Program-made: the position numbers and the translations under genes | From: an uncultured Bacteroidales bacterium | GTDB taxonomy: Bacteria; Bacteroidota; Bacteroidia; Bacteroidales; UBA932 | Direction of reading: 5' to 3' | DNA length: 40,415 bases | NCBI GenBank assembly: GCA_900318015.1 | Contig: ONJB01000018.1 | Location: forward strand, 1 to 40,415 | In this document: positions 1 through 40,415 of the stretch, one piece after another | Layout: each line of letters starts with the position of its first letter | Position numbering within the stretch: position 1 is the stretch's first letter | Notes under the pieces: generated by a model | The model's database searches: none | Told to the model about the DNA's origin: nothing | Seen by the model: only the letters and a program-made list of their open reading frames with translations

Positions 1-678
1 AACGCCGTCGCCGACGTCCTCACCGGCAAGGTGAACCCGTCCGGCAAGCTCCCGATGACCTTCCCTGTGAACTTCATGGACCACCCGTCCTCCGCGAACT
101 TCCCGTACAACTACACCAATCAGGGTAACAACCGCGGCTTCGGCGGTTTCGGCGGCCAGCGCCAGCTCCGCAAGGACGTGGACTACACCGACTATGCCGA
201 GGGCATCTGGGTGGGCTACCGCCACTTCGCCACCAAGGGCGTCGAGGTTTCCTATCCGTTCGGCTTCGGTCTGAGCTACAGCTACTTCGTGTATTCCAAG
301 CCGGTCGTGAAGGCTACCGCCGACGGTTTTGAGGCTTCCGTCACCGTGACCAACCAGGGCAAGGTGGCCGGCAAGGAGGTCGTCGAGGTCTATGTCCACG
401 CCCCCGAAGGCGGTCTGGAGAAGCCGGCTTGCGAGCTGAAGGCCTTCGCCAAGACGAAGCTCCTCGCCCCGGGCGAGAGCCAGGTCGTGACCGTGAAGGT
501 GGACAACTACTCCCTCGCTTCCTTCAACGAGGCGACGAGCGCCTGGGAGGCCCCTGCGGGCAACTACAACGTGATGTTCGGCGCCTCCGTGGCAGACATC
601 CGCGCCCAGGCCGGCTACAAGCTCGGCAAGGCCAAGAGCTGGGCCGTGCACAATGTGCTCGCTCCTGTCACCAAATAA
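1..678 (+). CDS. GH3 beta-glucosidase, C-terminal fragment (5' end outside window)
   Basis: This is the last 225 residues of a family 3 glycoside hydrolase, which cuts terminal beta-linked glucose or xylose from oligosaccharides, probably in the periplasm. The reading frame is open from base 1. It begins with NAVADVLTGKVNPSGKLPMT, the conserved end of the GH3 C-terminal alpha/beta sandwich. A DVDYTDYAEGIWVGYRHF block follows, then YPFGFGLSY, the family hallmark that precedes the fibronectin III-like domain. That domain fills the rest (about residues 90-215, with KPACELKAFAKTKLLAPGES). The catalytic residues lie upstream of the window, so the exact specificity cannot be read. A strong terminator follows 26 nt after the stop, so this is the last gene of its transcript. 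Confidence 0.93.
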   Translation, partial: NAVADVLTGKVNPSGKLPMTFPVNFMDHPSSANFPYNYTNQGNNRGFGGFGGQRQLRKDVDYTDYAEGIWVGYRHFATKGVEVSYPFGFGLSYSYFVYSKPVVKATADGFEASVTVTNQGKVAGKEVVEVYVHAPEGGLEKPACELKAFAKTKLLAPGESQVVTVKVDNYSLASFNEATSAWEAPAGNYNVMFGASVADIRAQAGYKLGKAKSWAVHNVLAPVTK

Positions 679-703
679 GAATCGGCTCTTTCCGCCGAGA
701 ATG

Positions 704-735
704 AGCCCGGTCGTTTCAAGCGGCCGGGCTTTTTG
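704..735 (+). terminator. Rho-independent terminator after the GH3 gene
   Basis: A 10-bp stem (704-713 pairing with 721-730, one T-G pair) with loop TTTCAAG is followed directly by a T-run. It separates the GH3 gene from the GH2 gene, whose -33 box starts just after the T-run. Confidence 0.88.
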
Positions 736-767
736 TTTGCAAAACAAGAACAGAATGGGTATATTTG
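736..767 (+). promoter_or_regulatory. Bacteroidetes-type promoter of the GH2 gene
   Basis: TTTG at 736-739 and TATATTTG at 760-767 are separated by 20 nt, matching the Bacteroidetes -33/-7 consensus TTTG-N19..21-TAnnTTTG. Transcription should begin around 771-775. That argues against the ATG at 776 and for the ATG at 785 or 791. Confidence 0.75.
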
Positions 768-790
768 AGCAAATTATGCGTGTAATGACC

Positions 791-3700
791 ATGAGAAAGA
801 CCTTGACCCTCTGCCTGCTCGCGCTGGCGCTGCCTGCCGGCGCCCAGTCTTATCTGGACCGGATTTCCGATTACATCGAGAATACGTCCGTCTTCGAAGA
901 GAATCAGGAGCCCGGCCGGGCGTTCCATCTTCCGGAACAGGCCCTGTCCCTGAACGGCACCTGGAAGTTCGGCTACTTTGAAAGCCCGACGGAGGTCCCG
1001 GCGGATTTCTTCAAGCCGGCCTTCAACGACCGGAAGTGGGGGACCATCGAAGTCCCTTCCAACTGGGAGATGCAGGGGTACGGCCAGGCCGTCTTCCGCA
1101 ATGTCACCACGCCTTTCCCGCTGCTGGCTCCCAAGGAGACGCGGGAACGCTTCCTGGCGGCCCTCGAGAATCCGGACCTGCCGGAGAGCACCCGGAGTTT
1201 CTTCCTTTCCCGCCTGGGGGGCAGTATTACGCCGCCGCCTTTCGCCGTGAGCGTCCCGGAAGTCCCGGAATATAATCCTACGGGTGCCTACAGGACCACC
1301 TTCAACCTGCCCAAGGACTGGAAGGGACAGCAGGTGTTCCTGCGTTTCGAAAAGGTCGCATCGGCCTCGTTCGTGTGGATCAACGGACAGGAAGTGGGCT
1401 ATAACGAAGGCGCCCAGGAGCCCGCGGAATACAATGTGACGAAGTACCTCAAGCCCGGAAAGAACACCTTGGCGGTGCTGGTGCTCAAGTATAGCGACGG
1501 TTATTACCTGGAAGGCCAGGATTATTGGCGGCTGGCAGGCATCTTCGACGACGTGACGCTTTTCGCCGCCCCGCAGGCCCGGATCTGGGACTGGCAGGTG
1601 ATCACGGACTTCGGACCCGATTTCGTGGATTCGGACTTGAGCGTCGCCGTCAGCCTGCGCGGATTTGACGTACAGGGGAGCGGATACAAGGTGAAGGCAG
1701 CCGTCTCCCGCGACGGAAAGAACGTCGTGGAGATGAACGGCGGTCCCGTCTCCATCGGCCCGGGCAGCTTCCAGACGGTGAACCTGGTCGCGAAGGTGAA
1801 GGCCCCGGAGAAATGGACGGCGGAAACCCCGGTCCTGTACCGGCTGGACCTCGTCCTCACGGACGCGGCCGGTAAGGTCGTCGACAAGGTGGAAAAGCGT
1901 ATCGGCTTCAAGAAGACGGAGATCCGGGACGGTGTCTTCTACCTGAACGGACAGCCTGTGAAAGTGAGTGCGGAGTGCTCCCACATGCAGCATCCGACCC
2001 TGGGTCACGCCATGACGGAGGAAGTCATCCGCCGCGACATGGAAATCCTCAAGCAGTTCAATTTCAACGCGGTCCGCACCTCGCACTATCCGCCCGTGAA
2101 CGAATACCTGGACCTGGCCGACGAATACGGCCTCTATGTGATTGACGAGACCGGCGATGAGGCCCATGCTTCGGAATACGTGTCCAGCTGGCCGCAGTTT
2201 ACGGAGATGTACCGCGAGCGGGTGCAGAAGATGGTCCTGCGGGACCGCAACCACGCTTGCGTCCTGTTCTGGAGCGCCGGTAACGAGAGCGGTGAAGGCA
2301 ATAACATCGCGGAAGTGATCAAGGAAGGCAAGCGCCTGGATCCTACCCGATTCTGGATGTACGGCGGCAATGCGGCCAAGCATCCGGCCGAGGACATCGT
2401 CGGTCCGCGCTATCCCATCCCCATCGAGCATGAAATCGGCTACGGCCTGGATACCAAGGACATGCGTCCTTCCTTCATGGACGAATATCTGTCTGTCGCC
2501 GGTAACGGCGGCGGTGCCATGGATGATTTCTGGGAGGTGATCTACGCGCATCCCAAGCTCATGGGCGGCGCCATCTGGGATTTCGTGAGTCCGGGTCTCG
2601 AGGAGCCGGTACGCGCGCTGAAGGACAAGTCGCCGAATGCGGTCCCCGCCCATATCATGGGCAAGGCCAAATTGGTCAAGGGCCCCACCGGGAAAGCCAT
2701 CGACCTGAACAAGCAGGACCAGTGGGTGCAGGTGTACCGGGCCGATGCCGTGGAGATTTCCGGTGACAAATTGACCCTTACGCTGGACGTCCTGCCCCGG
2801 AAGTACAATGTTTCCGGCGGTTATCTCCTCACGAAGGGTGACAATCAGTTCGGGATCCAGCAGTATCGCTCCGAACGCCTTGATTTCTATCTGGACACTG
2901 GCAAGAAGGAGGTCCTGTCGGCCGCCCTGCCCGCAGATTGGGAGGGAAAGTGGCACAACGTGACCGCCACCTATGACGGCGCCGCTATGACGATTTACAT
3001 CGACGGCGTCGAAGCCGCTTCGAAGCCCCTGAAGGGGAACATCCGCAACCTGCCGCTCGCGGTCTGCATCGGCCGGAATGAGCAAACCTGCGGACAGGAG
3101 ACGAGCGTCTTCACCTGCGATGCGGTGATTGACAATGTCGGCATTTTCGCCGATGCGGTGAAGCCGGGTTCCTTCGATCCGTCGAAGGCGGCGCTCTGGC
3201 TGGATTTCGAAGAGGAGACCCAGGAAGGCACCTTCTGGACTTACGGCCTCGGCGCGCGCACCTACGGCAGCATCTGGCCGGACCGCACGCCGCAGCCGGA
3301 GATGTGGCAGATGAAGAAGAGCACGCAGCCGCTGTCCTTCACGCTCCTGGATCCGGAGCAGGGGACCGTGGAAGTGTGGAACCGAAGCCGGTTCTTGAAT
3401 GCCTCGCACTATACGACCTCCTGGACTTTGACGGCCGATGCCGACGTGGTCGCTTCCGGTTCGATGCCGCTGGATGTCGCGCCGATGGAGCGCAAGATCG
3501 TTCGTATCCCGTTGAAGCATCCGGAGGCTGTCCCGGGAAAGGAGTATCGGCTCACGGTCAGTTCGGCGTTGGCAAAAGATGAAATCTGGGCTCCGAAAGG
3601 CCACGAGGTCTCCTGGGACCAGTTCGAGTTGACGGCCTGGAATGTCCCGGCCAAGTCCGTCCCTGCCACCGGCCAAGTCCGGCTGGCGCAGGATGCAAAG

Positions 3701-4639
3701 GGCATTACGGCTTCCGGTCAGGGTTTCGCTTACCGGTTCGATGCTGCTACGGGAGAACTGGTTTCCGCCGTCGTGGATGGAAAGGAAATGCTCTCCGCAC
3801 CGCTCAAGCTGAATGTCTGGCGGGCGCCGCTCGCCAACGAACTGGACGGCTGGAACGCCGGCAGCGGCGGCCGGATCGATGCCAAGGGCTACGGTACGCT
3901 TGGCTCCGGCCAGGTCTTGGCCTCCCATTACCATGTGGCGGGGCTGGACCGGATGTCTGCGATTCCCATCCGGGTGGAAGCCCGGGAAGCGGGGGACGAG
4001 GTGGTAATCGACGTCCGCGACCTGGCCGTCACGGGCTATGACAACGTCCAGTTGGATGCCTATATCAGTGGCAATACGTATAACGGGTTCGACGAGACCT
4101 GGTCCTGGCGGGTCGCCGGGGACGGGACGTTGACCGTGCACCACAAAGTGTACCCGCAGGGGAACATGCCCGCGTGGCTCCCGCGTATGGGTGTCACGAT
4201 GATGCTGGACAAGTCCCTGAACCAGGTGGAGTGGCACGGAAGAGGTCCGCAGGCTTCCTATCCGGACCGCAAGAGCGGCTACCGGCTGGGCATCTGGAAG
4301 ACGGATGTCGAGTCCATGTACGAGCCCTACCTGATTCCGCAGGATTATGGCCTGCGAATGGACAGCCGCTGGGTCCGGATGACGGATGGAGATGGCGCCG
4401 GCCTGGAGTTCTCCATGGACCAGCCGTTCGCCTTCAACGCCTATGACTGCACGACGGAGAACCTCACCAAGGCCCTGTACCAGTTCGACCTTCAGCGGGG
4501 CGGTGACATCACCCTGAACCTGGACTACGCCACCTCCGGCGTGGGCGATACCGCTCGGGGTATCCTGGGCGCCTACCGCGCTTATCCGACCACGTACGAG
4601 CGGGTCATCAGCATCCGACCGATTTTTTGTCAAAAATAA
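791..4639 (+). CDS. Secreted GH2 beta-galactosidase-like glycosidase with inserted LamG domain
   Basis: A GH2 retaining glycosidase of about 1282 residues, probably beta-galactosidase-like and exported. The ATG at 791 gives a clean signal peptide (MRKTLTLCLLALALPAGAQ); ATGs at 776 and 785 are alternatives. Order of domains: N-terminal jelly roll (about 40-270, with NWEMQGYG and GIFDDVTLF), Ig-like domain, then TIM barrel with RTSHYPPVNEYLDLADEYGL. In GNESGEG, E499 is the expected acid/base; in FMDEYLSVAGNGGG, E565 is the expected nucleophile. Between IWDFVSPGLEEP and YGSIWPDRTPQPE, where LacZ has a short loop, sits a LamG/concanavalin-like domain (about 620-805, WHNVTATYDGAAMTIYIDG). A C-terminal beta-galactosidase small-chain domain ends the protein. 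The rhamnose operon downstream suggests a pectin or rhamnogalacturonan-type substrate, but that is inference. Confidence 0.9.
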   Translation: MRKTLTLCLLALALPAGAQSYLDRISDYIENTSVFEENQEPGRAFHLPEQALSLNGTWKFGYFESPTEVPADFFKPAFNDRKWGTIEVPSNWEMQGYGQAVFRNVTTPFPLLAPKETRERFLAALENPDLPESTRSFFLSRLGGSITPPPFAVSVPEVPEYNPTGAYRTTFNLPKDWKGQQVFLRFEKVASASFVWINGQEVGYNEGAQEPAEYNVTKYLKPGKNTLAVLVLKYSDGYYLEGQDYWRLAGIFDDVTLFAAPQARIWDWQVITDFGPDFVDSDLSVAVSLRGFDVQGSGYKVKAAVSRDGKNVVEMNGGPVSIGPGSFQTVNLVAKVKAPEKWTAETPVLYRLDLVLTDAAGKVVDKVEKRIGFKKTEIRDGVFYLNGQPVKVSAECSHMQHPTLGHAMTEEVIRRDMEILKQFNFNAVRTSHYPPVNEYLDLADEYGLYVIDETGDEAHASEYVSSWPQFTEMYRERVQKMVLRDRNHACVLFWSAGNESGEGNNIAEVIKEGKRLDPTRFWMYGGNAAKHPAEDIVGPRYPIPIEHEIGYGLDTKDMRPSFMDEYLSVAGNGGGAMDDFWEVIYAHPKLMGGAIWDFVSPGLEEPVRALKDKSPNAVPAHIMGKAKLVKGPTGKAIDLNKQDQWVQVYRADAVEISGDKLTLTLDVLPRKYNVSGGYLLTKGDNQFGIQQYRSERLDFYLDTGKKEVLSAALPADWEGKWHNVTATYDGAAMTIYIDGVEAASKPLKGNIRNLPLAVCIGRNEQTCGQETSVFTCDAVIDNVGIFADAVKPGSFDPSKAALWLDFEEETQEGTFWTYGLGARTYGSIWPDRTPQPEMWQMKKSTQPLSFTLLDPEQGTVEVWNRSRFLNASHYTTSWTLTADADVVASGSMPLDVAPMERKIVRIPLKHPEAVPGKEYRLTVSSALAKDEIWAPKGHEVSWDQFELTAWNVPAKSVPATGQVRLAQDAKGITASGQGFAYRFDAATGELVSAVVDGKEMLSAPLKLNVWRAPLANELDGWNAGSGGRIDAKGYGTLGSGQVLASHYHVAGLDRMSAIPIRVEAREAGDEVVIDVRDLAVTGYDNVQLDAYISGNTYNGFDETWSWRVAGDGTLTVHHKVYPQGNMPAWLPRMGVTMMLDKSLNQVEWHGRGPQASYPDRKSGYRLGIWKTDVESMYEPYLIPQDYGLRMDSRWVRMTDGDGAGLEFSMDQPFAFNAYDCTTENLTKALYQFDLQRGGDITLNLDYATSGVGDTARGILGAYRAYPTTYERVISIRPIFCQK

Positions 4640-4685
4640 AAGTTTTTCTCGCAGAATAAACACCGAAAATGCGTAGATAATCCGG

Positions 4686-4693
4686 TATATTTG
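4686..4693 (+). promoter_or_regulatory. -7 promoter element of the rhamnose operon
   Basis: TATATTTG lies 26 nt before the rhaB ATG and matches TAnnTTTG. I see no good TTTG at the expected -33 position (around 4662-4666), which would fit a promoter that needs an activator. The 80-nt gap from the GH2 stop holds no clear terminator. Confidence 0.55.
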
Positions 4694-4719
4694 CCAAAGT
4701 ACAATCGCAAATACCGGTT

Positions 4720-6147
4720 ATGGCTGACAAAAAGACCTTCCTGGCTTTCGACTGCGGCGCCACTTCGGGGCGCGCGGTGCTGGCTACCTTCGCCGATGGT
4801 GCCTTCGACATGAAGGAGGTGTACCGCTTTCCGAGCGGCATCATTGAACTGAACGGCAAGTATTACTGGGACATCCTCGCCATCTACGATCACTTCCGTA
4901 AGTGCCTCACGCAGTTGGGGCGCGAAGGGGTTCGGATTGATTCCATCGGAATCGACACCTGGGGCGTGGACTTCGGCTTCGTGGCGGACGACGGTACCCT
5001 GGTGGGCAATCCCCGCGCGTACCGCGACCCGTACACGGACGGCATCCCGGAGGAGGTGTTCCAGATTGTCTCCCGGGAGGACCTGTACGGGGCGACCGGG
5101 ATCCAGATCATGAACTTCAACTCCATCTTCCAGCTGTACGCGCAGACGAAGGAAGGCTTCGCTCCGCTCCGCGCGTCGGACAAGATTCTTTTCATGCCGG
5201 ATCTTCTCTCCTTTATGTTGACAGGAAAGAAAGTTTGCGAGTACACGATCGCCTCCACTTCGGGCATGATGGACCAGACTTCGCGCCAGTTCAACGAGGG
5301 GTTGCTGGAGAAGCTCGGCATCCGGACCGACGTCCTGCTGCCCATCACGCAGCCCGGTACCGTCATCGGCCCGCTGCGGAAGGAAATCGCCGATGCCTGC
5401 GGGGTTCCGCAGGTCCCCGTTATCGCCGTTGCCGGCCATGACACGGCGTCAGCCATCGCCGCCGTCCCGGCTGCGGACGAGAAGTTTGCCTACCTGTCCA
5501 GCGGCACTTGGAGTCTGATGGGCATCGAGACCCCGGCCCCGGTCATCAACGCTGAATCCACCCGCCTGAACTTCACCAACGAGGGCGGCATCGACGGGAC
5601 CACCCGGTTCCTCAAGAACATCACGGGCATGTGGCTTCTGGAACAGAGCCGCAAGGTCTGGGCTGCGCAAGGCCGCGCCTACAGCTACGGCGAGATGGAG
5701 AAGATGGCCCGGAGCGAGGCCGCCTTCCCGTCCATCGTCAATCCGGATGACCCGCGCTTCGCCGCTCCTGCGAATATGGTCGATGCCATCGACAGCTATC
5801 TCCGCGAGACCGGCCAGCCTGTTCCGGAGAGCGACGCGCAATACATCAGCTGCATCTACCACAGCCTGGCCTGCCGTTACAAGGAGGTCGTGGACATGCT
5901 CCAGGGCTTTGCCCCGTTCCCGATTGAGAAGCTCCATGTGATCGGCGGCGGCAGCGCCAACGATACGATGAGCCAGTGGACGGCGGATGCCCTCGGCATC
6001 CCCGTGGTCGCCGGACCTACCGAGGCGACCGCCATCGGCAATGTGATGATCCAGGCCCGTGCCGCAGGCCTCGTCAAGGACCGCTGGGAGATGCGGAAGA
6101 TGATTGCCAATGCCTTTGCCGTCAAGACTTTTACGCCAAACAATTAA
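4720..6147 (+). CDS. rhaB: Rhamnulokinase
   Basis: A FGGY-family sugar kinase of 475 residues, the usual length, that phosphorylates L-rhamnulose to L-rhamnulose 1-phosphate in the cytoplasm. The N-terminal phosphate-binding motif DCGATSGR is at residues 11-18. DTWGVDFGF and GHDTASA lie in the expected places, YLSSGTWSLMGIE marks the start of the second actin-like lobe, and HVIGGGSANDTMSQWTAD is the adenosine-binding region. The next three genes (isomerase, rhamnose-proton symporter, aldolase) complete the rhamnose route and make this assignment firm over xylulokinase or fuculokinase. It is the first gene of the operon. No regulator gene is adjacent. Confidence 0.96.
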   Translation: MADKKTFLAFDCGATSGRAVLATFADGAFDMKEVYRFPSGIIELNGKYYWDILAIYDHFRKCLTQLGREGVRIDSIGIDTWGVDFGFVADDGTLVGNPRAYRDPYTDGIPEEVFQIVSREDLYGATGIQIMNFNSIFQLYAQTKEGFAPLRASDKILFMPDLLSFMLTGKKVCEYTIASTSGMMDQTSRQFNEGLLEKLGIRTDVLLPITQPGTVIGPLRKEIADACGVPQVPVIAVAGHDTASAIAAVPAADEKFAYLSSGTWSLMGIETPAPVINAESTRLNFTNEGGIDGTTRFLKNITGMWLLEQSRKVWAAQGRAYSYGEMEKMARSEAAFPSIVNPDDPRFAAPANMVDAIDSYLRETGQPVPESDAQYISCIYHSLACRYKEVVDMLQGFAPFPIEKLHVIGGGSANDTMSQWTADALGIPVVAGPTEATAIGNVMIQARAAGLVKDRWEMRKMIANAFAVKTFTPNN

Positions 6148-6161
6148 AAAACACTGATACC

Positions 6162-7412
6162 ATGAAAGAAGCACAGATCCTGAGAGCCTACGAGTTCGCT
6201 AAGGAGCGCTATGCCGCCATCGGTGTGGACACCGACAAGGCTGTCGAGACCCTCGAGAAGACCCCGATTTCCCTGCACTGCTGGCAGACCGACGACGTGA
6301 TCGGTTTTGAAAGCGCGGCAGGCCTTTCCGGCGGCATCCAGACCACCGGCAACTATCCGGGCCGCGCCCGCAACATCGACGAGGTCCGCGCGGACGTCAA
6401 GTTCGCCAAGAGCCTCATCGCCGGCAACCACCGCCTGAACCTCCATGAGATCTACGGCGACTTCGGCGGCAAGTTCGTGGACCGTGACGAGGTCACCGTC
6501 GACTATTTCCAGAGCTGGATCCAGTGGGCGAAGGAGAACAACATGAAGTTGGACTTCAACTCCACCTCCTTCGGCCATCCCAAGAGCGGCGACCTGTCCC
6601 TGGCCAATCCCGATCCCGCCATCCGGGAATTCTGGATCGAGCATACCAAGCGCTGCCGCCGGATCGCGGATGCGATGGGCAAGGCCCAGGGCGACCCCTG
6701 TATCATGAACATCTGGGTCCATGACGGTTCCAAGGACCAGACCGTGGAGCGCAAGCGCTACCGCGAGATTTTCGCCGAGGCCCTGGACGAGATCCTGAAG
6801 GAGGACCTTCCGGGCATGAAGACCTGCCTGGAGGCGAAGCTCTTCGGCATCGGCCTTGAAAGCTATACCGTGGGTTCCCATGACTTCGTGGCCGGCTACT
6901 GCGCCACCCGCAAGCTCATGTACACCCTGGACACCGGCCACTATGAGATGACCGAGAACGTGGCCGACATGGTGGCCTCGCTCCTGCTCTTCGTCCCGGA
7001 ACTGATGCTCCACGTCTCCCGCCCGATCCGCTGGGACTCCGACCACGTGACCATCATGAACGACCAGACCCTGGACCTGTTCAAGGAGATCGTCCGTGCC
7101 GACGCCCTGAACCGCAGCCACATCGGCCTGGACTACTTCGATGCTGCCATCAACCGCATCGGTGCCTATGTGATCGGCACCCGCGCCACCCAGAAATGTG
7201 TCCTCTCCGCGCTCCTCGAGCCGCTCGCCAAGCTCCGCGAGTATGAGGATGCCGGCAAGGGCTTCCAGCGTCTGGCCCTCCTCGAGGAGGCGAAGACCCT
7301 TCCGTTCGGCGCCGTGTTCGATTACTTTAACTACAAGAACGGTGTGCCCGTGGGTGAGGAATTCATCCCTTGCATCGAGCAGTACGAGAAGGAAGTCACC
7401 AGCAAGCGATAA
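6162..7412 (+). CDS. rhaA: L-rhamnose isomerase
   Basis: A cytoplasmic metal-dependent isomerase of 416 residues (E. coli RhaA is 419) that converts L-rhamnose to L-rhamnulose. The start MKEAQILRAYEFAKERY at 6162 lies 14 nt after the rhaB stop; a longer open frame upstream lies inside rhaB and is not used. The motif ISLHCWQTDDVIGFE is near residues 36-50. LDTGHYEMTEN (H260) and RPIRWDSDHV (D292, D294) correspond to the manganese-site residues of the E. coli enzyme. No Shine-Dalgarno is present. Confidence 0.97.
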   Translation: MKEAQILRAYEFAKERYAAIGVDTDKAVETLEKTPISLHCWQTDDVIGFESAAGLSGGIQTTGNYPGRARNIDEVRADVKFAKSLIAGNHRLNLHEIYGDFGGKFVDRDEVTVDYFQSWIQWAKENNMKLDFNSTSFGHPKSGDLSLANPDPAIREFWIEHTKRCRRIADAMGKAQGDPCIMNIWVHDGSKDQTVERKRYREIFAEALDEILKEDLPGMKTCLEAKLFGIGLESYTVGSHDFVAGYCATRKLMYTLDTGHYEMTENVADMVASLLLFVPELMLHVSRPIRWDSDHVTIMNDQTLDLFKEIVRADALNRSHIGLDYFDAAINRIGAYVIGTRATQKCVLSALLEPLAKLREYEDAGKGFQRLALLEEAKTLPFGAVFDYFNYKNGVPVGEEFIPCIEQYEKEVTSKR

Positions 7413-7415
7413 GTT

Positions 7416-8435
7416 ATGTATCTGATCATCGGACTGTTAATCATTGCGATCGGGGCGTTCTGCCAGAGTTCCAGCTACGTCCCGATCAACAAGATCAAGG
7501 ATTGGAGCTGGGAAAGCTACTGGATTGTCCAGGGCGTCTTCGCTTGGCTGCTCTTCCCGCTGGTGGGCGCTCTCCTGTCGGTCTCCGGGACCGGCGGCAG
7601 CTTCGGCGACCTGCTTTCCATGATGAGCGCGAACCCCAAGGCCACCTGGCTCACCATCCTCTTCGGTGCGCTATGGGGCGTTGGCGGTCTGACGTTCGGC
7701 CTCAGCATGCGCTATCTAGGCGTTGCCCTGGGCCAGAGCATCGCGCTGGGTACCTGCTCGGCGCTCGGCGCCATCCTGGGCCCGGTCTTCACGGGGCATG
7801 CGGGTGACCTGACGAGCGCCGTGATCATCGGTGTCGTCGTTACCCTGATCGGCATCGCCATCATCGGCGTCGCCGGCGGCATGAAGGCCGCCGCGCTGCC
7901 GGAGGAGGAGAAGAAGAAGGCCGTCAAGGACTTCAATTTCGGCAAGGGCATCGCCGTGGCGCTGCTCGCCGGTTTCATGAGCGCCTGCTTCAACATCGGC
8001 CTGAACTTCGGCCAGGATCTGTTCCTGCCGGGCACGAAGCCGATCTTCCAGACGCTGCCGGCCACGATGCTCGTGACCTTCGGCGGCTTCCTGACGAATG
8101 CGGCCTACTGCTTCTTCCAGAACAACAAGAACAAGACTTGGGCCGACTACGGCAAGAAGGCTCTCTGGGGCAACAACCTGATTTTCTGCTGCCTCGCGGG
8201 CCTCTTGTGGTATAGCCAGTTCTTCGGGCTGAGCCTCGGCAAGGGCTTCCTGACGGACTACCCGGTCCTCATCACCTTCAGCTGGTGCATCCTGATGGCG
8301 CTGAACGTCGTGTTCTCCAACGTCTGGGGCATCCTCCTCAAGGAGTGGAAGGGCGTTTCCCGCAAGACCGTCACGGTCCTGCTGGTCGGCCTCGCCGTGT
8401 TGATTTTCAGTACTTTCCTGCCGCAATTGATATGA
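7416..8435 (+). CDS. rhaT: L-rhamnose/proton symporter RhaT
   Basis: An inner-membrane sugar transporter of 339 residues, close to the 344 of E. coli RhaT, with about ten hydrophobic helices spread through its length. It starts MYLIIGLLIIAIGAFCQSSSYVP, and the conserved stretch ALWGVGGLTFGLSMRYLGVA is characteristic. It starts 3 nt after the rhaA stop, and its own stop overlaps the rhaD start as ATGA, so the two are probably translationally coupled. It should import L-rhamnose with protons. Confidence 0.95.
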   Translation: MYLIIGLLIIAIGAFCQSSSYVPINKIKDWSWESYWIVQGVFAWLLFPLVGALLSVSGTGGSFGDLLSMMSANPKATWLTILFGALWGVGGLTFGLSMRYLGVALGQSIALGTCSALGAILGPVFTGHAGDLTSAVIIGVVVTLIGIAIIGVAGGMKAAALPEEEKKKAVKDFNFGKGIAVALLAGFMSACFNIGLNFGQDLFLPGTKPIFQTLPATMLVTFGGFLTNAAYCFFQNNKNKTWADYGKKALWGNNLIFCCLAGLLWYSQFFGLSLGKGFLTDYPVLITFSWCILMALNVVFSNVWGILLKEWKGVSRKTVTVLLVGLAVLIFSTFLPQLI

Positions 8436-9241
8436 GTATCCTGGACAACAGACCGGCCCTGAAGGCCGAAATCGACAAGGTTGCCGAAGTGGCCGGCTAT
8501 CTCTGGCAGAAGGGTTGGGCCGAGCGGAACGGCGGCAACATCACCATCAACATCACCGGCTGGGTGGACGATGCGATGCGGGCCCTTCCGCCCATCAGCA
8601 CGGCGATTCCCATCGGTGCGCAACTGCCGCAGCTGGAAGGCTGCTGGTTCTATTGCAAGGGGACCGGCCGGCGGATGCGGGACCTCGCCCGCGACCCGAT
8701 GGCGAATGGCTCCATCATCCGCATCGTGGACGATTGCATGCGGTACGAGATCGTGGCGGATTTCCCTGTCGCTCCCACCTCTGAACTCCCTTCCCACCTG
8801 AGCGTGCATAACTATCTGCTGGCCAAAGGTTCCCCGTACCGGGCGTCCCTGCACACCCATCCCATCGAACTGGTGGCGATGACCCATAGCCGGAAATGGA
8901 TGGAGAAGGATGTGGCCACCCGCATGCTCTGGTCCATGATTCCTGAGACCAAGGCCTTCTGCCCGCGCGGCTTGGGAATGGTCCCGTATATGCTTCCTTC
9001 CAGCGTGGACCTCGCCGAGGCGACGATCCGCGCCATCGATGAGGATTATGACGTGGTCATGTGGGAAAAGCATGGCGTATTTGCGGTGGATACCGACGTG
9101 ATGTCGGCCTTCGACCAGGTCGATGTCCTGAACAAGGCCGCCCAGATCTACATCGCCGCCCGGAACATGGGCTTCGAGCCGGATGGGATGACGGACGGCC
9201 AGATGCAGGAGCTGTCCGAGGTTTTCCATCTTCCAAAATAG
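8432..9241 (+). CDS. rhaD: Rhamnulose-1-phosphate aldolase
   Basis: A class II aldolase of 269 residues (E. coli 274) that splits L-rhamnulose 1-phosphate into dihydroxyacetone phosphate and L-lactaldehyde. The start MSILDNRPALKAEIDKVAEV overlaps the rhaT stop by 4 nt. Family features: ERNGGNITINIT near residue 31, catalytic E118 in SELPSHLSVH, zinc ligands H141 and H143 in LHTHPIE, and a third histidine, H214, in WEKHGVF. No lactaldehyde reductase gene follows, so the fate of lactaldehyde must be handled from elsewhere in the genome. Confidence 0.96.
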   Translation: MSILDNRPALKAEIDKVAEVAGYLWQKGWAERNGGNITINITGWVDDAMRALPPISTAIPIGAQLPQLEGCWFYCKGTGRRMRDLARDPMANGSIIRIVDDCMRYEIVADFPVAPTSELPSHLSVHNYLLAKGSPYRASLHTHPIELVAMTHSRKWMEKDVATRMLWSMIPETKAFCPRGLGMVPYMLPSSVDLAEATIRAIDEDYDVVMWEKHGVFAVDTDVMSAFDQVDVLNKAAQIYIAARNMGFEPDGMTDGQMQELSEVFHLPK

Positions 9242-9282
9242 GAAAATAATCCGTAACTTGCGGTCCCATTCAAACTGACACC

Positions 9283-10662
9283 ATGTACGATCTTGCTATC
9301 ATCGGGGGAGGCCCCGGCGGCTATGTGGCCGCAGAGCGAGCCGGTTCCGCCGGCCTTTCCGTTGTCCTGTTCGAGAAAAGGGAACTGGGCGGGGTATGCC
9401 TGAACGAGGGTTGCATCCCGACCAAAACGCTTCTCTACAGCGCCAAAGTCTATGATTACAGCCGCCATGCCGACAAATACGGCGTGAACGTCGAGGGCTC
9501 CTCCGTCGATTTCGGAGCCATCTTCAAGCGCAAGCAGAAGGTGGTGAAGAAGCTCGTCGGCGGCGTGAAAGTCCAGATGCGGGAAGCCCAGGTCGAGGTC
9601 GTGAAGGAAGAGGCCGTCATCCAGGGCCGTGGCGCCGAAGGCTTTGTCATCGCCAGCGGCGAAACGACCTATGAGACCCGCAACCTGCTGATCTGCACGG
9701 GGTCCGAGGCGGCGGTTCCGCCCATCCCGGGCCTCCGCGAAGGCCTCGGCGGGGCGGTCGTCACCAACCGGGAGATCCTCGCCCTGGAGGAGCAGCCCGC
9801 GTCGCTGGTCATCATCGGCGGCGGCGTCATCGGCATGGAGTTCGCGAGTTTCTTCAATTCCATCGGCACGAAGGTGACGGTGGTGGAGATGCTCCCGAAG
9901 ATCCTGGGACCGCTGGACGACGAGATCAGCGCCATGCTCCAGGCCCAGTATGCGAAGAAGGGGGTGGAGTTTCACCTCAGTTGCAAGGTCGTCGGCGTGG
10001 AAGGAAACGAGGTCGTCTATGAGGATCCGGACGGAAACACCTGCCGGGCGCAGGGCGACAAGATTCTCGTCTCCGTGGGCCGCAGGGCCAATTTCCAGGG
10101 TATCGGCCTGGAGAGCATCGGCGTGGAACTCGCTCTGAATCCCGCCGGCCGTCCTTATGGCATCAAGGTCGATGAGAAGATGCGCACGAATGTCCCGGGC
10201 GTCTATGCAGCGGGTGACGTGACTGGCTTCTCCATGCTGGCCCATACCGCCTCCCGCGAAGGCGAAGTGGCCGTGAACGACATCCTGGGCAGGGAAGACC
10301 GGATGCATTACAACGCCATCCCGGGCGTGGTGTACACGAATCCGGAGGTCGCCGGCGTGGGACTCACCGAGGCCGAGGCGGCCAAGCAGGGGGTGGATTA
10401 CGTAGCCCTGAAGCTCCCGATGGCCTATGCCGGCCGTTTCGTCGCTGAAAACGAGCGCGGCGAAGGCCTGTGCAAGGTGATCGTGGACGGAAAGGACCAC
10501 CGCGTGCTGGGTGTCCACATGCTGGGCAACCCTTGCTCCGAGATGATCCACAGCGCCTGCATCGCCATCGAGCAGGGCATGACCGTCGAGCAGCTCAAGA
10601 AGGTCGTCTTCCCGCACCCGACCGTTTCGGAAATCTTCAAGGAAACCGCCTTCCGGCTGTAA
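9283..10662 (+). CDS. lpdA: Dihydrolipoyl dehydrogenase (E3)
   Basis: A flavoprotein of 459 residues that reoxidises dihydrolipoyl groups with NAD+. It has the FAD motif GGGPGGYVAAERAG at residues 8-21, the redox-active disulfide C39/C44 in GGVCLNEGCIPTK, an NAD-binding motif IIGGGVIGMEFASFF near 180, FAD motif AAGDV near 305, and the catalytic H445-E450 pair in HPTVSEIF near the end. No lipoyl-bearing E2, E1 or glycine cleavage gene lies beside it. It may serve glycine cleavage or a branched-chain complex encoded elsewhere. A weak -7-like TAACTTGC at 9254-9261 may drive it separately from rhaD, 41 nt upstream. Confidence 0.95.
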   Translation: MYDLAIIGGGPGGYVAAERAGSAGLSVVLFEKRELGGVCLNEGCIPTKTLLYSAKVYDYSRHADKYGVNVEGSSVDFGAIFKRKQKVVKKLVGGVKVQMREAQVEVVKEEAVIQGRGAEGFVIASGETTYETRNLLICTGSEAAVPPIPGLREGLGGAVVTNREILALEEQPASLVIIGGGVIGMEFASFFNSIGTKVTVVEMLPKILGPLDDEISAMLQAQYAKKGVEFHLSCKVVGVEGNEVVYEDPDGNTCRAQGDKILVSVGRRANFQGIGLESIGVELALNPAGRPYGIKVDEKMRTNVPGVYAAGDVTGFSMLAHTASREGEVAVNDILGREDRMHYNAIPGVVYTNPEVAGVGLTEAEAAKQGVDYVALKLPMAYAGRFVAENERGEGLCKVIVDGKDHRVLGVHMLGNPCSEMIHSACIAIEQGMTVEQLKKVVFPHPTVSEIFKETAFRL

Positions 10663-10668
10663 GCAGGC

Positions 10669-11658
10669 TTACCGCTTGTAGATATTGAACCGCCAGGTGA
10701 TCCCGATGTCGAAGTTGTTCACCCGGTCGTGGTTGTCGCGGAAATACACCGCGTGCAGGCGCAGGAGATCGTTCCCGAGCGGGAAGAACTCCACGCCGGC
10801 GCCGCCGTACAGGTAGTCGTTGCCGGCCGGTAGGACGAGATCGAAGGAGATGCCGTCCGGGGCAATATTCTCGGCCGCATTCCGTTCATAGCCGACCTTC
10901 GTGCACAGGTTCCATTTCCCGACCGTCCAGATGGCCTTTCCGATGACGGTCCAGTCGGAGAAGAACCGGGGCTGGCCGAAGGCGACCCGGTCGATGCAGT
11001 CGATGTCCACGACGAGGTCCCCCAGCAGGAACTTGTTGCCCAGCACGAACCAGTTCATCTTCCGGTGCAGTTCGTCTTCCACGTAATTGTAGCTCCACGT
11101 GGTCTTCCAGACCTTGCCGATGTGCCCGTTCCAGTACAGGTTGTAGGAATAGGCGTCCTGCGTGCCCGGAGAGATGGGGGATGGGCAGAATTCGACCGAG
11201 ATGTCCTGCCCGGGCGCGGGACTGAACGTGGCCGTTGCGCCGAAGGCATAATACTGGTACAGCCGGCTGCTGAAAGCGCCGTAGTAATAGACGTCGATCG
11301 GAGGAGAATCGATCTCGTAACCGCCGATGAGGATGGGCTGCTTGCCGGCCGTGAAGGACCATTTCGGGGCGGCCTGCCACTTGAGCCACAGGAAGTCCGT
11401 GGCGTTGAAGGGATTCTTCTCGTCGATCTTCTTGTTCAACCGCTGGCGGACCCGGAAGGTCAGGTTGTCCGTGAGCTGGCCCTTGATGTGCAGGTTCAGG
11501 TAGTCGCCCTGGAAATGGGAGTCATAGACCCCGTCCGTCGTCTGTTGGTGGAAGGTGGCGCGGGTGTCGACGGACACCTCGTCCACATGGGTCTGCTGTG
11601 CCCGCAGAAGGGAGGCGGCCAGCAGGAAGGTGAAGACAGCCAGAAGTTTAGGTCGCAT
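10669..11658 (-). CDS. OprO/OprP-like outer-membrane porin
   Basis: A predicted outer-membrane beta-barrel of 329 residues with signal peptide MRPKLLAVFTFLLAASLLRAQ. Alternating hydrophobic/polar strands run to the C-terminus (FDIGITWRFNIYKR). The segments FLWLKWQAAPKWSFTAGKQP and GNDYLYGGAGVEFFPLGNDL are typical of the phosphate-selective porin O/P superfamily in Bacteroidetes. Substrate unknown. It is the last gene of the trkA-CBM9-serB unit, starting 4 nt after the serB stop. Its stop lies only 6 nt from the oppositely directed lpdA stop, with no visible terminator. Confidence 0.8.
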   Translation of the reverse strand: MRPKLLAVFTFLLAASLLRAQQTHVDEVSVDTRATFHQQTTDGVYDSHFQGDYLNLHIKGQLTDNLTFRVRQRLNKKIDEKNPFNATDFLWLKWQAAPKWSFTAGKQPILIGGYEIDSPPIDVYYYGAFSSRLYQYYAFGATATFSPAPGQDISVEFCPSPISPGTQDAYSYNLYWNGHIGKVWKTTWSYNYVEDELHRKMNWFVLGNKFLLGDLVVDIDCIDRVAFGQPRFFSDWTVIGKAIWTVGKWNLCTKVGYERNAAENIAPDGISFDLVLPAGNDYLYGGAGVEFFPLGNDLLRLHAVYFRDNHDRVNNFDIGITWRFNIYKR

Positions 11659-11662
11659 AGGG

Positions 11663-12892
11663 CTACATCTTCCCTTGTTCTCCGAGGTTGCTGTCCTTGA
11701 AGCCCAGGAAGTACAGGACGCCGTCCAGGCCGATGGTGTTGATGGACTGGCGGGCGTTGGCGACGACGCGCGGTTTCGCGTGGAAAGCGATGCCGAGACC
11801 CGCCTCCCCGAGCATCGGGAGGTCGTTCGCCCCGTCGCCCACGGCGATGGTCTGGGCGAGGTTCACCCGCTCGGTCTGGGCGATGAGCTTCAGCAGGTCC
11901 GCCTTCCGTCGGCCATCCACGATTTCGCCCAGATAGCGGCCGGTGAGCTTGCCGTCCTCGCCAATCTCGAGCTCGTTGGCATAGACATAGTCCACGCCGA
12001 AACGCTGGCGAAGGTATTCGCCGAAGAAGGTGAAACCGCCGCTGAGGATGGCGATCTTGTAGCCGTAGGTCTTGAGGACCGACATCAGGCGGTCGGCGCC
12101 TTCGGTGATGGGCAGGTTTTCGGCGATGTCCTGCATCACGCTGACATCCAGGCCTTTGAGCAGCGCCACGCGCCGCGTGAAGCTTTCCTTGAAATCGATT
12201 TCCCCGCGCATCGCGGATTCCGTGATGGCCCGGACTTCGGCGCCGACGCCGTTCCGTTCGGCCAGTTCGTCGATGCACTCGGTCTGGATGAGGGTGGAGT
12301 CCATGTCGAAGCAGATGAGCCGGCGCATCCGGCGGAACATGTCGTCCCGCTGGAGGGAGAAGTCCATCCCCATCTCTGTGGACAGATGCATCAGGTCCTT
12401 CTGCATTACCTGCTTGTCCTTCGGGTTGCCCCGGAGGGAGAACTCGATGCAGGAACGGGTGTTCCGCTCCGGGTGGGCGATGCTCAGGCGGCCGGTCAGG
12501 CGCTTGATGGAGTCGATGTCCAGCCCCTGGTCCGCGATGATCCGGGCGGCCGCCTCGATCTGCGTCGCGGACAGGCTTCGGCCGATGACGGTGAGGATAT
12601 AGCGCGTACGCCCCTGGCGGCCGGCCCATTCCTCGTATTCGTCGTCGGGAACCGGTTCGAATCCGATCTGCACACCCAGTTCCGTGGCCTTGAACAGGAG
12701 TTCCTTCATGACCTGGCCGGAATGCTGTTCGTCGATGCGGATGAGGATGCCCAGCGACAGGGTCGAGTGGATGTCGGCCTGGCCGATGTCCAGGATCTGG
12801 GCGTCATATTTCGCGAGGATGCCCGTGAAGGCTGCGGTGAGTCCGATCCGGTCCTTGCCGGTGATGCGGATGAGAATCTGTTCGTAAACCAT
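11663..12892 (-). CDS. serB: Phosphoserine phosphatase with two N-terminal ACT domains
   Basis: Last enzyme of serine biosynthesis, cleaving phosphoserine to serine in the cytoplasm; 409 residues. Residues 1-85 (MVYEQILIRITGKDRIGLT) and about 97-180 (RYILTVIGRSLSATQIEAAA) are two ACT-type amino-acid sensing domains. The HAD phosphatase domain follows: FDMDSTLI with nucleophile D196 and D198, ILSGGFTFF, and GDGANDLPML. The ACT-ACT-HAD layout is a known longer SerB form and suggests feedback control by serine. It is embedded in a unit with unrelated genes, 3 nt after the CBM9 gene. Confidence 0.94.
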   Translation of the reverse strand: MVYEQILIRITGKDRIGLTAAFTGILAKYDAQILDIGQADIHSTLSLGILIRIDEQHSGQVMKELLFKATELGVQIGFEPVPDDEYEEWAGRQGRTRYILTVIGRSLSATQIEAAARIIADQGLDIDSIKRLTGRLSIAHPERNTRSCIEFSLRGNPKDKQVMQKDLMHLSTEMGMDFSLQRDDMFRRMRRLICFDMDSTLIQTECIDELAERNGVGAEVRAITESAMRGEIDFKESFTRRVALLKGLDVSVMQDIAENLPITEGADRLMSVLKTYGYKIAILSGGFTFFGEYLRQRFGVDYVYANELEIGEDGKLTGRYLGEIVDGRRKADLLKLIAQTERVNLAQTIAVGDGANDLPMLGEAGLGIAFHAKPRVVANARQSINTIGLDGVLYFLGFKDSNLGEQGKM

Positions 12893-12895
12893 GGT

Positions 12896-13636
12896 CTAGC
12901 GGACGGGTTGTTCGACAAAACGGAGGTAGCCCCACTGGTCGGGCATGTGCATGTTCACGGCGCCGGTGGGATTCCAGACCCAGTTCTCTTCCGGGCCTTC
13001 CTTCTTCAGCCATTCCACGCGGGAGAAGTTGATCCGCCAGGGATTGAACTTCGTCGGGCTGTCGAAGCCGATGGCGAGGGACGCGAACGGGATGGCCCAT
13101 TCCACGGTCCAGCCCTTGTCCACGCGCTTGGCGTTGTTGATCTTGCCGTCCACATGGACCTTCAGGCGCACATCCTTGCAGTCCCAGGGCATGAAGAAGT
13201 TGCCGCCGTCGTTGTAGGGCTTGTCCATGATGAGGTCCATCAGGGTGCCGAAGGCGTTGCATTCGAATTCGAAGTAGAACTTGCCGTCGCCGTCCGGGTC
13301 GATGAAGACCTCGAAGTCGTTGTCCCGGTAGATGATGGCGTCACGCTCGGTAAGGGAGGCCGTGACCTGGTCTTCCTCGATGATGCCGGCGATGTACAGG
13401 CATTCGTCGTCCCAGAGCATCTTCATGTAAGTCTGCTTCGTGGGCGCGGGCTTGAAATCCACCCCGCGGATGTCCACGAAGGCTTCGGACCGGGGAGCGG
13501 CCTGCCAGTCGGGCTCGTCGAGTTTCCCGTCGATCTTGATTATGCCGGTGGTCCGGTAACAGTCGTAGCTGCGATGGCTTTGGGCCCCTGCTCCGAGGCT
13601 TATCAGCATCGCTATGAGAATCAATGATTTACGCAT
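12896..13636 (-). CDS. Secreted CBM9-like (carbohydrate-binding family 9) protein
   Basis: An exported protein of 246 residues with signal peptide MRKSLILIAMLISLGAGAQ. The body matches the CBM9-like fold common in Bacteroidetes: IKIDGKLDEPDWQAAPRSEA at the start, LWDDECLYIAGIIEED, and DNDFEVFIDPDGDGKFYFEFE. No catalytic domain is present, so it may bind sugars or act as an uncharacterised periplasmic protein. Its ATG overlaps the trkA stop as TAATG, so translation is probably coupled. Confidence 0.82.
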   Translation of the reverse strand: MRKSLILIAMLISLGAGAQSHRSYDCYRTTGIIKIDGKLDEPDWQAAPRSEAFVDIRGVDFKPAPTKQTYMKMLWDDECLYIAGIIEEDQVTASLTERDAIIYRDNDFEVFIDPDGDGKFYFEFECNAFGTLMDLIMDKPYNDGGNFFMPWDCKDVRLKVHVDGKINNAKRVDKGWTVEWAIPFASLAIGFDSPTKFNPWRINFSRVEWLKKEGPEENWVWNPTGAVNMHMPDQWGYLRFVEQPVR

Positions 13637-15003
13637 TACTTGAAGAATTTATCCACTTCTTTGACCGTGTCAGGCAGCGCGAAGACGGCCACCCGGTCGT
13701 AGGGTTCGATCCGCGTGTCGCCCACGGCGATGAAGGATTCGCTGCCCCGGATGACACCGCCGATGATGGCGTTGCGCGGGAAATCGATGTCCTTCAGCAT
13801 CGCCTTGGTGATCCGGGCGCCCGGGGCGACCGTGTATTCCAGCACCTCGGCATCCGTTCCGCTCATGTAGCGGACGAAACGGACCTTGTCGGAGAGGGTG
13901 AACTTGAAGATGCGGCCGGCCGTGATGAGCTTCTTGTTGATGACCGCGTCCACGCCCATGTCCTCGGCGAGGCGCAGATACTCCAGGTTCTCCACCTGGG
14001 CCACGGTGCGGGAGACGCCGAATTTCTTGGCGACGACGCAGGAGAGGATGTTCGCCTCGTCATTGCCGGTGACGGCGACGAGGGCGTCGTAGTCCCGGAT
14101 GCCTTCCTCCACGAGGAAGTCCGAGTTGCGGGCGTCACCGTTCGCGACCAGGAGGCTGCCGGACAGCTTTTCGGTCAGTTCCCGGCAGCGCTGCTTGTCG
14201 ATGTCGATGATCTTCACGGCGTCCAGCTGCTGGCGCAGGAGCTGCCCAGCCACCATCTCGCCGATCTCGCTGCCGCCGAGGATCATCACCTTGTTCACCT
14301 CGATGTTGTCCTTCCCGAGGAACTTCAGGATGGCCGGGACCCCCTCGCGCTTGGCGATAATGTACATATGGTCGTTGTAGGCGAACCGGGTGTCGAACTT
14401 GGGGATGATGGTCTCGCCCTTGCGGGCGATGGCGATGATGCGGAGCTGGGCCTCCGCCGAGGCGGCCGTCATCGCCGCCGTGAACTCGGCGACCTTCATG
14501 TCCAGGATGGGGGAGTCGTCGTCCAGGCGGAAGACCACCAGCTGGAGTTTCCCGCGGGCGAAATCCATGGAATCCGTGGAGGCCGTATGCTTGAGGAGGT
14601 CGATGATCTCGTCGCTGGCAATCTTTTCGGGATAGAAGAGCATGTCCAGGCCCATATCCTTGAAGATCAGCTTGTTCTCGGGCAGCAGGTAGGCCTCGTC
14701 ATCGATGCGGGCGATGACCCGCTTGGAGCCCAGGCGCTTGGCGAGGAGGGCGCTGACGATGTTCACGGTCTGGGTTGTGGCGGGGTTGACCGCGATGAAC
14801 AGGTCAGCCTTCGCGCAGCCGGCTTCCCGCAGGACCTTGATGGAGGAGGGGTCACCGAGGACGGTGACCACGTCGGCCGTGGCGTTCAACCGTTGGAGCC
14901 GCGCCTCGTTGTCGTCGATGACGGTGATGTCCCCGCCTTCGTGGCTGAGCATCTTCGCCAGATGGGACCCCACCTGGCCGGCCCCTTCGATGATGATCTT
15001 CAT
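13636..15003 (-). CDS. trkA: TrkA-like K+ transport regulatory NAD-binding protein
   Basis: Peripheral membrane regulator of Trk/Ktr potassium uptake, 455 residues from the ATG at 15003 (MKIIIEGAGQVGSHLAKML). A 12-codon extension upstream is open but not needed. It has the tandem RCK layout: a Rossmann domain with GAGQVGSHLAKML, then a TrkA-C domain, then a second Rossmann domain (VMILGGSEIGEMVAGQLL, about residue 228) and a second TrkA-C. No TrkH/TrkG channel gene is in the window. It leads the trkA-CBM9-serB-porin unit. Confidence 0.92.
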   Translation of the reverse strand: MKIIIEGAGQVGSHLAKMLSHEGGDITVIDDNEARLQRLNATADVVTVLGDPSSIKVLREAGCAKADLFIAVNPATTQTVNIVSALLAKRLGSKRVIARIDDEAYLLPENKLIFKDMGLDMLFYPEKIASDEIIDLLKHTASTDSMDFARGKLQLVVFRLDDDSPILDMKVAEFTAAMTAASAEAQLRIIAIARKGETIIPKFDTRFAYNDHMYIIAKREGVPAILKFLGKDNIEVNKVMILGGSEIGEMVAGQLLRQQLDAVKIIDIDKQRCRELTEKLSGSLLVANGDARNSDFLVEEGIRDYDALVAVTGNDEANILSCVVAKKFGVSRTVAQVENLEYLRLAEDMGVDAVINKKLITAGRIFKFTLSDKVRFVRYMSGTDAEVLEYTVAPGARITKAMLKDIDFPRNAIIGGVIRGSESFIAVGDTRIEPYDRVAVFALPDTVKEVDKFFK

Positions 15004-15026
15004 ACGTCTGTCCTTGTTATCAATGA

Positions 15027-15034
15027 CAAAGATA
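15027..15034 (-). promoter_or_regulatory. -7 promoter element for trkA unit
   Basis: On the minus strand TATCTTTG matches TAnnTTTG, ending 23 nt before the trkA ATG. No clear -33 TTTG is visible. It lies back to back with the plus-strand promoter of the M48 gene. Confidence 0.55.
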
Positions 15035-15056
15035 AGCAAATTTGCGAAGATTTGTT

Positions 15057-15064
15057 TATATTTG
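15057..15064 (+). promoter_or_regulatory. -7 promoter element for the M48 protease gene
   Basis: TATATTTG ends only 7 nt before the ATG at 15072, predicting a transcript with almost no 5' leader. No well-spaced -33 box is visible. Confidence 0.55.
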
Positions 15065-15071
15065 CAGTATC

Positions 15072-15854
15072 ATGAAACGACTTCTTGCCTTCGCAGTGAG
15101 CGTGCTGATGCTCGTCTCCTGCTCCGAAACGTTCAATGCGGGCCGCCTTCTCCAGGGGGGTGTGATTGCCGCGACGGCCATGTCCCTGTCCGATGAGCAG
15201 GTGCAGGCCTATGTCCATCAGTACATCACCCAGCTCGATGCCCAGAGCAGGGTGCTGCCGGAGACCAACGCCTACACGAAGCGTCTCCGCAACCTGACCA
15301 AGGGCCTGACGGCCGTGGACGGCGTTCCGCTGAACTTCAAGGTGTACCAGGAGGACCAGGTGAACGCCTTCGCCTGCGCCGACGGCAGCGTCCGCGTGTA
15401 CACCGGCATCATGGACGTGATGACGGACAATGAACTGCTCGGGGTGATCGGCCATGAGATCGGCCATGTCGCCATGAAGCATACGAAGAAGGAGATGCGC
15501 AACTCCCTGTTGACGAGCGCGGCCCTCGAGGGAATCGCCTCGACCAGCCAGACCGCGGCCACCCTCACGGACTCCCAGCTCGGCGCCATCGGCAACGCCA
15601 TCCTGAATGCCCGGTACTCCCGGAAGCAGGAGAGCGAGGCCGACGACTATGGCTATGCGTTCCTCAAGGCCGTAGGCAAGAATCCTTGGGGAATGGCTAT
15701 GTCTTTCGAGAAACTGCAAAAGGTGGCCGGCGGCTCCGGCGCGCAGGCTTCGGCCGCCCAGAAGCTCTTCTCTTCCCATCCGGACACCGAGACCCGCATC
15801 AAGCGGATGGCCGAGCGCGCCACGGCGGAAGGCTACAAGCGGCCGGCGAAATAG
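15072..15854 (+). CDS. M48 family metalloprotease, lipoprotein (BepA/LoiP-like)
   Basis: A zinc endopeptidase of 260 residues anchored as a lipoprotein: MKRLLAFAVSVLMLVSC gives a lipobox with C17. The zinc motif GHEIGHVAMKH places H128, E129 and H132. QESEADDYGYAFLK supplies the third ligand glutamate, and the SHPDTETRIKRM tail is typical of the family. Relatives act in outer-membrane protein quality control, so a periplasmic housekeeping role is likely. The start at 15072 was chosen over an upstream in-frame ATG at 15042 because it gives the signal peptide and lies after the promoter box. The stop is 3 nt from the convergent glycosyltransferase stop. Confidence 0.92.
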   Translation: MKRLLAFAVSVLMLVSCSETFNAGRLLQGGVIAATAMSLSDEQVQAYVHQYITQLDAQSRVLPETNAYTKRLRNLTKGLTAVDGVPLNFKVYQEDQVNAFACADGSVRVYTGIMDVMTDNELLGVIGHEIGHVAMKHTKKEMRNSLLTSAALEGIASTSQTAATLTDSQLGAIGNAILNARYSRKQESEADDYGYAFLKAVGKNPWGMAMSFEKLQKVAGGSGAQASAAQKLFSSHPDTETRIKRMAERATAEGYKRPAK

Positions 15855-15857
15855 CCG

Positions 15858-16895
15858 TCAGAAATCGATTTTACGGCCCGTCAGGGCCCGGGGCACCATC
15901 CACTTGGGATACCAACCGTGGATGGTGACTTCTTTTTGCTGGGAGGCCACTTCGTCCGGATCCGGCTTGCGGCGCAGTTTCCAGTATTCGGCATGGGCCT
16001 TGACCACGGCCTTGTAGGAGTCCCATTTCTTGGTGACGAGATAGCTTATGGCGGAAGCGCCGTCCAGGAGCATCCGGGTGAGGATGCGCCGCCGGGCCTT
16101 GCCCAGGGCGCCTTCCACGCTGTATCCCTGGGCCCGGAAGGTCTTGGCGAGGTTGTTTTCCAGCAGCAGGAGGTTGTTCCGGTAATTGAAACGGAGCTTG
16201 ACGGGGGACTCGTTCGGAAGCGTACCGCCGCCGATGTGATAGACGGCGGATTCGGGGACGACGGTGACCCGGTACCCGGCGAGCTGGAGCCGCCAGCAAA
16301 GGTCGATCTCCTCCATGTGGGCGAAGAAGCGGTCGTCCAGGCCGCCGAGCTTTTTCCAGAGCCGGCTCCGGACCATCAGGCAGGCGCCCGATACCCAGAA
16401 GACATCGGCCGGGGTATCATATTGGCCTTCGTCCTTCTCCACATTCTTCATGACACGGCCCCGGCAGAAGGGGTATCCGTAGCGGTCCAGCAGGCCGCCC
16501 GCTGCGCCGGCATACTCAAACCGGGTGCGGTCGTGCCAGGAAAGCAGTTTAGGGCCGCAGGCTCCGCATTTCGGGTGGGTGTCCATCCAGGCGACCAAGG
16601 GCTTTAGCCAGTCTTTCGGGACCTCGATATCCGAATTGATGAGGATGTAATACTCGGCATCCACCTGTGCGAGGGCGCGGTTGTAGCCCCCCGTGAACCC
16701 ATAGTTCTTGTCCAGCCGGATCTGCCGGATGGTAGGGAATTCCTGGAAGAGCATCTCCAGGGAACCGTCCGTCGAGGCGCTGTCGGCCACGATGACTTCC
16801 GCGTCCAGCCCCTCCGTGGAGGCGATGAGCCCGGGCAGGAATGCCTGCAGGTATCCCTTGGTGTTCCAGTTCAAGATGACGATGGCAGTCTTCAT
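15858..16895 (-). CDS. Family 2 glycosyltransferase
   Basis: A GT-A fold glycosyltransferase of 345 residues, rhamnosyltransferase-like (COG1216 type), using a nucleotide sugar to extend a surface or cell-envelope glycan. It begins MKTAIVILNWNTKGYLQAF and has VIVADSASTDGS near 34-45, KNYGFTGGYNRAL near 63, the DxD-like ILINSDIEVP (N87-D89), and FFAHMEEIDLCWRLQLAGY as the acceptor/catalytic block. A basic C-terminus may sit at the membrane. Its ATG overlaps the tldE stop as ATGA. Acceptor and donor are not readable. Confidence 0.9.
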   Translation of the reverse strand: MKTAIVILNWNTKGYLQAFLPGLIASTEGLDAEVIVADSASTDGSLEMLFQEFPTIRQIRLDKNYGFTGGYNRALAQVDAEYYILINSDIEVPKDWLKPLVAWMDTHPKCGACGPKLLSWHDRTRFEYAGAAGGLLDRYGYPFCRGRVMKNVEKDEGQYDTPADVFWVSGACLMVRSRLWKKLGGLDDRFFAHMEEIDLCWRLQLAGYRVTVVPESAVYHIGGGTLPNESPVKLRFNYRNNLLLLENNLAKTFRAQGYSVEGALGKARRRILTRMLLDGASAISYLVTKKWDSYKAVVKAHAEYWKLRRKPDPDEVASQQKEVTIHGWYPKWMVPRALTGRKIDF

Positions 16896-18238
16896 GCGTT
16901 GCAGTCGATGCTTTCGAAGGCTAAGGTCGGAATTAATTTGGACATGCACAAACGGGCGTCGTCGGCGGTAGCGACGAGGTGGTTCCACAGGTCGATGAAA
17001 TTGCCCGTCACGAGCATTTCCCGGACCGGGTGGGTGATACGGCCGTCCTCGAAGGCGAATCCTTCGATCCCGTAGGAGAAATCCCCCGTGGATGTGTTGG
17101 AATTGCCGCCGTTGAAACCGGTGATGTAGATGCCGTTGCCGATCTTCCGCAGGAGATCGTCCCGCGTCTTGCAGTCGCCGAAGGGAACGACCTTCGGCCG
17201 GGTGGCGTCTTCGATGGTCGGGGCCATCCCGGTCTTGCCGGCAATGTAGGTGTTGACGAAATAGCGGGTGATGACCCCTTTGTCGATGATCGGGAATTCC
17301 TGCGTGGCGACGCCTTCGCTGTCGTACAGACGGGAACCCGTCTCGCCGATGCTGCGGGGGCAGTCCAGGATGGTCAGACGCTCCGGGAACACCTGCGTCC
17401 CGGCCTTGTCCACGAGGAAGGAATTCTTCTGCTGGACGGCATAGCCGCCGAGGGCGTTCAGGACCGGCGTCAGGAACTTTGAGGCGCATTCGCTGTCCAC
17501 CACGATGTTGCATTTCCCGCCGGGGTGGTCCATCGGCCCGATCTGGGCGGCGGCGCGCCGGACGGCGGTCTCGCTGCAGGATTTCAGGGAGGGGAGGATG
17601 TCCGCGAGCCGGGGCGTGGCATCCCACCAATAGCTGGAGAAGCGGTTGCCGTCGGGATCCTCCACCGTGACTTCGTAGCCGATTTCAAAAGAGGTTTCCG
17701 TATGCCGGGCATATAGCCCGTTCGAGTCCATGACGACGCTGTCGAAAAGGCTGTCGGAATACTCGCCTTCCTCGGAGAGGAGGGTGAAGCCTTTTTCGAG
17801 TTCCACTTTCCGGTTCCACGCGGCCGTTCCCAGGGCCATTTCCCGCCTTCTGTCGGAGGTTAATTCCTCATAGGCAGGGTCGTACAGGCCGAGTTCCCGG
17901 CCGGTCTGCGCATCTTTCGCCGTACGGACGGGATCGGGCAGGTTGCGGGCCGGATCCGGCTGCAGGGTCCGGACCGTGTCGATGGCGTCCAGGAGGAAAG
18001 CCTTCAGGCCTTCCTCTTCCAGCCGATTGGAGGAAAAACTTCCGAACCGGCCGTCCACGAACAGGGCCACTTGCAGGCTGCGGTCCAGGGCGTGGGTCAC
18101 CTTGTCCAGCTCGCCGTTCAGCATCCCGAACAGCTCCATCAGGCTCTTGTTCAGCGTTACGCGCACTTTCTGCGCTCCGTGCTCGAGCGCGAATTCCATC
18201 GAGGCCCTCGCGAGGGCGATTTCCTGGTCTGTCAGCAT
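16892..18238 (-). CDS. tldE: TldE/PmbA family protein (metalloprotease partner subunit)
   Basis: The non-catalytic partner of the TldD/TldE protease, 448 residues. It shares the TldD fold but lacks the HExxxH zinc motif. DATPRLADILPSLKSC, CNIVVDSECASKFLTPVLNA, SRLYDSEGVATQEFPIIDKG and GFNGGNSNTSTGDFSYGIEG are conserved in PmbA proteins. In E. coli the pair opens a barrel that trims unfolded peptides, matures microcin B17 and degrades the antitoxin CcdA. It starts 1 nt after the tldD stop. The last tldD codons create an AGGAGG about 8 nt before this ATG, which may or may not act as a ribosome-binding site. Confidence 0.93.
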   Translation of the reverse strand: MLTDQEIALARASMEFALEHGAQKVRVTLNKSLMELFGMLNGELDKVTHALDRSLQVALFVDGRFGSFSSNRLEEEGLKAFLLDAIDTVRTLQPDPARNLPDPVRTAKDAQTGRELGLYDPAYEELTSDRRREMALGTAAWNRKVELEKGFTLLSEEGEYSDSLFDSVVMDSNGLYARHTETSFEIGYEVTVEDPDGNRFSSYWWDATPRLADILPSLKSCSETAVRRAAAQIGPMDHPGGKCNIVVDSECASKFLTPVLNALGGYAVQQKNSFLVDKAGTQVFPERLTILDCPRSIGETGSRLYDSEGVATQEFPIIDKGVITRYFVNTYIAGKTGMAPTIEDATRPKVVPFGDCKTRDDLLRKIGNGIYITGFNGGNSNTSTGDFSYGIEGFAFEDGRITHPVREMLVTGNFIDLWNHLVATADDARLCMSKLIPTLAFESIDCNA

Positions 18239-18239
18239 C

Positions 18240-19706
18240 TTATTCTCCTCCTACGGTCAGGTTGTTGACAAGCACGGTCGGAATGCCGCAGGAGACAGGG
18301 ACGCTCTGCTCTTTCCCGCAGGTCCAGGCGCCGGGGTCGATGACGAGGTCATTGCCCACGGCGACGATGTCCCGCAGGGCTTCCGGGCCGTTGCCGATGA
18401 TGTTGATATCCTTCACGGGGGCCGTCAGGCGCCCGTTTTCGATGAGGAAGCCGCTCTTGACGAAGAACGTGAAATCGCCTTCCCCGATCTTGACCTGTCC
18501 ATTGGAGAACTGGTCCACGTAGATGCCTTTCGGGACGGAAGCGATGATGTCCGCCGGGGCGGCGTTCCCGCTTTCCATGTAGGTGGACCGCATCCGGGGG
18601 ATGGGGGCGTAGCGGAAGGACTCTCGACGGCCGTTCCCGGTCGGGGATACGCCGTAATGGCGGGCGCTGATGCGGTCGTGCAGGTAGGACGTAAGGATGC
18701 CGTCCTCGACCATGTAAGTCTTCTGGGCGGGGACGCCCTCATCGTCATAATTGAGCGAGCCGCGGTTTCCCTTCTGGGTACCGTCGTCGAGAATCTGGAT
18801 GCCCTCGGCACAGATGCGCTGGCCCATCTTGTCGGAGAAGATGGACGTTCCTTTGCGGTTGAAATCGGCCTCGAAGGCGTGGCCCATGGCCTCGTGGAGG
18901 AGGATGCCGGAGGCACCGGCGCCCATGACCACGGGCATCCGGCCGCCTTTGGGCCGCCGGGCGGCGAAGCGCTCGTCGATGCCGTGAACGGCCTCGGCCG
19001 CCATTTCTTCGAGAAGCCCGTCGGTGAGCATCTCCGCGCCGGCGCGGAAACTCCGGGAGACAGTCTTGTTCTCGGTTTTCCCGTCCTGCTGGAAGATAGC
19101 CGTGACGGAGACGGTGCCCATCGGCCGGGTCTCGTACTTGAGCTCCTTCAGGGAGTTGTACATCAGCACGTCCGTAACCTGCCACGCAAGCATCGCGATA
19201 ATCTTGACAATTCGGTTGTCCCGAGCCTGGACAGCCTGTTCCAGTTTCTTGAGGAAGGGAATGAGGGCCGATGCTTCCGTCTCGCGCCAGGGGCTCGCGA
19301 CGGGATAACGGTCGGCGGCGGGGTTGGGCTCGCCGCGGAAGCGGCGCCCGACCAACCGCGAGCCGTTCGCCTCGGCCCGGACGGAATGCTCGTAAAAGGC
19401 GGAAGAGCCGTCGGCGATGGCCGACGCGGCCCGGGCACAAGCGAGCATGTCCGGCATCGCTGTGCTTTCCGCATAGGCGTAGCCGGTTTTCTCGCCGCAC
19501 AGGACGCGGATGCCCACGCCGTAGTCGATGTGCCGGCCGGCGGCATTGACGATGCCGTCCCGGAGGGTCAGGTTGCCGTAGGTCGTATTCTCGAAGTAGA
19601 GGTCACAGTAGTCACCGCCGTGCCGCAAGGCCTCGGCGATGAGCGTGTCGAGCTGTGATTCCCCCACTTGGAACAGGTCCAGATAATGCTGTTTAGGGTG
19701 AATCAT
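18240..19706 (-). CDS. tldD: Metalloprotease TldD
   Basis: The catalytic subunit of the TldD/TldE peptidase, 488 residues (E. coli 481). The zinc motif HEAMGHAFEAD puts H271, E272 and H275 in place. The C-terminal WTCGKEQSVPVSCG carries the cysteine that completes the zinc site in this family. DIIASVPKGIYVDQFSNGQV and VKDINIIGNGPEALRDI are further family blocks. Its first 14 nt overlap the end of the upstream P-loop kinase gene. It should form a complex with the adjacent TldE in the cytoplasm and degrade unfolded peptides. Confidence 0.95.
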   Translation of the reverse strand: MIHPKQHYLDLFQVGESQLDTLIAEALRHGGDYCDLYFENTTYGNLTLRDGIVNAAGRHIDYGVGIRVLCGEKTGYAYAESTAMPDMLACARAASAIADGSSAFYEHSVRAEANGSRLVGRRFRGEPNPAADRYPVASPWRETEASALIPFLKKLEQAVQARDNRIVKIIAMLAWQVTDVLMYNSLKELKYETRPMGTVSVTAIFQQDGKTENKTVSRSFRAGAEMLTDGLLEEMAAEAVHGIDERFAARRPKGGRMPVVMGAGASGILLHEAMGHAFEADFNRKGTSIFSDKMGQRICAEGIQILDDGTQKGNRGSLNYDDEGVPAQKTYMVEDGILTSYLHDRISARHYGVSPTGNGRRESFRYAPIPRMRSTYMESGNAAPADIIASVPKGIYVDQFSNGQVKIGEGDFTFFVKSGFLIENGRLTAPVKDINIIGNGPEALRDIVAVGNDLVIDPGAWTCGKEQSVPVSCGIPTVLVNNLTVGGE

Positions 19707-20259
19707 GCGTTTCCTTGATCAGTTGATAGGTGGGGAGGTCCCGGACGGTCGTCCCCTTGGCGCTGCCTTCCGCGATGATGCGGAAATCCGTCTCGCTGTT
19801 GTCCACGAGCATCCACTTGTCACAGACGGGCGAATACAGGTCGAAGAAGTACTCCAGGCCCGTGTAGTACCGCCGGCGGATGACGTCGGGGGCCACGTCG
19901 TGCCCCCCGGCCTCCACCCGGGCGGCCACCCGCTTGACGGCGATTTCGGGGTCCCGCAGCCACAGGTACACCACCGTGACGAAGTAGCCCTGGTCCTGGG
20001 CCATCCGGACCATCTTGATAAGGGACCGGGTGGCGAGGGTGGTTTCGATGCAGAAATCCTCCCGCCGGGTGAACAGGTAGCGCAGTTTCTTGAGCATGTA
20101 CCGGCTGGCCGTGATGTACGCCGTCTCTGGATGGAATGGCGCAAGGCTCTTGGCGAACTCGTCCGAGTTCACGAACTCGCTGCAATCCAACAGCTCCGGG
20201 AGCAGCGTATAGGACGCTGTGGTCTTCCCGGAGCCGTTGCAGCCGGATATGATGTACAT
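19693..20259 (-). CDS. Zeta-toxin-like P-loop kinase (COG4185 type)
   Basis: A small P-loop protein of 188 residues from the ATG at 20259. A TTG at 20268, directly after the POT stop, is an alternative. Walker A GCNGSGKTT is at residues 6-14, FVNSDEFAKSLAPFHPE resembles the substrate-binding N-A/S-D-E motif, and FCIETTLATRSLI is the zeta-family ET-T block. RRRYYTGLEYFFDLYSPVCD and the final DNSE are typical of chromosomal COG4185 proteins. Zeta toxins phosphorylate UDP-N-acetylglucosamine, but many chromosomal relatives have no proven toxin role. No epsilon-type antitoxin gene is adjacent. It sits between a peptide transporter and TldD and overlaps tldD by 14 nt. Confidence 0.85.
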   Translation of the reverse strand: MYIISGCNGSGKTTASYTLLPELLDCSEFVNSDEFAKSLAPFHPETAYITASRYMLKKLRYLFTRREDFCIETTLATRSLIKMVRMAQDQGYFVTVVYLWLRDPEIAVKRVAARVEAGGHDVAPDVIRRRYYTGLEYFFDLYSPVCDKWMLVDNSETDFRIIAEGSAKGTTVRDLPTYQLIKETHDSP

Positions 20260-20268
20260 GCGGGGCAA

Positions 20269-21789
20269 TTACTTCGTGGCGTCTTCCAGTTTCTTCATCA
20301 TGGAGAACATGAAGATGGCGGAGATGACGCAGACACCGAGGAACACGGCCCAGACCACCCAGAGCGGAATGTTGCCCCAGAGGTGACCGCCCACCTGCAC
20401 CAGGAAGTTGCCGAGGGCGGTGGCCACGAACCACATACCCATCATCATACCCTTGTACTTGGGCGGCGCCACCTTGGACACGAAGGAGATACCCATCGGG
20501 CTGAGGAGGAGCTCACCAAAGGTGAGGATGAGGTAAACGGTGATGAGCCAGTACGGGGAAACGAGGGTCTCCTGGGCAGTGCCCCGGACGGTCTCCTGGA
20601 AGGCCGGCGTATTGAGGCCGATGGAGGCGAAGGCCATGAATCCGAAGGCGACCGCGGCTACCAGCATGCCATAGGCGATCTTGCGGGGTGCGGAAGGCTC
20701 CTTGCCTTTCTTCGCCAGGGAACCGAAGATGGCCATCGACACGGGCGTGAGGGCGACCACGTAGAACGGGTTGAAGTGCTGGAAGATCGGGGCGCTGATC
20801 TCGATGGAACCGCTGAGGCGGCTGTACTGCCAGACGAGGTAGGCGCAGGCCAGGGCCACGACGCCGGTGCCGATCCATTTGCCCTTCTGGGAGGTCTCCT
20901 TGTCGAAGATGGAGAAGAGCGCGTAGACAATGGCGATCACGGCGACCAGGTTCCACACATTGAACGGCATGGACGCGATGCCGGAGGCGCTGCGCTCCGT
21001 GAATTCATTGGCGAAGTAGGTAAGGGTGAGGCCGTTCTGGTGGAAGGACATCCAGAAGAAGATCACGACGGCGAACACCAGGAAGAGGGCGACCATGCGC
21101 TTCTTGGTCTGTTCGGGGGTCAGGTTGTCCACCACCTGGGCTTTCTCGCCCTTCTTGGTGCCGCCTTCCACATGCTTGAACCAACTGCGGAATGCGTAGT
21201 AGATGGCGATGGAGACGATCAGGGAGACGCAAGCGACAGCGAAGGAGAAGTGGTAGGCGGCATTGCCGTCGAATCCCAGGCTGATCGCCCACTCGCGGAT
21301 CTTGATGGCGGCGGTGGGGGCGAACAGGGCGCCGATGTTGATGGCCATGTAGAACAGGGAGAAACCGGAGTCACGCTTGGCGGCGTACTGCGGTTCGTTG
21401 TACAGGTCTCCCACCATGACCTGGAGGTTGCCCTTGAACAGACCGGTTCCGAAGCCGATCAGCAACAGGGCGGCCAGCATGGTCACGAGGGCTACGGTTC
21501 CGCCGCCCAGCGGCACGGAGAGCAGCAGGTAGCCGAGGAACATGATGATGATACCGGAGGTGACCATCTTGCCGAATCCGAACTTGTCGGCCAGGATACC
21601 GCCGATCAGCGGGAAGAAATACACTAGCGCCAGGAAGGTGCTGTAGATGAATCCGGCCGTGCCGGCTTCCAGACCGAAGTTCGCCCGCAGGAAGAGGGCG
21701 AAGACGGCGATCATCGTGTAGTAGCCGAAGCGCTCGCCGGTATTGGCGAGGGCGAGGGCGAAGAGACCTTTGGGTTGTCCTTTGAACAT
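20269..21789 (-). CDS. POT family proton-dependent peptide transporter
   Basis: An inner-membrane di/tripeptide-proton symporter of 506 residues with about 14 hydrophobic helices. The signature NTGERFGYY (residues 16-24) is the ExxERF-type proton-coupling motif. GGILADKFGFGKMVTSGI follows helix 2, and DSGFSLFYMAINIGALFAP is the PTR2 signature. FGELLLSPMGISFVSKVAP near residue 420 is also characteristic. It is the first gene of the POT-kinase-tldD-tldE-GT2 unit, so peptide import and cytoplasmic peptide degradation are cotranscribed. Confidence 0.94.
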   Translation of the reverse strand: MFKGQPKGLFALALANTGERFGYYTMIAVFALFLRANFGLEAGTAGFIYSTFLALVYFFPLIGGILADKFGFGKMVTSGIIIMFLGYLLLSVPLGGGTVALVTMLAALLLIGFGTGLFKGNLQVMVGDLYNEPQYAAKRDSGFSLFYMAINIGALFAPTAAIKIREWAISLGFDGNAAYHFSFAVACVSLIVSIAIYYAFRSWFKHVEGGTKKGEKAQVVDNLTPEQTKKRMVALFLVFAVVIFFWMSFHQNGLTLTYFANEFTERSASGIASMPFNVWNLVAVIAIVYALFSIFDKETSQKGKWIGTGVVALACAYLVWQYSRLSGSIEISAPIFQHFNPFYVVALTPVSMAIFGSLAKKGKEPSAPRKIAYGMLVAAVAFGFMAFASIGLNTPAFQETVRGTAQETLVSPYWLITVYLILTFGELLLSPMGISFVSKVAPPKYKGMMMGMWFVATALGNFLVQVGGHLWGNIPLWVVWAVFLGVCVISAIFMFSMMKKLEDATK

Positions 21790-21828
21790 GTTTATCAGGT
21801 TTAGTAAGTATTATCGTTTCTGGTTTCA

Positions 21829-21836
21829 CAAATATA
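21829..21836 (-). promoter_or_regulatory. -7 promoter element for the POT-tldDE unit
   Basis: Minus-strand TATATTTG matches the Bacteroidetes -7 box and lies 39 nt before the POT start codon. A TTTG upstream is too close to be a standard -33 box. It is back to back with the LpxL-side promoter. Confidence 0.55.
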
Positions 21837-21858
21837 ACAAAGATTTCCCAAAAAATCG

Positions 21859-21866
21859 TATCTTTG
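21859..21866 (+). promoter_or_regulatory. -7 promoter element for the LpxL-like acyltransferase gene
   Basis: TATCTTTG ends 7 nt before the ATG at 21874. This predicts either a leaderless transcript or use of the in-frame ATG at 21907. Confidence 0.55.
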
Positions 21867-21873
21867 TAAGGAT

Positions 21874-22809
21874 ATGGACAAGAAAAGGTCATTCGGCGTT
21901 CGGGCCATGGAGTCGTTCCTGCGGCTCCATGCGCGGTTGCCGCTCGGATACCACTACGCCTGGGGAAGGTTCATCACCTGGCTTGTGCGGGACGTGTTCC
22001 GCTACCGGAACGACGTGGTACTCACGAACGTGGCGCGCAGTTTCCCCGACCTGGATTATGATGCGATCAAGGACATCTACAGGCAGTTCTATGTCCATTT
22101 CGGCGAGCTCTTCGCCGAGGCCGTCTGGTTCTCCGGCTGCCGCGGGGAAAAGGGCCGGCAAAAACTCATCCGGCAGCACATCTGCGAGATCGACAACATC
22201 GACGAATTCAACGCCTTCTATGACCGCTCGTCTTCCGTGATGCTCCTGAATTCCCACGCCGGGAACTGGGAACTGATGGGCGGGGTGGGCCAGTATGACA
22301 ACCTCGCCCCTGGCAAGCGCACATGGACGGACAAGGAGGTCGTGGTCCTGTACCGCGCCCTGTCCAGCAAGTTCTGGGACCAGGTGATGGCCGACGGGCG
22401 CTGCGCCCCGGTCTCTGACCGCGATTTCGAGGGCTACGTGGAGGGAAGCGCCATCCTCCGCTATGCCATCTCGCACCGGAAAGAGAAGAAACTCTATATC
22501 TTCAACACGGACCAGTATCCTTACTGGCAGGCGGGCCGTTTTTCCGTCGGCGAATTCCTGCACCAGGATACCCTCGCGATGGGCGGCGGCGCCTCCATCG
22601 CCTGCAAGATGGGCATGTCCGTGGCCTATATCCGCTGGTACCGGACGGAACGCGGCCATTACCGCCTGACCTTCGTCCCCCTCGTGGAAAACGCGTCGGA
22701 AACCACCCCGGAAGAACTCATGAAACTGTATTACAAGCATCTGGAGGAGGATATCCAGGCCCAGCCCTGGAACTACCTCTGGACGCATAAACGTTGGAGA
22801 AAACAATGA
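21874..22809 (+). CDS. LpxL/HtrB-type lipid A acyltransferase
   Basis: A 311-residue member of the LpxL/LpxM lysophospholipid acyltransferase family, which adds a secondary acyl chain to lipid A precursors at the inner membrane. The catalytic HX4E motif is in NSHAGNWE (H128, E133). VVLTNVARSFPDL at the N-terminus and the FNTDQYPY and LAMGGGASIACKMGMSVAYI blocks are typical of Bacteroidetes members. The start could instead be ATG 21907, because the promoter box lies so close to 21874. The stop overlaps the next gene as ATGA. Confidence 0.9.
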   Translation: MDKKRSFGVRAMESFLRLHARLPLGYHYAWGRFITWLVRDVFRYRNDVVLTNVARSFPDLDYDAIKDIYRQFYVHFGELFAEAVWFSGCRGEKGRQKLIRQHICEIDNIDEFNAFYDRSSSVMLLNSHAGNWELMGGVGQYDNLAPGKRTWTDKEVVVLYRALSSKFWDQVMADGRCAPVSDRDFEGYVEGSAILRYAISHRKEKKLYIFNTDQYPYWQAGRFSVGEFLHQDTLAMGGGASIACKMGMSVAYIRWYRTERGHYRLTFVPLVENASETTPEELMKLYYKHLEEDIQAQPWNYLWTHKRWRKQ

Positions 22810-23795
22810 ACCTGAAAGCTTTTGCCGCCGGCCTGCTCCTGGCCGTCCCCGCCGTCCTGTCTGCGCAGACCGTGACTTACAGCCTCCCCAAGACGACTGT
22901 CACCGTGGAGGTGGACGCCGTGCAGGAATCCTTCTTTGCCGGCCCGTACGCCGCCTATGCCAAGCGTTTCCTCGGAATCGACGTCCGCGAAACGGACGCT
23001 TCCCGTTCCTATGTGAAGGAAGTCCGTCTGGTCACCCGGGTGGAGGCCGATCCGCAGGCCCGCTACTCCGTGGACACGAAGGGGGTCGAGGACCGTTTCC
23101 TCGCCTTGACATCCCAGGGCCTGGTCTCCTTCCAGGACAAGCTGGAAGCCGGCGACCTCGTCTGGCGGTTCAACCCGCAGCCTGAGGCCGATTTCGGCAC
23201 CAAGGGCGTGACTTCCCAGACCCGGACGGAGACCCGCACCATCTGGAAGGAAGTCGAGACGGACACCGCTTTCGTGCGCGTCCCCGTCGAAGAGGCTTAC
23301 CAGATCCAGAAAACCCCTGAAATGAAGGCGCAGGAAGCCGCGGACATGGTCCTGAAGGCCCGCCGGGAGCGTTTCAACATCTCCACCGGCAATACCGACG
23401 CCACCTTCAGCGGGGAAGCGCTCGGTGCCGCCATCGCCGAACTGGACCGGGTGGAGAAGGAATACCTGACCCTTTTCACCGGCTATACCGTCACCCGGGA
23501 GCAGAGCGGCGCCTTCGATGTCGTCCCTTCCGGTCCCACCCGCAAGTATACGGCCTTCCGCCTGAACGGCAAGGAGGGTCTCGTGACCGAAGGCCAGGGT
23601 ACCGTCTATTCCCTGGAATTCGATCCGGAGGAAGTGTCCGACCCGCAGGCTGCTGTCCGTGACACGAAGAACGTGGTCCATTACCGGATCCCCGCGGTCT
23701 GCAACGTGCGGCTGACCTCCGGCGGACGCACCCTCTTCGAGAGCCGCGTGCCCGTTTACCAGCTGGGCATCGAAGCGCTCTATCCCTTGAGATAA
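22806..23795 (+). CDS. DUF4831 family exported protein
   Basis: An exported protein of 329 residues, signal peptide MNLKAFAAGLLLAVPAVLSAQ, matching the Bacteroidetes-specific DUF4831 family as I recognise it. Family-like segments are FFAGPYAAYAKRFLGI, GLVSFQDKLEAGDLVWRFNP, and MKAQEAADMVLKARRERFNI. Its function is unknown. The ATG at 22806 overlaps the acyltransferase stop (ATGA), so the two are coupled and this protein may serve the envelope. An upstream TTG at 22794 is possible but gives a poorer signal peptide. Confidence 0.82.
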   Translation: MNLKAFAAGLLLAVPAVLSAQTVTYSLPKTTVTVEVDAVQESFFAGPYAAYAKRFLGIDVRETDASRSYVKEVRLVTRVEADPQARYSVDTKGVEDRFLALTSQGLVSFQDKLEAGDLVWRFNPQPEADFGTKGVTSQTRTETRTIWKEVETDTAFVRVPVEEAYQIQKTPEMKAQEAADMVLKARRERFNISTGNTDATFSGEALGAAIAELDRVEKEYLTLFTGYTVTREQSGAFDVVPSGPTRKYTAFRLNGKEGLVTEGQGTVYSLEFDPEEVSDPQAAVRDTKNVVHYRIPAVCNVRLTSGGRTLFESRVPVYQLGIEALYPLR

Positions 23796-23819
23796 CAACA
23801 CATATAACACTGTATCAAT

Positions 23820-25277
23820 ATGAGTATCAAAGATTTGGAACCCAAAGTGGTATGGGGCAACTTCTATGGCCTGACGCAGGTCCCTCGCCCCTCCAAGCAC
23901 GAAGGAAAAGTCATCGAATATCTGCTCAAATGGGGCGAAGAACACGGCGTTGAAGTCTTCAAGGACGAGACCGGCAACGTGATCTTCCGCGCACCGGCTA
24001 CTCCAGGCTATGAGAATCGCCGCGGCGTCATTCTCCAGGGACACATGGACATGGTCCCGCAGAAGACCTCCGATTCCGACCACAATTTCCTGACGGATTC
24101 GATCAAAGCCTATGTCGACGGCGACTGGGTCACCGCCGACCGCACCACCCTCGGCGCCGACAACGGCATGGGCGTGGCGATGGGCCTCGCCGTCTGCGAG
24201 GACAAATCCGTGGAACACGGTCCCATCGAGGTCCTCGTGACCTATGACGAGGAAACCGGCATGACCGGCGCGACGGCCCTGAAGCCGGGCGTCCTGAAGG
24301 GCGACATCCTCATCAACCTGGACTCCGAGGAAGAAGGCGAACTGTGCGTCGGCTGCGCCGGCGGCCTGGATGTCGCTGCCGAGTTCAAGTACCGCAAGTA
24401 TCCCGTGAAACCCGGCTGGAAGGGCCTGAAACTCACCGTCAAGGGCCTCCAGGGCGGTCACTCCGGCATGGACATCTCCCTGTACCGCGCCAACGCGAAC
24501 AAGGTGATGGCCCGCATCCTCCTTCCGCTGATGGAGGTGTTCGGCGTGCAGGTGGTTAGTTTCACGGGCGGCTCCCTCCGGAATGCCATCCCGTTCGAGG
24601 CCGAGGTCGAGGCCGTCGTCCCCGGCGAGAACCTGGAGTCCGTCAAGAAGCTCATCGGCAACATCTTCGATGAGATCAAGGCCGAGTTCAAGGACAGCGA
24701 TCCGGGCGCCGTGCTCTATGTGGAAGACGTTCCCGCCGCTCCGAAGTTCATCCAGGGCCGCGTGATGCTGAACGTGGTCAAGGCCCTGCTGGCCTGCCCG
24801 TCCAACGTCATTCGCATGAGCCAGGTGATGGAGGGCCTGACCGAGACCTCCATCAACATGGCCATCGTCCGCACGGAGAAGGGCCGGGTCACCGTCCATT
24901 CCCTCATGCGCAGCGCCGTGGATACCGCGAAGGCCGCCCTGGCCCAGCGTGTCCGCTGCATCTTCGAGCTCGCCGGCGCCGACGAGATCGAGTTCAAGGG
25001 CGGTTACAGTGGCTGGACGCCGAAGCTGGACACCCCGATGAACAAGGTGATGATGGAGCAGTTCCAGAAAGTGTACGGCCATCCGATGAAGATCATGGCC
25101 ACCCACGGCGGTCTCGAGTGCGCCCTCCTCGGCGCCAAGTATCCGAACTGGGAGATGGTCTCCATCGGACCCACCATCAAGTATCCGCATTCCCCGGACG
25201 AGCGTGTGAACATCGCTTCTGTCGGCCGTACCTGGGAATATCTCAAGGAGGTCCTGAAGAACGTACCTGAGAAGTAA
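23820..25277 (+). CDS. pepD: Aminoacyl-histidine dipeptidase (PepD-like, M20C)
   Basis: A cytoplasmic zinc dipeptidase of 485 residues, the same length as E. coli PepD, that cleaves Xaa-His and other dipeptides. Metal and catalytic residues are visible: H75 and D77 in QGHMDMVP, D114 in LGADNGMGVAMGLA, E144/E145 in YDEETGMTGA, and NLDSEEEGELCVGCAGG. GGHSGMDI begins the lid/dimerisation region. It complements the POT peptide transporter nearby. It starts 24 nt after the DUF4831 gene. Confidence 0.95.
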   Translation: MSIKDLEPKVVWGNFYGLTQVPRPSKHEGKVIEYLLKWGEEHGVEVFKDETGNVIFRAPATPGYENRRGVILQGHMDMVPQKTSDSDHNFLTDSIKAYVDGDWVTADRTTLGADNGMGVAMGLAVCEDKSVEHGPIEVLVTYDEETGMTGATALKPGVLKGDILINLDSEEEGELCVGCAGGLDVAAEFKYRKYPVKPGWKGLKLTVKGLQGGHSGMDISLYRANANKVMARILLPLMEVFGVQVVSFTGGSLRNAIPFEAEVEAVVPGENLESVKKLIGNIFDEIKAEFKDSDPGAVLYVEDVPAAPKFIQGRVMLNVVKALLACPSNVIRMSQVMEGLTETSINMAIVRTEKGRVTVHSLMRSAVDTAKAALAQRVRCIFELAGADEIEFKGGYSGWTPKLDTPMNKVMMEQFQKVYGHPMKIMATHGGLECALLGAKYPNWEMVSIGPTIKYPHSPDERVNIASVGRTWEYLKEVLKNVPEK

Positions 25278-25290
25278 CATATCCCTTCCC

Positions 25291-27738
25291 GTGGCCGAGG
25301 TCGCGGGAACTGTCAATGAGGCCTTGTCGGAGCGGGGCGGAGCGGTAGTGACCGCTCCTCCCGGCGCCGGCAAGTCCACTTTATTGCCACTTACGATCCT
25401 GGAATCCTTGCCGGAAGGAAAGGTCGTGATGCTGGAACCGCGACGGGTCGCCGCCCGGCAGATCGCCGAGCGGATGGCCTGGATGCTGGGGGAGCCCGTC
25501 GGGAAGACGGTTGGCTACCGGATGCGGTTCGAGCAGTGCGTGTCCGCCGGGACACGGATCGAGGTCGTCACGGAAGGCGTCCTCGTCCGCCGGCTCGTGG
25601 ACGATCCCGGCCTGGAAGGCGTTGCCGTGGTGATTTTCGACGAATTCCACGAGCGGAGCCTGACGACGGACGTGGCGCTCGCGCTTACGCGTGAGGCGCG
25701 GGCGGTACTGCGGCCGGACCTAAAGCTGGTGCTGATGTCGGCCACCATCGACGCGACCGGACTGTGTGCCACGCTGGACCTTCCGCTGGTGGAAAGCCGC
25801 GGGAAAATGTTTCCTGTGGAGATCGTGCGCGGGAATGAAGAAGCGAAACCTGAGAATGTGGCGGAACTCGTCGCCCGGACGGTTCGGACGGCCCATCGGG
25901 AACACGAAGGGGACATCCTCGCCTTCCTGCCCGGCGAGGCCGATATCCGGCGCTGCGCAGAGCATCTCGGCGGGGCGCTGGGAACTACACAGGTCTTTCC
26001 GTTGTACGGGATGCTCTCGGGCGCGGACCAGCGTCGGGCCATTGCGCCCAGTGCACCGGGGGAGCGGAAGATCGTCCTGGCCACCCCCATCGCCGAAACG
26101 TCCCTGACGATCGAAGGTGTGCGGGTGGTCGTGGACAGCGGCTTGTGCCGCAAGCCGGTCTTCGACCCGCAGCGCGGGCTGAGCCGGCTCGAGACCGTCC
26201 GCATCAGCCGCGACATGGCCGACCAGCGGACCGGCCGCGCCGGCCGGGTGGCGCCCGGCGTGTGCTACCGGCTCTGGAGCGCGGCCACCGAACAGCGCAT
26301 GCTGCCGATCCGGGTTCCCGAGATTCTGGAAGCCGACCTCGCCCCCACGGTCCTCGCCGTCGCCGCCTGGGGAGAGTCCCATGCAGAGTGGCTTCCCTGG
26401 CTTTCCCCGCCGCCCGTCCTTTCGATGGTGCACGCGCGGGAACTTCTGCGGGAGTTGGATGCCTTGGATGAGCAGGGACGGATCACGCCGCATGGACGTG
26501 ATTTGGCAGCCCTGCCATGCCATCCCCGCGTGGCGCAGATGCTTTTGAAGGCGGATACGCCGGAACGGAAGGCCCTGGCCGCCGACCTGGCGGCCCTGCT
26601 GGAGGAGAAAGATCCTCTGGATACGCTGGAAGCGGGTGTCTACATCCGGCTCAAGGCGCTCCGGGACGCTCGCGCCTCCCACCGGGAAGGGCGATGGAAC
26701 CGAATCGTCCGTATCGCAGAGCAATACAGAAAGATGGTGCGGGTCGGGGAAGACAATGACGCCCCGGATCCCTTCGAGGCCGGCGCCCTGCTTGCAGCCG
26801 CCTATCCAGGGAGGATAGCCAAGGCTTGGAAAGAAGGCGTAGGGCGGTTCTGCCTGGCCGGCGGTGACCTGGCCGCCGTGGACGCGTCCGACCCCTTGGC
26901 CGCCAGCGAATGGCTGGCGGTGGGCAGCCTGCATGCCGTCCCGGGCGGGGTCGGACGCATCTTCCTGGCGGCGCCGTTGGGCGCATCGGACCTGAAGCCC
27001 TACATCCGCCGGCGGGATGTCGTCGCGTGGGACAGCCGGCAGGGGAGTGTCCTCGCCCGAAGGGAATCCCGGGTGGGCCAGCTGGCCGTATCGACGCAGC
27101 CCCTTTCGGACGTGCCCCGGGAGGAAATCGTCCGCGTTCTCTGCGAAGCGGCGCGCAAGGAGGGAACCTCGATGCTGGATTTCTCCGACGAGGTGCAGGA
27201 CCTGCAGCGGCGTGTCGCCGCCGTCGCTGCGTGGCACCCGGAGCTTGAACTCCCGAACCTGTCGACGGAAACCGTCCTGGACCGGGCCCCGGAATGGCTG
27301 CCGCCCTTCATCGGGAAGGCCTCGACAACGGCGGAATTGAAGCGCATCGACCTGTGCGAAGCCCTCTGGTCGCTCTTGGATTGGCCGCAGCGGCAGGCCG
27401 TGGAGCGCCTGGCCCCGTCCCATATCACGGTTCCCACCGGCAGCCGCATCCGTGTGGAATACCGGCAGGGCGCCGATGCGCCCGTCGTCCGTGTCCGGCT
27501 GCAGGAGTGCTTCGGCCTCCTGGACACGCCGCGGGTCGATGACGGTCGTAGGCCTGTCCTGATGGAACTGCTTTCTCCGGGTTTCAAACCCGTCCAGTTG
27601 ACGGCGGACCTCCGCAGTTTCTGGGAAGGAACCTATTTTGAGGTTCGGAAGGAACTGAAACGACGCTATCCCAAGCACGCCTGGCCCGAAGATCCGCTGT
27701 CCGCGGATCCTGTCAGAGGGGTCAAGAAGAAGTCGTAA
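25291..27738 (+). CDS. hrpB: ATP-dependent helicase HrpB
   Basis: A DEAH-box RNA helicase-like protein, 815 residues from the GTG at 25291 (E. coli HrpB about 810-820). Motif I PGAGKST is at 24-30, motif Ia LEPRRVAAR near 48, motif II DEFHERS near 117-123, motif III MSATID near 149. ATPIAETSLTIEGV and DQRTGRAGRVAPGVCYRLWS are motifs V and VI. The HrpB C-terminal domain follows. Oddity: the four codons before the GTG read ISLP, so the frame gives ISLPVAEV, matching the conserved SLPVAAV start of other HrpB proteins. No ATG, GTG or TTG covers it. True initiation may be at the ATA at 25279, 1 nt after the pepD stop. Confidence 0.92.
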   Translation: MAEVAGTVNEALSERGGAVVTAPPGAGKSTLLPLTILESLPEGKVVMLEPRRVAARQIAERMAWMLGEPVGKTVGYRMRFEQCVSAGTRIEVVTEGVLVRRLVDDPGLEGVAVVIFDEFHERSLTTDVALALTREARAVLRPDLKLVLMSATIDATGLCATLDLPLVESRGKMFPVEIVRGNEEAKPENVAELVARTVRTAHREHEGDILAFLPGEADIRRCAEHLGGALGTTQVFPLYGMLSGADQRRAIAPSAPGERKIVLATPIAETSLTIEGVRVVVDSGLCRKPVFDPQRGLSRLETVRISRDMADQRTGRAGRVAPGVCYRLWSAATEQRMLPIRVPEILEADLAPTVLAVAAWGESHAEWLPWLSPPPVLSMVHARELLRELDALDEQGRITPHGRDLAALPCHPRVAQMLLKADTPERKALAADLAALLEEKDPLDTLEAGVYIRLKALRDARASHREGRWNRIVRIAEQYRKMVRVGEDNDAPDPFEAGALLAAAYPGRIAKAWKEGVGRFCLAGGDLAAVDASDPLAASEWLAVGSLHAVPGGVGRIFLAAPLGASDLKPYIRRRDVVAWDSRQGSVLARRESRVGQLAVSTQPLSDVPREEIVRVLCEAARKEGTSMLDFSDEVQDLQRRVAAVAAWHPELELPNLSTETVLDRAPEWLPPFIGKASTTAELKRIDLCEALWSLLDWPQRQAVERLAPSHITVPTGSRIRVEYRQGADAPVVRVRLQECFGLLDTPRVDDGRRPVLMELLSPGFKPVQLTADLRSFWEGTYFEVRKELKRRYPKHAWPEDPLSADPVRGVKKKS

Positions 27739-27741
27739 GTG

Positions 27742-27773
27742 CTTGTTTTTCTGGAATATTCTTTCTATCTTTG
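27742..27773 (+). promoter_or_regulatory. Promoter of the rpsF-rpsR-rplI operon
   Basis: CTTG at 27742-27745 (one mismatch to TTTG), 20 nt, then TATCTTTG at 27766-27773. Transcription should start near 27777, giving a leader of about 65 nt. Confidence 0.7.
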
Positions 27774-27774
27774 C

Positions 27775-27810
27775 AGTCCTTTTTGGGCCCTTTGCGTTCC
27801 AGGAAGGACT
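27775..27810 (+). promoter_or_regulatory. Hairpin in the rpsF leader, possible autoregulatory site
   Basis: AGTCCTT (27775-27781) pairs perfectly with AAGGACT (27804-27810). Inside, TGG (27784-27786) can pair with CCA (27799-27801). The position, just upstream of rpsF, is where S6:S18 autoregulatory leaders occur in bacteria, but I do not see the conserved CCG loop of that motif. The predicted start site falls at the edge of the stem, so part of it may not be transcribed. Confidence 0.35.
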
Positions 27811-27842
27811 TAAGTATTTAATAAACAATTAATTAACAAACA

Positions 27843-28214
27843 ATGGTTAACCAGTACGAGACCGTATTCATTGCAACTCCCGTTTTGTCTGAGTCCCAGA
27901 TGAAGGATGCGGTTGCCAAGTACACCCAGCTCATCCGCGACAATGGCGGTGAGGTTGTGTACGAAGAGGATTGGGGCCTGCGTCAGCTCGCTTATCCGAT
28001 CCAGCACAAGACCACAGGTTTCTATTACCTGATCGAGTTCAAGGCCGACTCCCAGTTCGTTGCCACCCTCGAAACCCAGTATCACCGTGACGAGCGCATC
28101 ATCCGCTTCCTGACCGTCGCCCTGGACAAGGACGCCGTCGCCTACGCCGAGAAGCGTCGCGCCAACAAGGCTGCCAAGGCCGCTGCCGCCGAGGCCCCGA
28201 AGACTGAAGAGTAA
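27843..28214 (+). CDS. rpsF: 30S ribosomal protein bS6
   Basis: A small-subunit protein of 123 residues that pairs with bS18 on the platform. It reads [20 protein letters not shown] at the start and has [20 protein letters not shown] and [19 protein letters not shown]. The alanine/lysine-rich tail ending PKTEE is normal. It is first in the rpsF-rpsR-rplI operon, which in this phylum lacks the priB or ssb gene found in others. No Shine-Dalgarno; the bases before the ATG are A-rich, typical of Bacteroidetes. Confidence 0.97.
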
Positions 28215-28216
28215 TC

Positions 28217-28224
28217 AAAGGAGG
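28217..28224 (+). promoter_or_regulatory. Strong Shine-Dalgarno of rpsR
   Basis: AAAGGAGG lies 8 nt before the rpsR ATG in the intergenic gap and fully matches the anti-SD core. Other starts in the window lack such an intergenic element. Confidence 0.8.
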
Positions 28225-28232
28225 ACATTATC

Positions 28233-28502
28233 ATGGCAAACGAAAATAGCGAAATCCGTTACCTCAACCCCCCGACCGTGGAGGTTCGCAAGAAGAAATA
28301 CTGCCGCTTCAAGAAGGCCGGTATCAAGTATGTCGATTACAAGGACCCTGAGTTCCTCAAGAAGTTCCTCAACGAGCAGGGCAAGATCCTTCCCCGCCGG
28401 ATCACCGGTACTTCCCTGAAGTTCCAGCGCAAGGTCGCCCAGGCTATCAAGCGGGCCCGTTCCCTTGCTCTCCTTCCGTATGTCACTGACCTCCTTAAAT
28501 AA
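28233..28502 (+). CDS. rpsR: 30S ribosomal protein bS18
   Basis: An 89-residue platform protein binding 16S rRNA with bS6. [20 protein letters not shown], then [20 protein letters not shown] and [11 protein letters not shown], are the standard S18 core. It starts 18 nt after rpsF behind a perfect Shine-Dalgarno, unlike its neighbours. In Bacteroidetes ribosomes bS18 is reported to help bS21 and bS6 occlude the anti-SD, so this ribosome-binding site could make its translation self-correcting. Confidence 0.97.
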
Positions 28503-28510
28503 TCTGCCTT

Positions 28511-28957
28511 ATGGAAATTTTGCTCAAGAAAGATGTGGCCAATCTCGGCTACGCTGGTGAGATCGTCAAGGTCAAGGCCGGTTATGCGATGAATTATCTC
28601 GTGCCGCAGGGCTTCGCCACCGTGGCCACCGAGTCCGTGAAGAAGCAGCACGCGGAGACCCTCCGTCAGCGCGCGCACAAGGAGGCCAAGCTCGTCGCCG
28701 ACGCCGAGGCCCTCGCCGCCACCATCAACGCGCAGGTTCTCGAGGTTGCCGCCAAGGTCGGTGAGACTGGTAAGCTCTATGGTTCCGTGACCACCGAGCA
28801 GCTCGCCGAGGCGCTCGCCGCCAAGGGCCTGAATATCGAGAAGAAGGACATCACCATCCTCGCCGCCGAGGTGAAGGAGCTGGGTGAGTACGAGGCCGCC
28901 GTGAAGCTCTACAAGGGTATCAAGGGCACCTTCAAGTTCAACGTGGTCGCCGAGTAA
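28511..28957 (+). CDS. rplI: 50S ribosomal protein bL9
   Basis: A large-subunit protein of 148 residues. MEILLKKDVANLGYAGEIVK and KAGYAMNYLVPQGFA form the conserved N-terminal rRNA-binding domain. A long charged helix follows (about 40-75), then the C-terminal domain with GKLYGSVTTEQLAEAL. It starts 8 nt after rpsR and ends the operon before a strong terminator. Confidence 0.97.
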   Translation: MEILLKKDVANLGYAGEIVKVKAGYAMNYLVPQGFATVATESVKKQHAETLRQRAHKEAKLVADAEALAATINAQVLEVAAKVGETGKLYGSVTTEQLAEALAAKGLNIEKKDITILAAEVKELGEYEAAVKLYKGIKGTFKFNVVAE

Positions 28958-28977
28958 TTTCGACCCCACAGACACTG

Positions 28978-29008
28978 AAATCCCGACCTCCCAAAGGTCG
29001 GGATTTTT
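28978..29008 (+). terminator. Rho-independent terminator of the rpsF operon
   Basis: AAATCCCGACCT (28978-28989) pairs with AGGTCGGGATTT (28995-29006) around a five-base loop, followed by T residues. It lies 20 nt after the rplI stop. Confidence 0.92.
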
Positions 29009-29063
29009 GTATATCTATTTGTGTATCAGGCGGATACGTTGCGAGAAATGAGAGGACCGATTA

Positions 29064-29095
29064 TTTGGTCAGATGGCCTCGGAAACGTAACTTTG
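29064..29095 (+). promoter_or_regulatory. Orphan consensus promoter in the rplI-fadD gap
   Basis: TTTG (29064-29067), exactly 20 nt, TAACTTTG (29088-29095): a full match to the Bacteroidetes consensus and one of the best in the window. No plus-strand gene follows. An imperfect dyad GACCGA/TTGGTC (29055-29070) overlaps the -33 box and could be an operator. Confidence 0.7.
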
Positions 29096-29099
29096 TGGC

Positions 29100-29190
29100 A
29101 GATACCTGCCGTCCGTTTCCGGTCGATCACTCGGGCCCGTCTGCCAGTGGGGTATTGAAAAAGGGGTTGATGGAAATCAGCCCCTTTTTA
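29100..29190 (+). ncRNA. Candidate small RNA, about 90 nt, unknown family
   Basis: The interval between a full-consensus promoter and a strong intrinsic terminator contains no reading frame of note and no gene on the same strand. The predicted RNA starts near 29100. GATACC (29101-29106) can pair with GGTATT (29151-29156) to close it, and an inner hairpin forms from CACT/AGTG plus GG/CC (29128-29134 with 29144-29149, one bulged C). The terminator stem follows 1 nt later. I do not recognise it as 4.5S RNA (no GGAAG-type loop), 6S (too short), tRNA or a known riboswitch. It is convergent with the acyl-CoA ligase gene. Confidence 0.5.
29158..29189. terminator. Bidirectional terminator (small RNA candidate and acyl-CoA ligase gene)
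   Basis: A 14-bp stem (29158-29171 with 29176-29189, one T-G pair) with a GGAA loop, A-rich on one side and T-rich on the other. It can stop plus-strand transcripts from the orphan promoter and minus-strand transcripts leaving the acyl-CoA ligase gene, whose stop is 4 nt away. Confidence 0.93.
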
Positions 29191-29193
29191 CAT

Positions 29194-30927
29194 TTATTCG
29201 TCCTTCGGCTTGTCGCCGCTTTCCTTATCGGAAGGTTCCGGTTTCTCGGGTTCGTCGCCGTGGGAGTCCTTGTACTTGAAGCGGCGGATCTTCTGGGTGG
29301 CGGTTTTCTCGAAGGGCTCCTTCATCGCATCGACCTCGCCGATCTTGGAGTTCTTGCCCACTTTCTTGTTGACCCAGTCCAGGACGGCCTTCTTGCGGGC
29401 TTCCAGCTCCTCGAACCATTTGTCCTCGGTGGCCTGGTCCCAATCGATGGCATTGTCCGTGAACTTGACGAGGGCGACGAGCTTTCCGTCGCGTTCCATC
29501 ACGAGGGATTCCTCCACGCCTTCGAAGTTGTTGATCACCTGCTCGATCTCCTCCGGGTAGATGTTCTCGCCGGAGGGGCCCAGGATGGTGTTGTTCAGAC
29601 GGCCCTTGATGTAGTAATGGCCGGTCTCGTCCACGGTGGCGATGTCGTTGGTGTGGAACCATCCTTCGTCGTCCAGGACCTGGAGGGTGCGCTCGGGATC
29701 CTTGTAGTAGCCCAGCATCACGTTGTCGCCGCGCACGACGATTTCGCCTTCTCCATTGGCGGGGTTCACGTTGTCCAGCCGGATATCGACCTTGTAGGTG
29801 GCGACACCGATGGAGCCGAGATGCTTCTTCTTGTCCACCATCACGTTGCATACGAGCGGGGCGGTCTCCGTGAGGCCGTAGCCGATGGCGTAGGGGAACT
29901 TGCACTCGATGAGGAACTGCTCCACCGCCGGATCCAGCTTGGCGCCGCCGATGCCGAAGAAAGCGAGCTTGCCGCCGAAGGTCTTCACCATCCGCCGGCC
30001 GATGAACCAGCGCAGGATGCGGGGGATGTGCTGGTCGGCCCAGGAGAGGACACGGCTCTTCTGGATCGTGGGGAGGACGCTGTTCTTGACCACCTTCTCG
30101 ATGATGAGCGGGACGGAGCACACGATGGTGGGCCGGACCTTCTTCATCGCGGCGAGGAGGATGGTGGGAGTCGGCGGTTTCTGGAGCGTATAGCAGGTTG
30201 CACCCACATAGAAGGAATACAGCGTGGACACGCTCATCTCATAGGCGTGGGCGGCAGGCAGGATGCTCAGGAAACGGTCTTTCTTGAAGGCGGGCTTGGC
30301 CTTGAAGGCCGCAGCCAGGTTGCTCGAGAGGTTGCGGTGGCTCAGCATCACGCCCTTGGCCTTCCCGGTGGTGCCGGAGGTGTAGATGATGCAGGCCAGG
30401 TCATCCGGCGCCGGGTCCTTCACCCAGCCGTTGCACTTGAAGTCCTCCTTGTTCTTCTTGAGGAACTCGAAGGTCTCGATGTCGATGATCAGGGTGAGCT
30501 TCGCCTTGCACTCCTCGCTCAGCTTGGGCATCATCCGCTTGGAGATGAAGATGGCCTTGGATTCGGAGTGGTTGAGGATGTTGGTGAGCTCGTGCTCGGA
30601 ACTGTCTGGGAGGACGGGGACCGCCACGCGGCCGAAGGCCGTGGCGGAGAAGAACGCGACGACCCAGTTGGGCATGTTCTGCGAGAAGATGGCTACGCGG
30701 TCGCCGTGCTTGATCCCGAAGCGGGACATCCGCTGGGACAGGCGCTCGGTTTTCGTGCGGAAATCCGCGTACGTATATTGCTGGCCGCCGTCCACGAACT
30801 GGTAGGCGATGCGTTTCGCATAGCTGGTGGTGGCGTAGTCAAAGACCTTGTGAAGGGTCGTACAGGTGTTCTCGCGGTATCTGTATCTCCGCCAGGCTTT
30901 GTAGGGACTCTTGATTTTCTTTGCCAT
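29194..30927 (-). CDS. AMP-dependent long-chain fatty acid CoA ligase
   Basis: An ANL-superfamily acyl-activating enzyme of 577 residues that adenylates a fatty acid and probably transfers it to CoA (ACP is possible). The P-loop-like YTSGTTGKAKG is at 182-192, followed by GYGLTETAPL, GWFHTNDIATV, and KGRLNNTILGPSGENIYPEEIE, which carries the hinge and adenylate contacts. The C-terminus is a long acidic/lysine tail rich in D, E, K and P that is not part of the enzyme core. It lies 17 nt after the PlsC-like acyltransferase gene, so the two may supply and use acyl groups. Confidence 0.92.
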   Translation of the reverse strand: MAKKIKSPYKAWRRYRYRENTCTTLHKVFDYATTSYAKRIAYQFVDGGQQYTYADFRTKTERLSQRMSRFGIKHGDRVAIFSQNMPNWVVAFFSATAFGRVAVPVLPDSSEHELTNILNHSESKAIFISKRMMPKLSEECKAKLTLIIDIETFEFLKKNKEDFKCNGWVKDPAPDDLACIIYTSGTTGKAKGVMLSHRNLSSNLAAAFKAKPAFKKDRFLSILPAAHAYEMSVSTLYSFYVGATCYTLQKPPTPTILLAAMKKVRPTIVCSVPLIIEKVVKNSVLPTIQKSRVLSWADQHIPRILRWFIGRRMVKTFGGKLAFFGIGGAKLDPAVEQFLIECKFPYAIGYGLTETAPLVCNVMVDKKKHLGSIGVATYKVDIRLDNVNPANGEGEIVVRGDNVMLGYYKDPERTLQVLDDEGWFHTNDIATVDETGHYYIKGRLNNTILGPSGENIYPEEIEQVINNFEGVEESLVMERDGKLVALVKFTDNAIDWDQATEDKWFEELEARKKAVLDWVNKKVGKNSKIGEVDAMKEPFEKTATQKIRRFKYKDSHGDEPEKPEPSDKESGDKPKDE

Positions 30928-30944
30928 GTAGGTGTTCAGGTTCG

Positions 30945-31526
30945 TTAGGGAACGATGAATCCGTCCTTGTGGAGGCCTTGGATGCCCATCGGACGGTAGA
31001 TGTCATAGATGCGCTGCATGTCGGCCTTGGGATCGTCGGTGAGTTCGATCGGCTCGCCCACGCTGATGCGCTTGCGGCCCCAGTCATAGTAGCCCACATA
31101 TACCGTCGCGCCCGTCTCCCGGGCGATCAGGTGGAAACCGGTCTTCCAGCGCTTGACGGCCTTCCGGGTGCCCTCCGGGGCGATGGCGAGGTGGAACTCT
31201 TCCGCCTGGTCCATCTCGTGGATCAGGCTCCGGACCATCGAGGCGGCGCTGTCGCGGTCCACGGGAACCGCGCCGCAGGCGCGGAGGATGGGACCCAGGG
31301 GCCAGAAGAAAAACTCTTTCTTGATCATGATATGGGCCACCTTGCCGAACTGGGTGTAGAACAGGTAGCTGACGAGGAAGTCCCAGACGCTCGTGTGGGG
31401 GACGCCGAGGACGATGGCTTTCTTTTCCTTCATGGGGCCGCCGATGCTCTCCCAGCCCATCCGGCGCAGGAGCTTGCCGCAGAACTTGGCCCATCCGGGA
31501 CGCACGGTGCTCTTGATCTTGCTCAT
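30945..31526 (-). CDS. PlsC-type 1-acyl-glycerol-3-phosphate acyltransferase
   Basis: A small acyltransferase of 193 residues of the PlsC/LPLAT family. The catalytic HX4D motif is HTSVWD (H44, D49) and the substrate motif APEGTRK is at about 116-122. KKEFFFWPLGPILRACGAVPVDR sits between them as usual. It may make phosphatidic acid, though the short length fits general lysophospholipid acyltransferases too. It starts 7 nt after the topoisomerase subunit gene and precedes the acyl-CoA ligase. Confidence 0.9.
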   Translation of the reverse strand: MSKIKSTVRPGWAKFCGKLLRRMGWESIGGPMKEKKAIVLGVPHTSVWDFLVSYLFYTQFGKVAHIMIKKEFFFWPLGPILRACGAVPVDRDSAASMVRSLIHEMDQAEEFHLAIAPEGTRKAVKRWKTGFHLIARETGATVYVGYYDWGRKRISVGEPIELTDDPKADMQRIYDIYRPMGIQGLHKDGFIVP

Positions 31527-31533
31527 AGTCTGT

Positions 31534-33472
31534 CTAGATGTTTACGTCTTCGAGTTCCTCCTCGCTCCGGAGGTTTTCCATGATGAACCGCTGCCGTTCG
31601 GCGGTGTTGTCGCCCATGTAGAACTCCATGATTTCGGAGATGGATTCCTCGTCGGCCAGCTTGACCGGGTCCAGGCGCATCTTTTCGCCGATGAACTCCA
31701 CGAATTCGTGGGAGGAAATTTCACCGAGTCCTTTGAACCGGGTGATCTCCACACCGGTCTTCAGGTCCTTGACGGCCTTCTCTTTCTCATCGATGGAATA
31801 GCAGTAGCGGGTGGATTTCTTGTTGTGGACGCGGAAGAGGGGCGTCTGCAGGATATGGACGTGGCCGCGGCGGATCAGGTCCGGGTAATACTTCATGATG
31901 AAGGTGAGGACCAGCATCCGGATGTGCATGCCGTCGTCATCGGCATCGGTGGCGACGATGATGTTGTTGTAGCGGAGGTCGTCCAGGTCCTCCTCCACGC
32001 CGAGGGCGGAGACGAGCAGGTTCAGCTCCTCGTTCTCGGCCACCTTCTTCCGGCTTTCCTTGAAGCAGTTGATGGGTTTTCCGCGCAGGGAGAACACGGC
32101 CTGCGTGTTCGCGTTGCGGACCTTGGTGATGGTACCCGACGCGGAGTCGCCCTCCGTGATGAAGATGGAGGTCTTCTCCCGCTCGTCCTCCTTGTTCTTC
32201 AGCGGTTTGTCGTTGAAGTGGATGCGGCAGTCGCGGAGCTTGCGGTTGTAGACATTGGCCTTCTTGTTCCGCTCGCGGGTCTTTTTCTGGATGCCGGCGA
32301 TTTCCTCGCGCTCGGCCTGGGACTCCTTGATCTTCTTCTCGATGACCGGGACGATGTCCAGGTTCATGTGGAGGTAGTTGTCCAGGTTCTTGGACACGAA
32401 GTCGTTGATGAAGCTGCGGATGGTGGGGCCGCGGTCGATGGCGGAACTGCCGTCCTTGTTCTTCACCTGCCGTTCCCACATGTAGGTGGAGCCGAGCTTG
32501 GTCTTGGTCTGGCCTTCGAAGATGGGTTCCTGGATCTGGATGGCGATGGCGCCCACCACGCCCTGGCGCACGTCCTCGGGCTTGTAGTCCTTCTTGAAGA
32601 AGTCCTTGAAGGTCTTGGCGATGGCCTCGCGGTAGGCGGCGAGATGGGTGCCGCCGTCGCGGGTGTTCTGGCCGTTGGGTGTTCTGGCCGTTCACGAAGG
32701 AGGAGATGTTCTCGCCGTAGCTGTTCCCGTGGGTGAGGACGATTTCGATGTCCGGACCTTCGAGATGGATGAGCGGGTAGAGCGGCTTCTCGGACATGTT
32801 CTCGGTGACGAGGTCCAGCAGGCCGTTCTCGCTCTTGTAGGGCACGCCGTTCAAGACCAGGGTGAGGCCTTTCTTGAGGTAGGAGTAGTTCTTCACCATC
32901 GTCTCCACGATGTCCATGTGGAAGGAGTATCCTTCGAACATCTGCTCGTCGGGGACGAAGCGGATGATGGTGCCGTTTTTCTCGGTGGTTTCGCGGAGAC
33001 CGCTGTCGAGCAGGATGCCGCGGGAGTAATGGGCGAAAGAGGACTGGCCGTCGCGGAAGGATTCCACCCAGAAGTCGGAGGACAGGGCGTTCACGGCCTT
33101 GGTGCCGACGCCGTTCATGCCAACGGATTTCTGGAAGGCTTCCGTGTCGAACTTGCCGCCGGTGTTCAGCTTGGAGGTGACGTCCACCACGCTGCCGAGG
33201 GGAATGCCGCGGCCGAAGTCGCGCACGGTCACGGACTTGTCCTCGTCGATGGTGATGTCGATGCGCTTGCCGAAGCCCATCGAGAACTCGTCGACCGAGT
33301 TGTCGATGACTTCCTTCAGGAGGACGTAGATGCCGTCTCCCTGCCGCTCACCGTTGCCCAGGCGGCCGATGTACATGCCGGAACGTCTCCGGATGTGCTC
33401 GTACCACTCCAGGGTGATGATGTTCTGCTCGCCATAGTCGGCCCCGTTCTTCTTCAGCGTCTCTTCTGCCAT
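31534..33472 (-). pseudogene. parE: DNA topoisomerase IV subunit B, frameshifted by a 16-bp tandem duplication
   Basis: The ATPase subunit of the decatenating type IIA topoisomerase. The N-terminal part (33472 to about 32690) has YEHIRRRSGMYIGRLG, EVIDNSVDEF, DFGRGIPLG and GMNGVGTKAVNALS. The C-terminal part (about 32660 to 31534) has ITEGDSASGTITKV, DADDDGMHIRMLVL and ends ENLRSEEELEDVNI. The two lie in different frames. At 32661-32692 a 16-nt unit is present twice. Removing one copy restores SSFVNGQNTRDGGTHL and a single 640-residue ParE (1923 nt). As it stands, translation runs out of frame for about 250 codons, giving a 511-residue chimera without the TOPRIM domain. EGDSASG rather than EGDSAGG supports ParE over GyrB. 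An essential gene should not be broken, so assembly error or a minority variant must be considered. Confidence 0.9.
32661..32692. repeat. Exact 16-bp tandem duplication inside parE
   Basis: GGGTGTTCTGGCCGTT occurs twice head to tail (32661-32676 and 32677-32692) with no mismatch. Sixteen is not a multiple of three, so the extra copy shifts the frame of parE. Flanking sequence on both sides is in the correct ParE frame. Confidence 0.97.
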
Positions 33473-33495
33473 GATTGCCCGTTTTCTCTATCTTG

Positions 33496-33503
33496 CAAAT
33501 TTA
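33496..33503 (-). promoter_or_regulatory. -7 promoter element for parE
   Basis: Minus-strand TAAATTTG matches TAnnTTTG, ending 23 nt before the parE ATG. GTTG (plus 33524-33527) at 20 nt spacing is a one-mismatch -33 box. Confidence 0.6.
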
Positions 33504-33528
33504 CGGAATTATCCCGAATTATTCAACC

Positions 33529-33559
33529 TTTGCCCTTTCGGCCGAAATGTGTATTTTTG
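33529..33559 (+). promoter_or_regulatory. Promoter of the two-repeat lipoprotein gene
   Basis: TTTG at 33529-33532, 19 nt, TATTTTTG at 33552-33559, full consensus; the ATG follows 19 nt downstream. Confidence 0.75.
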
Positions 33560-33578
33560 CACAAACGAATTGAATGCA

Positions 33579-34499
33579 ATGAACAAGATCCTGTACGTCA
33601 TCGCGGCCGCCGCGGTCCTCCTCGTCTCCGGCTGCAAGAAGCAAGAAGTAGTCGACCCGACCAAACCGACCATCAATTGGGATAGCAACGCCGGATTCGC
33701 GCAGGTGGAAATGACCTCGACTCTGGATGCGGGTATCACCGTCCTTGCTCCTGGAAAGATCCAGATCCTGGAATTGGTGCTGAACCTCGGTGCGAACAAC
33801 AATCTGGTCAACCAGTACATCAAGATTCAGAGCAACAAAAGTGTGAACGGATCCAATCCGATCTTGGACTTGGTGGATGACGATTCTGCCGCCAATCTTT
33901 TGGGTGGGCTCGGCATGCGTGTGGGCTCTTCCTTACGGGGCAGGACGGAGTTGAAACTTGACCTTCAGAAGATTCTGGAGAGGATCCTTCTGGGACAGCC
34001 CGTGGAGAACAATTCTACTTTTACGATTGAAATCCGTGCTACGGATCAGTCTGGCAACTACGTATCCAGGACGGCCAAGTTCCATTTCACGGCTGCTCCT
34101 TCGATTTCGTGGCCGAAGAACCCGACCTTTGCCGTCGTGGAACTGGACGCCGCCGAGATAGAGTGCAAGGTGGCGGTCTGGGCGCCGGGCAAGATAGAGA
34201 AGATGACGGTGACCCTCGAGGAGGGAGCCGCCCCCGCTCTAGTTTCATTCGTGAAGAAACGGACGACGGGCGAGACGACGGTCATCGATCTGGTCCATGA
34301 CGAATTGGTCAAAGACTCTTTCAAGAACTGGTTCCCGTCCGGAAACGCCGTGGCCGGCAAGGAGCAGGTCGTCCTTGACTTCGGATTCATGTTCCAGCAG
34401 AAATACGACCTGGAGTCCTCCAACAACTGTTTCATCGTCTTTGTGGAGGACAAGAACGGAAAGCAGACCGTCCAGCCGGTCAAGTTCAAGAAGAACTGA
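33579..34499 (+). CDS. Lipoprotein with two tandem repeat domains, unknown function
   Basis: A predicted lipoprotein of 306 residues: MNKILYVIAAAAVLLVSGC, lipid-bearing C19. I do not recognise the family. The mature part is an internal duplication. Repeat A (about 30-170) and repeat B (about 175-304) share the order PTINWDSN/PSISWPKN, then an APGKI block, then ILDLVDD/VIDLVHDE, then ELKLDL/QVVLDF, then a final strand pair (TIEIRATDQSGNYVSRTAKF and IVFVEDKNGKQTVQPVKF). The beta-rich pattern suggests two Ig-like or fibronectin-like folds on the outer membrane or periplasmic face. The gene is monocistronic with a good promoter, and its stop abuts the stop of the opposing DUF1573 gene with no base between. 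Confidence 0.88.
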   Translation: MNKILYVIAAAAVLLVSGCKKQEVVDPTKPTINWDSNAGFAQVEMTSTLDAGITVLAPGKIQILELVLNLGANNNLVNQYIKIQSNKSVNGSNPILDLVDDDSAANLLGGLGMRVGSSLRGRTELKLDLQKILERILLGQPVENNSTFTIEIRATDQSGNYVSRTAKFHFTAAPSISWPKNPTFAVVELDAAEIECKVAVWAPGKIEKMTVTLEEGAAPALVSFVKKRTTGETTVIDLVHDELVKDSFKNWFPSGNAVAGKEQVVLDFGFMFQQKYDLESSNNCFIVFVEDKNGKQTVQPVKFKKN

Positions 34500-35675
34500 T
34501 TATTTGATCTGCCCGACGAGGAACAGGTTGATGAGCGGGCGGGCCGGACAGTTGGTGGTCAGGGTGAGCATGACGACCGTCTCGCCCTTGGGGAGCCGGG
34601 ACGTGTCCAGCGTGACCGGGATGCTGCCCTTGCCCTGGGCGGCGGTATCGCCGGGGAGGGTGGCCTTGAAGCCGTCCGCATCGGCGTCCAGGCTGTAGAA
34701 CTTGAGGGCGGACTTGCCCTTGTTCGTGTAGGAGAAGGACGCCTTGACCGGGGTGCCGGCCGTAACGGTGCCGAAGGAGACGGTGCTCTCGTCGAAAATG
34801 CACTGGGCGGCATTCTTCCGCTGCTCCGGTGTCCAGGAAGCAAAATTGCCCCGCGTGAGGGCCGTGACGGTGACGGGCTTCGCGGCCTTCGTGCCGTTGA
34901 TGACCGGCGTTGCGCTGTACACGTGCTTGCCCCAGAGGGCCGGATCCGCTTTCACGGAGAATCGCAGGGCGGCCGTCTCTCCGGCCGGCACGGTGGCGGG
35001 GACCACCTCGATGGTCAGGTTGGGGGAGACGTTGGTGAAGGAGACCTTCATCGGCTGCTTCCCGAGGTTCGCGATCTTCGCCTCGTCCGAGGAGGACTCG
35101 CCCTGGAGCACGTTCGAGACCTTGTAATTCAGGGATTTCAGGCCCATGGACCCGAGCTTCACGGCACCGTAGAGCTCGGAGATGGGCTTTTTCTTCTCAT
35201 GCACCAGACCGCGCAGCCGCAGGATGACGGGCTTGCTCACGCCGGCGATATAGACGGTGAGGGTCTTGTCGAAGGGAACGGGGCCGTCCTCGTTCTTGTA
35301 TGTGGCCGAGATCTTGCCGGTCTTGCCGGGCTGAAGGGGCTCCCGGGTCCACTGCGCGTCCGTGCAGCCGCAGGAAGTCACCACCTCGTAGATGGCGATG
35401 GGGTCCTTGCCGATGTTCTTGACCGTGAATACGCAAGTCTGGGGACCGTCGTCGATGCTGATGTCGCCGAAATCGTGGACGGTCTTGTCGAATTCCACGA
35501 CCTCGCCGACCTGGAGGCCGTCCTCCGTGCTGTCGTCGGGCACGACGGCCATGGTGGGATTCTCGGTAGTCTGGCCCAACTCTTGCAAAGCCTTATTCAC
35601 CTCCGCGCTCCTGGCGTTGCGGCAGCTGCAGGCGGCGAGCAGGATGGCGGCGCAGTATAATACGTGTTTCATCAT
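34500..35675 (-). CDS. DUF1573 lipoprotein
   Basis: A Bacteroidetes exported protein of 391 residues with lipobox LLAACSC near residue 16. DUF1573 (an ASH/Ig-like fold) is clear at about 58-160: FDKTVHDFGDI, VFTVKNIGKDPIAIYEVVTS, CGC, then LQPGKTGKISATY. A second, more diverged copy is at about 290-391 (FDESTVSFGTVTAGTPVKAS to TTNCPARPLINLFLVGQIK), with a related beta-rich region between them. Function unknown; these proteins are often surface or periplasmic. The first two codons are both ATG (35675 and 35672), and the promoter box ends only 4 nt upstream. Confidence 0.88.
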   Translation of the reverse strand: MMKHVLYCAAILLAACSCRNARSAEVNKALQELGQTTENPTMAVVPDDSTEDGLQVGEVVEFDKTVHDFGDISIDDGPQTCVFTVKNIGKDPIAIYEVVTSCGCTDAQWTREPLQPGKTGKISATYKNEDGPVPFDKTLTVYIAGVSKPVILRLRGLVHEKKKPISELYGAVKLGSMGLKSLNYKVSNVLQGESSSDEAKIANLGKQPMKVSFTNVSPNLTIEVVPATVPAGETAALRFSVKADPALWGKHVYSATPVINGTKAAKPVTVTALTRGNFASWTPEQRKNAAQCIFDESTVSFGTVTAGTPVKASFSYTNKGKSALKFYSLDADADGFKATLPGDTAAQGKGSIPVTLDTSRLPKGETVVMLTLTTNCPARPLINLFLVGQIK

Positions 35676-35679
35676 GCGA

Positions 35680-35711
35680 CAAAGTTACAAGTCGATTGTT
35701 TGAAAAACAAA
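35680..35711 (-). promoter_or_regulatory. Promoter of the DUF1573 gene
   Basis: Minus strand: TTTG (35711-35708), 20 nt, TAACTTTG (35687-35680), full consensus. The box is so close to the ATG that the mRNA should be leaderless or nearly so. Confidence 0.75.
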
Positions 35712-35728
35712 TTTAATGCCTATATTTG
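35699..35728 (+). promoter_or_regulatory. Promoter of the ferredoxin gene
   Basis: TTTG at 35699-35702 and TATATTTG at 35721-35728 with an 18-nt spacer, slightly short. It overlaps the divergent DUF1573 promoter region, so the two -33 elements are interleaved. Confidence 0.65.
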
Positions 35729-35774
35729 CATACCCTTTTAGGAAGACACTACAACAATTTAAAGAAACGAAACT

Positions 35775-35948
35775 ATGGCTTACGTAATCAATCCCGATCT
35801 CTGCATGGCTTGTGGAACCTGCCAGGGCGAATGCCCGACCGGCGCCATCAAGGAAGGCGATGTGTACAGCATCGACCCGGATGTGTGCATCGACTGCGGC
35901 ACTTGCGCCGGCGTCTGCCCGTGCGAGGCCATCGCTCCCGGCGAGTAA
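35775..35948 (+). CDS. Small 2[4Fe-4S] ferredoxin
   Basis: A 57-residue electron carrier of the clostridial-type bacterial ferredoxin family. Two CxxCxxCxxxCP motifs are present: C10, C13, C16, C20 (CMACGTCQGECP) and C38, C41, C44, C48 (CIDCGTCAGVCP). An extra cysteine, C50, follows the second. The start MAYVINPDLC is typical. It is a single-gene transcript with its own promoter, a 40-nt A-rich leader and a strong terminator. It is a likely partner of pyruvate:ferredoxin oxidoreductase, whose end is at the right edge of the window. Confidence 0.97.
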   Translation: MAYVINPDLCMACGTCQGECPTGAIKEGDVYSIDPDVCIDCGTCAGVCPCEAIAPGE

Positions 35949-35970
35949 TCTCCGGAACACATTGAAAATC

Positions 35971-36004
35971 AAAACTCCCGACCATCCGGCCGGGAGTTTT
36001 TTTG
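35971..36004. terminator. Bidirectional terminator between ferredoxin and M16 genes
   Basis: AAAACTCCCG (35971-35980) pairs with CGGGAGTTTT (35991-36000), 10-nt loop, followed by more T. It serves the ferredoxin gene on plus, and by its A-tract also the M16 gene on minus. Confidence 0.92.
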
Positions 36005-36007
36005 TCA

Positions 36008-36025
36008 TCTCGAGCGAAGTCGAGA
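36008..36025. repeat. Short palindrome, REP-like
   Basis: TCTCGA (36008-36013) and TCGAGA (36020-36025) flank GCGAAG. It lies between the shared terminator and the M16 stop. The sequence resembles short dispersed palindromes that I recall from Bacteroidetes intergenic regions. The GAGCGAAG apex also occurs in the element at 39896-40079. Confidence 0.5.
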
Positions 36026-36031
36026 GATTAG

Positions 36032-38878
36032 TTATTCCGCTTCTGCGGTATTCGCCGGCTTCATCACGATTTCGGCGAGGTTGTCGGCCGCCAGGATTTC
36101 CTGGAGGAACTTCTGGATGCTTTCCTTGGTCAGGCTGTTGAGGGCGGCTTCCCGGGCGGCATCTCCGTCCTTGCCGTAATCGAGGTAGTCCTTGATCCGG
36201 CTGCGCCAGTAACTGTTGCTCACGCGGCTCTCCGGGAGGTTCTTCTTCAGGTTGAGGACGGCGCTGTTCACTTCGTCATCGGTCGGGCCGTTGGCAGCCA
36301 GGTCGCGGATGCCCTCGATGGCCAGGCTGCGGAGTTTGTCGCACAGGGAAGGACGGCAGGCGAAGACGACCTGGATGATGACCTGCTCCGTGGGACGGCG
36401 CTGGATCATGCCCTGGCTGGAGGCGCCGTAGGTGCCGCCTTCATCCTCGCGGAGGGAATTGGTGTAGCGGATGTCCAGGATGTAGGAGATGGCGTCGAGG
36501 GCGGCCTGGCGCTCTGCGGTGTAGGCGAGCGGGGCGGACCAGACCTGGGCGACCGTGCTCATCGGGGTCTGCATGTCCACGGCGAAGACGTTCTCGATGC
36601 GGCCCGGGACGACATCCTCGTGGGTGTCGACCCATTTGGTGGCCTTCTTGCCCTTCGGCAGGGAACCGATGTACTTCTCCACCAGCGGCTTGAGCGTGTT
36701 GAGGTCCACGTCGCCCACGATGACCATCGTGGCGCCGGCGGCGTCGGCGAACAGGCGGCGGTAGTTCTTCTCGATGGTGGCGAGGCTGGCCTTGCCGAGC
36801 TTCTCGGCGGAGATCATCTCGCGTCTCGGGGTATTGTACAGGGTCTTGAACACTTCCTTCTGGAGCTTGTAATTCGGCTGATTCTCCAGGTTGGGCAGGA
36901 CGGCCGTGATCTGGTTGATGCCGTTGTCATACTCGTCCTGGTCGAAGCGGGGATCGGTGAAGTAGAGGTACACGACCTGCAAGGCCGTCTCCAGGTCCTT
37001 GACGGAGGAGCTGCCGCCGACGCCGTGCTCCAGACGGTCGATGTACGGGGTCACGCTCAGGGTCTTTCCGGTGAGCATCTTGGACACCTGGGTGCCGCTG
37101 AAGCCGGAGATGCCGGCGTTGTTCATCCAAAGACCCCAGATGTTGTCGTCGAAGGAGGCGATGTCCGCGTCGGAAATGAGGCTCGCGCCGCCTTCCTTGG
37201 AGATGTTGAACAGGATCTGGTCCTTGGTGTATTCGGTCGGGAGGACGATCACCTTGACGCCGTTCTTGAGCGTCCACTCGGTGGCGTCATAGATGGTCTT
37301 GCCGGTCTTCTTGACCGCGGCGCCCTTGAGGAGGGCGGGATTCAGGAATTCAGAAGCGATCTCTTCCCCTTCCATCGGCTTGATCTCGGAGGCCTTCACT
37401 TCGGCGATGGCGTCGAGGATCTGCTTCTCGGTCGGGGTGGCGATGCCGGCCTTCTCCGGTCCGGAGTAGATGATGACCAGGTTCTCGGCCATGAGCTGGG
37501 GAGTCAGCATCGACAGGACCTGGGCGTTGATGTTCGCCAGGAGCTGCTGGACGATCTGCAGTTCGGTTTCGGGCTCCATGAAGGGCTCGTTGTCGAAGAA
37601 ATGGGACAGGATCGGGCGGACGAACTCCGGGTTCTTGCGGGTCGGGGCCTTCTTGACAGCGTTCTCGCAGATATTCAGGATGTTCGTCTTGGCGCGGTTC
37701 ACCTCGTCGTCGCTGAATCCGAAGCGCTTCATGCGCTCGAGCTCGGTGTAGAAGGCCTTGAAACCGCCCAGGATGTCGTCTTCCTTGAGGGCGACGTCGG
37801 CCATCTCGGCCTCGATGTCCTCATAGATCATGTCGCCGAAGCCGAAGCTGGCGGAGAGGTACGGGCTGTCCGGCTTGGAGGTGATGTCGGTGAAGCGCTC
37901 ATACATGATGTTGCTGATGATCGCCTTGAGGTACTGCGTCAACTGGCCGACGGCCGTGGCGTTCAGCTGTTCGGGCTGGGCCTCGCCGCGCCAGGCCAGC
38001 TCGATGGACGGATTGGTGGTTTCCGGGTCCGTGATGATGCCCACGATGGGGTCGGCATGGGCCACGATGGCCAGGTGCTCCTTCGGCTGCGGGTTCTCGC
38101 ATTTCGGAATTACGGAGAAGATTTCCTTGATCTTGGCCTCCGTGCGGTCCACGTCCACGTCGCCGACGACCACGACGGCCTGCATGTCCGGATGGTACCA
38201 GGTCGCGTAGAAGTTGTGGAGGCTCTCCGGCTTGAAGGTCTCCAGGCTTTCCTGCTGGCCGATGAGCGTGCAGCGCTCCATCTTGGTTCCTGCGAACCAG
38301 TAGGGGAGGGAACGCTCCATCGTACGCCACGAGGCGTTACGGCGCTGGCGGCGCTCCTCGATGATGACGCCGCGTTCCTTGTCGATCTCGACCGGGTCGT
38401 TGTTCACGAAATGCGCGTAGTCGCACAGGATCATGAGGCAGGTGTCCACGACGGAGGGGCGTTCGACCGGGATGTTGTTGAGCATGTACTGGGTCTCCTC
38501 GAAGCCGGTGGAGGCGTTAATGTTCGCGCCGAACTCGGCGCCGATGGAACGGAGGTAGTCCAGGATGGCCTTGTCAGGGAAGTGCTGCGTGCCGTTGAAG
38601 CACATGTGCTCGAGGAAGTGGGCGAGACCGTCCTGGTCGGGCGTTTCCTGGATGGCACCCACGTTGGTGGCGAGATAGAACTCGGCCCGTCCGGCGGGAA
38701 GCTCGTTGTGACGGATGTAATAGGTCAGTCCGTTGTCCAGATGGCCGACACGGACGGCCGGATCGTTGGGGAGGGGGGCCATCGCCTGCTGCATGGCCTG
38801 CTCCTGTTCCTGCTGCGCGCGGGCCGGGATGACGGCCAGCAGCGGGAGGATGGCAGCTGCGATCAGAAATCTTTTCAT
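36032..38878 (-). CDS. M16 family (pitrilysin/insulinase) zinc metalloprotease
   Basis: An exported two-halved peptidase of 948 residues with signal peptide MKRFLIAAAILPLLAVIPARAQ. The inverted zinc motif HFLEH gives H87, E90 and H91, with the distal ligand E168 in EIDKERGVIIEE, so the N-terminal half is catalytically complete. The C-terminal half (from about residue 530, DATEWTLKNGVKVIVLPTEY) repeats the M16 fold without the zinc motif, as expected. YGASSQG and the tail match Bacteroidetes M16 proteins. It probably degrades peptides in the periplasm. A 90-nt leader separates it from its promoter. Confidence 0.95.
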   Translation of the reverse strand: MKRFLIAAAILPLLAVIPARAQQEQEQAMQQAMAPLPNDPAVRVGHLDNGLTYYIRHNELPAGRAEFYLATNVGAIQETPDQDGLAHFLEHMCFNGTQHFPDKAILDYLRSIGAEFGANINASTGFEETQYMLNNIPVERPSVVDTCLMILCDYAHFVNNDPVEIDKERGVIIEERRQRRNASWRTMERSLPYWFAGTKMERCTLIGQQESLETFKPESLHNFYATWYHPDMQAVVVVGDVDVDRTEAKIKEIFSVIPKCENPQPKEHLAIVAHADPIVGIITDPETTNPSIELAWRGEAQPEQLNATAVGQLTQYLKAIISNIMYERFTDITSKPDSPYLSASFGFGDMIYEDIEAEMADVALKEDDILGGFKAFYTELERMKRFGFSDDEVNRAKTNILNICENAVKKAPTRKNPEFVRPILSHFFDNEPFMEPETELQIVQQLLANINAQVLSMLTPQLMAENLVIIYSGPEKAGIATPTEKQILDAIAEVKASEIKPMEGEEIASEFLNPALLKGAAVKKTGKTIYDATEWTLKNGVKVIVLPTEYTKDQILFNISKEGGASLISDADIASFDDNIWGLWMNNAGISGFSGTQVSKMLTGKTLSVTPYIDRLEHGVGGSSSVKDLETALQVVYLYFTDPRFDQDEYDNGINQITAVLPNLENQPNYKLQKEVFKTLYNTPRREMISAEKLGKASLATIEKNYRRLFADAAGATMVIVGDVDLNTLKPLVEKYIGSLPKGKKATKWVDTHEDVVPGRIENVFAVDMQTPMSTVAQVWSAPLAYTAERQAALDAISYILDIRYTNSLREDEGGTYGASSQGMIQRRPTEQVIIQVVFACRPSLCDKLRSLAIEGIRDLAANGPTDDEVNSAVLNLKKNLPESRVSNSYWRSRIKDYLDYGKDGDAAREAALNSLTKESIQKFLQEILAADNLAEIVMKPANTAEAE

Positions 38879-38973
38879 GGATTCAGAAGTTCTATAATAA
38901 ATAATAGTATTTCAGTCTCTTGGTATCTGCTACAAAAACTACACCGCGCGGATTTGTGACAGCTTTCTATGGA

Positions 38974-38981
38974 CAAAGATA
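38974..38981 (-). promoter_or_regulatory. -7 promoter element for the M16 gene
   Basis: Minus-strand TATCTTTG; ATTG (plus 39001-39004) at 19 nt is a one-mismatch -33 box. The region around 38980-39030 is very AT-rich, unlike the rest of the window. Confidence 0.6.
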
Positions 38982-39028
38982 GTAATTAATTATTGAAAAA
39001 CAATAAATATCTCAAAAAAATCAATAAA

Positions 39029-39060
39029 TTTGTTTTTGTGACATGAAATCGCTTACTTTG
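39029..39060 (+). promoter_or_regulatory. Promoter of the LysR-type regulator gene
   Basis: TTTG at 39029-39032, 20 nt, TTACTTTG at 39053-39060 (one mismatch to TAnnTTTG). Apart from this and the M16 promoter, the 207-nt gap at 38879-39085 holds nothing else I can identify. Confidence 0.55.
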
Positions 39061-39085
39061 TGGTCAGTTATAAGGAACCCTTATC

Positions 39086-39889
39086 ATGCTGGATGATTTC
39101 AGACTGCGTGTCTTTATGATGGTGGCCGCCGAGGGGAGCTTCACCCGGGCAGCCCAGCACCTGGGTGTCTCCCAGCCCGCCGTGAGCCAGAACATTGCCG
39201 AACTGGAGAAGCAGGTGGGGGCCGTCCTCTTCGAGCGGAAACGGGGTGAAGTGACCCTGACACCCGAAGGATACGTGTTCAAGGACTATGCAGCGCGGAT
39301 TCTCCATTGGTATGACGCCACCGACGCGCTCTTCGGCAGTGCCGGCAAAATGACGGTGAACCGTCCCGTCCGCATTGCTGCGACGGACTTCGTCGCAACC
39401 CATTTCCTCCCTGATCTGTTGCGGGACCTGCTGGCTGTCACGGCGACCAGTTTCATTATCGATACTTATCCTGAGAGTGCCTTTCCTGAATCCATGGACG
39501 CGGACCTCTATTACTTCACTTCCGCCCGGGGGGATACGCTCAATTTCGATGCGGGCTCCATCGTGGGCACGGTGCAGGCCGCCCTGGTCACCGCCGGACC
39601 CGATATCCCGGAAGAGCCCCGCTATGCCGTCTGGGCTCCCTACCGTCCGCAGGTAAGCCAGGATATCTATGCCCGGTCCGTCCTGGTCTCCGACAGTATT
39701 CCCGTGCTCCTGGACCTTGTCCGCACCAATGCGAACATGGTCGGTGTCATCCCTTCCCAGGCCGCCGGTACCCTGATCATCCATCCGGACCCCCTCCCGC
39801 ATCTCCAGCAGGACCTCCACCTCCGCATCTCCGACGCCTTCTCCCGCTCCACCATCGCCCAATGGCTCTCTTCCCGCTTCGCTGAATAA
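39086..39889 (+). CDS. LysR-family transcriptional regulator, short effector domain
   Basis: A DNA-binding regulator of 267 residues. Residues 1-65 are the LysR winged helix: FRLRVFMMVAAEGSFTRAAQ, then HLGVSQPAVSQNIAELEKQ, then VLFERKRGEVTLTPEG. The rest should be the periplasmic-binding-like effector domain (from VRIAATDFVATHFLPDLLRD, about 93), but the protein is about 30 residues shorter than the usual 295-300. The ligand cannot be predicted. It diverges from the M16 gene and converges on the pyruvate:ferredoxin oxidoreductase gene; either could be a target. A hairpin spans the stop codon. Confidence 0.9.
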   Translation: MLDDFRLRVFMMVAAEGSFTRAAQHLGVSQPAVSQNIAELEKQVGAVLFERKRGEVTLTPEGYVFKDYAARILHWYDATDALFGSAGKMTVNRPVRIAATDFVATHFLPDLLRDLLAVTATSFIIDTYPESAFPESMDADLYYFTSARGDTLNFDAGSIVGTVQAALVTAGPDIPEEPRYAVWAPYRPQVSQDIYARSVLVSDSIPVLLDLVRTNANMVGVIPSQAAGTLIIHPDPLPHLQQDLHLRISDAFSRSTIAQWLSSRFAE

Positions 39890-39894
39890 GCGGG
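39873..39894 (+). other. Hairpin over the LysR stop codon
   Basis: CCCGCTT (39873-39879) pairs with AAGCGGG (39888-39894); the TAA stop (39887-39889) is partly in the stem. No T-run follows, so it is not a classical terminator. It may protect the mRNA 3' end. Confidence 0.5.
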
Positions 39895-39895
39895 A

Positions 39896-40079
39896 CTGGG
39901 ATCTTATATAGGGAGGAGACACAGGTGTCCGGGGGCTTGTCCACCCCCGGACAAGTATAGGGGGAGGGGCCCGACGGATACAAGTTATTTGCGACAGCAA
40001 ATGACGCAGGAGACGTTGGGAGGGGCCGGAGCGAAGCGGAGTCCCCCGGACACCTGTGTCTCCTCCCATAAGATTCCAG
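39896..40079. repeat. 184-bp palindromic element with long inverted arms and internal hairpins
   Basis: A perfect 25-bp inverted repeat (39911-39935 with 40043-40067) is extended after a 3-nt bulge by 12 more pairs (39896-39907 with 40068-40079, one G-T). Each arm contains its own dyad GACAC-AG-GTGTC. Inside lie hairpin CTTGTCC/GGACAAG (39936-39955), hairpin ATTTGC/GCAAAT with loop GACA (39987-40002), a direct repeat of GGGAGGGGCC (39962 and 40018), and a CCG-GAGCGAAG-CGG palindrome (40026-40039). No gene is inside. It could be a MITE-like or REP/BIME-type mobile repeat or a structured RNA. No target duplication is evident. Confidence 0.85.
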
Positions 40080-40091
40080 AGACCTTTAATC

Positions 40092-40126
40092 AAAAGAGGG
40101 ATGACCCGGTGGGCCATCCCTCTTTT
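40092..40126 (-). terminator. Rho-independent terminator of the nifJ gene
   Basis: A perfect 12-bp stem (40092-40103 with 40115-40126), A-rich on the plus-left side so the T-run faces the minus direction. It lies 18 nt after the nifJ stop. Confidence 0.92.
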
Positions 40127-40144
40127 CATGTATTCAGCAGGCAA

Positions 40145-40415
40145 TTACTTGCCGGCGAGGCGCTTGTAGGTGTTCAGGCGGACCTTGGCGAATTCCTCGG
40201 TCTTGGCGAGGAGTTCGTCGGCGCTCTCCGGGAACATCTTGTACAGGGACGCGAAGCGGACCTCTCCCTTCAGGAAGTCCTGGAACTTGCTCCAGTCGGG
40301 CTCCTTGGAGTCGAGAGTGAACGGGTTCTTGTCCGTGCCTTCGAGAGCCGGGTTGTAGCGGTAGAGGTGCCAGTAGCCGCAGTCGACGGCGAGCTTCTCT
40401 TCCTTCTGGCTCAGG
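40145..40415 (-). CDS. nifJ: Pyruvate:ferredoxin (flavodoxin) oxidoreductase, C-terminal fragment
   Basis: The last 89 residues of the large single-chain pyruvate:ferredoxin oxidoreductase, which converts pyruvate and CoA to acetyl-CoA and CO2 and reduces ferredoxin in anaerobes. On the minus strand the frame is open to the window edge. It reads YWHLYRYNPAL, NPFTLDSKEPDWSKFQDFLK, GEVRFASLYKMFPESADELL and ends VRLNTYKRLAGK, which is the family's C-terminal signature region. The start lies beyond base 40415. The ferredoxin gene at 35775 is a plausible partner. Confidence 0.93.
   Translation of the reverse strand, partial: LSQKEEKLAVDCGYWHLYRYNPALEGTDKNPFTLDSKEPDWSKFQDFLKGEVRFASLYKMFPESADELLAKTEEFAKVRLNTYKRLAGK

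Follow-up and report, generated by a model that had tools for sequence, protein, structure and literature searches.

Cis-encoded antisense RNAs with kissing hairpins act in plasmid copy-number control. Plant microRNAs are processed from hairpins. Plant microRNA genes, as two papers describe (PMC3237417, PMC5388894), have been born by inverted duplication of their target genes. Among bacteria, the sections consulted of a paper on SR1 of Bacillus subtilis (PMC8464778) present a trans-encoded RNA with several stretches complementary to the mRNA of the transcription regulator gene ahrC; the first contact is made 97 nt past the ribosome binding site. The example shows that pairing about 100 nt inside the message of a regulator can stop translation. 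For the phylum Bacteroidota, excerpts of PMC7366714 describe GibS of Bacteroides thetaiotaomicron, a small RNA of 145 nt that has its own start site, an extended pairing region and long single-stranded parts. Of its several targets, two are bound at start codons, and one predicted site lies deep in a coding sequence. The same excerpts state that Bacteroides has no obvious homologue of Hfq or ProQ, and the authors raise protein-independent action as a possibility.

Here we analyse a locus in a stretch of 40,415 nt (the window) from an uncultured Bacteroidales bacterium, and we consider it likely that it gives rise to an antisense small RNA, about 90 nt long and encoded in trans, with its own promoter, that pairs with the mRNA of an araC-like gene and probably lowers the amount of the regulator protein. 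This target is the main addition to an earlier note on the same DNA, which named none. The likeness to SR1/ahrC concerns the mode of action only, and no common sequence or origin is claimed, the RNA described here resembling an inverted copy of its target; SR1 differs further in coding for a peptide and in acting on kinA as well (according to the same sections of PMC8464778). Like GibS, it would be a small RNA of Bacteroidota that is transcribed from a start site of its own and pairs over an extended region, but it is compact and one partner gene was found for it. With the plant microRNA genes mentioned above it would share the form of a regulatory RNA gene that is an inverted target copy, whereas it is bacterial, has its own terminator and involves no hairpin processing. 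Long complementarity and matching loops in RNA and target recall the plasmid copy-number antisense RNAs, from which it differs in that its gene lies at another locus than the target and the complementarity is partial.

Promoter, structure and setting of the RNA gene

The gap of 236 nt between rplI and the acyl-CoA ligase gene (28958-29193) contains a promoter-core-terminator unit at 29064-29189, with a promoter of the Bacteroidota type and a foldable core of about 57 nt (Table 1). The start of the RNA was placed 5-7 nt past the -7 box and its end at the terminator. Most of what the earlier note had described is present: the gap itself, a promoter of the form TTTG-N20-TAACTTTG directed at no gene, the next gene being convergent, and a near-perfect 14-bp terminator. 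The note had also proposed that the RNA closes on itself around one inner hairpin, and that a dyad at the -33 box suggests regulation. The closing strands can indeed pair, but the core holds two inner hairpins, and the dyad (GACC-N8-GGTC) is, by eye, perfect in G000 and G172 and in none of the other 11 genomes, so that regulation through it is not supported.

Table 1. Features of the RNA gene and its neighbours in the window
Feature	Position	Strand	Basis or remark
rplI (ribosomal protein L9), upstream neighbour, synteny anchor	28511..28957	+	ORF list; orthologues
TGCGAG, possible regulator site, putative function	29040..29045	+	motif in relatives
-33 element TTTG	29064..29067	+	sequence, 13-genome alignment
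-7 element TAACTTTG	29088..29095	+	sequence, 13-genome alignment
Predicted small RNA, about 90 nt	29100..29190	+	R1 match 29098-29161; both ends inferred
Core with closing stem P1 (29101-29107 with 29150-29156)	29101..29156	+	one UA-to-CG double change in relatives
Hairpin P2	29110..29125	+	fold, relatives' alignment
Hairpin P3, loop CCGUCU (29137-29142) inside GGCCCGUCUGC (29134-29144)	29128..29149	+	fold, relatives' alignment
Terminator hairpin, 14 pairs then TTTTTACATTT	29158..29189	.	hairpin scan; on the - strand also 3' of the ligase
Acyl-CoA ligase, convergent neighbour	29194..30927	-	named from sequence and by eye

In a gap-free alignment of 13 genomes of the same genus, the -7 box reads TAnCTTTG, with T, A, C, T, T and T in 13/13 and the final G in 12/13; the boxes of 12 genomes had been located by the pattern TAnnTTT[GA], which all 12 contained and in which only the C was free to vary. 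The three T positions of the upstream TTTG are kept in 10, 13 and 12 of the 13 genomes and its G in 12. Farther upstream, a TGC[AG]AG box stands 48-50 nt before the -7 box in 11/13 genomes, the exceptions being G389 and G330, and may be a regulator site. Its reverse complement, CTTGCA, was seen by eye soon after the rplI stop in several relatives.

The hairpin scan found one terminator in 1.3 kb, compared with an average of 1.4 in shuffled sequences, and the terminator alone therefore proves nothing. It also lies directly 3' of the convergent ligase and may serve both the RNA and the ligase. The fold of 29093-29194 has a z of -3.80, mostly due to the terminator, and the core alone has a z of -0.24; folding energy is thus no evidence for the core, and the case must be carried by conservation.

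Conservation of the RNA downstream of rplI

Rfam 15 gave no match at gathering thresholds in the whole window, and at E <= 10 the interval 28940-29260 gave six sub-threshold matches, none near its gathering score, in line with the earlier statement that no known family is recognisable. A DNA similarity search of the gap against 61 genomes, a sample without the closest relatives, returned besides the sequence itself only short matches with E of at least 0.005. The relatives of the host are rumen and gut Bacteroidales, several of them Candidatus Cryptobacteroides, probably the genus of the host as well; they are represented by metagenome-assembled genomes with incomplete contigs.

A model built from eight intergenic RNA cores only (R1) gave 12 strong matches under strict filters in 400 genomes of the same genus (E 1.4e-19 to 5.7e-13), and by the coordinates of rplI all of these RNAs sit just 3' of this gene. 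Measured against the core, R1 gives E values from 8e-15 to 2.6e-21 in 12 genomes, of which eight supplied the training sequences and four hold near copies of these. The relatives keep the place and strand of the RNA, its promoter, a closing stem of the GATACC...GGTATC type, GGCCCGUCUGC (in 12/12 RNAs of the rplI clade) and a terminator-like hairpin, which differs in sequence from one species to the next and has a short T tract in G092, G359, G389 and G318. A thirteenth genome, G330, carries a diverged version of the RNA after rplI.

Among 10 distinct rows of the alignment, stem pairing is kept in 98 percent of cells, compared with 96.3 in shuffles, one of 500 of which was as high. Double-sided changes affect 2 of 15 pairs (0.5 in shuffles; 19/500 as high), and further pair types show no excess (5, compared with 5.4). 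The covariation in the RNA is real and modest. The earlier note would have taken a promoter and stem that are not shared by near relatives as a refutation; both are conserved, which speaks in the RNA's favour, and the conservation of promoter, core and terminator hairpin makes a new small RNA appear well supported. As judged from these sequence features and their conservation, the gene is intergenic and has its own promoter and terminator, as expected of a small RNA.

Weak R1 matches in G189, G008, G346 and G035, the 4 of 19 that were read, lacked promoter and context and were judged to be chance. In G189, rplI runs off a broken contig end and the ligase flank gives no signal, with a z of 1.2; on contig C69 of this genome (L240), rplI ends after about 56-75 residues and is followed by other sequence, perhaps through a chimeric join.

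An antisense site within an AraC-like gene

R1 has a second match in the RNA-bearing genomes, with E from 5e-5 to 0.1 in 11 of the 12 and E 4.7 in the twelfth, and all 12 matches fall on the antisense strand of one orthologous AraC-like gene. In G000, the genome whose contig C52 is the window, this gene (C87:2908-3423) encodes a protein of 171 aa with an AraC-type helix-turn-helix (Pfam HTH_18, E 1e-12), and the RNA lies on C52; it is therefore no cis-encoded antisense RNA. The N-terminus of the protein is hydrophobic, reads by eye as a membrane helix and is perhaps a membrane anchor; a short AraC-type regulator of this form perhaps merits its own study. Two YitT/DUF2179 genes lie upstream in G000, where the order on C87 (L168:62-3423) is leuS-like end, yitT, yitT and araC-like; by eye, the gene order is similar in G330, G189, G240 and G018.

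At about codons 41-62, the araC-like mRNA resembles the reverse complement of the small RNA, though imperfectly, in a site that starts about 122 nt past the start of the ATG and includes the complement of GGCCCGUCUGC. At one position in a linker that is variable in sequence and length, GCAGACGGGCC is present in 12/12 RNA-bearing genomes and in 0/18 next-best orthologues, a contrast that amounts to few events because RNA and site coincide by clade. Read as whole codons, GCA GAC GGG, it is invariant in 12/12 genomes; this alone is not extreme, given that 43 of the 100 amino-acid-invariant degenerate columns of the gene use a single codon. Another part of the site, the GACAGGTG[TC]TGC codons, occurs in 13/16 sister araC genes, 10 of them without a known RNA and three (G156, G100 and G379) from genomes with an RNA at a second locus described below, and we consequently regard this part as ancestral coding sequence.

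In the predicted mRNA folds, AGACGG forms a hairpin loop in 5/12 (G092, G318, G255, G359 and G240) and not in G000. We rejected this loop as a general feature, and a loop-loop start of pairing is for this reason a suggestion only. On C60 of G100 (L330, about 1460-1485), CAAACCTGTCATACAGGAACAGGCAG is another stretch that resembles the antisense of DRCC codons, perhaps inside a related helix-turn-helix gene.

A second locus downstream of rlmI

A sequence profile of the antisense sites and RNAs (R2) was run on 24 genomes, and its best match was araC itself in each of them. In G379 it also matched, with E 0.002, a stretch at a contig end that adjoins an RlmI-like methyltransferase gene (named by eye). 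This stretch was read together with 19 weak R2 matches, part of those listed, and G379 alone led further.

When the sequence after rlmI was compared with each genome's own araC in 30 genomes, the match was clear in G379, G100, G156 and G207 (z 5.8 to 8.5; simple shuffles) and weak in G338 (z 3.0, the best rejected stretch being that of G330 at z 2.8). The other 25 stretches had z of 2.8 or less, including those of G000 and G330, where the RNA lies after rplI. G338 had first been spotted by its promoter; promoters were not used in picking G100, G156 and G207. By eye, TAnnTTTG stands just before the RNA in all four cases with visible upstream sequence, as TACCTTTG in G100 and G338, TAATTTTG in G156 and TACATTTG in G207, and an outer stem is possible in 4/5 of these RNAs, the predicted fold of G338 being different. 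Among 18 further araC regions, that of G170 had no recognisable site, and six others had no rlmI stretch to compare.

Linked change of the RNA and the araC-like gene

When the core was aligned with the antisense of the coding sequence from its own genome, 0/500 dinucleotide shuffles reached the score in each of 7 lineages. With simple shuffles, the match after rplI has z from 4.4 to 15.0 in the 7 lineages, and eight sister genomes outside the close clade show no comparable signal there (z -1.5 to 2.2). The best test of linked change is G330, since its RNA was located by place and promoter rather than by similarity. R1 misses it at E 1e-6 in the rplI locus and at E <= 10 in the genome (150 of 772 candidates scored). 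This RNA aligns with the antisense of its own araC at coding nucleotides 142-183, with a perfect 12-mer (0/500 shuffles), and the place in araC is the homologous site.

In a matrix of 12 lineages, the own pairs sum to 271, a value that none of 20,000 permutations reached (maximum 249). For the six lineages of the rplI clade, which were chosen without reference to araC, 42/20,000 permutations reached the own sum. For the other six the number is 67/20,000. Four of these six were chosen with help from the araC match, G100, G156 and G207 through the score of the own match and G379 through a profile that included its site, and their share of the whole permutation test is therefore biased. The own mRNA is not the best in every row, ranking fourth for G092 and second for G255, G389 and G338. 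By unrestricted duplex energy, 9/13 RNAs do better, with a lower energy, on the mRNA of another genome; these energies are inflated by long bulges and not own-specific, and were set aside as evidence.

At the level of sequence, the RNA and araC thus show linked change in several lineages. Because the two changed together across species, the RNA probably controls the regulator by pairing with its mRNA. It is encoded away from this putative target, and partial complementarity to it has been kept in evolution, with the caveat of how the rlmI set was selected.

Other targets and alternative explanations

The pattern GGCAGACGGGC begins with a G and for that reason does not capture the RNA of G389 and G318 or the araC of G389. 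It occurs 2 to 8 times per genome, and in G172 nowhere but in the RNA gene and in araC. Its 51 places in 12 genomes, compared with 76 for the reversed control, show no excess of seed sites. Among the 30 of these 51 places that were compared, the RNA and araC alone form groups of more than two members; the other seed sites, not orthologous beyond pairs, were rejected as shared targets. This result bears on the idea that the locus encodes a real, structured small RNA from an inverted araC-like copy that now acts elsewhere, on other mRNAs or a protein, its likeness to araC being mainly ancestry. In its favour, the fold is kept, the araC site is partly ancestral coding sequence, and several RNAs match their own mRNAs no better than those of relatives. 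We nevertheless regard it as rather unlikely, given the seed comparison, which covered matches to the whole pattern, and the complementarity kept where both partners have changed, as in G330 and in G207, the latter picked by its match.

It is very unlikely that the locus is a chance combination of promoter-like and terminator-like sequences or an unexpressed, decayed copy. The ordinary folding energy of the core and the number of terminator-like sites expected by chance would fit this, but in 12-13 genomes the surrounding sequence diverges while the promoter boxes, the stem and the loop persist, and nearly all stem changes preserve pairing. Less probable still is a transcript that belongs to the convergent ligase, as its antisense or through the terminator, acting on its 3' end or arising as its by-product. 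Both genes share the terminator, and only 4 nt lie between it and the ligase stop; against this, the RNA is kept in G255 and G240, which have no ligase match in the 1.5-kb flank, rplI and the ligase match lie 703 nt apart in G389, and similar RNAs follow rlmI in other genomes. We give the least weight of all to a short open reading frame or a riboswitch-like leader. There is a GTG frame of 45 aa at 29021-29158, but it begins upstream of the promoter and relatives show single-base indels in the core; as to a leader, the neighbouring gene runs towards the RNA, which therefore has nothing downstream that it could lead.

Proposed mechanism and origin

In the reading that we prefer, antisense control of the araC-like mRNA, the RNA would be transcribed from its own promoter after rplI and would pair in the cell over roughly 45-60 nt in the 5' third of the coding sequence, at about the codons given above. 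In the rplI clade, the P3 loop CCGUCU, as the perfect partner of AGACGG in the mRNA, would offer a natural start of pairing. The likeliest effect would be a lower level of the regulator protein, either because translation is blocked or because the duplex is cleaved, repression being the likelier sign. The site lies deep in the coding sequence, where regulation is less usual, and this counts against araC as the target.

An inverted copy of the araC-like segment was probably the source of the RNA gene. The RNA of G330 scores 12 to 16 with eight antisense sites outside the clade, the 99th percentile of the null being 13. A move between rplI and rlmI, or two births, would both be compatible with such an origin. 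A small RNA gene that is an inverted and displaced copy of its target, present at two loci in one genus and changing in step with one AraC-type regulator, would parallel, in bacteria, the birth of plant microRNA genes by inverted duplication, and this in a phylum in whose model genus neither Hfq nor ProQ is obvious; we put the chances of this whole picture at even. Among the titles of the matches listed in open-licence PMC literature on the origin of small RNAs from targets, AraC coding-region targets and Bacteroides small RNAs, there was no bacterial case of this kind, and the literature listed on Cryptobacteroides and small RNA consists of one paper, which concerns calf feeding.

How bacterial small RNAs come to match their targets is an open question; in the present case the target sequence seems in part to predate the RNA. 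The linked changes of the two partners can be traced in about a dozen lineages, which form a natural series of paired changes.

Elsewhere in the window, at 31534-33472 on the - strand, a gene that by eye resembles GyrB/ParE reads as two overlapping frames, one of 345 aa and one of 511 aa; a frameshift or a mistake in assembly would explain this.
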